This document shows, piece by piece, positions 1 through 61,942 of a stretch of DNA of 61,942 nucleotides; position 1 is the stretch's first letter, and each line of letters begins with the position of its first letter. The translations under genes and the position numbers were made by a program. The notes under the pieces are model-generated. The model was given only the letters and a program-made list of their open reading frames with translations, had not been told where the DNA came from and did not search any database. Source of the stretch: a bacterium (GTDB lineage Bacteria > CLD3 > SB21); the NCBI GenBank assembly GCA_013360215.1, contig JABWCP010000022.1, forward strand, positions 1 through 61,942, read 5' to 3'.

Positions 1-1505
1 GTTAACACACTCAGCGTATCATAACGCAAACCCCCGTTATTCGCCTGGCTGCGAAGCACCGCAAACGAAGTGTCACCCAAAGCCACCGTTATAAGACCGG
101 TTTGATCATGAAAACCGGCGGAATCTGCAGAAATATAACCACTGCTTACACGGCGACCATGAAACGAAACACTATCGGATCCGCTTGTTGAGCCTGCTAA
201 AAAACCCATCACGCCGGAACTTGACCAAGTGACTTTAACGCGGCGCAAAAAATTGCCGTTCCGATCATAACCATATGCAAAAACACGTAGCGAATCATCA
301 GCCGAAATCGTGGTATCGACAGCAAGCCCTGACGGTTCTTGGTTGTACCATTTGACAGATAGGGTGTATAGCGTGTCTGGAATTACTGAAACCGTAGGGC
401 TTCCGCTAACCGACAATCGCGCCGCACTGACCAAAGGCGCAAGTACCGATGAAGGAAAACTGACATTACCTAGAATATTTTCAGCATCAACGGTGAATGT
501 AACTTTGATAGAGTCTCTGATTCCAAATACATTGGTACGAACGCTGATCGAATCATTCGTTGTATTATAACTCCATGTGGCGAAGTCATACGATGAAAGG
601 CCAAGCGCCGACGGCCGTGAGGACGAATTGATGAAGAACTTGGATGAGCCGTCGACGGATATATCCGTTACTGTGGCTGATTTAGAAGTAAACGGATTGC
701 GAATTAACACCGAATCTATTCGCGCAAGAGAATCTGTTGACCCATTCACATAAATCGAATACGTAAACGAATTCAACGATGTATTGGTTCGAACGCTTGA
801 CGGAGAAATCGTAGCACTCGCTGTAGCAGATGAGTTAGTGTGAAACAAAATAGCCAAGCCATCCTCTAAAGAAGCCGAATTAAAACTGTACTGCGAAGCC
901 GTGCCATTTGAACTGTCAACACCTACAGATACTGTAGCGCCTGTAGCGGTACCAAGTGTCTGATACTGAAATTTTATTAAATTTGTTGTTTCATATAGAA
1001 TAGCTTGAAACGTTATTACACTTCCTCCAGATAGAAAATTAGACCATGTAACAACAAATTGTCGATTAGGCGAAGTTCCTTGGGTTTGATAATGTATCCT
1101 CGTTGCAACGGGATTAGTAGTAATTAGATCCCAGTACGGCGCTATAACACTATCGGGCCCACCTGCGAGAGTAAGATCGTTATTAGCACTGAAGTCCGTA
1201 CCTAATAAGTCCTGAAAACTGAGGAAACCGCGAGAACTAATGTCGACCTGAGAGTAGGTGTTCCCGTAAAAAACAAAATTGAATCCGATATTGACCAAAC
1301 CTGTGGTTGAGCCCGTCGTCGGAGTGATTACAGAGCCGGCTGATGCGTCTACCCACTGATATGTAGCGTAAGGCGCAGCGGTTGAAGTTTTGCTGTCCGT
1401 CCACATATAGGCACGGTTTGAACCACCCTGTCCCGCTGACACAACAAACGAGAAAAAAGAGAATACTAAAAAACTATATTTGGTTGTACGTATCAAGGAA
1501 TGCAT
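1..1505 (-). CDS. Secreted Ig-like/beta-sandwich surface protein, 3' end outside window
   Basis: The minus strand from an ATG at 1505 stays open for about 500 codons to the window edge, so the C-terminus is missing. The first ~24 residues form a signal peptide (hydrophobic run, cleavage near VVSAGQ). Residues ~50-230 resemble the beta-sandwich seen near the N-terminus of many FCB surface proteins, with a GF.SF-type strand (SSRGFLSFQDL) and aromatic-rich strands. The rest is Ser/Thr/Asn-rich, beta-predicted and Ig-like, as in exported adhesins or enzyme scaffolds. The ATG overlaps the stop of the upstream gene (TGATG), which implies translational coupling. No catalytic motif is visible, so function is unknown. 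Plus-strand open frames here are shadows. Confidence 0.8.
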   Translation of the reverse strand, partial: MHSLIRTTKYSFLVFSFFSFVVSAGQGGSNRAYMWTDSKTSTAAPYATYQWVDASAGSVITPTTGSTTGLVNIGFNFVFYGNTYSQVDISSRGFLSFQDLLGTDFSANNDLTLAGGPDSVIAPYWDLITTNPVATRIHYQTQGTSPNRQFVVTWSNFLSGGSVITFQAILYETTNLIKFQYQTLGTATGATVSVGVDSSNGTASQYSFNSASLEDGLAILFHTNSSATASATISPSSVRTNTSLNSFTYSIYVNGSTDSLARIDSVLIRNPFTSKSATVTDISVDGSSKFFINSSSRPSALGLSSYDFATWSYNTTNDSISVRTNVFGIRDSIKVTFTVDAENILGNVSFPSSVLAPLVSAARLSVSGSPTVSVIPDTLYTLSVKWYNQEPSGLAVDTTISADDSLRVFAYGYDRNGNFLRRVKVTWSSSGVMGFLAGSTSGSDSVSFHGRRVSSGYISADSAGFHDQTGLITVALGDTSFAVLRSQANNGGLRYDTLSVL

Positions 1506-2023
1506 CAAGGCGCGTCAGCTTTAACTTTAATTGTTTGCGAATTGGTTAATTTCACAGGGTTGGAATTATGATCTTTGCGTACGGTAACGTCTAAATTATA
1601 TTTTTTTTCCGGTAGTAATTTTAACGCTTGTGCTGTAGGTACAGCCAATGCTAATTTAACGATAAGTTTATCGCCTGATTTTAAAACATCATTAAATTCG
1701 ATCTTAGCTCGTTTATCAACAATCTGAACAAAAACCGTACCCGAAACTTTTTTTTCGAATAACGCCTGATTTGTAGTCATCCACAGGGGAACGGCATTGT
1801 GCTCGATTGAAACAATTCGAATTTCTTCGTTCAGCACATTTCCAATCTCAATGATTTTACCAACTCCATTTTGAATTGAAATAGTCAATTTCGATTCCGC
1901 ACTCTCTCCTTCGGTCCATTCGATTTGATCTATAACATAACTTCCACTTTGTGAATACACACTAAGCGGAATAATCCAACTAAAAACAAAAATCAGAAGT
2001 GAAAAATGGAAAAATGACTTCAT
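1505..2023 (-). CDS. Secreted protein of unknown function
   Basis: 172 residues beginning with a clear signal peptide (MKSFFHFSLLIFVFSWIIP..., cleavage near VYSQS). The mature part is ~145 residues, beta-rich, with alternating hydrophobic strands and no cysteines, like a small Ig-like or cohesin-like module. I recognise no family. Its stop TGA overlaps the ATG of the downstream surface protein, so the two are almost certainly co-translated and probably act together at the cell surface. About 240 bases of gene-free DNA separate it from the terminator of the gene upstream, so its promoter should lie there. Confidence 0.75.
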   Translation of the reverse strand: MKSFFHFSLLIFVFSWIIPLSVYSQSGSYVIDQIEWTEGESAESKLTISIQNGVGKIIEIGNVLNEEIRIVSIEHNAVPLWMTTNQALFEKKVSGTVFVQIVDKRAKIEFNDVLKSGDKLIVKLALAVPTAQALKLLPEKKYNLDVTVRKDHNSNPVKLTNSQTIKVKADAP

Positions 2024-2204
2024 TCTTCTCTCGTTTCGAAAAAAGCAATTAGAAAAATATGAAACACTCTACACTGACTTGATCTGTTGAAATGCAGTAC
2101 AAATCACACGAAAAAGTGTCGAACCGATATATCAAGAAAAAAATAGTAAAAACGCATCGTCTTTGCAAACAAATTCAATAAAATGATAATGATAGACAAA
2201 AATA

Positions 2205-2232
2205 AAGCCGTTGCGATATATCACAGCGGCTT
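2205..2232 (-). terminator. Rho-independent terminator after LOG-family gene
   Basis: Inverted repeat with AAGCCG/CGGCTT outer arms, extended inward with one mismatch. On the minus strand it is followed by TATTTTTG. It lies 35 bases past the stop of the LOG-family gene. Confidence 0.75.
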
Positions 2233-2266
2233 ATAAAAAAGCAATAAAAAACAAGTTCAATTTTTT

Positions 2267-3115
2267 TTATTTTAAATAATAACGTTCCAATTTTTCTTTC
2301 AGGTATTCAAAGGCCTCTTCAGGCTTGTCGGCATACGCAAAAAGCTTCAAGTCCTCCGGACTAATCATGTGATGCTTGGCCATCGCTTCAAAATCAACAA
2401 TCTCATCCCAATACGTTTTACCGTAAATAAGTATCGCTAACGGTTTTTCTATCTTTTTGGTTTGGACTAAAGTCAGTAATTCGAACAATTCGTCTAGCGT
2501 ACCATAACCGCCCGGAAAAACGACAAGTGCTTTAGCAAGGTAGGCAAACCAAAACTTTCTCATAAAAAAATAATGAAATTCAAAATTTAATTCGGGCGAA
2601 ATATAGGGATTGGGAATTTGCTCAAAAGGTAAACTGATATTAAGTCCGATGGTTGGGCCACCGGCCTTTTTTGCTCCTCGATTCGCTGCTTCCATTATAC
2701 CAGGGCCGCCGCCACTGCATACGATAAAACGTTTACCACCGTCCAGTTTGGATGACCATCGTGTCATCATTTCAGCAAGCTTCATAGCGTCGCGGTAATA
2801 CACGGACATATCTAAATCCGATTGGGCCCATTGAAGTTTACGACGAAGAGATGCCGACGGTGTTGATTGATTTTTCGCTTCTTTTTGTAGGGCTTGTAAT
2901 TTGATTTTGGCATCTTTTGGATCTAGGATACGAGCCGAACCGTAAAATACGATCGTATCACGGATCCCATACCTCTTGAAGCGCGCATACGGTTCATGCA
3001 TTTCACTAATAACACGCAAAGTTCGTCCGTCAGGGCTATGCAAAAAAGCACCGTTATCGTATGCTTTGAGCGGAATTCCAGTTTCATCCAAATGCGGCAA
3101 ACGAGATTTGGGCAT
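2267..3115 (-). CDS. LOG-family (TIGR00730-like) nucleotide-binding protein
   Basis: 282 residues. The LOG family has a Rossmann-like fold; characterised members hydrolyse the N-glycosidic bond of nucleoside 5'-monophosphates (cytokinin riboside monophosphate phosphoribohydrolase). Both family signatures are present: GGGPGIMEAANRGA at residues 135-148 and PGGYGTLDEL at 201-210, which contribute phosphate binding and the catalytic Arg/Glu region. The ~55-residue N-terminal extension before the fold is longer than in minimal LOG proteins. It lies 33 bases downstream of the ABC exporter gene on the same strand and is followed by a terminator, so it is the last gene of its operon. The substrate cannot be told from sequence. 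Confidence 0.85.
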   Translation of the reverse strand: MPKSRLPHLDETGIPLKAYDNGAFLHSPDGRTLRVISEMHEPYARFKRYGIRDTIVFYGSARILDPKDAKIKLQALQKEAKNQSTPSASLRRKLQWAQSDLDMSVYYRDAMKLAEMMTRWSSKLDGGKRFIVCSGGGPGIMEAANRGAKKAGGPTIGLNISLPFEQIPNPYISPELNFEFHYFFMRKFWFAYLAKALVVFPGGYGTLDELFELLTLVQTKKIEKPLAILIYGKTYWDEIVDFEAMAKHHMISPEDLKLFAYADKPEEAFEYLKEKLERYYLK

Positions 3116-3148
3116 ATTTTTTCCTAATTTTATGTAGCGGTAGTCTGG

Positions 3149-4939
3149 TCAGATATTGGCTACTTCCGCTTCCAGAAGTTGGCGTTCATACATCACGGCA
3201 TAGGTACCTTTTTGTTCGACTAATTCTTCGTGCGTACCTGTTTCAATAATTGCACCGTCTTTCAATACAATGATACTGTCCGCATGCTTTACCGTTTGAA
3301 TGCGATGACTGACAAGTAATGTTGTACGATCTTCCATTAAGACTTTCAGGCGCTTCAGTATTTCGTCCTCCGTGTGGGTATCCACGCTCGAAAGAGCATC
3401 ATCCAGTATGAGTATTTTAGGCTGGCGAATCACGGCGCGCGCGATGGCCAAGCGCTGTTTTTGTCCTCCCGATAAAGTGATACCGCGTTCTCCTATAATC
3501 GTTTCATACTTTTCCGGAAAATCCTCAATATTGCCTCGTAACTGAGCCGTATCAACGGCCCAAATGACTTGATCCGTCGGCGGATTATCAACGCCAAAAA
3601 CTATGTTTTGATAAATTGTATCGGAAAACAGAAAATTATCTTGTGTAACCATGCCGATATGTTGACGCAAAACAGATACCGGAATCGTATTGATATCACG
3701 ATCGTCAATGAATAGCATTCCGTCCGGAATAGCATACAAACGCGGAATCAGATTGACCAACGTGCTCTTCCCGGAACCTGTCGCGCCGACGATGCCCAAG
3801 GTCATTCCGGGTTGGATGCAAATTGAAATATTTTTCAAAACAGGTATATCGCGATATGAAAAATTAAGATTACGAAATTCTATCTTACCCGCAATGTCAG
3901 AGTGCCCGTTATTTTGACTGTTTTTATCACTGATTGCGGGCTGTTCATCAAATATGGCATTCATTCGTTTCATGGAAGCCGACCCGCGTTGAAAAATATT
4001 AATCACCCATCCGACGGCTACCATCGGCCAGATCAGCATCGCCAGATAAAAATTGAAAGCCGTAAACTCTCCAATGGTCATTACACCGTCTATCACTAAA
4101 CTTCCGCCGTACCACAGCAAAACAGCAACACTCAGCCCGATGGTCAAAATCACGCTGGACATCATGATCCCGCGAATTCGAACCATGGACATATTGAGCT
4201 GAATATACTCATGACTGAGATTTTCAAACTTCTTAATCTCCGTGGCTTCTTGGACAAATGATTTTACTACACGGATACCTGAAAAATTTTCCTGCGCCGC
4301 CGAGCTGATATCGGAAAGTTTTTCCTGAACTTTTTGCGAGCGCGTCATGATCACTCCGGATAATCGACCAACCGCAAACGAAAGTAAGAATAAGGGCAGG
4401 AAAGCCAGTAACGTAAGCATCGGACTGATATGTATCATCATCGGTACGACGTAAATAAACGCTACAATCGTATTGGCGGTGTACATAATGCCGGGTCCAA
4501 GCACTTCGCGTACATTGGCGAGATCGTTGGTCAGGCGGCTCATCAGGTCACCCGTTTTGGCATACTGAAAAAACTGAACGTGTAATTTTTGCAAATGCGA
4601 AAAAAAATCACTACGCAGGTCATACTCGATCTTTCGTGACATGACGATGAGCGTTTGTCGCATCAGATAAAGAAAAATGCCGTGTAACAATTCGACAAAA
4701 AGGTACGCCGCAATGTATGCCACAACGATGGCCACACCAAGTTGTAACTCGACGGAATGGATGATTTGATTGTATAAAGGAAATGTTGAAGGATCCGTGC
4801 CGGGCGCCAATGTGTCAATAGCTTCACGCACCAACTGAGGGCCCGTTGACTGAAATAAATTTTTTAAAATAACCAGCACAAATCCGCTAATCCAATAAAC
4901 GCGGTATTTCCAAAGGTACGGCTTCAGGCGCTTAAACAT
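3149..4939 (-). CDS. ABC exporter, fused membrane and ATPase domains (MsbA/MdlB-like)
   Basis: 596 residues, a half-transporter acting as a dimer in the inner membrane. Six transmembrane helices span residues ~15-310. The ATPase domain has Walker A GATGSGKST at 385-393, signature LSGGQ at 489-493, Walker B ILILDD at 509-514, D-loop SSVD and H-loop His545. All catalytic residues are intact. Relatives export lipids (MsbA) or drugs, and the substrate here is undetermined; the nearby bamD would fit an envelope role but is weak evidence. The start lies 6 bases after the nadD stop, so the genes are cotranscribed. Confidence 0.9.
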   Translation of the reverse strand: MFKRLKPYLWKYRVYWISGFVLVILKNLFQSTGPQLVREAIDTLAPGTDPSTFPLYNQIIHSVELQLGVAIVVAYIAAYLFVELLHGIFLYLMRQTLIVMSRKIEYDLRSDFFSHLQKLHVQFFQYAKTGDLMSRLTNDLANVREVLGPGIMYTANTIVAFIYVVPMMIHISPMLTLLAFLPLFLLSFAVGRLSGVIMTRSQKVQEKLSDISSAAQENFSGIRVVKSFVQEATEIKKFENLSHEYIQLNMSMVRIRGIMMSSVILTIGLSVAVLLWYGGSLVIDGVMTIGEFTAFNFYLAMLIWPMVAVGWVINIFQRGSASMKRMNAIFDEQPAISDKNSQNNGHSDIAGKIEFRNLNFSYRDIPVLKNISICIQPGMTLGIVGATGSGKSTLVNLIPRLYAIPDGMLFIDDRDINTIPVSVLRQHIGMVTQDNFLFSDTIYQNIVFGVDNPPTDQVIWAVDTAQLRGNIEDFPEKYETIIGERGITLSGGQKQRLAIARAVIRQPKILILDDALSSVDTHTEDEILKRLKVLMEDRTTLLVSHRIQTVKHADSIIVLKDGAIIETGTHEELVEQKGTYAVMYERQLLEAEVANI

Positions 4940-4945
4940 AGAATC

Positions 4946-5533
4946 TTATTCTTTGGTATAAAGATTGTTTTTTTTGATATACGATAATACTGCATTCGGT
5001 ACGATATAGCGAACCGATTGATTTCGTAAAAGTCGTTCACGCACCCATGAAGAAGCAATCTCAATCACAGGTTTATCAATACATATCGCTTCTTTTGTGA
5101 ATCGCAATTCGCCTTTATCGAAGTCAAAACCCATACGCGGATATACGACGATTTTAGCAAGTTCAGTCAACCTCTCCGGTGTTTTCCAATTAGGTAGATC
5201 AAGTAACGAATCCGATCCGATCATCAGAAAATATTCGTTTTTAGGATTCTCTTTTCGTAAAAACTCCAACGTATGAACCGTATACGAGAGACCGGATAGT
5301 TTTTCTTCAATGTCAGAGCATTGGAAATACTCATTTTGTTCAATGGCTAAATCCACCATCGTTTTGCGATGATGAAATGAGATTACGTTTTCAGAAGCTT
5401 TATGCGGTGGCCGGGCTGAGGGAATAAATACCACTTTGGACAAACCGAGATGATCGCGAATAATCTCAGCGATGATCAGATGACCTGCGTGGATGGGGTT
5501 AAATGTTCCCCCAAATAAACCGATCTTTTCCAA
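4946..5533 (-). CDS. nadD: Nicotinate-nucleotide adenylyltransferase
   Basis: 195 residues, the usual NadD length. Transfers AMP from ATP to nicotinate mononucleotide to form deamido-NAD in NAD biosynthesis. The N-terminal nucleotidyltransferase motif GTFNPIHAGH (residues 9-18) carries the HxGH active-site element, and SSWVRERL near residue 165 matches the C-terminal ISSTxIR-type nucleotide-binding motif. It lies between bamD (9 bases upstream) and the ABC exporter (6 bases downstream). Confidence 0.95.
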   Translation of the reverse strand: MEKIGLFGGTFNPIHAGHLIIAEIIRDHLGLSKVVFIPSARPPHKASENVISFHHRKTMVDLAIEQNEYFQCSDIEEKLSGLSYTVHTLEFLRKENPKNEYFLMIGSDSLLDLPNWKTPERLTELAKIVVYPRMGFDFDKGELRFTKEAICIDKPVIEIASSWVRERLLRNQSVRYIVPNAVLSYIKKNNLYTKE

Positions 5534-5542
5534 ATGGTGTAT

Positions 5543-6379
5543 TTAATTTGCCGATTTGACAGAAGTGGACTCTTCAGGCTTCACTAATTTAGCCTCTTTG
5601 GCCGCTTTGGCTTGGGCCTTGAGTTCATCCTTCTTTATATCTTCCAGTGTTTCGAGGGCATCCGTTACCCACTCTTTTTCTAACGGGTATTCATCAATGA
5701 ATTTTTTTAATAATATCTGAGCTTTTTGAAATTCCTCGATTTTATAGTTGCAGTATCCTTTCCAATACTTGGCTTGCATAGCATACGGCGAGTCATAATA
5801 ATCGGTAATAACCTGATCATAGTAAACGATGGCGGCTTCAAACTCACTGATTTTACGGTAAATCTGTGCGCTTTCAAAATGTTTACGCGCCAATTTGTCT
5901 TTTACCGATTTATAATGTTTATCCATCTCAGTACGCAGTTCGCTGCGCGGGAACAAATCAATAAAATTCTGAATAGCATTTTGCGCCTGATAGGTAAACT
6001 TCTGATCCAAGGCAAATCCCGGCGAGAGTTCGATATAGCACAACGCTAACTGATACATACTTTTTTCAATAAATTCGCTTTTGGGATAACTTGATACCAT
6101 ACGTTCAAATTCTGACGATGCCGAAACCCAATCTTTTTGACGATAATAGCTTTCAGCCAAATAAAACTGCGCATCGTCGGCGATGTCCGAACCGCTGTAT
6201 TTATAGGTTATCAACGAAAACTGTTCCTGTGCCGAAGTCCAATTTTTTTTATTAAAAAACTTCATCGCGTATTCAAAATGTTCCCGCGATGTCATGTACT
6301 GTGTAACATCTTTTTTGCTGCATCCGGTAGACAGTAAAAACGAACAAGCCATCGCTAAAACAAATATCTTTCTCAACAT
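5543..6379 (-). CDS. bamD: Outer-membrane assembly lipoprotein BamD (YfiO)
   Basis: 278 residues. The lipoprotein signal ends in the lipobox LSTGC, with acylated Cys at about residue 20. It is followed by consecutive TPR-like helical repeats with the BamD pattern (DDAQFYLAESYYRQKDW, then YQLALCY). BamD is a periplasm-facing scaffold of the BAM complex, which folds beta-barrels into the outer membrane; its presence supports a diderm cell. The C-terminus is a charged Lys/Glu/Ala-rich tail. The gene is 9 bases upstream of nadD and 52 bases downstream of the amidotransferase. Confidence 0.88.
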   Translation of the reverse strand: MLRKIFVLAMACSFLLSTGCSKKDVTQYMTSREHFEYAMKFFNKKNWTSAQEQFSLITYKYSGSDIADDAQFYLAESYYRQKDWVSASSEFERMVSSYPKSEFIEKSMYQLALCYIELSPGFALDQKFTYQAQNAIQNFIDLFPRSELRTEMDKHYKSVKDKLARKHFESAQIYRKISEFEAAIVYYDQVITDYYDSPYAMQAKYWKGYCNYKIEEFQKAQILLKKFIDEYPLEKEWVTDALETLEDIKKDELKAQAKAAKEAKLVKPEESTSVKSAN

Positions 6380-6431
6380 GAGATATCCTTTACAAAATGA
6401 TATATATCGTTATGAATAAAATTTCAAAAAA

Positions 6432-7205
6432 TCAAATATCATATAACGCATAGTCACCGTTGCGCGAAACAACGATCATAGTTTCTTCTTTCATTGGCGT
6501 CCATCCGTCATTGTTGTCTAAGGCCTCCGAAGTGACCAGTGTGCCGCCTTGATATGAAGTATAATAACCCAAACTATGCATTACTTTAGTAGCGATCAGG
6601 TAGTCCCGCGTAAGCATCATAAAATTTAATTGCGGTTTTCGCGATGCGTCCGCACGGCGACTGATTTCTCTAAGATCGGCTATGGTATGCTGCAATGCCG
6701 TACGTACGAAATGGATGTCCAGCGTTTGCGCTGGATTATATTTACGAAGATACGTCAGAAAAAGATGCATGGCATATTCGGAATCCGTATTTCCCGTAAT
6801 ATGTCCGCTAAGCGCGGGATCAATTTTGGCTAATGCCGAATCCATAACGTTTTCAATTCCGTAAACCGATCCGTTGTGAGCAAAAATAATGTCCTGATGA
6901 TATATCCAGGGATGTGTATTGACCTTGGATGCACCGCCTACCGATGCCCGGCGTATATGCAACATGACACGTTTGAACGGCCGATGGGCTGTTTCCAAAA
7001 AAAGTTTATCGTTACGGGGCGCCGAAGCTTCCTTTATAACGTGGAATTGTCCATTTTCTTCGAAACCAAATCCCCATCCGTCGTCGTTGGGTTTACAACT
7101 GTCACGATCGCATACGCTTTGCCGGAGAATTCCGTTAGGCGCATCAAGAATTACGTTTTGTAATGATACCGGATTCGGCCCGGCATACCCCATGAGTCTG
7201 CACAT
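6432..7205 (-). CDS. Class II glutamine amidotransferase (YafJ/EgtC-like)
   Basis: 257 residues starting MCRLMGYAG. After Met removal, Cys2 would be the N-terminal nucleophile of an Ntn-type glutaminase. Further motifs fit the domain: HIRRAS near residue 103, NTHPW, and FAHNGSVYG, which lines the glutamine pocket. No synthetase domain is attached, as in YafJ/DUF4261-type stand-alone members, so the ammonia acceptor is unknown. The ATG overlaps the ancestral stop of the upstream large gene (TGATG), so the two were translationally coupled before that gene was frameshifted. Confidence 0.85.
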   Translation of the reverse strand: MCRLMGYAGPNPVSLQNVILDAPNGILRQSVCDRDSCKPNDDGWGFGFEENGQFHVIKEASAPRNDKLFLETAHRPFKRVMLHIRRASVGGASKVNTHPWIYHQDIIFAHNGSVYGIENVMDSALAKIDPALSGHITGNTDSEYAMHLFLTYLRKYNPAQTLDIHFVRTALQHTIADLREISRRADASRKPQLNFMMLTRDYLIATKVMHSLGYYTSYQGGTLVTSEALDNNDGWTPMKEETMIVVSRNGDYALYDI

Positions 7206-7408
7206 CAGTGTTTTATCAATTCAAAACAATGTTTAAGATAGACTTTAAATTTTTCAGAGTTAGCCAAACGATCATATTCAATTTTCAAAATCGTTGCCGG
7301 TTTTTTATTTTGATCAAGTTGATACTGCATTCGTTTAAAGGAATCTAAATATTTTCCTTGCAAAGTTTCAATAAACGGGCGGAACCTATCAGCGTTTTTG
7401 GAATCACC
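7205..7408 (-). pseudogene. Severed C-terminal 67 codons of the large upstream gene
   Basis: These codons continue the reading frame of the gene at 7431-9800 if one copy of the adjacent 34-bp tandem repeat is removed. They encode a helical Lys/Asp-rich segment starting SGDSKNADRFRPF and ending CFELIKH. No plausible start codon or ribosome binding site precedes it in its own frame. The stop overlaps the start of the amidotransferase gene (TGATG), showing that this was the natural end of the intact ~853-residue protein. Confidence 0.8.
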
Positions 7409-7475
7409 CGATAACTGTTGTACGACCCCCTCAATGACCGTCCGATAACTGTTGTACGACCCCCTCAATGACCGT
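7408..7475. repeat. Perfect 34-bp tandem duplication causing a frameshift
   Basis: Copies at 7408-7441 and 7442-7475 are identical. Each encodes TVIEGVVQQLS on the minus strand. Because 34 is not a multiple of three, the second copy shifts the frame and ends the protein after three foreign residues. The perfect identity implies a very recent event or an assembly error. Confidence 0.95.
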
Positions 7476-9800
7476 AACCGTTTTACCGATATGACTATTG
7501 AGATCACTTTTGATTGTTTCCAAAGCGCTTTTATAAATAATCCAATCTTTGTGCGTGGATGTCTCGGCATAACCCATCGCCTGTGAAACATAATTTTGAA
7601 ACCGCTCATCATTCATCAACGTCATAAACTCGGCTTTGACTTGAGGCGCTGATTTTTTTCCGGCTTCGATGGAATCTTTATTATCATTCACCGCAAAATA
7701 ATCATCATCACGGAGCTTGCCTATCACTTCTTCATGCTCTGCATTTTTATCATCATCTAGCGCATCAAGCAGCTTACCAAGAAAACGATGGTATTCGTCG
7801 ATCAAAGGCACGACTTCTTGTTTAGCGCGAATTTGTGTATTTTCAAAATGACGCCAACCGATCGCATCCTGCAAAAGCGCTAAAATCAGATTGACCGCAC
7901 GTTGGGTATGACGAGGATATTCAGGACGATCCAAACGACGCGTCATGAGGTACGTGCCATAATTTTTTATATCCAAAAGCGTCTCTTCAAACGTCCCTTC
8001 TTCTTCCGCTTTAGCTAAAACGGACTCCGGAATAATATTTTTCTTCACTGCATCGGATTCGATTGCACGAATGGATTCCTCTTTGAATACGGCCTTTACC
8101 TTGGCCTCAACGTATTTGACATTAAACGCATCACCGTCATCCGAACCCTTAGTGATCGTGCCGACACGAACATAATCTGCAACAGCTAATCCCAGTTCCG
8201 CATCGTTGATTTGATCTAGTATTCTATGGACACCGGGTTTATCAAGCGTGAGACGTTCTTTATCAATAAAATCGGCAACTTGGTTGATTGCATTAAACGC
8301 GCGTTCGGCACTGTTAAAAAAACCAAGCCGTTTACGTATTTCATGAAAATGACTGATGCGTTGATTGAGTTCGTCTTCATCCACGGTCATATCCGGCGGC
8401 ATTTTAGTCAGATCTAAACCAATGTAATCGGTAGATAATTTCAGATAGCTAGGATCAATATCAAATTTGGACATAAGCCGCGCTGAAAGGTATCGAGCGG
8501 CCAAGGCTGCTTTTTTGATATCAGAATCTTCTTCTTTCATCACGCCTTTATCAATATGCGGCAATTCGTATTTAAAATATTCGACGACGCGACGATAATC
8601 ATCTTTTTTGGCGTCCAGTTCTCCGATGAGTTCGACGAATTCGTATACTTCTTTGATTTGGAAACCTTTAATCTTAAAAATCATTGATGTGAGGTACTGC
8701 GTTTCCGCGGCGATCTCGACCAATTTGGCCGGATCGTGTAATGATTCATCGGGGTTATCAAGACGCCGCGCAAAGGAAATAGCCGCTATCGTCTGATCGG
8801 CGATATTATCTGCGGCCAGAACGCGGCGAATTTCTTCTTTGATTTCATCGTCAAGTGTCGGAAAATTATCCTGAGCTAGTTTCTCTTCGTATTGCTCCAA
8901 AGCAACATTAATTTCGAGCGAATTGATAAGTTGTAACCATTCTAATTTTTCAGTTTTTGAACCGAGTTCAATATTCAAGTCACCGGATAATGTCGTTTCG
9001 ATAATGTGGTCCAGTATACGAAATTGACGTTTGATATTATTCGATTGCCCCAAACGATTGATGATAATGCCTTCCAGCGTATCGTTAGGATAATTGTATT
9101 CCGCTAAACGCATCTGCAATTTGGATAAAAGATAATTATTGATCATATCCTTCATCGTTATGGACTCGCTTTTACGCATGGTTTCTTCGCGCTTCATGGC
9201 TTCAGCAACCAGATTGACCACAAAAACACACTTCATCGTCGCGTCGTTATTGAGGTCGACATTATCAATTATATGAATCAAATGCGTTAGCGTCTCCGTA
9301 TCGCGAATTTTCTTCTCAAAAAGTTCTTTGAGTTCTTTTCCCTTTCCACTTTTATCGCCTTTAGTTCGTTCGGAGGCTGCCTTTTCCAAAACGATATTGA
9401 GTACGGCATTTTCGATGGAATCGTTGATAAATTCTTCCATCTTACCGTCAAAAATCGGAGTGCCGAAATTTGAGGACTTGTTGACTAAAAGCGTCAACAA
9501 CAAATTGATCATGTGTGAAGGTACTTTATGCTCGGCAAGAACCAGCTCCATCTTCGTTAAAGCCGCGACATCTTCAAGCTTGCTGACCAATAAAGTTTTA
9601 TTAGATGACCGCTTTTTTTCAATTTCCTCTTGTATTCGCTCGGTCACCGCATTGATTTCTGTTTCCGAAAAGCGTTCAAGACGCGAACGAAATTGCGTGA
9701 CATGTTCAGGAACCAGTTTGCCCGGAAAATCCGGAGCTTGAACAAGTTCCATCAACTGGTTCAGTGCAATTTGTTGTTGTTGCTGGTCTTGCGTTGCCAT
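7431..9800 (-). CDS. Large helical cytoplasmic protein of unknown function, C-terminally truncated
   Basis: 789 residues as it stands; I do not recognise a family. It has no signal peptide or transmembrane helix, is strongly acidic/basic mixed, and is predicted almost entirely alpha-helical, starting with a Gln-rich stretch (DQQQQQ). It lacks obvious enzyme motifs, which would fit a scaffold or solenoid. The last three residues (DGH) are an artefact of the 34-bp duplication. Repairing the frame would add 67 residues, giving ~853, and restore an end that overlaps the amidotransferase start. That arrangement suggests a functional link with the amidotransferase. Confidence 0.75.
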   Translation of the reverse strand: MATQDQQQQQIALNQLMELVQAPDFPGKLVPEHVTQFRSRLERFSETEINAVTERIQEEIEKKRSSNKTLLVSKLEDVAALTKMELVLAEHKVPSHMINLLLTLLVNKSSNFGTPIFDGKMEEFINDSIENAVLNIVLEKAASERTKGDKSGKGKELKELFEKKIRDTETLTHLIHIIDNVDLNNDATMKCVFVVNLVAEAMKREETMRKSESITMKDMINNYLLSKLQMRLAEYNYPNDTLEGIIINRLGQSNNIKRQFRILDHIIETTLSGDLNIELGSKTEKLEWLQLINSLEINVALEQYEEKLAQDNFPTLDDEIKEEIRRVLAADNIADQTIAAISFARRLDNPDESLHDPAKLVEIAAETQYLTSMIFKIKGFQIKEVYEFVELIGELDAKKDDYRRVVEYFKYELPHIDKGVMKEEDSDIKKAALAARYLSARLMSKFDIDPSYLKLSTDYIGLDLTKMPPDMTVDEDELNQRISHFHEIRKRLGFFNSAERAFNAINQVADFIDKERLTLDKPGVHRILDQINDAELGLAVADYVRVGTITKGSDDGDAFNVKYVEAKVKAVFKEESIRAIESDAVKKNIIPESVLAKAEEEGTFEETLLDIKNYGTYLMTRRLDRPEYPRHTQRAVNLILALLQDAIGWRHFENTQIRAKQEVVPLIDEYHRFLGKLLDALDDDKNAEHEEVIGKLRDDDYFAVNDNKDSIEAGKKSAPQVKAEFMTLMNDERFQNYVSQAMGYAETSTHKDWIIYKSALETIKSDLNSHIGKTVTVIEGVVQQLSDGH

Positions 9801-9944
9801 AGGTTATTCCATGGTATCGGTGATTTTAATCATTTAAAAAGTTAACACAATCCCGAATACATAGCAAGCAAATTAGCTATAAGCCTGACATTGCGGATGA
9901 TCTCTGCATCCGATGAGCAGACTCTAAAATTTCAAATTAATTCC

Positions 9945-9972
9945 TTGTGTTTAGATTAAATCATCATATATT
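9945..9972 (+). promoter_or_regulatory. Sigma-70-type promoter for the TetR gene
   Basis: TTGTGT (9945-9950), 16-base spacer, TATATT (9967-9972). The -10 box abuts the palindrome at 9972-9987, so a bound repressor would block initiation. This placement favours the ATG at 10005 over the upstream TTG at 9972 as the translation start. Confidence 0.55.
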
Positions 9973-9987
9973 TGACCAATCAGTCAA
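9972..9987. promoter_or_regulatory. Putative TetR operator 1
   Basis: Palindrome TTGACCAATCAGTCAA, core TGAC-N6-GTCA. It lies just after the -10 box and upstream of the TetR start codon. A second copy of the same core lies in front of the downstream hydrolase gene. Confidence 0.6.
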
Positions 9988-10004
9988 TTTTTATATTTAA
10001 TAAT

Positions 10005-10601
10005 ATGTCAGTAATATTCAGTGAAAAAGAGCTCGAAAAACGTAAGGCCCTAATTAAGGTAACATATAAGTTAATTGCTGAGCATGGATTTACAAGTATT
10101 ACTCTTCAAGATGTGGCCGATCGTGCAGATGTGAGTAAAGGCATAATTTTGTACTATTTTGAAAATAAAGAAGCTTTATTTGAAGCCGTACTTGAATGGT
10201 TGGTCAAAAGAATCGAATTACACATACGCGCCGAAGTTTCGCGTGCCGAAGATCCTATTTCCAAAATTAAAGCATTTAACGATGCTACTTTTTTAGGAAT
10301 TAAAGAAAATCGAGAATTTTACTTAGTATATCTGGATTTTCTAGCACAAAGCAGCCATACCGAACGTCTTCGCAATGTCAACCTTGCCTTCTATAATCAA
10401 TGCTCACAAGTACAATCTCAAATTTTACGCGATGGCATTGAAAAAGGAATCTTTCGCGAAGTAAGCATCAGTGAATATTGTATTATTTCACGTGCTTTGA
10501 TCGATGGTCTTTGTATTCGATGGTTATTTGATACACCGGAGCGATTTACTTTTTATAAACAAACTGCACTTCAAATAACTCTCGACTATCTTAAGAAATA
10601 A
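10005..10601 (+). CDS. TetR-family transcriptional regulator
   Basis: 198 residues from the ATG at 10005; an in-frame TTG at 9972 sits inside the operator and is less likely. An N-terminal helix-turn-helix covers residues ~12-55 (TSITLQDVADRADVSKG, then the typical YYFENKEALF). It is followed by a helical ligand-binding and dimerisation domain of ~140 residues, matching usual TetR size. TGAC-N6-GTCA palindromes occur before both this gene and the hydrolase gene 54 bases downstream, so it probably represses itself and the hydrolase until an unknown inducer binds. Confidence 0.9.
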   Translation: MSVIFSEKELEKRKALIKVTYKLIAEHGFTSITLQDVADRADVSKGIILYYFENKEALFEAVLEWLVKRIELHIRAEVSRAEDPISKIKAFNDATFLGIKENREFYLVYLDFLAQSSHTERLRNVNLAFYNQCSQVQSQILRDGIEKGIFREVSISEYCIISRALIDGLCIRWLFDTPERFTFYKQTALQITLDYLKK

Positions 10602-10619
10602 TTTTTTTTACTCAAAAAC

Positions 10620-10633
10620 TGACCATTAGGTCA
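10620..10633. promoter_or_regulatory. Putative TetR operator 2
   Basis: Palindrome TGACCATTAGGTCA between the TetR stop and the hydrolase start. It shares the TGAC-N6-GTCA core with operator 1. Confidence 0.6.
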
Positions 10634-10654
10634 AATATTAAAAACGGAGATTGC

Positions 10655-11575
10655 ATGACGGTCATCATAACAACTTTAGGAATTATTTTATTAATTATAA
10701 TTGCTATGTTACTTCTCACACGTTACATGGCTTACAAATTCCTGGCAGTTAAACTACGCCCCAAAACCAAAACACCGGCGGATTTTCAACTGCCGTATGA
10801 ATCCGTGCAATTTGAAAGCGAAGGACGTTTACTCAACGGTTGGATAATTCGTAATAATCCTCAAATGCCATTGGTTATTTTAGTTCATGGCTGGGAATCC
10901 AATGCTCAAGGCATGCTCCCCCACGCACAATATTTAACAACGGCCGGTTTTAACTTGTTTCTATATGACGCACGCGGGCATGGAGATTCGCAACCCGAAG
11001 ATTACATGTCGCTTGTTCGATTTACCGAAGACCTGGAAAACGCTTACCGTTTTGTGAGACACAAAACAGAATTTAATAACCATCCTGTGATGTTACTCGG
11101 ACATTCGATGGGCGGTGCAACCGTATGTCTGTTTACAGCGCGACACCCTGAAATAATCGCTGTTGTCGTTAGCTCAGCATTTGCGCGTTTTGATCTCATG
11201 ATTCGTGATATGTTTAAAACTCATACCATACTTTTTAACTTACTTTACCCGGTTTTGGTTTCTCATTGGGAACGTATGCTTAAAGTTAAAATGGAAAATT
11301 GGCACCCTGCCGATCATTTGGCGCGCGTCCAATGTCCTGTATTTGTAGCTTTCGGAGGACAAGATGAAATGTTTACGGCTAAGCACTTTGAAACCTTTAC
11401 CGGCGTCGCTACTAACGAACGTGATGAAAAACTTTGGTTGCCCGAGGGGCATCATCGCAATTTATATGAATTTGAATTGTATCGCACATCGGTCACAAAT
11501 TTTTTGGTCCGATATGCAAAAGCCAATTTATATACATTAATGACTGGAGAAAGAACATATGCATCTTTGCCTTAA
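10655..11575 (+). CDS. Membrane-anchored alpha/beta hydrolase (esterase/lipase-like)
   Basis: 306 residues. A single N-terminal membrane helix (residues ~4-22) is followed by an alpha/beta-hydrolase domain. It has oxyanion-loop HGWES (78-82), nucleophile elbow GHSMGG with Ser151, probable acid Asp237 (FGGQDEMF) and base His266 or His267 (PEGHHRN). The triad is complete, so it should be an active serine hydrolase facing either the cytoplasm or periplasm. ACGGAG precedes the ATG. It sits directly behind the TetR gene and an operator palindrome, suggesting inducible expression against a lipophilic ester or similar compound; the substrate is unknown. Confidence 0.87.
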   Translation: MTVIITTLGIILLIIIAMLLLTRYMAYKFLAVKLRPKTKTPADFQLPYESVQFESEGRLLNGWIIRNNPQMPLVILVHGWESNAQGMLPHAQYLTTAGFNLFLYDARGHGDSQPEDYMSLVRFTEDLENAYRFVRHKTEFNNHPVMLLGHSMGGATVCLFTARHPEIIAVVVSSAFARFDLMIRDMFKTHTILFNLLYPVLVSHWERMLKVKMENWHPADHLARVQCPVFVAFGGQDEMFTAKHFETFTGVATNERDEKLWLPEGHHRNLYEFELYRTSVTNFLVRYAKANLYTLMTGERTYASLP

Positions 11576-11681
11576 GCGCTGGTTAAAACGCTGGTTTGGC
11601 AATATCTTCAGTTGGTCTTTTTCGCAGAATGATATTGAAGACGGATTACCTAATCTGCATTGGCGTACGCCGAAAAGCTGA
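11559..11681 (+). CDS. Possible 40-residue mini-protein overlapping the hydrolase end
   Basis: The ORF starts at ATG 11559, preceded by GGAGAAAG, and overlaps the last 17 bases of the hydrolase gene in another frame. It encodes 40 residues: a basic, Trp-rich first half (KRWLKRWFGNIFSW) that could form an amphipathic membrane-binding helix, then an acidic-polar tail (QNDIEDGLPNLHW). The overlap and ribosome binding site suggest coupled translation with the hydrolase. No homolog is known to me, and chance cannot be excluded. Confidence 0.4.
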   Translation: MHLCLKRWLKRWFGNIFSWSFSQNDIEDGLPNLHWRTPKS

Positions 11682-11767
11682 GTTTTTAGCTTGATTTTTT
11701 AGGCTTCGATCAATACTTTGGGCGCGTCATTTGAACATTATCCGCACGTCAAATTCTGAGGTTTTTT

Positions 11768-12466
11768 TTGAGTTTTATGCTTCCCAAAGCGGTGGCTGAC
11801 GGTTTTACTCGCCTTTTGCAGCCATTGATTGCATTTTCAAGCCGCACCCGAATTAATCCCAATTGGTTCACCACATTAGGACTTTTGCTCAATGCAGTTG
11901 CTGCACTTATATTCGTAGCCGGTTCAATGTATGGAACACGCAGTGATTTACATTATATTGGATGGGGTGGTTTTTTTGTTTTGATGGGCGGCATTTGCGA
12001 TATCTTGGATGGCAAAGTGGCCCGCTCTACGGGACTTTCATCGCGATTTGGTGCATTATATGATTCAGTGATTGATCGCTATAGTGAAGTGATCATGTTT
12101 CTCGGTATGGGATATTACCTGATCGGACATAATTATTTTTATGAATCAGTTTTTTGTTTTGTAGCTTTGGGCGGTTCGACGATGGTCAGCTATATTCGTG
12201 CACGATCGGAAGGCTTGCAACTTGAATGTAAAGTCGGACTTATGCAACGGCCCGAGCGAGTGGTTTGGTTAGGTTTTGGCGCTTTATTTTGTGGCCTTTC
12301 TCAGTACTTTGTTTCACCGGATTTTATTTTTTCGATTGGGAGTACACACGTTTTTAAACCCATTTATATTTTCACCGGCCCTATTGTCATAGTCGCCGTG
12401 TTGTCCAATTATACGTCCGTACAACGTATGATTCACAGTTATCATCAAAGCAAAACATCAAACTGA
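11768..12466 (+). CDS. CDP-alcohol phosphatidyltransferase, probably inositol-phospholipid synthase
   Basis: 232 residues, multi-pass inner-membrane enzyme. The CDP-alcohol phosphotransferase signature DGx2ARx8Gx3Dx3D is complete: D81 G82 A85 R86 G95 D99 D103, in the stretch DGKVARSTGLSSRFGALYD. It joins a CDP-activated diacylglycerol with an alcohol. Forty bases downstream is inositol-3-phosphate synthase, so the likely product is phosphatidylinositol (phosphate); this is inference from context. The TTG start at 11768 is favoured because GAGG lies 7 bases before it; an ATG at 11777 is possible. Confidence 0.88.
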   Translation: MSFMLPKAVADGFTRLLQPLIAFSSRTRINPNWFTTLGLLLNAVAALIFVAGSMYGTRSDLHYIGWGGFFVLMGGICDILDGKVARSTGLSSRFGALYDSVIDRYSEVIMFLGMGYYLIGHNYFYESVFCFVALGGSTMVSYIRARSEGLQLECKVGLMQRPERVVWLGFGALFCGLSQYFVSPDFIFSIGSTHVFKPIYIFTGPIVIVAVLSNYTSVQRMIHSYHQSKTSN

Positions 12467-12506
12467 ATTTGATATTTGTTTTAGCATAATAAGAAGGAGT
12501 CTTGCA

Positions 12507-13823
12507 TTGGAAAAAAAGTCTTTGGATATCAAGCCCGCATCGGGAAAACTGGGAGTCTTATTACCGGGCATGGGCGCTGTGGCTACGACAATGGTCGCAG
12601 GCGTCATTGCCGTTCGTAAAGGTCTCGCTCAACCAGTCGGATCGCTGACCCAACTTGGAACGATACGCCTCGGCAAACGTACCGAAAAACGAATACCTAA
12701 AATCAACGAATTTGTACCGCTTAGCAGTTTGGAACAGATCGCTTTCGGCGGTTGGGATATTTTTGAAGACAACGCCTATCAAGCAGCGATCAAAGCGGGT
12801 GTTATCGAAAAAGATTTGCTCAATCAGATCAAACCGGAGTTAGAAGCGGTAAAACCGATGAAAGCCGTTTTTGATCAACGTTATGTCAAACGCCTCAATG
12901 GTACACATGTCAAGCAAGGCGCCAATAAAATGGAATTAGCCGACATGCTTCGTAAAGACATCCAAGACTTTAAAAAAACAAACGGCTGCGATCGCCTCGT
13001 AATGGTATGGTGCGGTTCTACGGAAGTTTTTATCAAGCCTACCGATGTACATCAGACCATCGAAGCGTTTGAAAAAGGATTACGAGAAAACGATGTCAAT
13101 ATTCCCTCCAGCATGATATACGCTTACGCGGCGATCATGGAAGGCGTCCCTTATGCCAATGGCGCCCCCAATCTATCAGCTGATGTTCCGGCATTGGTGG
13201 ATCTTGCACAGAAAAAAAATGTTCCCATCTGCGGAAAAGATTTCAAAACCGGTCAAACGCTGATGAAGACCATTCTTGCACCAGGATTCAAAGCCCGTCT
13301 GCTTGGAATGAACGGCTGGTATTCAACAAATATTCTCGGAAATCGCGATGGCGAAGTACTTGATGATCCGGAATCCTTCAAAACTAAAGAAGAAAGTAAA
13401 TTATCCGTACTTGAGCACATTTTGCAACCGGAAGTGTATCCGGATCTTTACGGAAAAATTTCACACGTTGTACGAATCAACTATTATCCCCCACGCGGCG
13501 ATAATAAAGAAGGTTGGGACAACATTGATATCTTTGGCTGGCTCGGATATCCGATGCAAATCAAAGTGGACTTTTTGTGCCGTGACTCCATATTAGCTGC
13601 ACCCATCGTCTTAGATCTTGCTTTATTTCTTGATCTGGCATCTCGCTCCGGATTCAAAGGTATTCAAGAATGGCTTTCGTTTTATTTTAAAAGCCCTCAA
13701 CACGCCACGGCAGTTTATCCAGAACATGATCTCTTTATCCAACTGATGAAACTCAAAAACACATTGCGTTGGATGCGCGGCGAAGAACTCATCACGCATT
13801 TGGGATTAGAATATTACGATTAA
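12507..13823 (+). CDS. ino1: Inositol-3-phosphate synthase
   Basis: 438 residues. Converts glucose 6-phosphate to 1D-myo-inositol 3-phosphate using tightly bound NAD. The N-terminal Rossmann motif GVLLPGMGAVATTMVAG and the later NILGNRDGEVL and the Lys-rich active-site region fit the bacterial/archaeal Ino1 family. Start is TTG at 12507 with AAGGAG 8 bases upstream. Together with the preceding phosphatidyltransferase it gives a short route from glucose 6-phosphate to an inositol head-group lipid. A strong terminator follows. Confidence 0.92.
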   Translation: MEKKSLDIKPASGKLGVLLPGMGAVATTMVAGVIAVRKGLAQPVGSLTQLGTIRLGKRTEKRIPKINEFVPLSSLEQIAFGGWDIFEDNAYQAAIKAGVIEKDLLNQIKPELEAVKPMKAVFDQRYVKRLNGTHVKQGANKMELADMLRKDIQDFKKTNGCDRLVMVWCGSTEVFIKPTDVHQTIEAFEKGLRENDVNIPSSMIYAYAAIMEGVPYANGAPNLSADVPALVDLAQKKNVPICGKDFKTGQTLMKTILAPGFKARLLGMNGWYSTNILGNRDGEVLDDPESFKTKEESKLSVLEHILQPEVYPDLYGKISHVVRINYYPPRGDNKEGWDNIDIFGWLGYPMQIKVDFLCRDSILAAPIVLDLALFLDLASRSGFKGIQEWLSFYFKSPQHATAVYPEHDLFIQLMKLKNTLRWMRGEELITHLGLEYYD

Positions 13824-13841
13824 TCGAAGATTGTTCACATC

Positions 13842-13872
13842 AAAAAAGGGAGCGTTTTGCGCTCCCTTTTTT
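13842..13872. terminator. Bidirectional terminator between ino1 and the phosphodiesterase gene
   Basis: GGGAGCG-TTTT-CGCTCCC stem flanked by A6 and T6 tracts. It serves the plus-strand ino1 operon and the convergent minus-strand gene. Confidence 0.9.
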
Positions 13873-13891
13873 ATTTCTATCGTCTGAGATT

Positions 13892-15136
13892 TCACTTTAT
13901 CGCCGGCTTAAATACTTTGATATCGCCGTCATTGGCCGAAGGCGATATTCCAAGTATATGACACACCAATGCATAGATATGAATGTTTTCAAACGATGGG
14001 ATCATCTTTCCTTTTTCAAACACTGGGCCTGACGCGATAAATAAGCCGCCCATCTCTTTGATTTCCGGATCAAAACCATGTGAACCATAAAGCCATCGGT
14101 CTTTATACCGTCTGGCATAATCACGCGTTGTGATAGACCACGGCGGCTCCGTCAGACATATGATTTCAGGAATTCTCGGATTTCCTTTAAATTTAAAACG
14201 CGCCGGAACGTTTTCCCGTGTATAAACCTGCATCCTCGGATGTTTATTGACCAAGGTTTTATAAACCTCATCCACATTTCCGTTTTTTGTCCAGATACCC
14301 ACAAACGGAGTTTCATTTAAAATGCGTACGGAGTTAACATCTATCATATCATCGAGAAATATAAGGCTATCCGGCAAAACAGTAGCCATACCGTGATCGG
14401 ACACCAAAATTATATTTACCTGTTCACTCAATCCCATTTGATCAATACCTTCGACCAACGAACCGATGACGGAATCTACATGCATTACAGCTCGATGTAT
14501 TTCCTGAGATTCCGGACCAAATTCATGTCCGACTTCATCGGTAATGCTAAAATAGGTTGCAATAAATCGAGGCTTTAAATTTTGAGGCAGGGTAAGCCAG
14601 GAAAGCACGGTATCAATTCGGTCATAGTTTCGCACAGCACCGTTATATCGCTTCCATAAACTGGCACGATGACCTTGAATTAGCGCTTCGGATCCCGGCC
14701 AAAAGAAAGAAGCTGCTTTTATATTTTGTTTTTCCACTGTATTCCACAAGGGTTCGCCACCCCACCAATGCGAGTCCTTATTGGCGTTAGAATCTTTGTA
14801 TGAAAAAGCCTTTTGATATTCCGGATCCCAGAATTGATTAGAAATTATCCCATGATGTGCCGGATATAAACCCGTAATTATCGAATAATGATTAGCGAAA
14901 GTTTTAGACGGAAAAACGGATATTAACGCCTCGGAACGGACGCCGCGTTTGGCCAAAGCCGTCAAATTTGGAGCCGTATATTTTTCCAAATAATCATACC
15001 GAAATCCATCCAATGAAATCAAAATAACGGATGATTTGCTTGCGTCGGATTGTGCGGTAGTATGATTAGCTTGGCATCCCGCTAAGCTAAAGATGATGCT
15101 TAAAAGAATAGTTGGTAAAATGTTACGTAGTATCAC
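13892..15136 (-). CDS. Lipoprotein type I phosphodiesterase / nucleotide pyrophosphatase (ENPP-like)
   Basis: 414 residues of the alkaline-phosphatase superfamily. The signal peptide ends in the lipobox SLAGC with Cys21, so it is membrane-anchored in the periplasm or outer membrane. Metal and active-site residues are present: Asp43 (SLDGFRYDYL), nucleophile Thr79 (PSKTFANHY), SDHGM and GSHGFDP. Members hydrolyse nucleotide pyrophosphates, phosphodiesters or lysophospholipids; the pattern FxPGSEA is typical of the ENPP group. The exact substrate is unresolved. The gene is divergent from prfC. Confidence 0.88.
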   Translation of the reverse strand: MILRNILPTILLSIIFSLAGCQANHTTAQSDASKSSVILISLDGFRYDYLEKYTAPNLTALAKRGVRSEALISVFPSKTFANHYSIITGLYPAHHGIISNQFWDPEYQKAFSYKDSNANKDSHWWGGEPLWNTVEKQNIKAASFFWPGSEALIQGHRASLWKRYNGAVRNYDRIDTVLSWLTLPQNLKPRFIATYFSITDEVGHEFGPESQEIHRAVMHVDSVIGSLVEGIDQMGLSEQVNIILVSDHGMATVLPDSLIFLDDMIDVNSVRILNETPFVGIWTKNGNVDEVYKTLVNKHPRMQVYTRENVPARFKFKGNPRIPEIICLTEPPWSITTRDYARRYKDRWLYGSHGFDPEIKEMGGLFIASGPVFEKGKMIPSFENIHIYALVCHILGISPSANDGDIKVFKPAIK

Positions 15137-15210
15137 AAAAGCACTCCCAATAAGGATTTTACAGAGATGCGACTAACATACTCAATGCACAAATAAAAGA
15201 AAATATTTAA

Positions 15211-15239
15211 TTGCAGGTTGTTGCTTTTTTGTCTAATAT
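15211..15239 (+). promoter_or_regulatory. Sigma-70-type promoter for prfC
   Basis: TTGCAG (15211-15216), 17-base spacer, TAATAT (15234-15239). It lies 24 bases before the prfC start codon. Confidence 0.65.
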
Positions 15240-15262
15240 GCGCGCCGAATTGAAGGAAAACC

Positions 15263-16870
15263 ATGAGCATAATCAACGAAATAAAAAAAAGACGCACGTT
15301 CGCCATTATTTCTCACCCGGACGCCGGTAAGACAACCCTGACAGAGAAATTTTTGTTATATGGCGGCGCTGTACAACTGGCCGGATCGGTTACGGCGCGT
15401 AAAAATCAACGCACGTCTCGTTCTGATTGGATGGAACTCGAAAAGCAACGCGGTATTTCGATATCCTCTACCGTTTTACAATTTGAATATACAGGTTTCA
15501 AGATCAACTTACTTGATACGCCCGGCCATCAAGATTTTTCCGAGGATACTTATCGTGTATTAACAGCCGTGGATGCCGTGGTTATGGTGATTGACGCAGC
15601 CAAAGGTATTGAAGCACAAACGCGTAAACTTTTTGAAGTGTGCCGGCGGCGGCGCGTACCGATTTTCACGTTTATCAATAAATTGGATCGCCCTACACTT
15701 GAGCCTTTAGCACTGATCGATGAAATCGAAAGTATTTTGCAAATCCACGTGTATCCGATGAATTGGCCATTGGGAACCGGCGTGGATTTTCGCGGCGTTT
15801 TAGATCGTCAAGCCAAAGAAGTACATCTTTTTGAACGCACAACCGGCGGCGCGTATCGTGCACCGGTTTCCGTATTTGATGTCAGCGACCCGCTTGTCAA
15901 AAACATGATGAGTCCCAATACTTACGCGACTGTAGTCGAAGAGTTGGAGATGCTGGATGCGGCCGGTGCTTCCTTTGATGTAAAAGCGGTTCATCGAGGT
16001 GAACTCACCCCCGTTTTTTTTGGCAGTGCAATGAATAATTTTGGTGTGCAACTGCTATTGGACGGATTTCTTCGCTACTCCATCGAACCCGCACCGCGCA
16101 TCGTGGACGAACGTATCATCGAACCACAAATGGAAGCCTTTTCCGCTTTTATTTTTAAAATACAAGCCAATATGGATCCTAAACATCGCGATCGTATTGC
16201 CTTTATGCGCGTTTGTTCGGGTAAGTTTTCTCGCGATATGATGGTTACGCATACACGAACCGGAAAAAAAGTACGCCTGTCCAATTCGCATAAATTATTT
16301 GGTCAACAGCGGGAAACCGTAGATGACGCGTATGCCGGTGATATTGTAGGGTTGGTCGGTCACTCCGAATTTGGCATCGGAGATACGCTAACAGAAGATC
16401 AAACAATCGTGTACAAAGAAATACCCCGATTCCCCCCGGAATGCTTTTCGTTCTTACACAATCCCAACCCATCAAAATTTAAACGTTTTCGAGAAGGGCT
16501 AGAACAGCTATTACAGGAAGGCGTGGTACAAGCTTTTTATTTAAAAAATTCTTACGAAAAAGTACCGATTTTGGCCGCCGTCGGACCGTTACAATTTGAA
16601 GTCGTACAATTTCGCCTGGAAAGTGAATACGGAGCAGAATGTCGACTGGAAAGTACAAATTGGAAAGTGGTAAGATGGGTTTCTCCCGAAGCCGATTGGG
16701 AAAATATTTCAAAAATCTACCTTCCGACCGGTGCAGCATACGCCGAAGATATGGCCCACGAAACGGTTATTCTCTTTCCGGATGAGTGGACGTGTAATTA
16801 TTTTATCGAAAAAAATCCGGAAGTGCAGTTATCATCATTTTCTTATAAAGATGCCACCGTACTGGATTAA
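15263..16870 (+). CDS. prfC: Peptide chain release factor 3
   Basis: 535 residues, standard RF3 length. Ribosome-dependent GTPase that removes RF1/RF2 after peptide release. G1 SHPDAGKTTLTEK, G3 DTPGHQDF and G4 NKLD are intact, and the RF3-typical VTARKNQRTSRSDWMELEKQ switch region distinguishes it from EF-G. AAGGAA precedes the ATG. The coding end overlaps the stop codon of the convergent gene by four bases. Confidence 0.96.
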   Translation: MSIINEIKKRRTFAIISHPDAGKTTLTEKFLLYGGAVQLAGSVTARKNQRTSRSDWMELEKQRGISISSTVLQFEYTGFKINLLDTPGHQDFSEDTYRVLTAVDAVVMVIDAAKGIEAQTRKLFEVCRRRRVPIFTFINKLDRPTLEPLALIDEIESILQIHVYPMNWPLGTGVDFRGVLDRQAKEVHLFERTTGGAYRAPVSVFDVSDPLVKNMMSPNTYATVVEELEMLDAAGASFDVKAVHRGELTPVFFGSAMNNFGVQLLLDGFLRYSIEPAPRIVDERIIEPQMEAFSAFIFKIQANMDPKHRDRIAFMRVCSGKFSRDMMVTHTRTGKKVRLSNSHKLFGQQRETVDDAYAGDIVGLVGHSEFGIGDTLTEDQTIVYKEIPRFPPECFSFLHNPNPSKFKRFREGLEQLLQEGVVQAFYLKNSYEKVPILAAVGPLQFEVVQFRLESEYGAECRLESTNWKVVRWVSPEADWENISKIYLPTGAAYAEDMAHETVILFPDEWTCNYFIEKNPEVQLSSFSYKDATVLD

Positions 16871-17514
16871 ACGCGTTTAAATTTTCGGTCATACGTTTCT
16901 TGCGATGAAATCACCTCATCGCGCGGCATACCCGATTTTTCGAGTACGTCATCCGGCATAAGTTTCAACCACCCAAAAAATTTTTCGGCATCCGAATCTG
17001 CGGCGATGCCGGCTTCCGCCATATCAAATAACCAATCCTCGCCTTTTTCATAACGTCCGGCTCGAGTTAACCATTCCAATACAGTCTGATAATACCCCGG
17101 ATTTCCTGCGTACAGTATATCATGGGTTATACAAAAATCCATTTTTTCAGATCGTGATTGGAAATCACCTACGTTGAGACTGGCCTCATAAAAACACAGC
17201 CAAGCCTTGCGAAAAACACGCGCCGCTTCCATTTCTTTGTTTTCACTTTTCAGAATGCGCCCTTGTTGTAATAACAGTTCACCGACGCTATCAAAAAGTT
17301 CGGCTGTCCACTCCGATTTCCTCAGCAAAGTGATCAAATCCATTTCCGTCATACTATCCAGAAGATCCGGTGAAACGGAAACAGCCTGTGCTAAAGTAGA
17401 ACGAATGTCTTCCAGCGCTTGTTGTTGTTCCTGCGGTTGCGGCATATTCATAACGCGTGCCAAAGCTTTGGCGCAGAGATCAACTAAGCGCATGATATAA
17501 TCGCGATGTATCAT
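16867..17514 (-). CDS. Uncharacterised helical protein, DUF6483-like
   Basis: 215 residues, soluble, predicted all-helical with TPR-like helix pairs. The N-terminal pattern (HRDYIMRLVDLCAKALARV) resembles the DUF6483 family, a guess made from memory. No catalytic motifs are visible. It lies convergent to prfC, sharing four bases at the stops, and downstream of adk on the opposite side of a terminator, so it is probably a single-gene unit. Function unknown. Confidence 0.65.
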   Translation of the reverse strand: MIHRDYIMRLVDLCAKALARVMNMPQPQEQQQALEDIRSTLAQAVSVSPDLLDSMTEMDLITLLRKSEWTAELFDSVGELLLQQGRILKSENKEMEAARVFRKAWLCFYEASLNVGDFQSRSEKMDFCITHDILYAGNPGYYQTVLEWLTRAGRYEKGEDWLFDMAEAGIAADSDAEKFFGWLKLMPDDVLEKSGMPRDEVISSQETYDRKFKRV

Positions 17515-17541
17515 AGTTTGTCTAACACTTTAAACATAAAA

Positions 17542-17562
17542 AAAGCCGCGTGATGCGGCTTT
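17542..17562 (-). terminator. Terminator after adk
   Basis: Minus-strand stem AAGCCGC-ATCA-CGCGGCTT followed by TTTTTTTATG, 20 bases beyond the adk stop. Confidence 0.85.
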
Positions 17563-17581
17563 ATTACTTTGGGATCAAATT

Positions 17582-18232
17582 TCATTTTTCAACTTCTAAA
17601 ATGGCGAGTATTTTTTTATACACGACACCCATCGGTAATTGTCCGTCTATAGCATGGAGTTTGCCGCGTTTACGGTAATATTCACGAAGCGGAGCCGTCT
17701 CTTTTTCATAAACCTTGAGCCGGTTCTCTATGGCTTCCTTTTTATCATCGGATCGCTGATATATTTCTCCACCGTCTTTATCGCATACACCTTCGACTTT
17801 GGGCGGATTGGTCACTTTATTGTAAACGGCTCCGCAGCTACGGCAGATAATACGGTGCGAAAGGCGGTTCACGAGTTCTTCGGAATCCACATTGATGTCA
17901 ATCACCGCGTCAATCTGGATGCTCATACGCGATAACAAGGCATCTAACGCCTCTGCCTGCGGGATAGTCCGAGGATATCCGTCAAGAATGAAACCGTAAT
18001 GCGCATCATCAAGGCGCAAGCGTTCCTCGACAAGGCCAATGATGATTTCATCAGGTACTAATTGGCCTTGATCCATGTAGGATTTGGCTTTAAGACCGAG
18101 CGGCGTATTATTCCGAATGGCTTCGCGCAACATATCACCGGTGGAAATTTGCGGAATTTTAAATTCCTCCACCAATAATTTGGATTGCGTGCCTTTACCG
18201 ACACCGGGGGCGCCCAGCAACAATAAACGCAT
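17582..18232 (-). CDS. adk: Adenylate kinase, long form with zinc-type lid
   Basis: 216 residues. Catalyses ATP + AMP = 2 ADP. P-loop GAPGVGKGTQ at residues 7-16 and the DGYPRT motif are present. The lid domain carries CxxC (CRSC) and a second CDKD element, so the metal site would be Cys3-Asp, a variant seen in zinc-containing long adenylate kinases. It is 14 bases downstream of trmB and precedes a terminator. Confidence 0.96.
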   Translation of the reverse strand: MRLLLLGAPGVGKGTQSKLLVEEFKIPQISTGDMLREAIRNNTPLGLKAKSYMDQGQLVPDEIIIGLVEERLRLDDAHYGFILDGYPRTIPQAEALDALLSRMSIQIDAVIDINVDSEELVNRLSHRIICRSCGAVYNKVTNPPKVEGVCDKDGGEIYQRSDDKKEAIENRLKVYEKETAPLREYYRKRGKLHAIDGQLPMGVVYKKILAILEVEK

Positions 18233-18246
18233 GCGAATGATTCCTC

Positions 18247-18963
18247 CTATAATTCAACAATATCAGATTGTAGTTCTTCGGCATATTTCCGCAGTGGAAA
18301 CTGCAAATTCTGCTCAGTAATATAATGATCCATCGAAAAAACCGGATTGGTTGTTTTCCGGTAACGCATATAATAACAGGGTTTACCCATCGCCTTCCAT
18401 TTGCGTTCGTATTTTGTTTGAATGTAGCCTTCTAACTGTGAAGAAAAACCTTCGGGTATCAGTGATTCCCAACAACCGGAATCACCAATCGCTTCAAACA
18501 CCCAATCTCTATAGTCTGCATCATCCGTCGCTATCGTCAGCACTCCGGTCATGCGCGTCGCCAACATCTGAAGCATCAACGTATTAATCACGCGGCGCTT
18601 GAGGCGTCGTTTTTTGAACCAAGGATCCGGGTAATTGATATATACATCGGCTATGGTCTCTTTGCCAAATAAGCGCCAGGTGAACAGCTTAGCATCCCCG
18701 ATCAATAGTCTGCCATTGGTCAAACCGGTTTGATGTAGCTTTCGATCGGCTTTTTTTAGATAAAAACCGTCTATTTCAATTCCGACCATATTGCGCAATT
18801 TGTTCTGCGCACAAAAAGGAACCAGGAAACTTCCGTTACCAATACCGATTTCCAGATCAATCGGATTCATATTACCAAAGATCGTTGGCCAATCAAGCGG
18901 ATCATCTTCGATAAGACGTCGTTTGATTGCCGGCGTTCGCCAATCAATTATCGCTGTTTCCAT
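18247..18963 (-). CDS. trmB: tRNA (guanine-N7)-methyltransferase
   Basis: 238 residues. Methylates G46 of tRNA using S-adenosylmethionine. The SAM motif LEIGIGNGSFLVPF and the TrmB-specific NYPDPWFKKRRLKRR are both intact. It lies between the enoyl-CoA hydratase gene (7 bases upstream) and adk. Confidence 0.93.
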   Translation of the reverse strand: METAIIDWRTPAIKRRLIEDDPLDWPTIFGNMNPIDLEIGIGNGSFLVPFCAQNKLRNMVGIEIDGFYLKKADRKLHQTGLTNGRLLIGDAKLFTWRLFGKETIADVYINYPDPWFKKRRLKRRVINTLMLQMLATRMTGVLTIATDDADYRDWVFEAIGDSGCWESLIPEGFSSQLEGYIQTKYERKWKAMGKPCYYMRYRKTTNPVFSMDHYITEQNLQFPLRKYAEELQSDIVEL

Positions 18964-18970
18964 AATTCGA

Positions 18971-19753
18971 TCAGCGATCCTGAAAATTGGGCTTGCGCTT
19001 TTCGAGAAATGCGGATACCCCTTCTTTCATATCGGCTGAGTTATATAACTCTGCAAAACAGGATGACTCGACTTCCATCGAAGCCGCCATTTCGAGACTG
19101 GCGCCCTGTTTCATTGACTTCAAAGCTTGTTTGATTGCTACCGCGCTTTTACTAGTCATCTTGGCTGCCAGTTTTTTGACATCATCAAGCAGCGTATCCT
19201 TAGAAACAACCATGTTTACCAAACCGATAGCCAACGCTTCTTCCGAGCGCACTTGATCACCGGACAAAATCATTTGTGAAGCTTTGCTTAAACCAACAAT
19301 GCGGGGCAAGCGCTGCGTACCACCGAATCCGGGTATAATACCCAGTGTGATTTCAGGCAACCCCATAAAAGAACGATCCGAAGCAACACGCATGTGGCAA
19401 CTCATGGCTAATTCCAATCCACCGCCGAGGCAAAACCCGTTAATCGCAGCGATCACAGGTTTTGGACCGTTTTCTATTTTTAAAAACACCTTTTGACCGA
19501 ACGCCGACATTTCTTTTGCTTGCTGCTGGGATGTCAATTTTGAAATTTCTTCGATATCCGCACCGCTTGCAAACGTTTTTCCCGCACCGGTAATAACGAT
19601 GACCTTGACCTCCGGATTGGCATGCAATTCATCCATCATACGATCGAGTTCTTGCAACAAAGGCATCTTAAGGCTGTTGCCCGGAGGATTATTCAATCCC
19701 ACAATAGCAATTTTCTCTGCAATCTCAAGCGTCAGATACTGAAATGTTGACAT
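18971..19753 (-). CDS. Enoyl-CoA hydratase/isomerase family protein
   Basis: 260 residues, crotonase fold. The oxyanion-hole segments (SGADIEEIS; FCLGGGLELAMSC) and both catalytic glutamates are in place (GGGLELA and GLPEITLGIIPG), as in short-chain enoyl-CoA hydratases of beta-oxidation or butanoate metabolism. It likely hydrates crotonyl-type CoA esters. It is tightly spaced to trmB and separated by 60 bases from the thioredoxin-like gene upstream. Confidence 0.88.
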   Translation of the reverse strand: MSTFQYLTLEIAEKIAIVGLNNPPGNSLKMPLLQELDRMMDELHANPEVKVIVITGAGKTFASGADIEEISKLTSQQQAKEMSAFGQKVFLKIENGPKPVIAAINGFCLGGGLELAMSCHMRVASDRSFMGLPEITLGIIPGFGGTQRLPRIVGLSKASQMILSGDQVRSEEALAIGLVNMVVSKDTLLDDVKKLAAKMTSKSAVAIKQALKSMKQGASLEMAASMEVESSCFAELYNSADMKEGVSAFLEKRKPNFQDR

Positions 19754-19813
19754 TGGCGCTTCCTTTTTTGGTTCAGAATATATTATTCAGAGCGGACAAT
19801 TCAAACTGTAAAA

Positions 19814-20371
19814 TCAAGGTTGGGCAAGTAGGGTCAGAATTTGCTCTTCTATCTTTATTTCATCGCCTGCCGTGTACCCTTTTTTGTAAAAATGCACGGT
19901 ACCGTCCTTACGGATCATTACCAGCGTTGGCAGAACAGTCATGGATAAACCTTTATCTTTGACATCAAATTTTTCGGCTGTCTTACCGTAAATATCCATC
20001 AGAACCGGAAGTGTCACAGGGTTTTCTGCAAGAAAACTCAGCACTTTATCTTGCGTCTCAGCGACGTTAATCAAAAATATACGTACATCGGCGTATTTGG
20101 ACTGTAACTTTTCGAGTTCCGGTATTTCTTTACGGCATGGTCCGCACCAACTCGCAAAGAAACTAAGAATCACTGTATTTCGTTCTTTCTTAGCCTTAGG
20201 CAGCGAGCGCGGTTCGCCATAATAATCTTTGGAATAAAACTCGCTTTGATCCAAATATTTCAGAAAAAAATTCGGCGCCATTGAGCCGGGTTGCAAAGCG
20301 TTTTCACTTTGCGCCGTCAATGACGTCAATGGGGCTATCCATAATAACAAAAAAAAATTACGCACACGCAT
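19814..20371 (-). CDS. Exported TlpA/ResA-like thioredoxin
   Basis: 185 residues: a signal peptide (cleavage near LTAQS), then a thioredoxin fold with active-site WCGPC in SFFASWCGPCRKE and the cis-Pro segment VLPTLVMI. Such periplasmic reductases keep cytochrome c CxxCH cysteines or other exported thiols reduced. That fits the multihaem cytochrome encoded elsewhere in the window, although no direct link is shown. Confidence 0.88.
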   Translation of the reverse strand: MRVRNFFLLLWIAPLTSLTAQSENALQPGSMAPNFFLKYLDQSEFYSKDYYGEPRSLPKAKKERNTVILSFFASWCGPCRKEIPELEKLQSKYADVRIFLINVAETQDKVLSFLAENPVTLPVLMDIYGKTAEKFDVKDKGLSMTVLPTLVMIRKDGTVHFYKKGYTAGDEIKIEEQILTLLAQP

Positions 20372-20429
20372 TATCGGTTATTCTGTTAAATCTAAATAAT
20401 GTAAGCGGTTCGAATAACAAATAAAACAG

Positions 20430-20460
20430 AAAAGGTAACCTGTAGAACAGGTTACCTTTT
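20430..20460 (-). terminator. Terminator after rplI
   Basis: Perfect long stem AAAAGGTAACCTGT/ACAGGTTACCTTTT with a tiny loop, 25 bases beyond the rplI stop. It is roughly symmetrical and could work in both directions. Confidence 0.8.
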
Positions 20461-20484
20461 CACAAACAAGTACCTGGCGTTGTG

Positions 20485-20928
20485 TTATTTTTTTACAACC
20501 CAAACTTTAATTTTTCCGATCACATCCGTAAACAGCTTAACATCCACATTGTACAAACCGAGCGCTTTGATCGGTTCGTCCAACAGAATCTTTCGCTTGT
20601 CAATATCATGCCCTTGCTGCGCAAGATATTCGGCGATATCCTGAGAGGTTACAGAACCGAAGAGCTTGTCTTCTTCGCCCGTAGCCACGGGAATCGTAAC
20701 GGAAATGGCTTCAAGTTTTTGAACCATTTCTTGTGCCAACGCTTTTTCGCGCGCGAGGCGTGCTGCGATCATGCGTTTTTCATTTTCAAAAGCCGCTTCG
20801 TTGGCTTTGGTCGCCACCATAGCAAAACCTTTGGGCACAAGAAAATTACGGGCATAACCCGGTTTTACATCGACGATTTCGCCGGCTTGTCCGAGCGTAT
20901 CGACGTTTTGCTTTAATATCACTTTCAT
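20485..20928 (-). CDS. rplI: 50S ribosomal protein L9
   Basis: 147 residues, standard L9 size. The N-terminal RNA-binding motif (GQAGEIVDVKPGYARNFLVP) is followed by the long connecting helix and C-terminal domain. Last gene of the rpsF-rpsR-rplI operon. Confidence 0.96.
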   Translation of the reverse strand: MKVILKQNVDTLGQAGEIVDVKPGYARNFLVPKGFAMVATKANEAAFENEKRMIAARLAREKALAQEMVQKLEAISVTIPVATGEEDKLFGSVTSQDIAEYLAQQGHDIDKRKILLDEPIKALGLYNVDVKLFTDVIGKIKVWVVKK

Positions 20929-20964
20929 AGAAAAATCTCCAGAGTTTCTTCGTTGTTACCGATT

Positions 20965-21231
20965 TTAACGAGCCATATCACTGACGAAAGGAATCATCGC
21001 CAGGTGACGTGCATATTTGACTGCGCTGACCAACTGACGCTGGTGTGTAGCGCATACGCCGGAAGTGCGGCGCGCCAAAATTTTGCCTTGTTCAGAAGTG
21101 AACTTCATAATTCGTTTGGTATCACGGTAATCAACATACAGCGCTTTTTCTTCGCAGAACGGACAATGTTTGGGTTTGTTCATGCCGCCGCGCGGTTCTC
21201 TGCGTTTCTTTTCAAATTTTTTCTCTGCCAT
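20965..21231 (-). CDS. rpsR: 30S ribosomal protein S18
   Basis: 88 residues. Shows the S18 core (YVDYRDTKRIMKF, then SGVCATHQRQLVSAVKYAR) with an N-terminal CPFC, the cysteine-containing form that may bind zinc. A charged, Arg/Lys-rich N-terminal tail precedes it. It lies between rpsF and rplI. Confidence 0.95.
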   Translation of the reverse strand: MAEKKFEKKRREPRGGMNKPKHCPFCEEKALYVDYRDTKRIMKFTSEQGKILARRTSGVCATHQRQLVSAVKYARHLAMIPFVSDMAR

Positions 21232-21264
21232 GGTCGTATCGTTCCTTACGTTTTCGTTAAATGA

Positions 21265-21660
21265 TTAAATCGCGGCTTCATCGGCAACGGCCTCTTTAGG
21301 CATCGCCGTTTTTTCACGTTTACGTTCGGCACGTAAACGGCTGTCCACCAACATGGTCATGTGACGCATGATCTGTTCGGTGATGTGATAATAATCATTC
21401 AACGCTTGGAGAGCCGACCCCGGCGCTTCAAACTCGACGCACACATAGTGGCCGTATGTTTTTTTGTTGATCACATACGCCAGCTTGCGCTTGCCCCATT
21501 CGTCTACGGCAACATTGACGGCACCGTGACTCGTGAGCACTTCTTTGATTTTGTCAACGATGCCTTTGATCACATCGTCACCGGTCTGCGCGTCAAATAC
21601 AACAACGGTTTCATAAAACCGTGATTGTCCTGCCGAGCCTTTGCGGGTTTTTTTGGACAT
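21265..21660 (-). CDS. rpsF: 30S ribosomal protein S6
   Basis: 131 residues. The typical S6 start of the domain ([14 protein letters not shown]) is preceded by a ~14-residue basic extension, and a C-terminal extension follows the core. S6 binds S18 in the 30S platform; the gene order matches. The ssb gene that often sits between rpsF and rpsR is absent. AAGGAGACTCC precedes the ATG. Confidence 0.95.
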
Positions 21661-21684
21661 GGAGTCTCCTTTGGACTATGTTCG

Positions 21685-21728
21685 GCGTCAGCGTTTGTTA
21701 ACACAACTTACGTTAGCAATTCTGACGC
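21685..21728 (-). promoter_or_regulatory. Hairpin leader upstream of rpsF, possible S6:S18 regulatory RNA
   Basis: On the minus strand GCGTCAG (5' arm) pairs with CTGACGC, and inside it TTGCTAAC pairs with GTTAACAA with one mismatch, forming a two-part hairpin ending about 25 bases before the rpsF ATG. CCG overlaps the outer 3' arm. S6:S18 leaders with a conserved CCG are known in many bacteria, but I cannot confirm the match. Confidence 0.45.
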
Positions 21729-21753
21729 AGGATTATGATGATTCTAATCTATT

Positions 21754-21788
21754 AAAAGGGATTCATACATACGAAGTACGAATCCCTT
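21754..21788 (-). terminator. Terminator after hppA
   Basis: Inverted repeat AAGGGATTC/GAATCCCTT followed by TTTTAATAG on the minus strand, 11 bases beyond the hppA stop. Confidence 0.65.
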
Positions 21789-21798
21789 CGAAATTCAC

Positions 21799-23895
21799 TT
21801 ACTTAAGCAACGGTGCAATCACCAGCGCCACAACCGACATCAGTTTGATGAGGATGTTAAGCGAAGGACCGGCTGTATCTTTGAACGGATCGCCTACGGT
21901 ATCACCCACGACGGCCGCCTTGTGCGCGTCGGAGCCTTTTTTAACAACCGTACCGTCTTTGAGCGTGTAGCCGCCTTCAAACGATTTTTTAGCATTGTCC
22001 CAAGCGCCGCCGGAGTTAGCCATAAATATAGCCATACATACGCCGGTCACGGTACAACCTGCGAGCAAACCGCCCAAAGCTTCTTTACCTAAACCGGGAA
22101 TAAAAGCGATCGCAACCGGTACAAAAATAGCCATAAGACCGGGCACAACCATCTCGCGGATCGCGGCCTGAGTAGAAATTTCCACACAACGTTTATAATC
22201 CGGTTTGGCTTCCGGTTTACCTTCGAGAAGACCTGGGATTTCTTTGAATTGACGACGCACTTCTTTGACCATGTCCATTGCAGCTTTGCCGACCGCGCTC
22301 ATCGCCATGGATGAGAAAAGGAACGGGAGCATACCGCCGACAAATAAACCGGCCATAATTTTCGGATTGGCCACATCCAGTGTTTTCATGCCGACTTGGC
22401 TCATATAGGCCGTAAATAAAGCTAACGCTGTCAAAGCCGCTGACGCAATGGCAAAACCTTTACCGATCGCAGCTGTTGTGTTACCGACAGAATCTAATTT
22501 ATCCGTACGACCGCGAACCTCTTCCGGAAGATGCGACATTTCGGCGATACCGCCTGAGTTGTCAGCGATAGGACCGTACGCATCTACAGCAAGCTGGATA
22601 CCTAACGTAGAAAGCATACCAAGCGCGGCGACAGCAATACCATACAAACCAGCAAAATAATAGGAACCGATAATACCAACCGCAATCAATACAACGGGAA
22701 TAGCCGTAGATTCCATACCGACAGCCAGACCGGAGATGATGTTAGTCGCAGGACCCGTGACTGATTGTTCGACGATACGATTGACATGCGAACGCCCACT
22801 GCCCGTGTACAGTTCGGTTACAATACCGACCAAAACACCGACGACCAAACCGAATACCGTAGCCAAGAATACATCGTTAGCCGTAACTAACTTGGCCGTA
22901 TCCATCGTATCGTATAAATCTACCGATGGCCAAAGTTTATGGATGGCAAAGTACGAAGCAACGACCATAGCGCCGGCTGCAACAAAAGTACCCGTATTCA
23001 ACGCTACTTGGGGATCACCACCTTCTTTCGTGCGAACAAAAAATGTACCGACGATGGAGGCAATAATACCTACGCCTGCTAAAAGAATCGGTAACAATAC
23101 CGGCACCATACCGGCATTGGTGCCAACGATCATCGCCGCACCCAAAATCATCGTACCGACGATAGAGCCGACATACGACTCAAAAAGATCAGCGCCCATA
23201 CCGGCCACGTCGCCTACATTATCACCGACATTGTCAGCGATAACGGCAGGATTACGCGGATCATCTTCGGGAATACCCGCTTCTACTTTACCGACAAGGT
23301 CAGCGCCTACGTCTGCAGCTTTGGTATAGATACCGCCGCCGACACGCGCAAAAAGAGCAATCGAAGACGCACCGAGTGAATAACCTGAAATGACATTCAG
23401 AACCTTAGCCGTATCCGTAAACATGTTTGAATATACGAAGTACAATACCGTCAGACCGATGACACCGAGACCGACAACGCACATACCCATCACCGATCCG
23501 CCGCTGAATGCGATTTGAAGCGCATTCTGAAGACCGGTACGCGCTGCATTGGTCGTACGAACATTAGCTTTGGTAGCCACCTTCATACCGAAAAATCCGG
23601 CTAATGCGGAACAAAATGCCCCGACAGCGAAGGAAACACCGACAAGCCAACTGGAGTGTTCTTCCATTGATCCGGAAATCGCCAGTAAGGCCCCGGCAAC
23701 AATCACGAAGATCACAAGCACTTTGTATTCACGCATCAAAAAGGCCATCGCACCTTCGGCAATAGCGGCGGCAATTTCTTTCATGCGGTCATTGCCCGCA
23801 TCTTGTTTGGATATCCACATCGCTTTGTAAGCAGCAAAGGCCAAAGCCAAAAAGCCGCTCGCCAATGCGATGTAGAGCAACATTTGATCGTTCAC
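21799..23895 (-). CDS. hppA: Membrane-bound ion-pumping pyrophosphatase, K+-dependent type
   Basis: 698 residues with ~16 transmembrane helices. Couples pyrophosphate hydrolysis to H+ or Na+ pumping. The catalytic loop [18 protein letters not shown] and the [14 protein letters not shown] motif are intact. The segment [10 protein letters not shown] has Ala where K+-independent enzymes have Lys, indicating the K+-dependent subclass. Whether Na+ or H+ is pumped cannot be told here. A GTG start at 23895 lies 9 bases after AGGAG; an in-frame ATG at 23883 is an alternative. Confidence 0.95.
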
Positions 23896-23957
23896 AGGGT
23901 TTTTCTCCTCAGATAATTTTATTAAAACGAAAATCCGTATTAACAGCCTAAATTTTA

Positions 23958-24533
23958 CTACGTCGGTAAACCGCCGTTGTATTGATTCATTGCCCGCGTT
24001 ACGCCATGTTGGACGAAACTCTCAGCCGCTAAGGTTGCGCGATCCATCACAAGGTTAAGAACCGCCATTTCATCTTCCAAAAATCGTGATAAAACAAAAT
24101 CCGAAAGACTCATTTTACTGCGTAAAGGATGATCTACGCCGATCCGTAGTCGGGCAATCTGGTCGGTTGCCAATTGGTAAATAACCGATTTTAAACCGTT
24201 TTGACCGCCATCACTACCTTCTTTACGCATGCGTATCGTTCCCAAAGGCAAAACAACATCGTCACAGGCGATCAGCACATCCGATACAGGTATTTTGAAG
24301 AATGCCATAAAAGGACGTACAGCCAAACCGCTGTTGTTCATATACGTCGTCGGCTTCATCAGAAACGTACGCTCGTCACCGATCATACATTCGCCGATAA
24401 AATACTCACCTTTACCTTCGCGCATTGGGACCGAGTGTTTGCGAGCAAGCTTGTCAATGAGCATAAACCCGACATTGTGTCGGGTTGATTCGTAACGCGA
24501 ACCGGGATTTCCTAATCCTACTATTAGCTTCAT
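23958..24533 (-). CDS. pth: Peptidyl-tRNA hydrolase
   Basis: 191 residues from ATG 24533, where the family begins [12 protein letters not shown] longer form from 24551 would begin inside a hairpin arm and lacks conserved sequence. It recycles peptidyl-tRNA released from stalled ribosomes. The catalytic His is in STRHNVGF, and the substrate-binding Asn residues occur in [10 protein letters not shown] and GGQNGLKS. It lies downstream of rplY in the same direction. Confidence 0.94.
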
Positions 24534-24550
24534 AATGTTTCGGCCACACA

Positions 24551-24576
24551 TACGGCAAATTTGTTAATTTGCCGTA
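24551..24576. repeat. Perfect 11-bp hairpin between rplY and pth
   Basis: TACGGCAAATT-TGTT-AATTTGCCGTA. No T-tract follows on the minus strand, so it is not a standard terminator. It could be an RNA-processing or attenuation element between the two cotranscribed genes. Confidence 0.6.
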
Positions 24577-24610
24577 GTATGCCCGCAATGCAGATTTCAG
24601 AAATTCCGAA

Positions 24611-25261
24611 TTACTTTTTCTCGGGTGCTTTTTCACCCTCGCCGGCAACTTCTTTACCTTTAGCGATAACTTCAGGTTCCGTCGGAGCGGCTTGTGCTTC
24701 TGCAAGAACGGATTCAAGAGCTTTCGGAATAACAACCGTACAAACGGATTCGGAAGCCGGGTTGAGGATAGTAATATTGGGATAATTCAGATCGCGAATG
24801 TGAACCGCATGGTTGAGGTCCAAATCGTCAATTTTCACTTCAAGGTGAGCCGGGATATCATTGGGCAGACATTTGATGTGAAATTCCGTCATATCGTGTT
24901 GGAAAATACCGCCCTTGGTACGAACACCGATGGGCGAACCGATGAAAACGATCGGTACGTACACGTCAATCGGACGATCCATACGAACCGCCATGACGTC
25001 CACATGCACTAAACGACCGGTTACGGGATCTTTGTCAAAATCACGAACAATGACGCGGTGTTCCTTGCCATCGATCGTAATCGTGGCGAGCGTGTGTTCT
25101 GTCATCAAAAATTTAGCGAGCGACATCGCATCAAGCTGGATCGAGACATTTTCTTGGCCGTAGCCATAAAAAACGCCGGGTACTTTTCCCTGCTTGCGGG
25201 CATGCTTCGCACTGTGCTTTCCGGCCGGACGCCGTTCCGCTGTCAGAGTGGTTTCTTGCAT
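24611..25261 (-). CDS. rplY: 50S ribosomal protein L25, long Ctc form
   Basis: 216 residues. Two-domain general-stress (Ctc/TL5) form of L25, which binds 5S rRNA. Residues ~1-90 hold the 5S-binding beta-barrel (RPAGKHSAKHARKQGKVPGV), followed by the C-terminal beta domain with the typical CLPNDIPAHLEVKIDDLD. The tail is acidic and Lys-rich. It lies between prs and pth, a common neighbourhood. Confidence 0.94.
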   Translation of the reverse strand: MQETTLTAERRPAGKHSAKHARKQGKVPGVFYGYGQENVSIQLDAMSLAKFLMTEHTLATITIDGKEHRVIVRDFDKDPVTGRLVHVDVMAVRMDRPIDVYVPIVFIGSPIGVRTKGGIFQHDMTEFHIKCLPNDIPAHLEVKIDDLDLNHAVHIRDLNYPNITILNPASESVCTVVIPKALESVLAEAQAAPTEPEVIAKGKEVAGEGEKAPEKK

Positions 25262-25328
25262 GGTATCATCCCCTGTTTTTTAGGTGATTATTAGATAATC
25301 CGTACAACCGTTGTACGAACTGAATTTT

Positions 25329-26267
25329 TTAATTAAACAAAACGCTGATGGATTCCGCTTTATGAATTCGCGAAATCGCTTCGGCAAACACGTGTGTTAC
25401 CGAGAGAATTTCAATTTTTTCGCAGCTTGCCCGCATCGGAATGGTATCGGTTGCAACGACCTTTTTGATGGGCGAACGCATGATTTTTTCGATGGCGTTA
25501 CCGGAAAGGATCGGATGCGTACAAGCGGCATATATATCTTGCGCGCCGTGTTCTTTGAGAGCCGAAGCCGCTTGAGTCAATGTCCCCGCGGTGTCAATCA
25601 TATCATCGATAAGCAATACATCACGCCCTTCGACGTGGCCGATGATATTCATGATTTCAACCGAATTGGCTTTCGGACGACGCTTATCTATGATGGAAAA
25701 ATCCAATTCCAATCGTTTGGCATAAGCGCGAGCCAGTTTGACGCCGCCCATATCCGGTGAAACAATGACAGCATCTTTTTTCAAGATCCCGCGCCAGTAT
25801 TCCGTCAATACCGCCGAGGAATACAAGTGATCCATCGGAATATCAAAAAAACCTTGAATTTGTGCGCTATGCAAATCCATCGTCAAAATACGATCCACAC
25901 CGGCCGTTGTAAGCAGATTGGCAACGAGCTTCGCCGTGATCGGCACCCGAGGTTGATCTTTACGGTCTTGACGCGCGTAACCAAAATATGGAATGACAGC
26001 TGTGATACGAGCCGCCGACGAACGTTTGGCGGCATCAATCATGATCAGAAGTTCCATCAAATTATCGGAATTGGGAAATGTAGGCTGAACAATAAAAAGA
26101 TCTTTACCGCGCACGTTTTCATCATACTTTACAAAAATCTCACCGTCACTGAAGTTGACGATTTCGACTTTGCCGAGGTAGATATTGAGTCGTTTGGCGA
26201 TACCTTCTGCAAATACACGATTGGCACGGCCGGAGACCAGCATGATGTCGTACTTCATCTCAACCAT
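25329..26267 (-). CDS. prs: Ribose-phosphate pyrophosphokinase
   Basis: 312 residues. Makes PRPP from ribose 5-phosphate and ATP for nucleotide, His, Trp and NAD synthesis. The ATP/metal motif DLHSAQIQGFFDIPMDHL and PRPP-binding loop DDMIDTAGTLTQAA are intact. It is separated from the upstream tRNA-Gln by a terminator, so expression depends on read-through or its own promoter. Confidence 0.96.
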   Translation of the reverse strand: MVEMKYDIMLVSGRANRVFAEGIAKRLNIYLGKVEIVNFSDGEIFVKYDENVRGKDLFIVQPTFPNSDNLMELLIMIDAAKRSSAARITAVIPYFGYARQDRKDQPRVPITAKLVANLLTTAGVDRILTMDLHSAQIQGFFDIPMDHLYSSAVLTEYWRGILKKDAVIVSPDMGGVKLARAYAKRLELDFSIIDKRRPKANSVEIMNIIGHVEGRDVLLIDDMIDTAGTLTQAASALKEHGAQDIYAACTHPILSGNAIEKIMRSPIKKVVATDTIPMRASCEKIEILSVTHVFAEAISRIHKAESISVLFN

Positions 26268-26298
26268 AACACGCCTTTTCTACTGCTTAAAAATCAAA

Positions 26299-26318
26299 AA
26301 GCCCAGAGTTCCGGGCTT
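26299..26318 (-). terminator. Terminator after tRNA-Gln
   Basis: Minus-strand AAGCCC-GGAACTCT-GGGCTT followed by TTTGATTTTT, just past the tRNA 3' end and before prs. Confidence 0.85.
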
Positions 26319-26328
26319 ATGTATCATG

Positions 26329-26400
26329 CTGGGGTGCAAGGACTCGAACCTCGGAATGGATGGACCAAAACCATCTGCCTTACCACTTGGCTACACCCCA
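26329..26400 (-). tRNA. tRNA-Gln (anticodon TTG)
   Basis: 72 bases. Acceptor arms TGGGGTG/CACCCCA with discriminator G, D-arm AGCCAAGTGGTAAGGC, anticodon stem GATGG/CCATC with anticodon TTG in a seven-base loop, and T-arm with GGTTCGAGTCC. CCA is not encoded. It lies 27 bases downstream of ispE, so it is likely cotranscribed. Confidence 0.95.
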
Positions 26401-26427
26401 GTTATAAAAGAACAAAATCCAGAATTT

Positions 26428-27327
26428 CTACTTTACCGAATCAATGAAACGGCACCGAAAAATCGCCGCATCACCTAAGCGTTCGCGCAACGTTTCAAAC
26501 TCCGGCACAGTATCAAAAAGCCCGTACAACGTTGAGCCGCTTCCGGACATACGAGCCACTTTTGCGCCTAAATCAACCAAAACGCCTTGAGCAGTGCGTA
26601 TCCACGGATACTCGCGAAACACTAAATATTCAAAATCATTATCAAAAAACAGGCCTTTTTCCAAAGGCGCGGAAAGTATAGCCGATTCGATCCTTTTTGT
26701 CAAGTTAAATCTTTCATTTTCAGTATCTACCGTAGAAGGCATTGCGGTTCTAAAATTTTGATACGCCCATGGGGTCGAAACATGTACGTTCGGATAAACA
26801 ACTACCACATGTTCCGTCAACGGCCAGCGAAAATATGATAATACCTCACCGCGCCCTTGTCCTTTTGCAGTGGCGCCGTGGCCAAGATAAAATCCAACAA
26901 AAAACGGAACATCTGAACCCAAAGACGCACCAAGATGCATTAATTCCTCATCTGTCAGCGATAAACCCAATAAGCGTGAGAGCGCGACTAAAACAGCCGC
27001 CGCATCGGAGCTACCTCCGCCAAGGCCGGCGCCCATGGGAATATGTTTTTCCAAATGAATATCGGTATGAATTGGCCGACCGGATTTTTTTTCCAGGCTA
27101 CGTACAGCTTTCATCATAATATTGGATTCGTCCGTAGGCACGCCGGCGAGCCCGCATGTCAGACGTGCGCCACCTCTATCATTCAACCGAATCGCGACGC
27201 GGTCGTGAAGGCTTATAATTTTAAAAACGGTTTCGATGTTGTGATAACCATCGTCTCGTTTTTCATGAATACGCAAACCGAGATTGATTTTGGCATAGGC
27301 GTTGAGTTGAACTTCGTTAACTGACAT
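26428..27327 (-). CDS. ispE: 4-diphosphocytidyl-2-C-methyl-D-erythritol kinase
   Basis: 299 residues, GHMP kinase family. Fourth-stage kinase of the MEP pathway to isoprenoids. The substrate-binding start (AYAKINLGLRI), ATP loop GAGLGGGSSDAAAVL and C-terminal MSGSGSTLYGLF are intact. It is 5 bases downstream of the penicillin-binding protein gene. Confidence 0.95.
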   Translation of the reverse strand: MSVNEVQLNAYAKINLGLRIHEKRDDGYHNIETVFKIISLHDRVAIRLNDRGGARLTCGLAGVPTDESNIMMKAVRSLEKKSGRPIHTDIHLEKHIPMGAGLGGGSSDAAAVLVALSRLLGLSLTDEELMHLGASLGSDVPFFVGFYLGHGATAKGQGRGEVLSYFRWPLTEHVVVVYPNVHVSTPWAYQNFRTAMPSTVDTENERFNLTKRIESAILSAPLEKGLFFDNDFEYLVFREYPWIRTAQGVLVDLGAKVARMSGSGSTLYGLFDTVPEFETLRERLGDAAIFRCRFIDSVK

Positions 27328-27332
27328 TGATC

Positions 27333-29606
27333 TTAATATCCCCGCCCTTTTTTCTTTTTGCCTACTGTTGTTTTGTGTACCGCACAGGGATCTGTAGGTT
27401 GAAACTTGGCATTAAAAACTTCTTTGTATTTTTTAGGACATGCAGTGATCGCAAGTTGACCCGAATCCTCGCATATTTCCAAACGAACAACCCCTGCCGG
27501 CATTTCAAAATCTGCTTCCGGTAACCCCATCGTTTCGTGCGCATCCAACATAAATCTTCCCCACATCGGCGCGGCTATCACTTCGCCGGGATTACGCGCA
27601 CTGAGATTGAGTTCATACGTATCATAGCCCACCCAAACACCGGCGACAATTTGCGGAGTATACCCGATGTACCATCCGTCGGACCATTTTTGCGTTGTAC
27701 CGGTCTTTACTCCTGCCGGACGCTTAAACCCGAATCGCCGTGCTAATCGCCCCGACCCGCGTTCACTATCAATACTGGACTTCATCATTTCCGCCATGAT
27801 GTAGGCCGTCTCCGCGCTCAAAACTTCTTTATATTTGGGAATATGCTGATACAAAAGATTACCATCTTTATCTGTGATGCGCGTAATAAAAACCGGATCA
27901 ACACGGATGCCTTTGTTGGCAAAAACACCATATGCTGATACGATCTGCATCGGTACCACATCAAAAACACCGAGAGCAAGTGCATCGACAGGCTGCAACG
28001 TCGTCTGAATACCCATTTTTTGCGCATACGTGATCACTGTGGCCGGAGGAACAACCTCTTGCATAAGCCGTATGGCGACAAGATTGAGTGAAGTTGCTAG
28101 AGCATCTCTCAGCGTGGTCGGGCCACCCCGGCCTCCGTCATAGTTTTGAGGTGTCCATCGTTTACCGTCTTCCGTAATAATCACCACGTCTTGATTGAGC
28201 AATTTAAAATTTGGCGAATATCCGTTGTCTATGGCTGCCGTGTATAAAAAAGGCTTGAACGTAGAACCGGGTTGACGCGCAATCTGCGTTACGTGATTGA
28301 GTTTGTATTTTTTAAAATCACGCCCCCCGATCAAAGCCAACACATGCCCATTGGAAGGATCAACGGCTACAAAACCGGACTGCACCGTGCCGTAGAAGCG
28401 ACTGAGAGAATCCACCGCTCGGGGGCTGGCGAGCAATCGTTCGATGTGCTCAGGCGAAACGCCTTCGCGACGCATATATTTAGGTAAATACTGTTGCGCA
28501 TTAGCAGCCAGATACTCCGCGCCAAATTTATCTAAAGGTCCGAACCGTTCTTTTACATTTTCCTCATAGGCTTTTTCAGCCGCAGCCTGCGCGCGCGTAT
28601 CCAATGTCGTAAAAACATTGAGACCGTCTTCGTACACATTAAAATGCAAACTGTCGGACAAATACTCTAATTCACGACGAACATTTTCAGCAAAATATGG
28701 AGCATATCCGATCACGTCCTCGTCACGGCGTGGAAAGGGCTGAATCATTTGCTGGCGTGCCTCCGAAAATTCACCCTCGGTGATATAGCCAACCTCTCTC
28801 ATACGATAAAGTACCGTGTTTTTGCGTGCATTGGCCGCCTGGATATTATTCATATAAAATGAAGGGGCCTGCAAATGGCCGACCAGGTATGCAGATTCCG
28901 CTAAAGTCAGTTCCCGTACATCTTTGTGAAAAAAAATCTTGGCGGCCGCATGTATCCCATACGCATCATGACCGAAATACATGTGCGTGAGGTACATTTC
29001 CATAATCTCGTTTTTGGAATATGTTTTTTCGATCTGAATGGCGGTCAATACTTCTTTGAATTTCCGGGAGAGCGTTTTTTCTTTGCTCAGATAGAGATTT
29101 CGCGCGAGTTGTTGCGTGAGTGAGCTAAATCCTTCACTGGAGCTCAGTGTCAACGTATTGACCATCGCCGACTTAACGAAACGAATAATATCCATACCCC
29201 AATGATCGTAAAAACGATGATCTTCCGTCGCAAGCAAAGCTTCGGTAATGGATTGGGGGATTTCCTGAATCGGAATGCGCGTACGACGTTCCCGAAAAAA
29301 CTCCTTGATGACTTTCCCGTCCGCTGAATATACTTTTGTGGAAAGTTTGGGTTCGTACACTTCGAGCTGTTCGATAGAAGGCAGATCGTCGCGAAAATAA
29401 TAAGCAAAAAAGATCACCGCCGTCAAAAGTAAAAACATGACCCCCGAAAACAACTTTAAAGCCAATATCCATGCGGAAGAGTGATTGATTTTATTCGGGC
29501 CTGATTTCTTGGGCTCGTGACCCGGCTTGACCGGGATTCGGATTTCTTTGGCGTGGTCATCGGATGACTCCGGCATATCATCGTCTTCTCTGCGTTTTCT
29601 TTGCAT
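27333..29606 (-). CDS. Bifunctional class A penicillin-binding protein (PBP1A-like)
   Basis: 757 residues from ATG 29606, chosen because GGGGTGG lies upstream and it avoids overlapping ubiX; a start at 29648 would overlap ubiX by 38 bases. It has a cytoplasmic tail, one membrane helix, a GT51 glycosyltransferase domain (EDHRFYDHWGMD; SLTQQLARNLYLS) and a transpeptidase domain with SxxK in GSTFKP, SLN and KTGTT. It polymerises and crosslinks peptidoglycan. Two Cys near the C-terminus (ICEDSGQLA, ITACPKK) could form a disulfide. Confidence 0.93.
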   Translation of the reverse strand: MQRKRREDDDMPESSDDHAKEIRIPVKPGHEPKKSGPNKINHSSAWILALKLFSGVMFLLLTAVIFFAYYFRDDLPSIEQLEVYEPKLSTKVYSADGKVIKEFFRERRTRIPIQEIPQSITEALLATEDHRFYDHWGMDIIRFVKSAMVNTLTLSSSEGFSSLTQQLARNLYLSKEKTLSRKFKEVLTAIQIEKTYSKNEIMEMYLTHMYFGHDAYGIHAAAKIFFHKDVRELTLAESAYLVGHLQAPSFYMNNIQAANARKNTVLYRMREVGYITEGEFSEARQQMIQPFPRRDEDVIGYAPYFAENVRRELEYLSDSLHFNVYEDGLNVFTTLDTRAQAAAEKAYEENVKERFGPLDKFGAEYLAANAQQYLPKYMRREGVSPEHIERLLASPRAVDSLSRFYGTVQSGFVAVDPSNGHVLALIGGRDFKKYKLNHVTQIARQPGSTFKPFLYTAAIDNGYSPNFKLLNQDVVIITEDGKRWTPQNYDGGRGGPTTLRDALATSLNLVAIRLMQEVVPPATVITYAQKMGIQTTLQPVDALALGVFDVVPMQIVSAYGVFANKGIRVDPVFITRITDKDGNLLYQHIPKYKEVLSAETAYIMAEMMKSSIDSERGSGRLARRFGFKRPAGVKTGTTQKWSDGWYIGYTPQIVAGVWVGYDTYELNLSARNPGEVIAAPMWGRFMLDAHETMGLPEADFEMPAGVVRLEICEDSGQLAITACPKKYKEVFNAKFQPTDPCAVHKTTVGKKKKGRGY

Positions 29607-29610
29607 GCGG

Positions 29611-30216
29611 TTAACCACCCCATGGCTGAAAAAGCTCATGATCGTCAATGCCGAGCATATGCAAAATTCGAGCTACTATAAAATCAGCGATATCATCTAT
29701 AGATTGTGGTTTTTGATAAAAGGCGGGCATGGCCGGTACGATCCGCGCTCCGGCTTTGGACAGTGTCAACATGTTTTCGATTTGGATACTATTCATCGGC
29801 GTTTCACGCGGCACGATGATCAACGGAAAATTTTCTTTGAGCGCCACATCGGCAGCACGTTCGATAAGATTCGTAGATGCGCCATGCGCAATACCCGACA
29901 GCGTTTTCATGGAGCAAGGAACTACGACCATACCCAGGCGTCGCATGGAGCCGCTCGCCATCGGCGCGGCTATCGCCTGCACCGGCCATTCGCGCAGTTT
30001 GCCCTTGTCTATGTCGTGGCCAAATTTGTTTTTTAAAAATTCGACAACCCCTTTTTTATCTAAATCCCAATCCATCTCGACTTTGAAATTAATTTTACCG
30101 GCATCCGATATGATAAAATCCACTTCGTAAGCATGCGTTAGAAAATATCGTAGAAGACGAACGGCATAAATAACACCGCTTGCCCCGGTGATAGCTACAG
30201 TTACGCGTCGGTTCAC
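29611..30216 (-). CDS. ubiX: Flavin prenyltransferase UbiX
   Basis: 201 residues from GTG 30216, which overlaps the CPBP stop as GTGA and follows AAGGAAAC. The longer frame from 30261 lies inside the preceding gene. UbiX makes prenylated FMN, the cofactor of UbiD-type decarboxylases. The flavin-binding start VTVAITGASGVIYA, VPCSMKTLSGIAHG and PRETPMNS are family signatures. A cell with futalosine menaquinone synthesis (see mqnA) uses a UbiD-like decarboxylase, which would explain the need. Confidence 0.93.
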   Translation of the reverse strand: MNRRVTVAITGASGVIYAVRLLRYFLTHAYEVDFIISDAGKINFKVEMDWDLDKKGVVEFLKNKFGHDIDKGKLREWPVQAIAAPMASGSMRRLGMVVVPCSMKTLSGIAHGASTNLIERAADVALKENFPLIIVPRETPMNSIQIENMLTLSKAGARIVPAMPAFYQKPQSIDDIADFIVARILHMLGIDDHELFQPWGG

Positions 30217-31109
30217 TTTGTTTCCTTTTTTTCGATGGATGTTAATATCCAGATCCGCCACAATCCCAATAATGTACAGATGAGGCCGCCCATACTAACC
30301 CATGGAAATACATGATGTTCATCGCCATACCATAATAAGGCTGACGGTTCAAGATTATTAAAAATGAGAACGGTAAAATTATTGACACTATGAAAAACAA
30401 TCGTCGGTAATATACTTTGCGTCCGCCAAGCTACGGCACCGAGTACGATCGCTATTATAAAAATCTGTATGCCGCCCCAGGGATTAAAATGAATCAACGC
30501 GAATACAAGACTGGAAATGGCTACCGATATCAATACAGGATAATGCGCTTCAAGAGATCGCTGCAAAAGTCCCCGTAATAATATTTCTTCACAGACTCCC
30601 GCAGCGATTACTGCGCCAACGATCAAAAGAAACCCATCCATAAAAGAATGAATCTTCATTTCTGCGGCCAACTGTTCTAAAATCCGTTCCGACATAAGCT
30701 CCGGACTGAGTAAACCTATCGTCGAATCCAACCAGGTATTAATAGCCGGTGCCATCCAGCGATCCAAAGTATCCGTAACCACGACAAGCCCCAATGCAGT
30801 TACGGCGGAAATAATCATAACCGATAGATTTACTCTTCGCATACGAAAAAGCAGAAGGATGTCCAGCTTATGAATACGCGCATAAATCAATGCCGGCAGA
30901 ACAAATAACATCGTGCCAAGAACTAATCCAATTTTATTTAAAACGGGTACCGATTCTGCAGGTACAATAAATTTACCTATAACGACGAAAATCCCCATAA
31001 ATACGAATCCCGTCATTACTCCCAAAATTAGAATAAAAAATGAAGTACCTATACCGGGTAACTGCGGTTTCGCTTCAAACGATATATCTGGTTTATTTTC
31101 AGATTCCAT
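30213..31109 (-). CDS. CPBP-family intramembrane metalloprotease (CaaX-type)
   Basis: 298 residues from ATG 31109; an upstream TTG at 31145 is less convincing. About eight transmembrane helices. The CPBP (Abi) motifs are present: EEILLRG, FALIHFNPWG and FHSVNN, giving the Glu-Glu, Arg and two His/Asn metal-site residues. Relatives cleave prenylated proteins or process membrane peptides; the role here is unknown. The stop overlaps the ubiX GTG. Confidence 0.85.
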   Translation of the reverse strand: MESENKPDISFEAKPQLPGIGTSFFILILGVMTGFVFMGIFVVIGKFIVPAESVPVLNKIGLVLGTMLFVLPALIYARIHKLDILLLFRMRRVNLSVMIISAVTALGLVVVTDTLDRWMAPAINTWLDSTIGLLSPELMSERILEQLAAEMKIHSFMDGFLLIVGAVIAAGVCEEILLRGLLQRSLEAHYPVLISVAISSLVFALIHFNPWGGIQIFIIAIVLGAVAWRTQSILPTIVFHSVNNFTVLIFNNLEPSALLWYGDEHHVFPWVSMGGLICTLLGLWRIWILTSIEKKETK

Positions 31110-31251
31110 GGAGCCCAATATGAAAAAAAACTTCACTAAGGGCAAACTGAAATTTAACTGAGGAATGAATTATATATTGAAAAATATCCGATAGAAGATT
31201 GAGACAAGAGAAAATTCGCAAACTCAACCGATACACAAACTCATCCGATGA

Positions 31252-31353
31252 TTACCGCCGAACTATGACGGCAACCATCGTCACTAATACCGCTACTAAA
31301 CCTAAAACTATCAGGCGTGTGGTATAGCGCACATATAGTGGTATCGTATTCAT
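31252..31353 (-). CDS. 33-residue single-pass membrane mini-protein
   Basis: ATG at 31353 is preceded by a near-perfect ribosome binding site, AAGGAGGTGATAAT. The ORF encodes 33 residues: a polar basic N-terminus (YVRYTTR), a ~17-residue hydrophobic helix (LIVLGLVAVLVTMVAV) and a basic end (RR). The codon-perfect spacing and strong site argue for real expression. It lies alone, convergent with nothing, 142 bases upstream of the CPBP gene on the same strand. Function unknown. Confidence 0.65.
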   Translation of the reverse strand: MNTIPLYVRYTTRLIVLGLVAVLVTMVAVIVRR

Positions 31354-31511
31354 ATTATCACCTCCTTCTATTCCAAGATAACTGTGTTTTATTATGCAAT
31401 TATTAGTGTTTTGTTAGAGTTTTATGATCTTGTAGCAATAAAAAACTTGCATTCGTTGTTTTTTTTCACACCACAAATTTAAAAAAACCTTATAAATGCA
31501 TGACTTACGCA

Positions 31512-31528
31512 TTGGCATCGCATTTGCA
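31512..31528 (+). promoter_or_regulatory. Sigma-54-like promoter before the envelope protein gene
   Basis: TTGGCATCGCATTTGCA matches the -24/-12 consensus YTGGCACGRNNNTTGCW at 12 of 14 defined positions, with GG and GC exactly 12 bases apart. The predicted transcription start lies ~50 bases before the GTG at 31591. Confidence 0.5.
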
Positions 31529-31590
31529 TCAATTCATGCGAATATGAAACTAAATCAAATTCATACATTAAAACTAAATCGGAGGGAAAA

Positions 31591-32256
31591 GTGAAAAAGA
31601 TACTATTAACCGTTGCGCTAATTCTCAAATTAGGCAATATCTCATCGCTCGTTGGTCAGGAAAATCAAGCTCGTATTGAAAGTAAGATTGATACACTCAT
31701 GAGCTACCAAAAAATGATCTACAGTGAAGTAAAAAAAGAAGATCCGTTAGCCACACGTGGTGCTGGGTTTGAAATAAATCCGGCACGTCTTCTTGTAATG
31801 TCAGACGATCGCCTTTCGATCAGCGGAACCTATTCTATGTTTGCCATAGATCGTCGCGCTGAAATCGCATTCCCTTTTCTTTACGAACAAGGTGACAAAC
31901 GTCACGGCTCGACACGCCTTATAAATTTAGATGCACAATATCGTCGTTTCCTCGGTGATCGCCAAGGCGGTCTTTATTTTAGCGGCGGCTTGCGTTTCAC
32001 AAGCCTCAAGGGATATGAGGGCGATGATTGGGCTTGGGACGACGTAGGAACAACAAATAAAGTCACGGAAAATAAACTGGGCGTTTTATGCGGCGTCGGT
32101 TATCGCTACTTTACGAAAAGTGGTTTCTTCTGGGGTACATCGCTCAGTGTCGGTCGTTATTTCAAATACAACGACAAATCCATTCAAGATAATGTCCTTG
32201 ATGACGGAAAGGTCATCGTTGACTTTGAAATTCTAAAATTCGGTTTTGCATTCTAA
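31591..32256 (+). CDS. Exported, probably outer-membrane beta-barrel protein
   Basis: 221 residues with a signal peptide (cleavage near SSLVGQ). The mature protein has a short helical start and then a series of amphipathic strands with aromatic residues (GGLYFSGGLRFTS; GVGYRYFTK; WGTSLSVGRYF) and ends in GFAF, the C-terminal aromatic typical of BAM-folded barrels. It resembles small 8-strand outer-membrane proteins. GTG start with GGAGGG upstream. Regulated perhaps by sigma-54 through the site at 31512. Its specific function is unknown. Confidence 0.75.
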   Translation: MKKILLTVALILKLGNISSLVGQENQARIESKIDTLMSYQKMIYSEVKKEDPLATRGAGFEINPARLLVMSDDRLSISGTYSMFAIDRRAEIAFPFLYEQGDKRHGSTRLINLDAQYRRFLGDRQGGLYFSGGLRFTSLKGYEGDDWAWDDVGTTNKVTENKLGVLCGVGYRYFTKSGFFWGTSLSVGRYFKYNDKSIQDNVLDDGKVIVDFEILKFGFAF

Positions 32257-32307
32257 ACTATATCATGTACGCTAAGATCAAAAGTATACTCTAAAAGGAG
32301 ACACATC

Positions 32308-32409
32308 ATGAATAATTCCGTTCAAAAATTAGAGTTGTATCCCCCTTTGATCATAGGATACATAACATTGAAAATAATTATCCTGACACTTTATCTCATA
32401 AGCTTGTAA
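32308..32409 (+). CDS. 33-residue membrane mini-protein
   Basis: ATG at 32308 follows AAGGAGACACATC. The ORF encodes 33 residues: a polar N-terminus (MNNSVQKLELYPP) and a hydrophobic helix (LIIGYITLKIIILTLYLISL). It lies 51 bases downstream of the beta-barrel gene and ends just before a strong terminator, so it is probably cotranscribed with that gene. No family recognised. Confidence 0.6.
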   Translation: MNNSVQKLELYPPLIIGYITLKIIILTLYLISL

Positions 32410-32438
32410 AATTTCCGGTTATCGCGTGATACGACAAA

Positions 32439-32470
32439 AAAAGCGTCCTGCCTTTCGGTGGGACGCTTTT
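32439..32470. terminator. Bidirectional terminator
   Basis: AAAAGCGTCC...GGACGCTTTT stem with T-rich flank on the plus side. It serves the plus-strand mini-ORF and the convergent 50-residue ORF. Confidence 0.85.
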
Positions 32471-32495
32471 ACCATTTTATTTTTTATTTAAATTT

Positions 32496-32648
32496 TCACT
32501 TATCCAAAAACGGTAACACACCTGCGGCTAAAGCTATGCCTCCCATGACAAAATGAATACCGTCAAATTTCAATCCAAGAATACTTATCAAACCTTCTCC
32601 GATCAGAAAAATACACAAAAGCAGCTGACTAAGCTTCATGCCTTTCAT
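32496..32648 (-). CDS. 50-residue two-helix membrane mini-protein
   Basis: ATG at 32648 follows AGGAGAGCACC. The ORF encodes 50 residues with two hydrophobic segments: LSQLLLCIFLIGEGLISILG and FVMGGIALAAGVLPFL. It looks like a hairpin membrane protein. Its upstream region, shared divergently with the WYL regulator, contains a 9-bp inverted repeat. Function unknown. Confidence 0.65.
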   Translation of the reverse strand: MKGMKLSQLLLCIFLIGEGLISILGLKFDGIHFVMGGIALAAGVLPFLDK

Positions 32649-32693
32649 GGTGCTCTCCTAATGATTGGTTAATTCTATAAGAATGGATGATTG

Positions 32694-32719
32694 AATCTAA
32701 TGTACGAACGCATTAGATT
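32694..32719. promoter_or_regulatory. Inverted repeat, candidate WYL-regulator operator
   Basis: AATCTAATG-N8-CATTAGATT, a perfect 9-bp inverted repeat between the divergent mini-ORF (start 32648) and the WYL regulator (start 32741). Autoregulation or control of the mini-ORF is plausible. Confidence 0.5.
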
Positions 32720-32740
32720 GCAACTTTAAATTGAAAAAAC

Positions 32741-33691
32741 ATGAATCGTACCGACCGACTTATAGCCATAGTGCTTTTACTGCACAGCCGTAAAATTATT
32801 CGTGCAAAAGATATTGCCGAACATTTTGATATTACGCTACGCACGGTGTATCGTGATATGAAAGCGCTCAACGAAGCCGGTGTCCCTATCGCAGCCGAAG
32901 CCGGCGAAGGTTATAGTTTGGTTGAGGGTTACCACCTTCCTCCCGTTATGTTTACTCACGAAGAGGCCGCCGCGCTTTTAGTCGGCTCTGAACTCACACG
33001 TTCTTTGACTGATGCTTCGCTTCAAACCCATATCACATCCGCATTGCATAAAATCCAGGCCGTTTTACCTCAGGATCGCAAAAACTATCTTGATAATCTT
33101 CGCGATGCTCTGCATATCGTAACTTATCCTTCACGTTTCAAAGAAGGTTTTCGGGATGATGTATTAAAAACCATACAAGATGCTATCGTTCACCGGCGTA
33201 TCTTAACGATCGAATATATCACCAATCGTGATGACCGTCAGTCCAAGCGAAATGTCGAGCCTTTAGGGTTGGTATATTATTCCAATTTTTGGCATCTGAT
33301 CGCCTATTGCCGCTTGCGCAAAGATTATCGCGATTTCCGCACCGACCGGATTACGGCAATTCAAGTCAAAGACGAATCGTTTGCTTCACGCGATGATTTT
33401 TCTTTAACCCAGTACCTTTCGCAAAGCCGTCCTGTTGAAAACTTGATCCAGGTTCGAGTCAAATTTACATACGAAGTAGTGTCATACGTGCGGGATCGAA
33501 ATTATTTCGGTATCGTGTCGGAAGAAAAAACCGAAGGCGGTGTTATTTTTACATTTCTCACTCCGGAGCTAAAATATTTATCCGGATGGCTTTTGGGTTA
33601 TGGTGAACACGCCGAAATACTCGAGCCGAAAGCACTGAAACAAATCATGTATGATGAAGCGGTCAAATTAACTCAAATGTATAAACCTTAA
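32741..33691 (+). CDS. WYL-domain transcriptional regulator (YafY-like)
   Basis: 316 residues. An HTH_11-type winged helix (residues ~1-60; AKDIAEHFDITLRTVYRDMKAL) is followed by a WYL ligand-binding domain around residues 140-215, with the WYL tripeptide as WHL in SNFWHLIAYCR, and a C-terminal WCX region. WYL domains sense small ligands or nucleic acids and often act as repressors or activators. It lies 18 bases upstream of the L-serine dehydratase gene, which may be its target. Confidence 0.88.
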   Translation: MNRTDRLIAIVLLLHSRKIIRAKDIAEHFDITLRTVYRDMKALNEAGVPIAAEAGEGYSLVEGYHLPPVMFTHEEAAALLVGSELTRSLTDASLQTHITSALHKIQAVLPQDRKNYLDNLRDALHIVTYPSRFKEGFRDDVLKTIQDAIVHRRILTIEYITNRDDRQSKRNVEPLGLVYYSNFWHLIAYCRLRKDYRDFRTDRITAIQVKDESFASRDDFSLTQYLSQSRPVENLIQVRVKFTYEVVSYVRDRNYFGIVSEEKTEGGVIFTFLTPELKYLSGWLLGYGEHAEILEPKALKQIMYDEAVKLTQMYKP

Positions 33692-33709
33692 AATTAAGAA
33701 CTACACTCC

Positions 33710-35134
33710 ATGGAATACATCAGCGTATTTGATATTTTCAAAATCGGCGTAGGTCCTTCCAGTTCGCATACGATGGGCCCTTGGCGCGCAGCGCAGCGTT
33801 TTTTGCGTGAATTGGATGATACCAATCGACTTTGCGATGTGACCCGTGTGCAGGCTCATCTTTATGGTTCATTGGCTAAAACCGGCAAGGGTCACGGCAC
33901 GGATATGGCTATCCTGCTTGGCCTTAGCGGCGAAGACCCCGTTACCACAGAAGTCGAATCCATCCCGTCGCGCATTGCTAAAATACGATCATCGCACAAT
34001 CTAGGTTTATTGGGCCAGCATCCTATACCTTTTGATACGGATCATGACATCGTTTTCCATTACGACGCTTCACTTCCCTTTCATGCCAACGGATTGCGAT
34101 TTGTCGCTCATTTTAAGGATGGAGCATTATTTGAAGAAATATACTATTCCGTCGGCGGCGGATTTGTCGTACGCGAAAATGATACTGAACACGATCCTTC
34201 CGGAATGCAAACCGTTCCTTTTCCGATCAATAACGGCGACGAACTTTTGCAGTGGTGCCGGGAAAAACGTTGGCCGATTTCTAAAATTGTTTTTGAAAAT
34301 GAAAAGGTTTTTCGCCGCGAAGATGCCATACACAGCGCGCTTTTGCGTATTTGGAAAGTCATGACCGAGTGTGTTTTCCGGGGTTGCCACACCGAAGGCG
34401 ATCTTCCGGGAGGACTCAAAGTTCAGCGCCGAGCCAGCGCGATGAATCGCCGATTGCTCAATAATCAGGATTATCCCACTCAGGAAGACTGGATTTCTGC
34501 CGTACAATCGGTTCCCAAATCGTTTCAGGATATGCTCAACTGGGTCAGTTGTTTTGCACTAGCCGTAAATGAAGAAAACGCAAGTTATGGCCGCGTCGTC
34601 ACGGCTCCCACGAATGGCGCGGCGGGCGTAATACCGGCTGTTTTACATTACTACCGTTATCTATGCCCTAATGTCCACGATCAAAGTGTCATACGTTTTT
34701 TGCTCACCGCAGGTGAACTCGGAAGTATATTCAAAAAAGGTTCCACGATTTCTGCCGCGATGGGCGGTTGTCAGGCGGAAATCGGCGTTTCTTCCGCCAT
34801 GGCGGCGGGCGCCCTCACCGAATGTATGGGCGGTAATCCTGATCAGGTATTGATGGCGGCCGAAATCGCGATGGAACACCACCTTGGTCTTACCTGTGAT
34901 CCGATCGGAGGCTTAGTGCAAATACCATGCATCGAACGCAATACGATGGGCGCGATCAAAGCCATTACAGCTAGTCAAATAGCTCTCAATAGCGATCCGA
35001 AAATGGCTAAAGTTTCCCTGGATGCAGTTATAAAGACGATGTGGCAAACTGCTAAAGATATGGATAACCGTTATAAAGAAACATCCGAAGGCGGATTAGC
35101 TACCAACGTCCCCGTCAATTTGCCGGAATGCTGA
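33710..35134 (+). CDS. sdaA: L-serine ammonia-lyase, iron-sulfur-dependent, single chain
   Basis: 474 residues. Deaminates L-serine to pyruvate with a [4Fe-4S] cluster. The N-terminal beta-domain signature [11 protein letters not shown] and the alpha-domain motifs [25 protein letters not shown] and [14 protein letters not shown] (cluster cysteines) are intact. Both domains are in one chain, as in the SdaA/SdaB type. Likely cotranscribed with the WYL regulator upstream; a strong terminator follows. Confidence 0.94.
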
Positions 35135-35154
35135 TAGTTGGTATTATATATGTA

Positions 35155-35188
35155 AAAAAACCCCTCCACATCCTGCAGAGGGGTTTTT
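35155..35188. terminator. Bidirectional terminator between sdaA and the redox operon
   Basis: ACCCCTC-N11-GAGGGGT stem flanked by A7 and T5 tracts. It ends both sdaA (plus) and the six-gene minus-strand operon. Confidence 0.9.
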
Positions 35189-35238
35189 CATTAACTTAGA
35201 AATCAACCTACCGGGTATTGGCCGGCAAACCTGAAATA

Positions 35239-36414
35239 TCAGGAAACCAATTCGCGCTCAAAGAAATGTCCGGTAACCAAAGCCCAATCCTTATCTTCGA
35301 GTTGCTGCATTTCTCCGGTATATATATCACCCGGTTTGCCGTGGCCATTACCCTTTACCATCGTTTTTACTTCATTCTGATAATTCTGTAAATCTTCCTG
35401 ATAGAACTGCACCGCTGATTTTCCGATTTTGAGATGGCGAATGTCATCGTCCACGCGATCCGGATCAATAATGCAAATCCAGTTATTGTCATAAGGCGTT
35501 ACCAAAATACGGTCCGGATCTTTGACCAGTGCATGATTGATCTCTGTCACTTTACCGCTGACAGGCGACTTGAAATGAATAATGCGGTTGCCCTGCTTAA
35601 CACTAAATAGCGGTTGACCAACTTGAATATTCATTCCGCGATTTGGAAATTCGAATCCGTCAATTTTTCCTATCAGTTTTTTCGCAAAATCATCCATACC
35701 AACTTTGACATCGCCTTCGGTTTCCATACTGACCCAGCAATGATTGCGAGCGATGAACATACCGCCGGGAATCGTAAACTCTTTGGTCATAAATTGTTCG
35801 GCCCCATGCACGTGCGTGATATGCACTTTGGGCATCAATTGCTTTTGAATCCGATCTTGACGTTTGATAAGCGTTTTTCTCGTAAAATTGAGTAACTCCT
35901 CTTCCGTGAAAGGCTTCTGGATATAATCCATTGCACCAAATTTCATACATTCGACCGCCGACTCTACCGTAGCGTAGCCTGTAATGACAATAACATCCAT
36001 ATCAGGGCGCATTTCTTTGACGGATTTGACTACGTCCACACCATCCATAGCCGGCATTTTGAGATCGGTGAAAACGAAATCATAATGATGGGCTTGTACC
36101 AGTCCGAGCGCTTCCTGTCCCGTTTCGACGGTATCCACATTGTATCCGTCAATAACGAGTATTTTGCGAAAACTGTCTAAAATAACGGTTTCGTCATCCA
36201 CGCAGAGTATCCGCGCTTTGGGTGCAGGCACTTCGGCCCGCTTGAGGGTTTTTGCCTCTCGGCTGTAATCCATTCTGAGACTCACGGCAAGTGCTTCTTC
36301 CCGGAGTTTGCGCTGCTTTTCATCTTGCATTCGACGTACGATCATCCGTATCGCAATATCAAGTATGACGAAAAGAACTAAAGCAACAATGAGTAACGGC
36401 ATAGAAGCCTCCAT
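35239..36414 (-). CDS. Membrane-anchored response regulator with GcvH/lipoyl-like output domain
   Basis: 391 residues. One N-terminal membrane helix (residues ~6-27), a linker, a receiver domain (~68-185) with phospho-acceptor Asp117 and Lys167, then a GcvH-like barrel-sandwich domain (~220-318) with HCWVSMETEGDVKVGMDDFA and SPVSGKVTEIN. GcvH carries lipoate on a Lys in SVKA; here SVK is kept at Lys273, but three extra residues separate it from PVSG, so lipoylation is uncertain. A membrane anchor is unusual for a response regulator and suggests it contacts the redox complex. Last gene of the operon, 36 bases after its paralog. Confidence 0.85.
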   Translation of the reverse strand: MEASMPLLIVALVLFVILDIAIRMIVRRMQDEKQRKLREEALAVSLRMDYSREAKTLKRAEVPAPKARILCVDDETVILDSFRKILVIDGYNVDTVETGQEALGLVQAHHYDFVFTDLKMPAMDGVDVVKSVKEMRPDMDVIVITGYATVESAVECMKFGAMDYIQKPFTEEELLNFTRKTLIKRQDRIQKQLMPKVHITHVHGAEQFMTKEFTIPGGMFIARNHCWVSMETEGDVKVGMDDFAKKLIGKIDGFEFPNRGMNIQVGQPLFSVKQGNRIIHFKSPVSGKVTEINHALVKDPDRILVTPYDNNWICIIDPDRVDDDIRHLKIGKSAVQFYQEDLQNYQNEVKTMVKGNGHGKPGDIYTGEMQQLEDKDWALVTGHFFERELVS

Positions 36415-36450
36415 TCGTAGGTGATTGCTTTTAATGAAAATCGTATCCTT

Positions 36451-37242
36451 TTATAAACGATCCGAACTGCAGGATACCAATTTCGGCAGTTCGTATTCCA
36501 AATCCGTAGGAATGATTCGGTAAAACCATCCCTCGAAAAACGGATCTTTTTCAATTTGACTGGGTGCCTCGGTCAATTCTTCATTGACCTGAATAACCTG
36601 CCCGCTGAGCGGGCACATCACAGCATGCATCAATCCCCTCGCATCACGCATCTGTGCGCAGGAATTACCTTGATAAATATCGGACAGCATCGGCGTCAAT
36701 TCGATCGCCGTAAGGTTTTCCATTGCCTTAACAAATAAATCGGTTACACCGATTTTTGCCGTGCCGTCGCGCTCAGGATAGACCCAACTGCCGTAACCAA
36801 GACGATAATACCGTGAAGGACACGGGACGTACGGTAAAATATTCCCCGATTTATTTTCCGATGAAACGATCGTACCATAACGTAACCCGCGATACAAAGC
36901 CGATAATAGTTCGTCCGCAGTAAACGGTTTGGGTATAAAATCAATTGCACCTTCAGACAACGCATGTACGGCATTCTCGACGGTGGCGTATCCTGTGGAA
37001 ATAATTACACCCGATGTAATACCGCGTTTTTTTACTTCTGCCAAAAGTTGAAATCCGTCCATTTCGGGCATTTTGATATCACTGATGATCAGGCGATAAT
37101 CCTGTGACTCCATACGCTTTAACGCCTCGGCCGCCGATTCGGCACAGTCCACTTTCAGTCGCTCGGATGTACATGTTTTGTTGATCGCCGTCAAAACGAC
37201 GGGTTCATCATCGACAGCCAATATGTCTTTGATACTGCTCAT
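36451..37242 (-). CDS. Response regulator with degenerate GcvH-like domain
   Basis: 263 residues. A receiver domain (1-125) with acidic pair DD11-12, phospho-acceptor Asp55 and Lys105, then a GcvH-like domain (~148-250; WVYPERDGTAKIGVTDLF, PLSGQVIQVNEEL). At the position of the lipoyl Lys the sequence reads QMRD, so this copy cannot be lipoylated. It has no DNA-binding or sigma-54 domain, so output is probably protein-protein. It overlaps the kinase gene by 4 bases and is a paralog of the membrane-anchored regulator downstream. Confidence 0.87.
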   Translation of the reverse strand: MSSIKDILAVDDEPVVLTAINKTCTSERLKVDCAESAAEALKRMESQDYRLIISDIKMPEMDGFQLLAEVKKRGITSGVIISTGYATVENAVHALSEGAIDFIPKPFTADELLSALYRGLRYGTIVSSENKSGNILPYVPCPSRYYRLGYGSWVYPERDGTAKIGVTDLFVKAMENLTAIELTPMLSDIYQGNSCAQMRDARGLMHAVMCPLSGQVIQVNEELTEAPSQIEKDPFFEGWFYRIIPTDLEYELPKLVSCSSDRL

Positions 37243-39113
37243 GATTTTACCGGTATACGTATCGTAAACGTCGTTCCCAGACCGGGAATACTTTCGACCG
37301 TTATTTTCCCGTCGTGGTTATCTATAATGCCCCAAATCACCGATAGGCCAAGCCCGGTTCCTTTTTGCCCTTTGGTAGTAAAAAACGGTTCAAAAATTCG
37401 ACTCATATCTTCGGGTGGAATTCCGATACCGTTATCGCGCACTTTGATTTCGACGAATTCACGGACACCGGCTTCATCCATGATCGGCCACTGCTGCCAA
37501 TCGCATCCGTTTCGCGTGCATCCCCTAAAGACACCTTTACCGGCGACCTCGAAACTATATGTCAACGCATTGCATTTAGGGCAACGTACGGATTCATTGA
37601 TGACGGACGTGAGGCATTGTGGGCATTGCAAACTCATTATATTTCCCGATAAAATACCATATTCGTGTTGATGGCTTCCGTAAATCGGATCAAGGTATAA
37701 AAAACCTTCCGCCCCTTCGCTTTTAGCCTTGAGGCGTATGGTCGGTAACCCGTTGATCTTAATATCAGGACTCATCAGGTTGTGATTTTTATTGCACAGT
37801 GCTTTACGAATTTGTGTTGTGCCGTAAGGCGAAAGATTGATTCGTGCAAGATGAATATGGATCGTACCGCCCGATTCGCTCATTGCGTCAGCCGCATTGA
37901 CCAAAAGGTTGATAAATACCTGCTGCATTTGATTGCTATCCACAACCACATGCGGCATATCCTCATTAAAGTTAGTTTCGACTTTGACGCGATGCAGACG
38001 CAATTGATTTTCGGTGACACTCAATGACCGGCGAATGATCTCACATATATCCGCCGCGCTTTTTTTGGGAACGGATTGCCGTGCAAAATCTAAAAGACTT
38101 TTGACGATTTCGCGGCTGCGAAGGGTTTCGCGAACGATGACTTTGAGGTCTTCCTGTATATCCGGTTGTGAAGCCGTGCGCTTCATCAAATAACTGCTGT
38201 ATGTCAAAACACCGGTGAGAGGATTATTGATCTCGTGCGCGACACCGGCGGCCAATCGTCCGAGCGAAGCCATCTTATCAGATTGGAAAAGCTGTAACCG
38301 CGCTTCCGCCATTTTTCGTGTCATGTGATTAAATGCCCGAGCCAATTGGCCTAATTCGTCGCTTCGGTTTTCAGGTAATGCATGATTGAGATTCCCGCCG
38401 GCGATTTCATGCGTCGCCGTAACCATCGTATGCACAGGGATTTCTACCCATCGGTACACAAAAATGCCGATGATACAACTGAGCGCGACAAAGGATACCA
38501 AAGCAAAAATCGTCATCTCCAAACGGCTCGACTGAACTTGTGCATCCACATCAGCTAAAGGAATCGTCACATCCAAAACACCGAGCACTTTTTGTTCGGG
38601 TTCATGCACGTGGCACGACGCTTCCCAGCACGACGCTTCGTTGTATATCGGATTGATAATACCCATAATCCGTACCGAATCCGGATGTAATCGGAAAACA
38701 CGCGTACGTTCACTGATCGTAAGACGTTCGATCGGTTTTTGATCCGAATGACACACAAAACAACTTTCCGCATTTTTATCCACCATCTTACCGATATCAT
38801 CCGGTTTGGATGAATAAACTATTTCGCCGGTTTTATTAAGCAGCCGGATGCGGTTAATACCGGGTTGTTCGCCAATGTCCCGAATCTGGCGATGAATGCG
38901 TTCACGTTGATTAAAAAGCATATCATGCCGCGTGCTGTACTTGACCGTTTCACTCAGTTGATTGGCGCGGCGTTCTACTTCGGCGAGCAGTACTTCGGTG
39001 TGCGAACGAATATTGAAATATGAAAAAACTCCGATGATGAGTATCGCCGTCACACCCACAACCAAAATGAGTCTGAATCCTATTTTATCCAGCCATGCCG
39101 GCATATTTACCAC
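37239..39113 (-). CDS. Histidine kinase with haem c sensor and zinc-ribbon insert in the ATPase domain
   Basis: 624 residues. Membrane helices at ~12-33 and ~201-221 bound a periplasmic sensor. It contains CFVCH (118-122, a CxxCH haem c site) and CWEASCH (162-168, a CX4CH variant). Then follow HAMP (~222-275), HisKA with His293 (VAHEINNPL), and HATPase with N-box at 399-410, DNGIGI at 560-565 and KGTGLGL at 584-590. Between N-box and G1 lies an extra ~130-residue insert with CPQC (497-500), CPKC (511-514) and Cys532/Cys537, a zinc-ribbon pattern. It overlaps the cytochrome gene by 7 bases, so it probably senses the redox state of that electron-transfer chain. Confidence 0.9.
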   Translation of the reverse strand: MVNMPAWLDKIGFRLILVVGVTAILIIGVFSYFNIRSHTEVLLAEVERRANQLSETVKYSTRHDMLFNQRERIHRQIRDIGEQPGINRIRLLNKTGEIVYSSKPDDIGKMVDKNAESCFVCHSDQKPIERLTISERTRVFRLHPDSVRIMGIINPIYNEASCWEASCHVHEPEQKVLGVLDVTIPLADVDAQVQSSRLEMTIFALVSFVALSCIIGIFVYRWVEIPVHTMVTATHEIAGGNLNHALPENRSDELGQLARAFNHMTRKMAEARLQLFQSDKMASLGRLAAGVAHEINNPLTGVLTYSSYLMKRTASQPDIQEDLKVIVRETLRSREIVKSLLDFARQSVPKKSAADICEIIRRSLSVTENQLRLHRVKVETNFNEDMPHVVVDSNQMQQVFINLLVNAADAMSESGGTIHIHLARINLSPYGTTQIRKALCNKNHNLMSPDIKINGLPTIRLKAKSEGAEGFLYLDPIYGSHQHEYGILSGNIMSLQCPQCLTSVINESVRCPKCNALTYSFEVAGKGVFRGCTRNGCDWQQWPIMDEAGVREFVEIKVRDNGIGIPPEDMSRIFEPFFTTKGQKGTGLGLSVIWGIIDNHDGKITVESIPGLGTTFTIRIPVKS

Positions 39114-40246
39114 AACTTTCTCCCGGGTAAATCATTGGGATACATTTTATCATCATGACAAGGCGTGCATACAGGTTTTGCGGTATACTTATTTTTTGGA
39201 TGACAATCTTTGCACGACAATTCCAAATGATCTTCACTCAAAACCAATCCCGTGACCGCATGACGAAACGTCGTCATTGTCCACGCCGTGTGGCATGTGT
39301 TGCATTCGCGCGATAGACTTTTAAAGTTTTTGTTTGCCCCGTGACAATCCGAACAAATCAATCGTGTATGATAATTGGCCAAGGCCCAACCCGTACGCGT
39401 TCCGTGATCAAACGGCTGCAATTCTTTATTGCTATGACATTTGGTACAGTTGTCATCTTTATGACAATTAAAACAAGCGGCATGTTTTTCTTCTTCAGTT
39501 TTATGTACGACGTTTTGCACGAGCGGCTCGTTCATCGAACGTTTCTGATCATGGCACTTCACGCATGAGAGCTGTGAATGACACTGCCCGCAAGACACAC
39601 CGAATAACTGAGTATGATCTTTATGATAAAATGTAGCTACGCGCCCTTTCTCCGTATCGGTTTCATACACGATTTTCTCAGGTTCTTTGCGGGTGCGATG
39701 ACTTATGGCTAAAAGCGAATCTTTTTTATTTTTTTCACTTTGGCTTACGGCTGACTTTTTCAAATCATGACAGGAATTGCAACCCGCTTCCGCACTCCAC
39801 GTTTTATGACACGTGATGCACTGGCGATGATAAGCGGCTTGTAAAGCCGGTGTTGATTCCGGTTTATCTCGTTTGTCCTCTTTTTTTAAAGCATGGCAGG
39901 CCGCACACGATTGTACCGGGCCGGATGTATTGTAGTGATGGCAGCCGCCACACCCGCCCGACATGTCGTACATTTCGGCATGTCTTTTATGTGAAAAACG
40001 TACACCGGTGTATCGGTCACTGAGCCGATTGAGTTGAATAAATTCAGGAGCCGAATGTACGGACGCACGAATAGTGATCAGGTCTTCCCGAGGACAGTCG
40101 ATGAGGCATGGATCTTTGATTGTCGGAAATTCACACGTATGGCATGTTTTGCAAGGTAAGTTCGTTTTGTTATGCAACGGATTGCTTTTTTGTCCAAACA
40201 CCATCACAGTCCAAAACATCAGTATGAGGAAAATATTCTTTTTCAT
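39107..40246 (-). CDS. 13-haem periplasmic c-type cytochrome
   Basis: 379 residues with a signal peptide (cleavage near VMVFGQ). Thirteen CxxCH motifs are present: CKTCH, CGGCH, CAACH, CITCH, CNSCH, CGQCH, CVKCH, CFNCH, CTKCH, CSDCH, CNTCH, CKDCH and CTPCH. Interspersed His residues can serve as distal ligands, as in cytochrome c3/c7 modules. It would carry electrons between the membrane subunit encoded just upstream (4-base ATGA overlap) and an unknown partner. HmcA of Desulfovibrio (16 haems) is an analog, not necessarily an ortholog. Confidence 0.93.
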   Translation of the reverse strand: MKKNIFLILMFWTVMVFGQKSNPLHNKTNLPCKTCHTCEFPTIKDPCLIDCPREDLITIRASVHSAPEFIQLNRLSDRYTGVRFSHKRHAEMYDMSGGCGGCHHYNTSGPVQSCAACHALKKEDKRDKPESTPALQAAYHRQCITCHKTWSAEAGCNSCHDLKKSAVSQSEKNKKDSLLAISHRTRKEPEKIVYETDTEKGRVATFYHKDHTQLFGVSCGQCHSQLSCVKCHDQKRSMNEPLVQNVVHKTEEEKHAACFNCHKDDNCTKCHSNKELQPFDHGTRTGWALANYHTRLICSDCHGANKNFKSLSRECNTCHTAWTMTTFRHAVTGLVLSEDHLELSCKDCHPKNKYTAKPVCTPCHDDKMYPNDLPGRKLW

Positions 40247-41487
40247 AACGGCAACCCTTTAATCGCATATTTACGGGCCGGGCCTCCATTGGGATCGGGC
40301 TTGCTGATAACTGGAAATACCATTACACAAACACGATAAACCAATACAAGTAACGCTACAAATCCGACGGTAACCGATATTTCTCCAAATGATGGTACAT
40401 ATCGCTCTGTCGCATAGGGCGGCGTATAAGCGACGATAAAATTATTGATGCGATTGATCAGTACACCGAATATTACCAGGCCGGATGCAACGAAAAGCCA
40501 GAGCGGTGAACGGCGCACACCCGGTGAAAGAAACATGCGGAGCGGAATGATAACGCCTACGACCAACTCGATAACAAACATCATACTTTCAAGGGTCGGC
40601 TCATTGAGATACACAAATGTTTCGCGGATAAACATATCTCCGATTTTAAACGCCAGATAGATCGCTAGCAACGGGCCGACGATACGAGCAAGCCTTGAAA
40701 GCACCGCCATTTCCGGTTTCAGACCAAAAGAACGTGACGCTAACAATGATTCAAAAATAACCATCGGAAACCCCACAGATACGGCTGACAATAAAAACAA
40801 CAAAGGCAGTATCGGCGTTTGCCACAGCGGATGCATCTTAACACCGGCGATAACCATCAGAGTTCCTAATGAGGACTGATGAAGCGTAGATAACACGACG
40901 CCCATGATAATAAATACAAACATGGATTTGCTCAGCCCGCGATCCAGTAATCTCAAAAAACGATCCAGTGGTTTATTAAGCGCCCTCAAGACTCCGGGTA
41001 GTGTCACACGCCCGATAAAGCGTTCCGTCACAATGGGTAAAAACTCGATATATAGCACGCTCATATAAATCATCACGCACATACCCACTTCAAAAAGCGC
41101 GGAAGTGCCATTCCACATGATCAAAGGATGCCAGATATAATAATATCGCCCTATATCTATGCACACCCCCATCGCGACAAACGTGTATCCTAACATCGCC
41201 GTGAGCAGGGCCGGACGAATAACTGCGTGGTATTCCTCCCGATGCATGATGTGCCCTAAGGCGGCGCTGGTAAACCCTCCGGCGGCTAAAGCGACTCCGG
41301 CTGCCACATCTACGCCGATCCACAAACCCCATGGATATTGATTGTCCAGATTGGTCACTGCACCCAAACCAAAAAGAAAACGCCCTGCCAGGAATACGAT
41401 TCCATTCAGGGCGAGCAATATCAGTATCATAACACCGACTGTAAAAAACTTCTTTTCGACGGGCGCAGGTTTTTCAAATGCGTTCAT
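40243..41487 (-). CDS. HybB/NrfD-like quinone-interacting membrane subunit
   Basis: 414 residues, about ten transmembrane helices. The segment NLDNQYPWGLWIGVDVAAG, then HPLIMWN and FEVGMCVMIY, match HybB, the membrane subunit of hydrogenase-2, within the NrfD/PsrC superfamily. Such subunits exchange electrons with menaquinone without haem. It lies 9 bases after the ferredoxin-like gene and overlaps the cytochrome gene by 4 bases, so the three should form a complex. No hydrogenase large or small subunit is encoded nearby. Confidence 0.92.
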   Translation of the reverse strand: MNAFEKPAPVEKKFFTVGVMILILLALNGIVFLAGRFLFGLGAVTNLDNQYPWGLWIGVDVAAGVALAAGGFTSAALGHIMHREEYHAVIRPALLTAMLGYTFVAMGVCIDIGRYYYIWHPLIMWNGTSALFEVGMCVMIYMSVLYIEFLPIVTERFIGRVTLPGVLRALNKPLDRFLRLLDRGLSKSMFVFIIMGVVLSTLHQSSLGTLMVIAGVKMHPLWQTPILPLLFLLSAVSVGFPMVIFESLLASRSFGLKPEMAVLSRLARIVGPLLAIYLAFKIGDMFIRETFVYLNEPTLESMMFVIELVVGVIIPLRMFLSPGVRRSPLWLFVASGLVIFGVLINRINNFIVAYTPPYATERYVPSFGEISVTVGFVALLVLVYRVCVMVFPVISKPDPNGGPARKYAIKGLPL

Positions 41488-41496
41488 ATTCTTCTC

Positions 41497-42381
41497 CTAA
41501 TCATCCGGTTCTTCCCGATGCTTCATGAGCCACATAATGCCGCCCAACAGGGCGTAAAGTGATACCGGCGGCACAAAATAGGCGAAGATACCATGCTGAA
41601 TAGATTCCGAAACGCCCGGCGCCGGATTGCGACCGAGTTTGGGAAATCCGATTTCAGCAAAATCGCGTTCGGCTAAATACAACCACGCCGTGCCTCCGAC
41701 TTCCGTTTCGCCAAAAATATGATCTTTATATTTTTCAGGATGACGGCGTATACGATCTTTTGCGATTTGTAATAATTCAGCACGTGTACCGAATATCATA
41801 GCTTCTACCGGACATTCCGTAACGCACGCCGGACGCTCTCCCTTATCGGTACGTTGTTTGCAAAAATCACATTTGATAATATCGGGACGAAACGCTTTTT
41901 CATATTCAAACGCCGGTACTTGAAAGGGACATGCTACCATACAGTATCGGCAACCGATACATTTGTCCGTATCCCACAAAACACTACCCTTTTCTTCTTT
42001 GTGAAACGCGCCGACAATACACGCAGAAACGCATGCCGGTTCATCACAGTGCATGCATTGAAATTTCACAAAAGTTTCAGTTTGTCGTTGAGAATACTGA
42101 TTGATGACAGTCAGGCGGGTTTCATCAGGGCGGCGTACTTTCTTAAATACATCCGTGCTTTGATAGTTCTCCAGCTTTTCATCGTCGTACCCGTGCGCTT
42201 TGCGGCAAGCCCATTCACAAGTCCGGCAACCGATACATACGGTAGTGTCAACCAAAACACCCCGGCGATCCGGAGAAAGCTCATTGCGCGAAGCCGCTTG
42301 TACGGGTTTACCGCTTCCTGAAGCGGCTGCACCTAGCAGCGCTGCCGCAGCGATAAACCTTCGGCGACTGTGGTTTATCAT
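41497..42381 (-). CDS. HybA-like Tat-exported ferredoxin with C-terminal membrane anchor
   Basis: 294 residues. The N-terminus has a Tat signal (SRRRFIAAAALLG, twin Arg). Four cysteine groups for four [4Fe-4S] clusters follow: CIGCRTCEWAC, CMHCDEPACVSAC, CIGCRYCMVAC and CDFCKQRTDKGERPACVTEC. A C-terminal membrane helix (residues ~265-285) tethers it, as in HybA. It would shuttle electrons between the HybB-like subunit and the 13-haem cytochrome on the outer face of the inner membrane. First gene of the six-gene operon. Confidence 0.93.
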   Translation of the reverse strand: MINHSRRRFIAAAALLGAAASGSGKPVQAASRNELSPDRRGVLVDTTVCIGCRTCEWACRKAHGYDDEKLENYQSTDVFKKVRRPDETRLTVINQYSQRQTETFVKFQCMHCDEPACVSACIVGAFHKEEKGSVLWDTDKCIGCRYCMVACPFQVPAFEYEKAFRPDIIKCDFCKQRTDKGERPACVTECPVEAMIFGTRAELLQIAKDRIRRHPEKYKDHIFGETEVGGTAWLYLAERDFAEIGFPKLGRNPAPGVSESIQHGIFAYFVPPVSLYALLGGIMWLMKHREEPDD

Positions 42382-42765
42382 AATTTGCCTCGCAGCATGA
42401 AGAAGTAACTATTGCAATTCCAATTGTTTCAAAAAACAATTTCAACAATGCACATACAACATACGTTTGAAGGCGTTTTACTACAATGATACCGGTCAGC
42501 GATGATCAAACTTTTTCGCTTAAAAAATAACCGCATTAAATCATGTTAACACGTGACCCGTGAGATCAAATAGAGCAAACGCATTAAAAGGCATTTATAA
42601 AATTTGATTTCTGGCGCTAATTTTGAGATTTCATGATAAAAGGAAGGAAAAAATAATTCAGATTATGGAGTCTGTTGTTATAAATTAGATTGTGTGAAAT
42701 AAAAAACCGGTGAAATTTTACATTCACCGGCTCTATAGACTCACATGGGTTGTTACTAGTTGTTG
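42382..42765. other. 384-base intergenic region upstream of the redox operon
   Basis: Carries the terminator of the 42766-44745 gene at its right end and must hold the operon promoter. I see a 7-bp inverted repeat (ATTGTTT/AAACAAT around 42423-42440), a TGTTAACA palindrome near 42543 and CACG-N5-CGTG near 42551. No clear promoter consensus, gene or known RNA is visible. Confidence 0.5.
42705..42732 (-). terminator. Terminator after the lipoprotein gene
   Basis: Minus-strand CCGGTGAA-TGTAAAAT-TTCACCGG followed by TTTTTTATTT. Confidence 0.85.
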
Positions 42766-44745
42766 CTAATTATTAACTTTGAAAATAAGGTTTGGTAATT
42801 GAAGTCTTGACGATTTGCCGGCAACGCGCCAAAGATCATCAACGGTTTCTTTGGGTTGTAACGTCTTTATTAATCGCAGCGACTGTTCTGCTTTGAGTGT
42901 ACCCTTGCTAATAGCATAGTTCCCTGAAATCGAACCGAAATTATTTTGAAACTGAACATCCTGCATAGTCGATGCCAACTCCCATGTTTGAGGATATTGG
43001 ATCGTTATTTTTTTTATAAATGCTTCATCATTAAAAATTCGAATTGGATTTTTTCTTTCTTTACTGTCACTTTTAAATTTGATGCGCGAAGTCGGTGAAA
43101 AAAGCCCGCCGGTCTGAAAAATCACTTCTTCCGGTGTGACGGTAACAAGATTGTCTATGGTATATCGCAAACGAATGATAAGCGGTTTGCGATGATCCGA
43201 CAGATTTTCGATAGAAGACGAAGTGATCGTAGTGTGCCCGTCACTATAGGTCATCATTTTTTTCAAACTTTGGTCGCGTTCTTCATTATTCATACGCGCC
43301 ATGTTACGACGGACTCCATACGCTTCCGATCCGTGTAAAGTTTTCAGTTCCTCTACTTCGACTGCCCCGTCTTCAGCAATATTTAATTGATACGCTTCTT
43401 CCGTTATGTTATCCGAGCCGACCCCGTCCGGTACCTTATAAAAGCCATCATAACCCTGGTTTGTAATTTTTATAGCTTCTTGTCCTTGGTACAATTCAGG
43501 TATATAGGTAATCGGTAAGAACTCGATATATGGAAAAACGACATATGATTTTTCATTGATCACGGCTAGCACGGCGGGCGTATACATTTCTGAAGCAGAA
43601 AAATATTGTTTATCAAAATAACCATCCTGAGCGCTGTGAATAAGAAGATATTTAGCATCAATCCTGGCTTTCAAAAGCATGGCTTGTGCAAGCCCTGTGA
43701 TCAGATAAGCATTGCCTTTCTTTTTGATCAGTAATTCATCAAAATCACTCGCGCCTTGCCCGACATCCATTTGGGTCTGAAGATACGTGATGATCGAATC
43801 CAGTTTTTGTTCAGACGTTTTACACGACGCAACGACTTTATCCGTAGTGCGCCCCACATTATTTGCCAATAACTTGGAGAAAAACGACGTTCTATCAATC
43901 GCATAATTTTTATAAATATTGGCCACCTCGCTCCAACCGGATGCGCCTTTATAATTAATATTCCCCATATTGAGTTTGGTGATCATAAATGCCGCATAAT
44001 CGGCCAGTTCTTTAAAAAATGGCGAAAACGGTTCGTCATGAACAGCCGCGATATCACGCGCTGCATACATCAAAACCCGTTTTCGATTTTTGGCGTCCAA
44101 TTGTGTGGTGTATTTGAGTTTACGCGTATCGCTTATATTTTTTTGGCGAATCTCCCACCAATCCGGATACGCATAGCGAAAAGTAAGCTTTTCAACAGGC
44201 ATACTGTACTGCAATGCAACATTGTGTTGCAGCGGCGGATTGTTCAAAAGGTTAACATATTCTATTTCATACCCTTCTTCTACGATGGTACCTTTGACCA
44301 CGTCGGGATAAACAAACCGGTAGGTCTGTGAATGGTCCGAATTTTTTTCCGATTTGAGGTGCAGCATGTTAAAACGCGTGATTTTTCCGTCGGGTGAAAT
44401 CGTACGCATGAATGCGTTTTTCAATACTTGATTGGCTTCGACGTGCACCGAAAAAGTGCTCAACCTTTGATTGTCGGGATTGAGAATAACGTAACGGACT
44501 TTACGAATATAGAAAAATGACCATTCGTTGAGTCCCATCATCAAGTCCGATGCATTGTGCTCCATGGATTCGTCGATTTCAAGAAACACACCATCATACT
44601 CCGAATATTTTGAAGCATACGACGGAAGATTGATCGTATCGTTAATACTCAGTTTTAATGAGGTCGGTGCGAGGGCAATGGTCTTATTGGAGATCGAACA
44701 GGATGCCAGGGTTATCGTAAAGACCAGTGTTAGTATTATTCTCAT
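42766..44745 (-). CDS. DUF3857-type lipoprotein with inactive transglutaminase-like domain
   Basis: 659 residues with lipobox LASC (Cys16). Residues ~40-250 resemble the DUF3857 region, and ~280-410 a transglutaminase-like fold. Compared with the neighbouring paralog, the catalytic Cys-His-Asp become Ala345, Ala391 and Phe404, so it is probably a pseudoenzyme. A long beta-rich C-terminal domain follows. It starts within the last four bases of the neighbour (ATGA), so the two are co-translated and may act as a pair. The role of such proteins in FCB bacteria is unknown to me. Confidence 0.82.
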   Translation of the reverse strand: MRIILTLVFTITLASCSISNKTIALAPTSLKLSINDTINLPSYASKYSEYDGVFLEIDESMEHNASDLMMGLNEWSFFYIRKVRYVILNPDNQRLSTFSVHVEANQVLKNAFMRTISPDGKITRFNMLHLKSEKNSDHSQTYRFVYPDVVKGTIVEEGYEIEYVNLLNNPPLQHNVALQYSMPVEKLTFRYAYPDWWEIRQKNISDTRKLKYTTQLDAKNRKRVLMYAARDIAAVHDEPFSPFFKELADYAAFMITKLNMGNINYKGASGWSEVANIYKNYAIDRTSFFSKLLANNVGRTTDKVVASCKTSEQKLDSIITYLQTQMDVGQGASDFDELLIKKKGNAYLITGLAQAMLLKARIDAKYLLIHSAQDGYFDKQYFSASEMYTPAVLAVINEKSYVVFPYIEFLPITYIPELYQGQEAIKITNQGYDGFYKVPDGVGSDNITEEAYQLNIAEDGAVEVEELKTLHGSEAYGVRRNMARMNNEERDQSLKKMMTYSDGHTTITSSSIENLSDHRKPLIIRLRYTIDNLVTVTPEEVIFQTGGLFSPTSRIKFKSDSKERKNPIRIFNDEAFIKKITIQYPQTWELASTMQDVQFQNNFGSISGNYAISKGTLKAEQSLRLIKTLQPKETVDDLWRVAGKSSRLQLPNLIFKVNN

Positions 44746-46595
44746 GGGGTGTTTCCGGTTATAGTAATAAGCGACGTTTTAAGCTTCAGATATTGTTTGC
44801 AAAATTCGAGATACGACAGCCGTTCAACCCCGTCATACCACAGGGATTGCTGGACAAACTCATAGCGTGTTTCTAACATTCCGCGCGACGCATCCAATGA
44901 AGTTTGATTACTAAACCAAGCAACCTCTTTGTCGCCGAGCGCGATATCTTTATAATTCACCTTTGCATCGCCTATTTTCAATCGCAGTATCATACCGAGC
45001 AATTCAGGGTTTTTCATGTACACCGGCCACGTGTCTTTTATTCGTTCACCTGTTTGGGATGAAACGGATTGAAACGGAGCTTGCGGGATATATTTGCGCG
45101 TTGCAGTTTGAATAATAAATTCCGACAAATCCGCTTTAGCACTAAATGTCATTGTCGAGTCTGACTCGCTTTCAAAATGGAATTGATCCATGCTTATTTT
45201 ACTGAAATTGGAGTTGATCATCCGGGATAAATAATTTTCAAGCGCCTGTCCGGAGAGTTCATGCCGTGCATGACGGGCCGACGATAAATATTCATTACGG
45301 AGCTTGATACTGGCTTTCGCTGCGCGCAAACTGTCCATTTCTCCGTTTACTTCCACTTCGATGGATAATTTTCGCGGCAAAGGCGGCTCGTCGGTATAAA
45401 CCGGATTCGCCTCGTTGAGAATCAATACTCGTCCGTTGAAATCCGTCGGAGGAAGATTGCCAAATTCACAATATTTAGCCGTAGGATCAAAATAAAAACG
45501 TTTCCCGTCGGCTTCATAGACATTGATCACATGATTAAAAAACGAAGTATGGACGCCGTCAAAACGAAGTCTGGGTGTGGTCGAAACGAGCGCCATACGA
45601 ACAGGTATACCTGCAGAACGCGCCAAAAGCATCAGCAACAATGCCCGGTCTTTACAATCACCGTAGTTTAATTCGAGTACTTTTTTGGAGCGATGCGGTA
45701 TGATCGCATGAAAGGAATCCGCCACAGCGATGTATCGAATACGATTTTTGACGTGATTATGGATTGCTCTGAGTTTATCCATAGGCTCCTCTAATCCTCG
45801 CGTGATAGCCTGCGCCAGAGAGTCATGGCGATCATCAATCAAACCGTTTTGAGCGAGCTTTCCGTTGTACCACGATGTAAATGAGGCCGGTGTGTAGGGA
45901 TTGATCGGTTCGCGTTTTGCATTTTGCAGTTTGGTCAAAATTACGGCACGAATGCGTTCAAACGGGTTATGAGCCAAGGGTGTACGGTAGTTGATATTTC
46001 TAAACGTCAATGTTGTTTTTTCACTCTGACGATCGATACGGCAGTCCAGTGTATCTGTCGTATAGCGTATTTCAAAATCAACATACGTATCGCGCGGATG
46101 GTCAATCTTTATTTGTAGATATTCCACATAATCCACATTAGGCACCTCGATCAAAGGCATGTATGCCGCTTCAGTGAAAGTTTCCTGATATGAATATTGT
46201 ATGGAATCTTTGACCTTTAACGGTTTATCAAATGTTATACTGTGGATTTTGTAATTGCCGATAAACACGTCTTCCGGTTTTGCATAATAAAAACCAATTT
46301 GCGGGGCACCAAAACCTTCTTTTTTAATATACGAACCGTTCAGCTTGTTTACTTTGGCTGAAAATTCCTCGGTTACGTAAAACGTGTTGTTCTTCAACGC
46401 GCGTTCGGACAAATACCGAATTTTAGTTTTGATTTCAGATTTTAATTGATAGTTCCCCTTGTCATTTTTACTTAGCGCATAATGCATCGTACGTGAAAAC
46501 GCCATAGTATGCGAGTTGTCTTCATACTGTGCCGTCAATGGGAAAGTACAGACTACGATAATGATGAAAATCAACTTGATAATAGAAGCTAACAT
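44742..46595 (-). CDS. DUF3857 / transglutaminase-like exported protein with intact triad
   Basis: 617 residues with an N-terminal signal peptide (cleavage near LTAQY). A DUF3857-like region covers ~35-230, followed by a transglutaminase core with Cys314 (NYGDCKDRALL), His355 (FFNHVINVY) and Asp370 (FYFDPTA), and a DUF3858-like C-terminal part. The triad is in the cysteine-protease/transglutaminase order, so a peptidase or crosslinking activity in the periplasm is plausible. It overlaps the downstream pseudoenzyme gene by 4 bases. Confidence 0.87.
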   Translation of the reverse strand: MLASIIKLIFIIIVVCTFPLTAQYEDNSHTMAFSRTMHYALSKNDKGNYQLKSEIKTKIRYLSERALKNNTFYVTEEFSAKVNKLNGSYIKKEGFGAPQIGFYYAKPEDVFIGNYKIHSITFDKPLKVKDSIQYSYQETFTEAAYMPLIEVPNVDYVEYLQIKIDHPRDTYVDFEIRYTTDTLDCRIDRQSEKTTLTFRNINYRTPLAHNPFERIRAVILTKLQNAKREPINPYTPASFTSWYNGKLAQNGLIDDRHDSLAQAITRGLEEPMDKLRAIHNHVKNRIRYIAVADSFHAIIPHRSKKVLELNYGDCKDRALLLMLLARSAGIPVRMALVSTTPRLRFDGVHTSFFNHVINVYEADGKRFYFDPTAKYCEFGNLPPTDFNGRVLILNEANPVYTDEPPLPRKLSIEVEVNGEMDSLRAAKASIKLRNEYLSSARHARHELSGQALENYLSRMINSNFSKISMDQFHFESESDSTMTFSAKADLSEFIIQTATRKYIPQAPFQSVSSQTGERIKDTWPVYMKNPELLGMILRLKIGDAKVNYKDIALGDKEVAWFSNQTSLDASRGMLETRYEFVQQSLWYDGVERLSYLEFCKQYLKLKTSLITITGNTP

Positions 46596-46926
46596 CCTAG
46601 CATATTCCCTTTTTTTAAACCCATTTAAACGGGATAACGTTAAAACAGCATCGCGCCAAATTCAATAAAAATCAAATCTAGATACAATGCCCAACCAGTA
46701 AAAAAAGTTTGCACTTATGCGCATAAATTCTTTACATTACAGATGTTAACTCTTCATTGGATTATTATGGTAACCGGCATTAATTATACGAATGCCACGT
46801 GTTTCATCGGGATAGGATCTGACCTGTCTGCAATTAATTTGGTGTAAAGTCATCTGCACCAATGTCTTTTAATTAAAATCAACTTTGACTGTTTTATTGA
46901 ATGCGGTTCTAAATTTAGGAGGAATT
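46596..46926. other. 331-base divergent intergenic region
   Basis: Lies between the minus-strand transglutaminase-like gene and the plus-strand beta-barrel gene and should hold both promoters. A CCCATTTAAACGGG near-palindrome is at 46620-46634 and GGTG-N12-CACC at 46841-46860. No confident promoter or RNA was found. Confidence 0.5.
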
Positions 46927-49632
46927 ATGCAGTTGATCCCCAATTCGAGTCGGCGAGGCCTTATGGCTACGCTGTTTTTTTTCGCAAGTTTTGTGCTTCA
47001 AAGCAATGCATTTGCCGGCGGTGAGATTCTCCATACACCGCTAACGAGTCTTCCCGAAGGTCAACCGGTATATTTTGAAACTGCCTTTACTGTGCCGGTA
47101 GAACACGCTTACTTAAACTATCGTCGTCCGGGTCAAGCTAATTTTACCAACTTTGAAATGAGCCAAAAAGTCAATGGTAGTTTCGGCGCGTATATTCGTG
47201 AGCTCAACGGATTAAAAAACGGCGACCAAATCGAGTATTACATTTCCGCCGAAACACGCTCGGGTCAGACAATTACTTTGCCCGCTGAAAATCCGATGTA
47301 TATGCCGTTTCAAATGATCATCAGCAAACGTTCTGTGTTTCAAGAAACCGGTATTGAAGTGGTTGTTTTATCACCGGAACCCGATGAAAAGATCAATAAA
47401 AAAGACGTTGTTATAGCTATTTCTTTATTTTCAGACAATGCTATTGATGTAAAAAATCTTCGCCTCAAACTAGACGGTGACGACATTACGGCTAAAGCCG
47501 ATGTGACGCCGGAACTGATTACCTACTCCCCCAAAGACCTTGGTGTGGGTCAACACGTAGCGCGTTTGATGTATATTTCAGGTGAGAGCGAAACACAAAT
47601 ATTAACCGAATTTACATTTGAAGTGGTACTAAGCGGCGGTGAAGACATTTTAGCTTCCAAAGGTTTCCGTGCCTCTTCAGATTTGACCTCGGGGGGATCC
47701 GAAACCGCTTTTGAAGACGGAACTTTCCGTTTATCCGGACGTGCGGAACATCGTGCACAGCAGAATCTTGGCGAAACCACCGTATTTGATCGCGTGGGTG
47801 GCGATATTTCGTATGAAAAGAAGTGGTTCCAGGTAGGCGCGACGTTCGATTGGGACTCTGAAGACGATCCTAAGAAAAATCAACCCATTTCACGTTATTT
47901 GGTGACGGCCAATGTTGATAATCTAGTGATTTTAAACTACGGCGATACCTACCCCACTTTCAGCCCTGTTACGCTCAATGGAACGCGTGTACGCGGTTTT
48001 AGCGGGGGCGTTTATCTTGGCGTGTTCAATTTTGAGTACGTCACCGGTGAAGTTAACCGTAAAGTATTGAGTGATCAAAATAAAAAGAACAAAAGCAAAA
48101 TAGATTCTATTTTCCACAATACGGACACTTCTGTTACATCATACGCCGATGCTTATCAGGCTTATTTTGAAAGCAACCCCAATGGTTATTTTTCAGGCGA
48201 TTTCAAACGTAATATGACCGCCGGACGCTTCTCTGTAGGCCCCCAGTCATTCCAATTCGGAGTAAGTTTTGTAAAAACCAAAGATCAAGTTAGCTCACTC
48301 CTCATGAATCCTATAACGGCTGTGGGCTATAACGGCTTGACCCCGCAAGAAAATTTGGTTGCCGGTGCTGATTTTCGAGCAAGCATGTTCAATAAGCGTT
48401 TGAACTTTGATGCATCGGTCGCCAGCGCTATCAGTAACACCGATATTACATCCGGTTCAATTTCTCATGCCGATCTAGACTCAGCAGATATTGACCTGAC
48501 TAAAAGTCAATACGATTTAGTAAAGAAGTTTATTACGCTAAACGCTAATCTCGATCCACTAATAACTGAATTCGATAAAAACTTACTCGCATATACTGTT
48601 GGTAGTTCAATATCTGCATATAATAACAATCTGAGTGTGCGTTATCGTTTTAACGGTGCGTTTTTCCAATCGTACGGGGCATCTGTAGCTAGAGATCAAG
48701 AGTCGTTTGAGATCGTCGACCGCATGCGGTTTTGGCAAAACCGCATATTCCTTACAATCAACTATGCGACGATGAAGAATAATCTTGCCAAAACAGCGGC
48801 CAATACGCCTAAAACCAATACGCTTGGATTTAACATGTCATTTTTCTTACCTAATAAATTACCATCGGTAACATTGGGTTATCAAACTATGAGTCGTAAG
48901 AATGGTTTTGATTACGATGGATCAGCAATAAGAGAAAACACAACACAAAAATATCGTGATCAAATACGCGCCGGTGCGCGTCCTGAAGACAATACAACCA
49001 ATACATTCAGTTTTAACACGACGTACGGTTTTACGTTTAATGAACTGCGTAACTCGGCGTCGTTTAGTTTATCCAACAGCACGCGTAAAGATAACAGTAA
49101 AGATATCAATACGGCATATTCGTTCGACTCAGACACTGCCGTTACCTCTGTTATAGCCAATGAAACCATTACAGACTATCATAAAGCCGCCTCCGGATCC
49201 AAGATAAATACCATCGGCTTGAGTCTTTCGACGGACTGGAAGTTTCCATTACGTACTTCGATCGGATTTAACAATTCGAACAGCGAAACAAAATCCGTCA
49301 TTAAAACATCTGACAATAAACGGGATTCTATGACAGTCACAAATAAAACCAGTTCATTCAGTCTTAACGTCAATGCCGACTACCTCGTATTTCAAAATGA
49401 TGACGTACGTATTAATTCGACAGCCGGATACAATTTAGCAGCTGTAACCTTGCCCAACGTTCCCGATATAACTCTTAACACGATTTCTTTGGGTTCACGA
49501 ATCAATTTCTTTGAAAAAAACAATGTGACGCTGACTTACAGCATCACCTCCGGACTCAAAATTCCTACGGCTTCTGGTTCCAAATCGGTAACCAACAGCC
49601 TATTCTTAGCACGATACGAATACATTTTCTAA
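46927..49632 (+). CDS. Large exported protein with N-terminal Ig-like domains and probable outer-membrane barrel
   Basis: 901 residues from ATG 46927, preceded by GGAGGAATT; an upstream in-frame TTG at 46885 lacks such a site. Signal peptide (cleavage near SNAFAGG). Residues ~25-245 form two fibronectin/Ig-like modules, the first with DQIEYYISAETRSG. The remaining ~650 residues consist of alternating amphipathic strands with short charged turns and end in RYEYIF, consistent with a large BAM-folded beta-barrel. It has no TonB plug seen by eye. Possibly a transporter or gliding/secretion-associated barrel; function unknown. A strong terminator follows. Confidence 0.8.
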   Translation: MQLIPNSSRRGLMATLFFFASFVLQSNAFAGGEILHTPLTSLPEGQPVYFETAFTVPVEHAYLNYRRPGQANFTNFEMSQKVNGSFGAYIRELNGLKNGDQIEYYISAETRSGQTITLPAENPMYMPFQMIISKRSVFQETGIEVVVLSPEPDEKINKKDVVIAISLFSDNAIDVKNLRLKLDGDDITAKADVTPELITYSPKDLGVGQHVARLMYISGESETQILTEFTFEVVLSGGEDILASKGFRASSDLTSGGSETAFEDGTFRLSGRAEHRAQQNLGETTVFDRVGGDISYEKKWFQVGATFDWDSEDDPKKNQPISRYLVTANVDNLVILNYGDTYPTFSPVTLNGTRVRGFSGGVYLGVFNFEYVTGEVNRKVLSDQNKKNKSKIDSIFHNTDTSVTSYADAYQAYFESNPNGYFSGDFKRNMTAGRFSVGPQSFQFGVSFVKTKDQVSSLLMNPITAVGYNGLTPQENLVAGADFRASMFNKRLNFDASVASAISNTDITSGSISHADLDSADIDLTKSQYDLVKKFITLNANLDPLITEFDKNLLAYTVGSSISAYNNNLSVRYRFNGAFFQSYGASVARDQESFEIVDRMRFWQNRIFLTINYATMKNNLAKTAANTPKTNTLGFNMSFFLPNKLPSVTLGYQTMSRKNGFDYDGSAIRENTTQKYRDQIRAGARPEDNTTNTFSFNTTYGFTFNELRNSASFSLSNSTRKDNSKDINTAYSFDSDTAVTSVIANETITDYHKAASGSKINTIGLSLSTDWKFPLRTSIGFNNSNSETKSVIKTSDNKRDSMTVTNKTSSFSLNVNADYLVFQNDDVRINSTAGYNLAAVTLPNVPDITLNTISLGSRINFFEKNNVTLTYSITSGLKIPTASGSKSVTNSLFLARYEYIF

Positions 49633-49647
49633 TTCGATCTTATCCGC

Positions 49648-49686
49648 GAGAGCCTGATTTGATTATAAATCAGGCTCTCTTTTTAT
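49648..49686 (+). terminator. Terminator after the beta-barrel gene
   Basis: Perfect 13-bp stem GAGAGCCTGATTT/AAATCAGGCTCTC followed by TTTTT, 16 bases after the stop. Confidence 0.93.
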
Positions 49687-49715
49687 CCACTCTACTATCT
49701 TTATGACGAGGCATT

Positions 49716-52112
49716 ATGGCAAAAGGTGATTTTTTCAAAAACCTCCGAGCCAATACCGGTGCATTGATTTGTTTGATCATCAGTTTATTGGTATTTATTC
49801 CGGGCTTGGTTTTAAAAGTACTCCCCGATTTGAGCGATAATCTTATCGCATTTTACCTGTTAAATATCGGGCTCACTTTTGCCTCATTGCTTGCTTCCGT
49901 TATCGGTATATATCTTGCCGGTTTTCAAAATAAGACATTATCCGGTATTTTTATAACTCTACTAGCTGTTTGGCTTGGTAGTTTTCTCGTCAATGTCAAA
50001 GCCATCGAAAGTGTTGAACTAAAAACCTTGGATCAGAGATTTAGTTTTCGATACCAATACGTTGACCTAGAAAAAAGATTAACCCCTGAAGAATCTCCCA
50101 TCATCATCGTTGATGTGAGCGATCAAGCCGGTGAAGAAGTTCGTGATCGCTATCCTTGGCCGCGTACGTATTACGCCCATTTTATCCGTAATATGAAACG
50201 CGCCGGCGCTAAAGTGGTCGGAATAGATATTGTGTTTGATGCCCCGGATTATAATGGTCCCGAAAAGGATGATGATCTCGCGGCGGCTATCAAAGAATGC
50301 GGCAACGTCGTATTGGCCGGTAAAGTCATTAAAGGCGATGTAGCTTCCGGCGGCGGAAGTATCGGCACAACAGCCAAGCCGCTTCCTAAATTTCTGGATG
50401 AAGGAATCGGAAAATGGGGTTTTGTCGGTGTAACCAATGATATTGACGGTTTTTGGCGGCAATATCTGGTTGAAGAAAAAACGGGTGATGATGAACACGA
50501 GCAGGTTTTTCACTCGTTTGGCGTCGAAGTTTTACGCAAATATTATGATATCCCTGATTCTGCAAAATTCATCAACAATGAACAATTTTTTCAATTCGGC
50601 GACAAAGTTATACGCAAGTATAAACCCTACTCTTTTTTGATCAACTTCGCCGGTCCTAAAGCTACATTCCCCTATAAATCGTTCGAACTTACGGTGGATG
50701 ATGCCGCATTTGATCTCAAAGAAGGGCGCGATCTGGATTCGTTTGATGATGAAGGCGATCCCGATCTAGGGATCCCCCCCGGCCTGCTTAAATCCGGTTT
50801 CTTTAAGGACAAAATCGTTCTTCTCGGTGCGACGATGGAAGAGTTGCACGACGTGTTTTCCGTACCGATCAGTGAAGTGCGCACTTCCGATGGAAAAAAA
50901 CTAGAAACCCTGATGCCCGGAGTTGAAATCCACGCCAACGCAATTTATACCATTATCAAAGATAACTATGTTACCATACAGGCGGATTGGATTCGTGTTT
51001 TAATTGTAACGTTGAGCGCATTTGTTGTGTTTCTCTTGGTCAGTCGCCTTAATAAACCGTTACTGGCATTGCCGATTTTGTTACTGATCATTGCATCGGT
51101 TATCGCCTTAGCATTCTATTTATTTGCAAAACATAACATTCACATGCAACTCGTGACGCCGGTATTGGCGATCATGTTTACCTATGTCGGTAATGTGATC
51201 TTTCAATATCTCGGCGAGCGTAAAGAAAAAGCACAGATTCGTAATGCATTCGGTCGTTACTTGCCTGAAAAAGTAGTTGCGCAGCTTGTCGAGAATCCCG
51301 GTTTGCTCAAGCTCGGCGGTGAAGAACGTGTTCTTTCCATTCTATTCTCCGACGTGGCGGGTTTTACCACGATTTCCGAAAAATTGACACCGGTCGAGTT
51401 GGTACACTTGCTTAATGAATACCTGACGGCAATGACCAATATTATTTCCAAATACGACGGCATCATTGATAAATATGAAGGCGATGCGATCATGGCGGAG
51501 TTTGGCGCACCTTTGCAAGACGATGAACACGCCGCCAAAGCATGTTATGCGGCGTTAGAAATGCAGGAGAAACTCGTCGAAATGCGCGTCAAATGGAAAC
51601 GTGAAGGCCGCCCTGAACTTAAAGCGCGTGCCGGCATCAATTCCGGTAACGTCGTACTCGGTAACATGGGTTCCGAATCCGTTTTCGATTATACCGTTAT
51701 GGGTGATAATGTGAACCTCGCTTCCCGTCTCGAAGGCGCCAATAAAGAGTACGGCACATATATTATGATCAGCGAAATGACGCGCGAATTTGTCAAAGAA
51801 CAAGTCATCACCCGCGAACTTGATATTCTACGCGTCAAAGGTAAAGCCAAAGGCGTGAAAGTATTTGAGGTTATCGCCCGCACCTCAACGGGTATTACGG
51901 CGAATATGAAAAAAACTATCGAAAACTATAATAAAGGCCTCGAATTATATCGTCAACAGCGTTGGGACGAAGCTATGGTGCTTTTCAAAACGGCACTCAC
52001 TACCAATCCGGACGACGGTCCTTCGCAGACCTATATCGAACGCTGTGAAGAGTTCAAACTCAATCCGCCGCCGGAAAATTGGGACGGTATTTTTGAAATG
52101 AAGACGAAATAA
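49716..52112 (+). CDS. CHASE2-domain adenylate cyclase with TPR-like tail
   Basis: 798 residues. An N-terminal group of about three membrane helices (~15-95), then a CHASE2 extracytoplasmic sensor (~100-400), three more helices (~420-500) and a class III cyclase domain (~525-695). Both metal aspartates are present (FSDVAGFT near 545 and YEGDAIMAEFG near 590). DKYEGD and FDYTVMGD carry the Lys and Asp typical of ATP selectivity, so cAMP is the likely product. A short TPR-like C-terminus (GLELYRQQRWDEAMVLFKTA) follows. Most CHASE2 proteins have one helix before the sensor, so the extra N-terminal helices are unusual. Confidence 0.9.
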   Translation: MAKGDFFKNLRANTGALICLIISLLVFIPGLVLKVLPDLSDNLIAFYLLNIGLTFASLLASVIGIYLAGFQNKTLSGIFITLLAVWLGSFLVNVKAIESVELKTLDQRFSFRYQYVDLEKRLTPEESPIIIVDVSDQAGEEVRDRYPWPRTYYAHFIRNMKRAGAKVVGIDIVFDAPDYNGPEKDDDLAAAIKECGNVVLAGKVIKGDVASGGGSIGTTAKPLPKFLDEGIGKWGFVGVTNDIDGFWRQYLVEEKTGDDEHEQVFHSFGVEVLRKYYDIPDSAKFINNEQFFQFGDKVIRKYKPYSFLINFAGPKATFPYKSFELTVDDAAFDLKEGRDLDSFDDEGDPDLGIPPGLLKSGFFKDKIVLLGATMEELHDVFSVPISEVRTSDGKKLETLMPGVEIHANAIYTIIKDNYVTIQADWIRVLIVTLSAFVVFLLVSRLNKPLLALPILLLIIASVIALAFYLFAKHNIHMQLVTPVLAIMFTYVGNVIFQYLGERKEKAQIRNAFGRYLPEKVVAQLVENPGLLKLGGEERVLSILFSDVAGFTTISEKLTPVELVHLLNEYLTAMTNIISKYDGIIDKYEGDAIMAEFGAPLQDDEHAAKACYAALEMQEKLVEMRVKWKREGRPELKARAGINSGNVVLGNMGSESVFDYTVMGDNVNLASRLEGANKEYGTYIMISEMTREFVKEQVITRELDILRVKGKAKGVKVFEVIARTSTGITANMKKTIENYNKGLELYRQQRWDEAMVLFKTALTTNPDDGPSQTYIERCEEFKLNPPPENWDGIFEMKTK

Positions 52113-52210
52113 TTGACAATAGTTTTTAGATTGATTATTATGGGTCGTCCAAAAGCCCAATCTGAAATTTCTATTTCTAAATTCATATATCGCATTATGA
52201 GGAGTTATCC

Positions 52211-53044
52211 ATGATCGAACGGAGCAATTTTTCAAAGGACAAGTCTATTGATCTTGATCAACCCGAAAGTATCATTGATTGGTTTTGGGTTTTCTGGGGT
52301 TGCGTGATAGGTATTGTTATCATCGGCGCTTTCACATTTATCACATCTACTAAATACAATCCGGACGTTGTAAAAGCCGTACCGATGTTGATCGGCGGGC
52401 TTGCTTTTGCCGTTACCGGCATGATTTTAGGTCATTACTCACCCGGTCATACGGTCAAAGAAGCTGCTGTAGCCGGATTAGTTATTCCCATCATCGGCTT
52501 TGTGCTCTCGGGTATGGGATACGGCCCCACATTTATAGCTGAACTCGGCATATTTGAAAAAATCGGTGTCGCACTGGCCGGCATGTTGATCTGCCAGCTC
52601 GGCGGCTGGGTTGGCGAAGAATTGGAAGGATACGACCATCCCACAAAATGGCTGCAATGGCATTGGATTATCGTTGCCGTTGTGATCGGCTTTATGCTCA
52701 ATAGTTTTGTGATTTTCTTCGTCGGTTTGATTTCTCTTACACCGGTACCTGTTTTTATGGCATTGAGCGTATTTGCAGCCGGAATTGTAGCGGGTTATAA
52801 GTCACCAGGGCATACTGAAAAGGAATGCAGTATTGCAGGCGCTTTAACGATTCTTTTGGATTACTTATTTATCACTTTCGCTTTAGGTATCGAAGCAAAA
52901 GATTTCGGTATCGAATCTGGCACTATGGCTTTCATCCTATTAGTCGCACTTGCTGTTGCAGGCGGGTTAGGCCTTTTGGGCGGATGGATCGGTGAACGTA
53001 TGCAGATTCAAGAAAAAGAAGAAGAAAAAGAACTGAACAACTGA
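52211..53044 (+). CDS. Membrane protein with an internal sequence repeat
   Basis: 277 residues with about seven transmembrane helices and no recognised family. The two halves repeat a motif: HYSPGHTVKEAAVAG ... QLGGWVGEELE (residues ~77-140) and YKSPGHTEKECSIAG ... LLGGWIGERMQ (~198-265). SPGHTxKE before a helix and GGWxGE after one recur at matching spacing, pointing to gene duplication and pseudo-symmetry, as in small transporters or channels. An acidic/basic tail ends the protein. It lies 98 bases after the cyclase gene and before a bidirectional terminator. Confidence 0.75.
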   Translation: MIERSNFSKDKSIDLDQPESIIDWFWVFWGCVIGIVIIGAFTFITSTKYNPDVVKAVPMLIGGLAFAVTGMILGHYSPGHTVKEAAVAGLVIPIIGFVLSGMGYGPTFIAELGIFEKIGVALAGMLICQLGGWVGEELEGYDHPTKWLQWHWIIVAVVIGFMLNSFVIFFVGLISLTPVPVFMALSVFAAGIVAGYKSPGHTEKECSIAGALTILLDYLFITFALGIEAKDFGIESGTMAFILLVALAVAGGLGLLGGWIGERMQIQEKEEEKELNN

Positions 53045-53067
53045 TAGCTAAAATTATAGTTCCAATA

Positions 53068-53098
53068 AAAAAACCGAATGACAACATTCGGTTTTTTT
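53068..53098. terminator. Bidirectional terminator
   Basis: ACCGAATG-ACAA-CATTCGGT flanked by A7 and T7; it ends the plus-strand membrane protein gene and the minus-strand rlmB. Confidence 0.92.
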
Positions 53099-53125
53099 AT
53101 TTTATATACATACTTCTACTCTACA

Positions 53126-53878
53126 CTATTTCCCTTTTCGTCTTTGTCGCATGACATCAAAAAAGACAATGCCCGCAGCCACCGAAGCATTGAGCGATTG
53201 GATTTGGCCGCTCATCGGGATGCGAATCAAAAAATCACAATGTTCAGCTACCATTTTACGCATCCCTTTACCTTCACTACCTATAACAATACCGACAGCA
53301 TCACGCGCATCAATCGCATCATAATCGCGATCTCCGTCAAGACTTGTTCCGTAAATCCAAACCCCGCGTTCCTGTAATTCTTCAAGCGCTTGTGTAAGAT
53401 TAGTTACTTGTACGACGGGAATATACGCCGTGGCGCCCGCAGACGTTTTTACAACGGTTGCGTTAACTTCTGCCGAACGGTGTTTAGGGATGACTATACC
53501 GTGAAAACCGGCGCATTCGGCACTGCGAATAATAGCTCCGAGATTATGCGGGTCGGTTATTTCATCCAAAATAGCAACGAGCGGCTTCTCTCCGGCAGCA
53601 ACGGCACGATCAAATATAACGTCCATTTCCACGTATTGGAATTCTTTTTGATCAAGCAATACCATGGCGCCTTGATGATTATTTTTTCCGCCGATCATAT
53701 CTGAAAAATACCGCGCATCCATGGTTCGAACACGAATTTGTTTTCTTTTGCAGACGTTGATAATTTCATCAATGGCGTCGCCATGAGCGCCGATTTGCAG
53801 TATTACTTCTTTTACAGGAATTCCAGATTTAAGCGCTTCGAAAACAGGTTGTCTTCCGAAAATAATATTAGTTTTCAT
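53126..53878 (-). CDS. rlmB: 23S rRNA 2'-O-ribose methyltransferase (RlmB/TrmH family)
   Basis: 250 residues, SPOUT superfamily with deep trefoil knot. An L30e-like N-terminal substrate-binding domain (~1-75) is followed by the three motifs DPHNLGAIIRSAE, VIGSEGKGM and IPMSGQIQSLNASVAAG. RlmB methylates G2251 of 23S rRNA in E. coli; related TrmH-like enzymes have other targets, so the site is inferred. It overlaps the end of the LptF/G gene by 11 bases. Confidence 0.9.
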   Translation of the reverse strand: MKTNIIFGRQPVFEALKSGIPVKEVILQIGAHGDAIDEIINVCKRKQIRVRTMDARYFSDMIGGKNNHQGAMVLLDQKEFQYVEMDVIFDRAVAAGEKPLVAILDEITDPHNLGAIIRSAECAGFHGIVIPKHRSAEVNATVVKTSAGATAYIPVVQVTNLTQALEELQERGVWIYGTSLDGDRDYDAIDARDAVGIVIGSEGKGMRKMVAEHCDFLIRIPMSGQIQSLNASVAAGIVFFDVMRQRRKGK

Positions 53879-55490
53879 TATTTTTCCGTTTAAAACTATT
53901 CTTCATTGTTAAGTTCAACGAATGGAAAAAGGATCGGATGGTCAACCAACCCATCGTTTTTTCAGTTACGGTTTGATATATCAAGACACACCCAAGTATG
54001 CCTAAAAAGAAATTCATAAACCACATTGCAAAAAAAGGATTCATTAGCCCGCGATCCGCCAGATCCTCTCCGAGTATTAAACAGAAATAATATGCGATAA
54101 AGAAAAACAAACTAATCCCTGCGGCGAGACCCAAATTACCGCGTTTGGCTTTCACACCGATAGGCGCACCCAATAACACAAAAATCAAACATGCCATCGG
54201 TATCGAATATTTTTTATTCACCTCGACCATACTCTGATCCATCAGCCGCTGATAGCTCGAAACGGTACTGATATTTCCGGAAACCTGATTGCTGATCGCG
54301 GTTAACGGCATTTCTACAGAATCGACCGGTATTGCAGACTTGCTCATATTGGGTCGTCGCCCCAAACTCGGATCTAAACTGCGTAAAGCCGATGGTTGTG
54401 ATTCAGCCACCGGTACCGTATGTTTCAGAGTGTCTTTCAAATAAGTTTGTATAGTTTGTTTAAGAGAATCCGATAAAACATAATCCGTATATGGGACATA
54501 CGCCGTATCCAACGCCAGGCGTAGATTCCAATCCATGAAATAATCATTGATCGCATCTAGCCAACTGAACTCCACACAATATTTTTCGACTAATTTGCGA
54601 GCGCGGGGATCCAATTGCGTAACGGATTCCGGTTTTTTTTCTATATTTTTTAAAACCAACCCCATCTGCCTTTCACGTTCTTTGCGATGACGTGCTACTT
54701 CTTCCATGAGTTGATCTATATTCTTTTCGCGATCGTTTCTAAAGGTCTCATCACTTGTTTTTAACGATAGGTTTTCAACGGCAACGATCACTTTGTATTT
54801 TTGAAAAGTTATGCGCTGATATTGATCATTTTTGCCCTGATGGTATTCGTGTATTTCACCCTCTTCCAACTCCAATATCATATTATCGTTGGATTCTTCG
54901 ATCGCTATAGATCCGCGTTTGGCTGTTATGGTTCGTTGTGCATTGCGGTCGGATTTATCAAATATCGTTACACCATAAATTGTGGAGCCGAGTTCATCTT
55001 TGTTTTCAACGATCATGCTAAAATTTTCAATGCCCTCCAAGAACACACCCGGCTCAATGGAAAGTGTCGGTCTTTTAGCCTGGATATTTTTTTTTAGAAC
55101 GCGTGCATTGTGATTAGCCAATGGCAACACTTCATCATTAAACCAAAAAACACCGTAGGTAATAACGCACGCAACGAGAATGACAGGAAATATCAATTTA
55201 AAAAAATTAATACCCCCGGCCTTAAGGGCCGTCACTTCATTGTCGGAGGCGAGACGACCAAACGCCATGATCGTAGCGACGAGAATAGACATCGGAACGA
55301 CCAATACGATAATTCCCGCAAGATTGTATGCAATGAACTCTAAAATCACCGTCATGCTGATGCCTTTGCCTATAATATAACGCATCGCTTGCAGTACAAA
55401 ATTGAGCAAAAGCATGGATGTGATAAGCGCAAGCGCAAAGAAAAACGGTCCGATGTGTTCGCGGATCACATAGCGGGAAACGATAAACAT
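53868..55490 (-). CDS. LptF/LptG-family lipopolysaccharide export permease
   Basis: 540 residues, YjgP/YjgQ family. Six membrane helices in two groups of three flank a periplasmic domain. The N-terminal RYVIREHIGPFFFALA and the later ALKAGGINFF coupling element are typical. LptF and LptG with LptB extract LPS from the inner membrane. It is longer than the usual ~360-400 residues because of a charged insert (~255-400) in or near the periplasmic domain. Only one permease gene is in the window; the partner lies elsewhere. Confidence 0.88.
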   Translation of the reverse strand: MFIVSRYVIREHIGPFFFALALITSMLLLNFVLQAMRYIIGKGISMTVILEFIAYNLAGIIVLVVPMSILVATIMAFGRLASDNEVTALKAGGINFFKLIFPVILVACVITYGVFWFNDEVLPLANHNARVLKKNIQAKRPTLSIEPGVFLEGIENFSMIVENKDELGSTIYGVTIFDKSDRNAQRTITAKRGSIAIEESNDNMILELEEGEIHEYHQGKNDQYQRITFQKYKVIVAVENLSLKTSDETFRNDREKNIDQLMEEVARHRKERERQMGLVLKNIEKKPESVTQLDPRARKLVEKYCVEFSWLDAINDYFMDWNLRLALDTAYVPYTDYVLSDSLKQTIQTYLKDTLKHTVPVAESQPSALRSLDPSLGRRPNMSKSAIPVDSVEMPLTAISNQVSGNISTVSSYQRLMDQSMVEVNKKYSIPMACLIFVLLGAPIGVKAKRGNLGLAAGISLFFFIAYYFCLILGEDLADRGLMNPFFAMWFMNFFLGILGCVLIYQTVTEKTMGWLTIRSFFHSLNLTMKNSFKRKNNEN

Positions 55491-55507
55491 GCCGTGACGT
55501 TTCGGTA

Positions 55508-56092
55508 TTAAGATTTGAGGAGATTTATCTGATCGCGGAGCTTAGCGGCCAACTCATAGTTTTCAGACTCAACGGCCTTTTGAAGGTCTTTTTCCAGTTT
55601 TTCAAGCGGTGTCATGGAAAGTTCGGATGCTTCCGAAGCCGGAACTTTGTTTGTTTGTTTGACATACGCACCGGATTGGACGTCCACATCCAATCCCGCA
55701 GCTTCCATCACTTTTTCTTCTACAAAGATCGGAGAGCCGACGCGTATCGCTATTGCAATCGCATCCGACGGGCGCGAATCAATCACTTGTTCCCCGACAG
55801 AATTACTGTGGATATGAATCGAAGCAAAAAAAGTATTTTTATTTAATTCGGTAATGACAACTTTGTCAACTTCAGCATCCAAGGCGTCTAAAATCTGGAC
55901 GGCTAAATCATGAGTAAACGGGCGAAAAGGTTTGATACCCTGAAGTTCCAGTGCGATCGAATGCGCTTCCGGCGCGCCGATAACAACCGGTAACATGCGA
56001 CCTTTTTCAAGTCCGGTTTCTACCAATTGCAGGATATAGCCATTACTCTGCTCATCCTCAATAATCCATTTTATTTCGACCTGCAATTCCAT
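55508..56092 (-). CDS. Bifunctional nuclease-family protein (DUF151) with UVR motif
   Basis: 194 residues. The DUF151 domain (~1-135) shows the family pattern LPVVIGAPEAHSIALEL and DSRPSDAIAIAIR. A UVR motif (DLQKAVESENYELAAKLRDQ) ends the protein; UVR motifs mediate contacts between UvrB and UvrC and in Clp adaptors. Members are described as nucleases acting on DNA and RNA in some bacteria and plants, but the biological role is not settled. It lies 17 bases upstream of the LptF/G gene. Confidence 0.88.
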   Translation of the reverse strand: MELQVEIKWIIEDEQSNGYILQLVETGLEKGRMLPVVIGAPEAHSIALELQGIKPFRPFTHDLAVQILDALDAEVDKVVITELNKNTFFASIHIHSNSVGEQVIDSRPSDAIAIAIRVGSPIFVEEKVMEAAGLDVDVQSGAYVKQTNKVPASEASELSMTPLEKLEKDLQKAVESENYELAAKLRDQINLLKS

Positions 56093-56143
56093 TACAATTT
56101 CCGTTTCAGTTCTAGAATAAGTTAATATACGACTTAAGGAAAA

Positions 56144-56989
56144 TCAATTATTTTTAACGGTGAAATCGGATTCGTTTTCTTGCCCGACAAACAACAGATC
56201 GGGTATTTCATCGATGATACCGTAATAAAAACAATAAGAATAATATTCCTTCAGCCCTTCAAGTTCCGCTTTCCCAAGTTTGTATTGTATGTTCTCCGTG
56301 AGGTAATTGGCATAAAAATCAGGTTCAAAACCTCGCGCGCGTTCTTGGCTGTAAACTCGTGAAATCTCCGTAATATGATCCAGGCCCGCATCGCGAGAAG
56401 CCGTTAGTGTAAGAATATCTTCCGTATTCAATGCGTCTTCAGCAGCAGCCCAAAACGAATACACAAATGGCAATCCGTCTGTCATATCACCCCACTCTTC
56501 TCCCAGATCAATTTTGTTATCCCATGTATCGTATAACTCAAGTGCATTATCACCGATGATCAAGGCCGCATCGGCCTTTGACAGCATAACTTCGACTTGC
56601 GGTGGCATTGGAATAAACTCAGGGTGAATATCAAATTTTTCGCGTAGAATAATATCTAGCAATCCCACCGATGTACGGCTGCTGATATCGACGGCAACGG
56701 TGTTAATATTCTCAAGATTTCGATTAAAAAAAAGCTCCACGCTTTTCACAAATTGATGTGAAATAACACCGATGTCGGGCACGATCCGAAGGTTTCGATG
56801 ACCGCGAATACGCGAATATTCGATCGACGGTATCAATGCGAGATCAACTTCTTTGTTTTTAAGTTTATCCGCACAGACCGAAGGAATAGCGTATTGAAGT
56901 TCAAACCGCGCTGCGGCGGCTTGCTGCAAACCATAAACGATAGGTCTTGTATTTAGATACTCTACAGCACAGGTTTTAATTTTTTGCAA
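56144..56989 (-). CDS. mqnA: Chorismate dehydratase
   Basis: 281 residues, periplasmic-binding-protein fold. First step of the futalosine route to menaquinone: chorismate to 3-enolpyruvylbenzoate. The N-terminal YLNTRPIVYGL and central DISSRTSVGLLDIIL and AALIIGDNAL are MqnA hallmarks. Menaquinone made this way would serve the HybB/NrfD-like complex. It is 5 bases downstream of the DUF2007-like gene. Confidence 0.93.
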   Translation of the reverse strand: MQKIKTCAVEYLNTRPIVYGLQQAAAARFELQYAIPSVCADKLKNKEVDLALIPSIEYSRIRGHRNLRIVPDIGVISHQFVKSVELFFNRNLENINTVAVDISSRTSVGLLDIILREKFDIHPEFIPMPPQVEVMLSKADAALIIGDNALELYDTWDNKIDLGEEWGDMTDGLPFVYSFWAAAEDALNTEDILTLTASRDAGLDHITEISRVYSQERARGFEPDFYANYLTENIQYKLGKAELEGLKEYYSYCFYYGIIDEIPDLLFVGQENESDFTVKNN

Positions 56990-56994
56990 ACGTC

Positions 56995-57297
56995 TTATTC
57001 CTCATTTTCATCACGATCTTCATCTTCTTCTGACGCACCGACATCGGCGTCCTCTGACAGCTCCATATCAGGTAATTCGATGTCTTTACAAACATCCAAA
57101 GCTTCCTGCAATTTATCTTGAGGAACGAGGATTTTGATCTCCGATAAGTCTCCTACCCACACCGTATTGACACTGTCTTTTTGACTGAACACAGTATTTT
57201 CTATGCCGGCCGACTGTAGCTGGTCACTGATCAGCTCCGCTTGATGTTCATAGGAAACCGTTTTAACAACGGCCCAACCTTCGATTAATTCACTCAT
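56995..57297 (-). CDS. Small DUF2007-like protein with acidic tail
   Basis: 100 residues. Residues ~8-75 (YEHQAELISDQLQSAGI and IKILVPQDKLQEALDV) match the ferredoxin-like DUF2007 pattern, annotated as a putative signal-transducing domain. The last ~25 residues are almost all Asp/Glu. Lies 13 bases from the TPR gene upstream and 5 bases from mqnA. Confidence 0.8.
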   Translation of the reverse strand: MSELIEGWAVVKTVSYEHQAELISDQLQSAGIENTVFSQKDSVNTVWVGDLSEIKILVPQDKLQEALDVCKDIELPDMELSEDADVGASEEDEDRDENEE

Positions 57298-57310
57298 AAC
57301 AACCTCCGAT

Positions 57311-58165
57311 TTATTTGGGTTGCAGTACTCCGATCCAGTATTCCGCGCTTTCTTTCCATCGTTTATCGTTGGCAGCTTTCCGATAATCCGCTAACGCTTC
57401 CTCGGTTCTATTCAAAAGTCGTAACGCCTCAGCCCGTTCAAAAAGAATTCCGTACTTCCATTTTTCTTCTTCTATGTTTCCGGCTTGGTTTATCAATCGT
57501 AATGTTCGCTCCGGTTCTTTGGCTTCATTGTAACAATTAGATAGTTCATACACGGAAGCGGCATGCGCCGGATGATGATTAACTATCTGCTCTAAAATTG
57601 CCACGGCTTCATCCGTTCGATTTAGTTGATCCTTTAGAAGCTTCGCTTTAATGTAAGAAATTTCAGGATGAACCGCATTATTTTTCAAAAAATCATTACA
57701 AGTTTCAATAGCTAGCGAATAATTTTTAACATCCGAAAGAAGCCATACTTTGTATTGAACAGCTTTTGCTGTTATATTTGTATTTCCATTCGGAAGATGA
57801 ATGGCTAAATCATAATACACCATAGCGCGGTTGATTTCACCGGTACGCCGGTAAGCCACGCCGAGATTAACGTAAACTTTTTGGTAAGACGAGTCGGCGG
57901 TAATCGCTTTATGATAAATGGATATAGCTTCGTTCCAACGTTTAGCTTTACTTAATCTATTCCCTTCTTTGTAATAACCCCGTGCCTGTTCCCGGGCTGC
58001 ACGACGGGATTGATTGAGGCTATCGGTTTCTTTCCTCTTTTGTTTCCAATTTTCAAGCTGCACGGTATAATCATCACCATCGTCATCCTGTTCTTGCGCA
58101 AAAGCGATGGGGAACGTGCTAAACAGCAAAATAATATAAAACAAAAAAGGCGCCGACTTTGTCAT
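57311..58165 (-). CDS. Exported TPR-repeat protein
   Basis: 284 residues from ATG 58165, chosen because AAAAGGCGATTCG precedes it and a signal peptide follows (cleavage near IAFAQE). An upstream in-frame ATG at 58282 would translate the tRNA-Leu gene and is a false start. About seven TPR units span ~65-280 (YYKEGNRLSKAKRWNEAIS, VYVNLGVAYRRTGEINRAM). TPRs bind protein partners; this one would act in the periplasm. Cotranscribed with tRNA-Leu upstream and the DUF2007-like gene downstream. Confidence 0.85.
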   Translation of the reverse strand: MTKSAPFLFYIILLFSTFPIAFAQEQDDDGDDYTVQLENWKQKRKETDSLNQSRRAAREQARGYYKEGNRLSKAKRWNEAISIYHKAITADSSYQKVYVNLGVAYRRTGEINRAMVYYDLAIHLPNGNTNITAKAVQYKVWLLSDVKNYSLAIETCNDFLKNNAVHPEISYIKAKLLKDQLNRTDEAVAILEQIVNHHPAHAASVYELSNCYNEAKEPERTLRLINQAGNIEEEKWKYGILFERAEALRLLNRTEEALADYRKAANDKRWKESAEYWIGVLQPK

Positions 58166-58198
58166 CGAATCGCCTTTTAAAAAATTTGGATTCATAAG

Positions 58199-58280
58199 TG
58201 CGGAAGGCGGGATTTGAACCCGCACGCCTACCGGCGCCACCCCCTCAAGATGGTGCGTCTGCCAATTTCGCCACTTCCGC
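58199..58280 (-). tRNA. tRNA-Leu (anticodon GAG)
   Basis: 82 bases, type II with a long variable arm. Acceptor GCGGAAG/CTTCCGC, discriminator A, anticodon stem CCATC/GGTGG with loop TTGAGGG (anticodon GAG), and T-arm GCGGGTTCAAATCCCGC. CCA is not encoded. A promoter lies just upstream. Confidence 0.95.
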
Positions 58281-58296
58281 ATAAATTAGCGCACGA

Positions 58297-58324
58297 AATA
58301 TACGCTAATTTTATTTTTTTGCAA
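58297..58324 (-). promoter_or_regulatory. Sigma-70-type promoter for tRNA-Leu
   Basis: On the minus strand TTGCAA, 16-base spacer, TATATT (58302-58297), placing the start ~10 bases before the mature tRNA 5' end. Confidence 0.65.
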
Positions 58325-58340
58325 TAAAAAAAGCTGCAAA

Positions 58341-58359
58341 ATCCGTAAATCTTACGAAT
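58341..58359 (-). terminator. Weak terminator after secG
   Basis: Minus-strand hairpin ATTCGTAA-GAT-TTACGGAT followed by TTTGCAGCTTTTTTT. The T-tract is displaced by about ten bases. Confidence 0.4.
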
Positions 58360-58371
58360 GTATTGCGGTTC

Positions 58372-58683
58372 TTAGTTTTGCGGTGTAGGAAGCGCAGGCG
58401 CAGACTGTCCGCCACCTTGTTCCAGTTCTTTTTCTATAATACCCTGCTCGGCACCACCATCACGCAATCCTTTGATATTAAGGCTCACACTGAGTACGGC
58501 GAACAAAATGGCAAGTACAACCGTAGCTTTGACAAGGGTATCTGCAGCTTGACGTCCGCTAAGAATAGTTGAAGCGCCACCACCGAGACCTGCAAGTCCG
58601 CCGCCTTTGCTGGATTGCATAAGAATCGCACCGATCAACAAAATGCTGACAATGATGTGTAAAACAACAAGAAACGCAAACAT
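58372..58683 (-). CDS. secG: Protein translocase subunit SecG
   Basis: 103 residues with two membrane helices (~3-22 and ~50-70) around the conserved loop MQSSKGGGLAGLGGG. SecG stabilises SecYEG during export. The C-terminal tail is Gly/Gln/Pro-rich. It is last in the gap-pgk-tpiA-secG operon, a frequent arrangement. Confidence 0.94.
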   Translation of the reverse strand: MFAFLVVLHIIVSILLIGAILMQSSKGGGLAGLGGGASTILSGRQAADTLVKATVVLAILFAVLSVSLNIKGLRDGGAEQGIIEKELEQGGGQSAPALPTPQN

Positions 58684-58719
58684 GGATTTACTCCTGAGTA
58701 ATGATGAATTATAATTGAA

Positions 58720-59481
58720 TTATATTTTTTCAGCTGCATGTATGATCGCGGCAAACGACTCGGCTTCGAGGCTGGCGCCGCCTACGAGGGCGCCGTCAAT
58801 ATCCGCACAACCTAATAAGGCGGCAGCATTATCGGGTTTCACGCTCCCGCCATATTGAATGATCATTTTATCTGATATTGTTTTTCCAAATGAATCCCGC
58901 GCTAAGTCGCGTATAAACTTATGTACCGCTTCGGCTTCGGCAACCGTAGCATTTTTGCCCGTTCCAATGGCCCAAACCGGCTCGTATGCAATAATTATTT
59001 TGGCTGCTTTATCTGAATCCAGATTTTTCATCGCACCGAGGTATTGCTGACGAATAACCGATTCGGTATGTCCTTCCTGGCGTTGTTCAAGCGTCTCACC
59101 GACGCATACGATCGGCGTAAGTGATTCCAGCAAAGCAAATTCGATTTTATGATTTACCATCGTATCGGTTTCAAAAAAATGTTGCCGCCTTTCCGAGTGG
59201 CCGATGATCACATATTCGCAGCCGGATTCTTTGATCATTTCGGCAGAAATCTCACCGGTATAGGCTCCGTATTTATGCAAATACATATTCTGCGCGCCGA
59301 CTTTGATTTTAGTATCTTTCAAAACATCACGCACCGCGGCAATACTGATGGACGGAGGGCAAACAGCCATCTCCGTTTTACGGATATCGGTTAATTTCAG
59401 TTTGAGCGATTTGGCTAAGTGCAGGGCCGCATTCGGGCCTTTATGCATTTTCCAATTTCCGACGATTACCTTTTTACGCAT
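58720..59481 (-). CDS. tpiA: Triosephosphate isomerase
   Basis: 253 residues, TIM barrel. Interconverts dihydroxyacetone phosphate and glyceraldehyde 3-phosphate. Active-site Asn-Lys at NWKMHKG, His in IIGHSERR, Glu in [11 protein letters not shown], and loop 8 [10 protein letters not shown] are intact. Overlaps the pgk end by 8 bases. Confidence 0.97.
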
Positions 59482-60673
59482 GGGTCAAAGCTTCCACACC
59501 GGGCAAAATTTTTCCTTCGAGAAATTCGAGAGACGCACCGCCGCCCGTGGACACGTGCGTGACTTGTTTTTCAAGACCCAATTCCGTTATCGCGGCCGCC
59601 GAATCACCGCCGCCGACAATGGTCACCCCGCCTTTTCGTGTTGTTTCGACCAAACTTTCGGCAATGGCTTTTGTGCCTTTAGCAAAATTGGGCATCTCAA
59701 AAACACCCATCGGCCCATTCCACACAACCGTTCCTGCAGAATTAATCTCTTTACGAAACATATCGATCGTAGCCGGGCCGATGTCTAAACCCATCCAGCC
59801 AGACGGTATTTTATCCATCGAAACGGTTTTAATTTCGGTTTCATTTTTAAACTCCGTAGCGACAACGGCATCGACCGGAAACAAAACGCGCGTAGTACCG
59901 CTTTTCGCTCTTTCGATTATAGACTTTGCTAAATCAGCTTTTTCGGCCTCAAAAAGCGAATTACCGATTTCATACCCCATGACTTTGGCAAAAGTAAACG
60001 CCATACCGCCGCCGATAATGATGGTATCCACTTTTTTCATTAGGTTTTCGATCACATCTATTTTACCGGAAATTTTGGCACCGCCGATGATGGCAACAAA
60101 AGGCCGTTTGGGGTTTTGAACCGCATTACCGAGATAACGCAATTCTTTTTCCATAAGGTAACCCGCGATATTTTGTTTGAAATACCGCGTAACGCCCTCG
60201 GTAGATGCATGTGCACGATGTGCTGTGCCAAACGCATCATTGACATAAATGTCGCCAAGCTTGGCCAGTTTTTCAGCAAAAGCGTTATCGTTGGCTTCTT
60301 CTTCATTATAATATCGGAGATTTTCAAGCAACAATACTTGACCTTTGGATAAACCCGCCGCTTGTTTTTCGACGGTATCTCCGATACAATCTTCCGCCAT
60401 TATTACGGGTTGTCCCAAAAGTTCTGAAAGCCTCACTGCGCAAGGTTTTAGAGACATTGCAGGATTTTTTTTACCTTTTGGCCGTCCCAAATGACTCATC
60501 AAAACCGGAATACCGCCATCGCTCAATATCTTCTTTATTGTCGGCAAAGATTCACGAATGCGTGTATCGTCCGTAATGCGGAGTGTGTCGTCCAACGGAA
60601 CATTAAAATCAACCCGTACAAGCACCTTTTTTCCGGCGACATGGACTTGATCCATCGTAAGCTTATTCATCAT
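59474..60673 (-). CDS. pgk: Phosphoglycerate kinase
   Basis: 399 residues. Transfers phosphate from 1,3-bisphosphoglycerate to ADP. The N-terminal [10 protein letters not shown], hinge and C-terminal [11 protein letters not shown] and [13 protein letters not shown] motifs are intact. A second Met directly follows the first, so the start may be 60670. Lies 12 bases after gap and overlaps tpiA by 8 bases. Confidence 0.97.
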
Positions 60674-60685
60674 CGTTTCGTCCGT

Positions 60686-61826
<1,141 letters not shown>

Positions 61827-61942
61827 CCGAAAATAAGGAAGGCAATGGGAAACGGAAGCAACATCGTACCCCCCTTTGGATAGAAGGGAAAGAAGGATTG
61901 AGATTGGTGATAGAACATTGCAGGAAGTCTTGCGAGCGTAGC

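Follow-up and report, generated by a model that had tools for sequence, protein, structure and literature searches.

Phase variation by tandem duplication within an open reading frame has been described for the pneumococcal capsule genes cap3A, cap8E and tts (Waite et al., 2001, 2003, as cited in PMC4022640). The locus presented here resembles these genes in carrying one precise head-to-tail duplication within the open reading frame, by which the frame is shifted and which the exact deletion of one copy could undo. In the capsule genes, however, switching has been measured and a surface phenotype is associated with it, whereas here one assembled genome displays no variation and the affected protein has no known role. 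Equally relevant for comparison are the false short duplications that arise at joins in draft short-read assemblies. With these, the duplication shares the exact two copies, the lack of homology at the edges and the absence from relatives; a sister case in the same assembly is located on a contig vertex, while the site under study is without a demonstrable contig boundary. A direct match to this exact assembly fault was not found in the literature. We consider it fairly probable, from the structure of the draft assembly and the comparison with relatives, that the duplication has been created by the joining of assembly pieces.

The duplication and the interrupted reading frame

The window, by which the whole analysed stretch of 61,942 nucleotides is meant, corresponds to C22, one of the 56 contigs of a draft assembly. 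As indicated by the initial annotation, two perfect 34-bp copies shift the frame of a large gene. A repeat search and Tandem Repeats Finder located the copies, identical in 34 of 34 positions (100% identity), head-to-tail inside this minus-strand gene, with the copy at positions 7442-7475 being read first and the copy at 7408-7441 being read second, in the shifted frame. The 68-bp array consists of exactly 2.00 copies of the 34-bp unit with zero matching bases at either edge, and other tandem arrays of similar size were not detected by Tandem Repeats Finder in the 62-kb window. At a probability of 4^-34 per position, a chance origin of the identity is negligible in 62 kb.

The frameshift caused by the 34-bp unit leads to a premature stop (TGA, 7431-7433) within the copy read second. 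This leaves an N-terminal open frame of 789 amino acids (7431-9800, minus strand), in which the identity to relatives amounts to 67-72% as far as residue 785. The remaining codons are held by a second open frame of 135 amino acids (7612 to 7205, minus strand) ending with the TGA at 7205-7207. Downstream of the array on the minus strand, 203 nucleotides extend from 7407 to 7205, so that the 67 downstream codons counted previously are correct. Throughout the analysis, the broken gene has been treated as two separate pieces with the inserted 34-bp copy left in.

Equally, the previously noted TGATG overlap with an amidotransferase gene is present at 7203-7207 on the minus strand, where the natural stop of the large gene (TGA, 7205-7207) overlaps the start of the next gene (ATG, 7203-7205). 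This neighbour (6432-7205, minus strand) encodes a class-II glutamine amidotransferase-like protein of 257 amino acids with a match to Pfam GATase_4 (E=1.9e-18) and a score below the NCBIfam EgtC cut-off. An amidotransferase of the close type adjoins the large gene in only one relative, G001 (47% identity); the other relatives possess only approximately 30% identical homologues located elsewhere in the genome. Rfam elements were not found in the region.

The full-length protein in related genomes

Among 60 genomes searched, the large protein is present only in the window's own genome and in six genomes of the same family, and a profile search in nine genomes of the phylum equally confines it to this family. 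The description of the protein as conserved-looking is thus right within one taxonomic family, as all seven genomes have it. A recognised domain was not identified in the protein, as the Pfam matches are weak and not common to the members of the protein family, and the search of NCBIfam and PDB sequences returned nothing. The AlphaFold model of a homologue, calculated from a two-row alignment, is poor (pLDDT 49.5, pTM 0.29); this low-confidence model is all-helical, with the position equivalent to the cut (about residue 788) predicted in a helix spanning residues 754-790 and with the last three predicted helices beyond it. Each genome of the family also harbours a diverged paralogue, 27-34% identical and encoded by an open frame of 582-689 codons; in the present genome it is found on contig C5 (L015:1087-3084).

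All six same-family relatives read through the site without a duplication and continue for approximately 70 residues further, with open frames of 860-866 codons corresponding to 851-859 amino acids from the first methionine. Their alignment to the long frame of the window ends at residue 785-786, the point of the frameshift introduced by the duplication, while the second frame of the window matches their C-terminal approximately 78 residues at 56-59% identity. In accordance, the family profile matches the window as two pieces, profile positions 2-792 and 774-857, the latter assigned to 7208-7459 (E=3.9e-30) within the C-terminal remainder encoded in the other frame (7205-7459, minus strand). 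The 34-bp array is absent from six of six relatives, each species being represented by one genome. As judged from sequence, this comparison, which the initial annotation had proposed, shows the duplication-free, full-length form to be ancestral, since the site is read through in every relative.

Homologues that end naturally at the duplicated segment, which had been named beforehand as the observation speaking against a truncation, amount to zero among the six same-family relatives. This result also bears on whether the 789-amino-acid protein might be a working product or whether ribosomal frameshifting at the stop might still yield the full-length form. Although the loss would amount to only about 8% of the protein and the two frames are open to either side of the stop, inspection by eye revealed no recognised slippery site and none of the homologues terminates there, which makes such a product most improbable.

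Equally, the relatives bear on the possibility of a selected phase-variation switch, in which one-copy and two-copy forms would coexist and interconvert to turn the full-length protein and its coupled amidotransferase neighbour off and on. A unit of 34 bp, a length not divisible by three, and an open and conserved tail would suit a switch of this kind. However, the array comprises two copies only and is found in none of the relatives, copy-number variation has not been seen, and the protein is without a recognised surface domain and without a known surface or antigen function. The existence of such a switch is consequently very unlikely.

Age of the lesion

The two 34-bp copies show no differences. 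The C-terminal tail is free of stops and has kept a coding pattern with third positions changing most. The branch leading to the tail measures 0.41 substitutions per site versus 0.23 for the rest of the gene, but unique changes show no significant excess in the tail (Fisher p=0.11). Given two identical copies and a tail without significant decay, the lesion is either young or present only in the assembly record. An old pseudogene was considered as well and has been rejected on the tail that lacks stops, its 56-59% identity to relatives and the same non-significant test for decay.

If the lesion is young, a real and very recent 34-bp tandem duplication would have occurred in the sampled strain as a loss-of-function mutation. 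The protein would lose about its last 70 residues, translation would stop approximately 225 nucleotides before the amidotransferase start so that any translational coupling would weaken, and slippage that removes exactly one copy could revert the mutation at low frequency. The perfect copies and the conserved tail in the other frame are consistent with such an event, and a natural precedent is provided by the tandem duplications within pneumococcal capsule genes, some of which are revertible (PMC4022640, citing Waite et al., 2001, 2003). On the other hand, the gene is intact in all relatives, and the exact 2.00 copies imply edges devoid of the microhomology that slippage would usually leave behind. 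Taken together with the features of the assembly considered below, a real duplication is a possibility to be taken seriously, if a rather doubtful one.

Joins in the draft assembly

In dozens of cases the contig ends of the draft overlap by exactly 99 nucleotides; the contigs thus meet at 99-nucleotide graph vertices, which is the pattern to be expected from a de Bruijn graph assembly. Of stretches of this assembly totalling about 2 Mb, about 1.8 Mb, the window included, were scanned for perfect tandem copies. True short-period arrays aside, the scan yielded just two further perfect duplications with two copies and a unit of at least 17 bp, namely one of 17 bp on contig C49 and one of 24 bp on contig C7. 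The latter (C7:155051-155098; L050:18893-18940), a perfect duplication of exactly 2.00 copies in the orfA of an IS3-type element, is the only other in-gene duplication of this sort in the approximately 1.8 Mb.

The final base of the first copy of this 24-bp duplication is also the base at which contig C54 ends, and up to there C54 shares exactly 99 nucleotides with C7. Among 112 contig ends, this end is the only one that lies deep inside another contig with a full 99-nucleotide match. The motif of the 24-bp duplication is carried once by homologous IS3 proteins. As the 99-nucleotide vertex between C7 and C54 is simply nucleotides 1-99 of the IS3-type element, it would be a coincidence if a real duplication ended exactly at this vertex. 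The straightforward reading is that probably two graph pieces sharing the vertex have been joined with 24 bases of their overlap kept. Because this duplication sits exactly on a vertex and is absent from homologues, the assembly appears to leave some overlaps unmerged.

We infer that the same joining fault, with 34 bases, may have made the second copy in the window. Two pieces with overlapping ends would have been placed end to end with the 34 overlap bases left unmerged and hence written twice, breaking the frame on paper only. In the cell, the gene would be whole, with a length close to the 851-859 amino acids of the relatives and with its stop overlapping the amidotransferase start in the TGATG. 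In favour of such an origin are the identical copies, their exact number of 2.00, the lack of edge microhomology, the tail without significant decay and the absence of the duplication from all six relatives, along with the 24-bp case, equally of 2.00 copies, which falls exactly on a contig joint. The presence of this like-formed duplication in the same assembly also counts against a real mutation. At the duplication in the window, neither one of the 112 contig ends nor an alternative contig is located, so that its link to the fault seen on C7 is by analogy.

Against a joining fault, the 68-bp array fits inside a 99-mer. Being shorter than 99 nucleotides, an array truly present in the reads could be represented faithfully by a graph with this k, and that a k=99 graph could resolve so short an array is in line with a real duplication. 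Short tandem duplications are, in addition, an ordinary class of real mutation. From the three explanations put forward by the initial annotation, the assembly error is nevertheless favoured over a recent mutation by the structure of the assembly, while positive evidence for the phase-variation-like switch did not emerge.

If the duplication is a joining error, broken genes called from such draft genomes may equally be joining errors, and a simple check is offered by asking whether the boundary between the copies falls on a contig vertex. Should the duplication be real instead, it would represent a young loss-of-function mutation of an ordinary kind, affecting a protein that has no known function and is conserved within one small bacterial family.

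Further repeats and gaps in the assembly

The perfect 17-bp two-copy duplication on contig C49 (L128:3181-3214) is located at the very end of a gene, the reading frame of which is unharmed because the first copy already includes the stop codon. Contigs C18 (L041:1-99) and C44 (L123:14555-14653) both terminate in a perfect array of the same 13-bp unit, present in 7.6 copies over 99 nucleotides, and a longer array of this repeat probably breaks the assembly between the two contigs. The only run of N in the stretches scanned, 1071 bases long (C3:71898-72968; L079:11898-12968), is a scaffold gap or else a stretch that was withheld.
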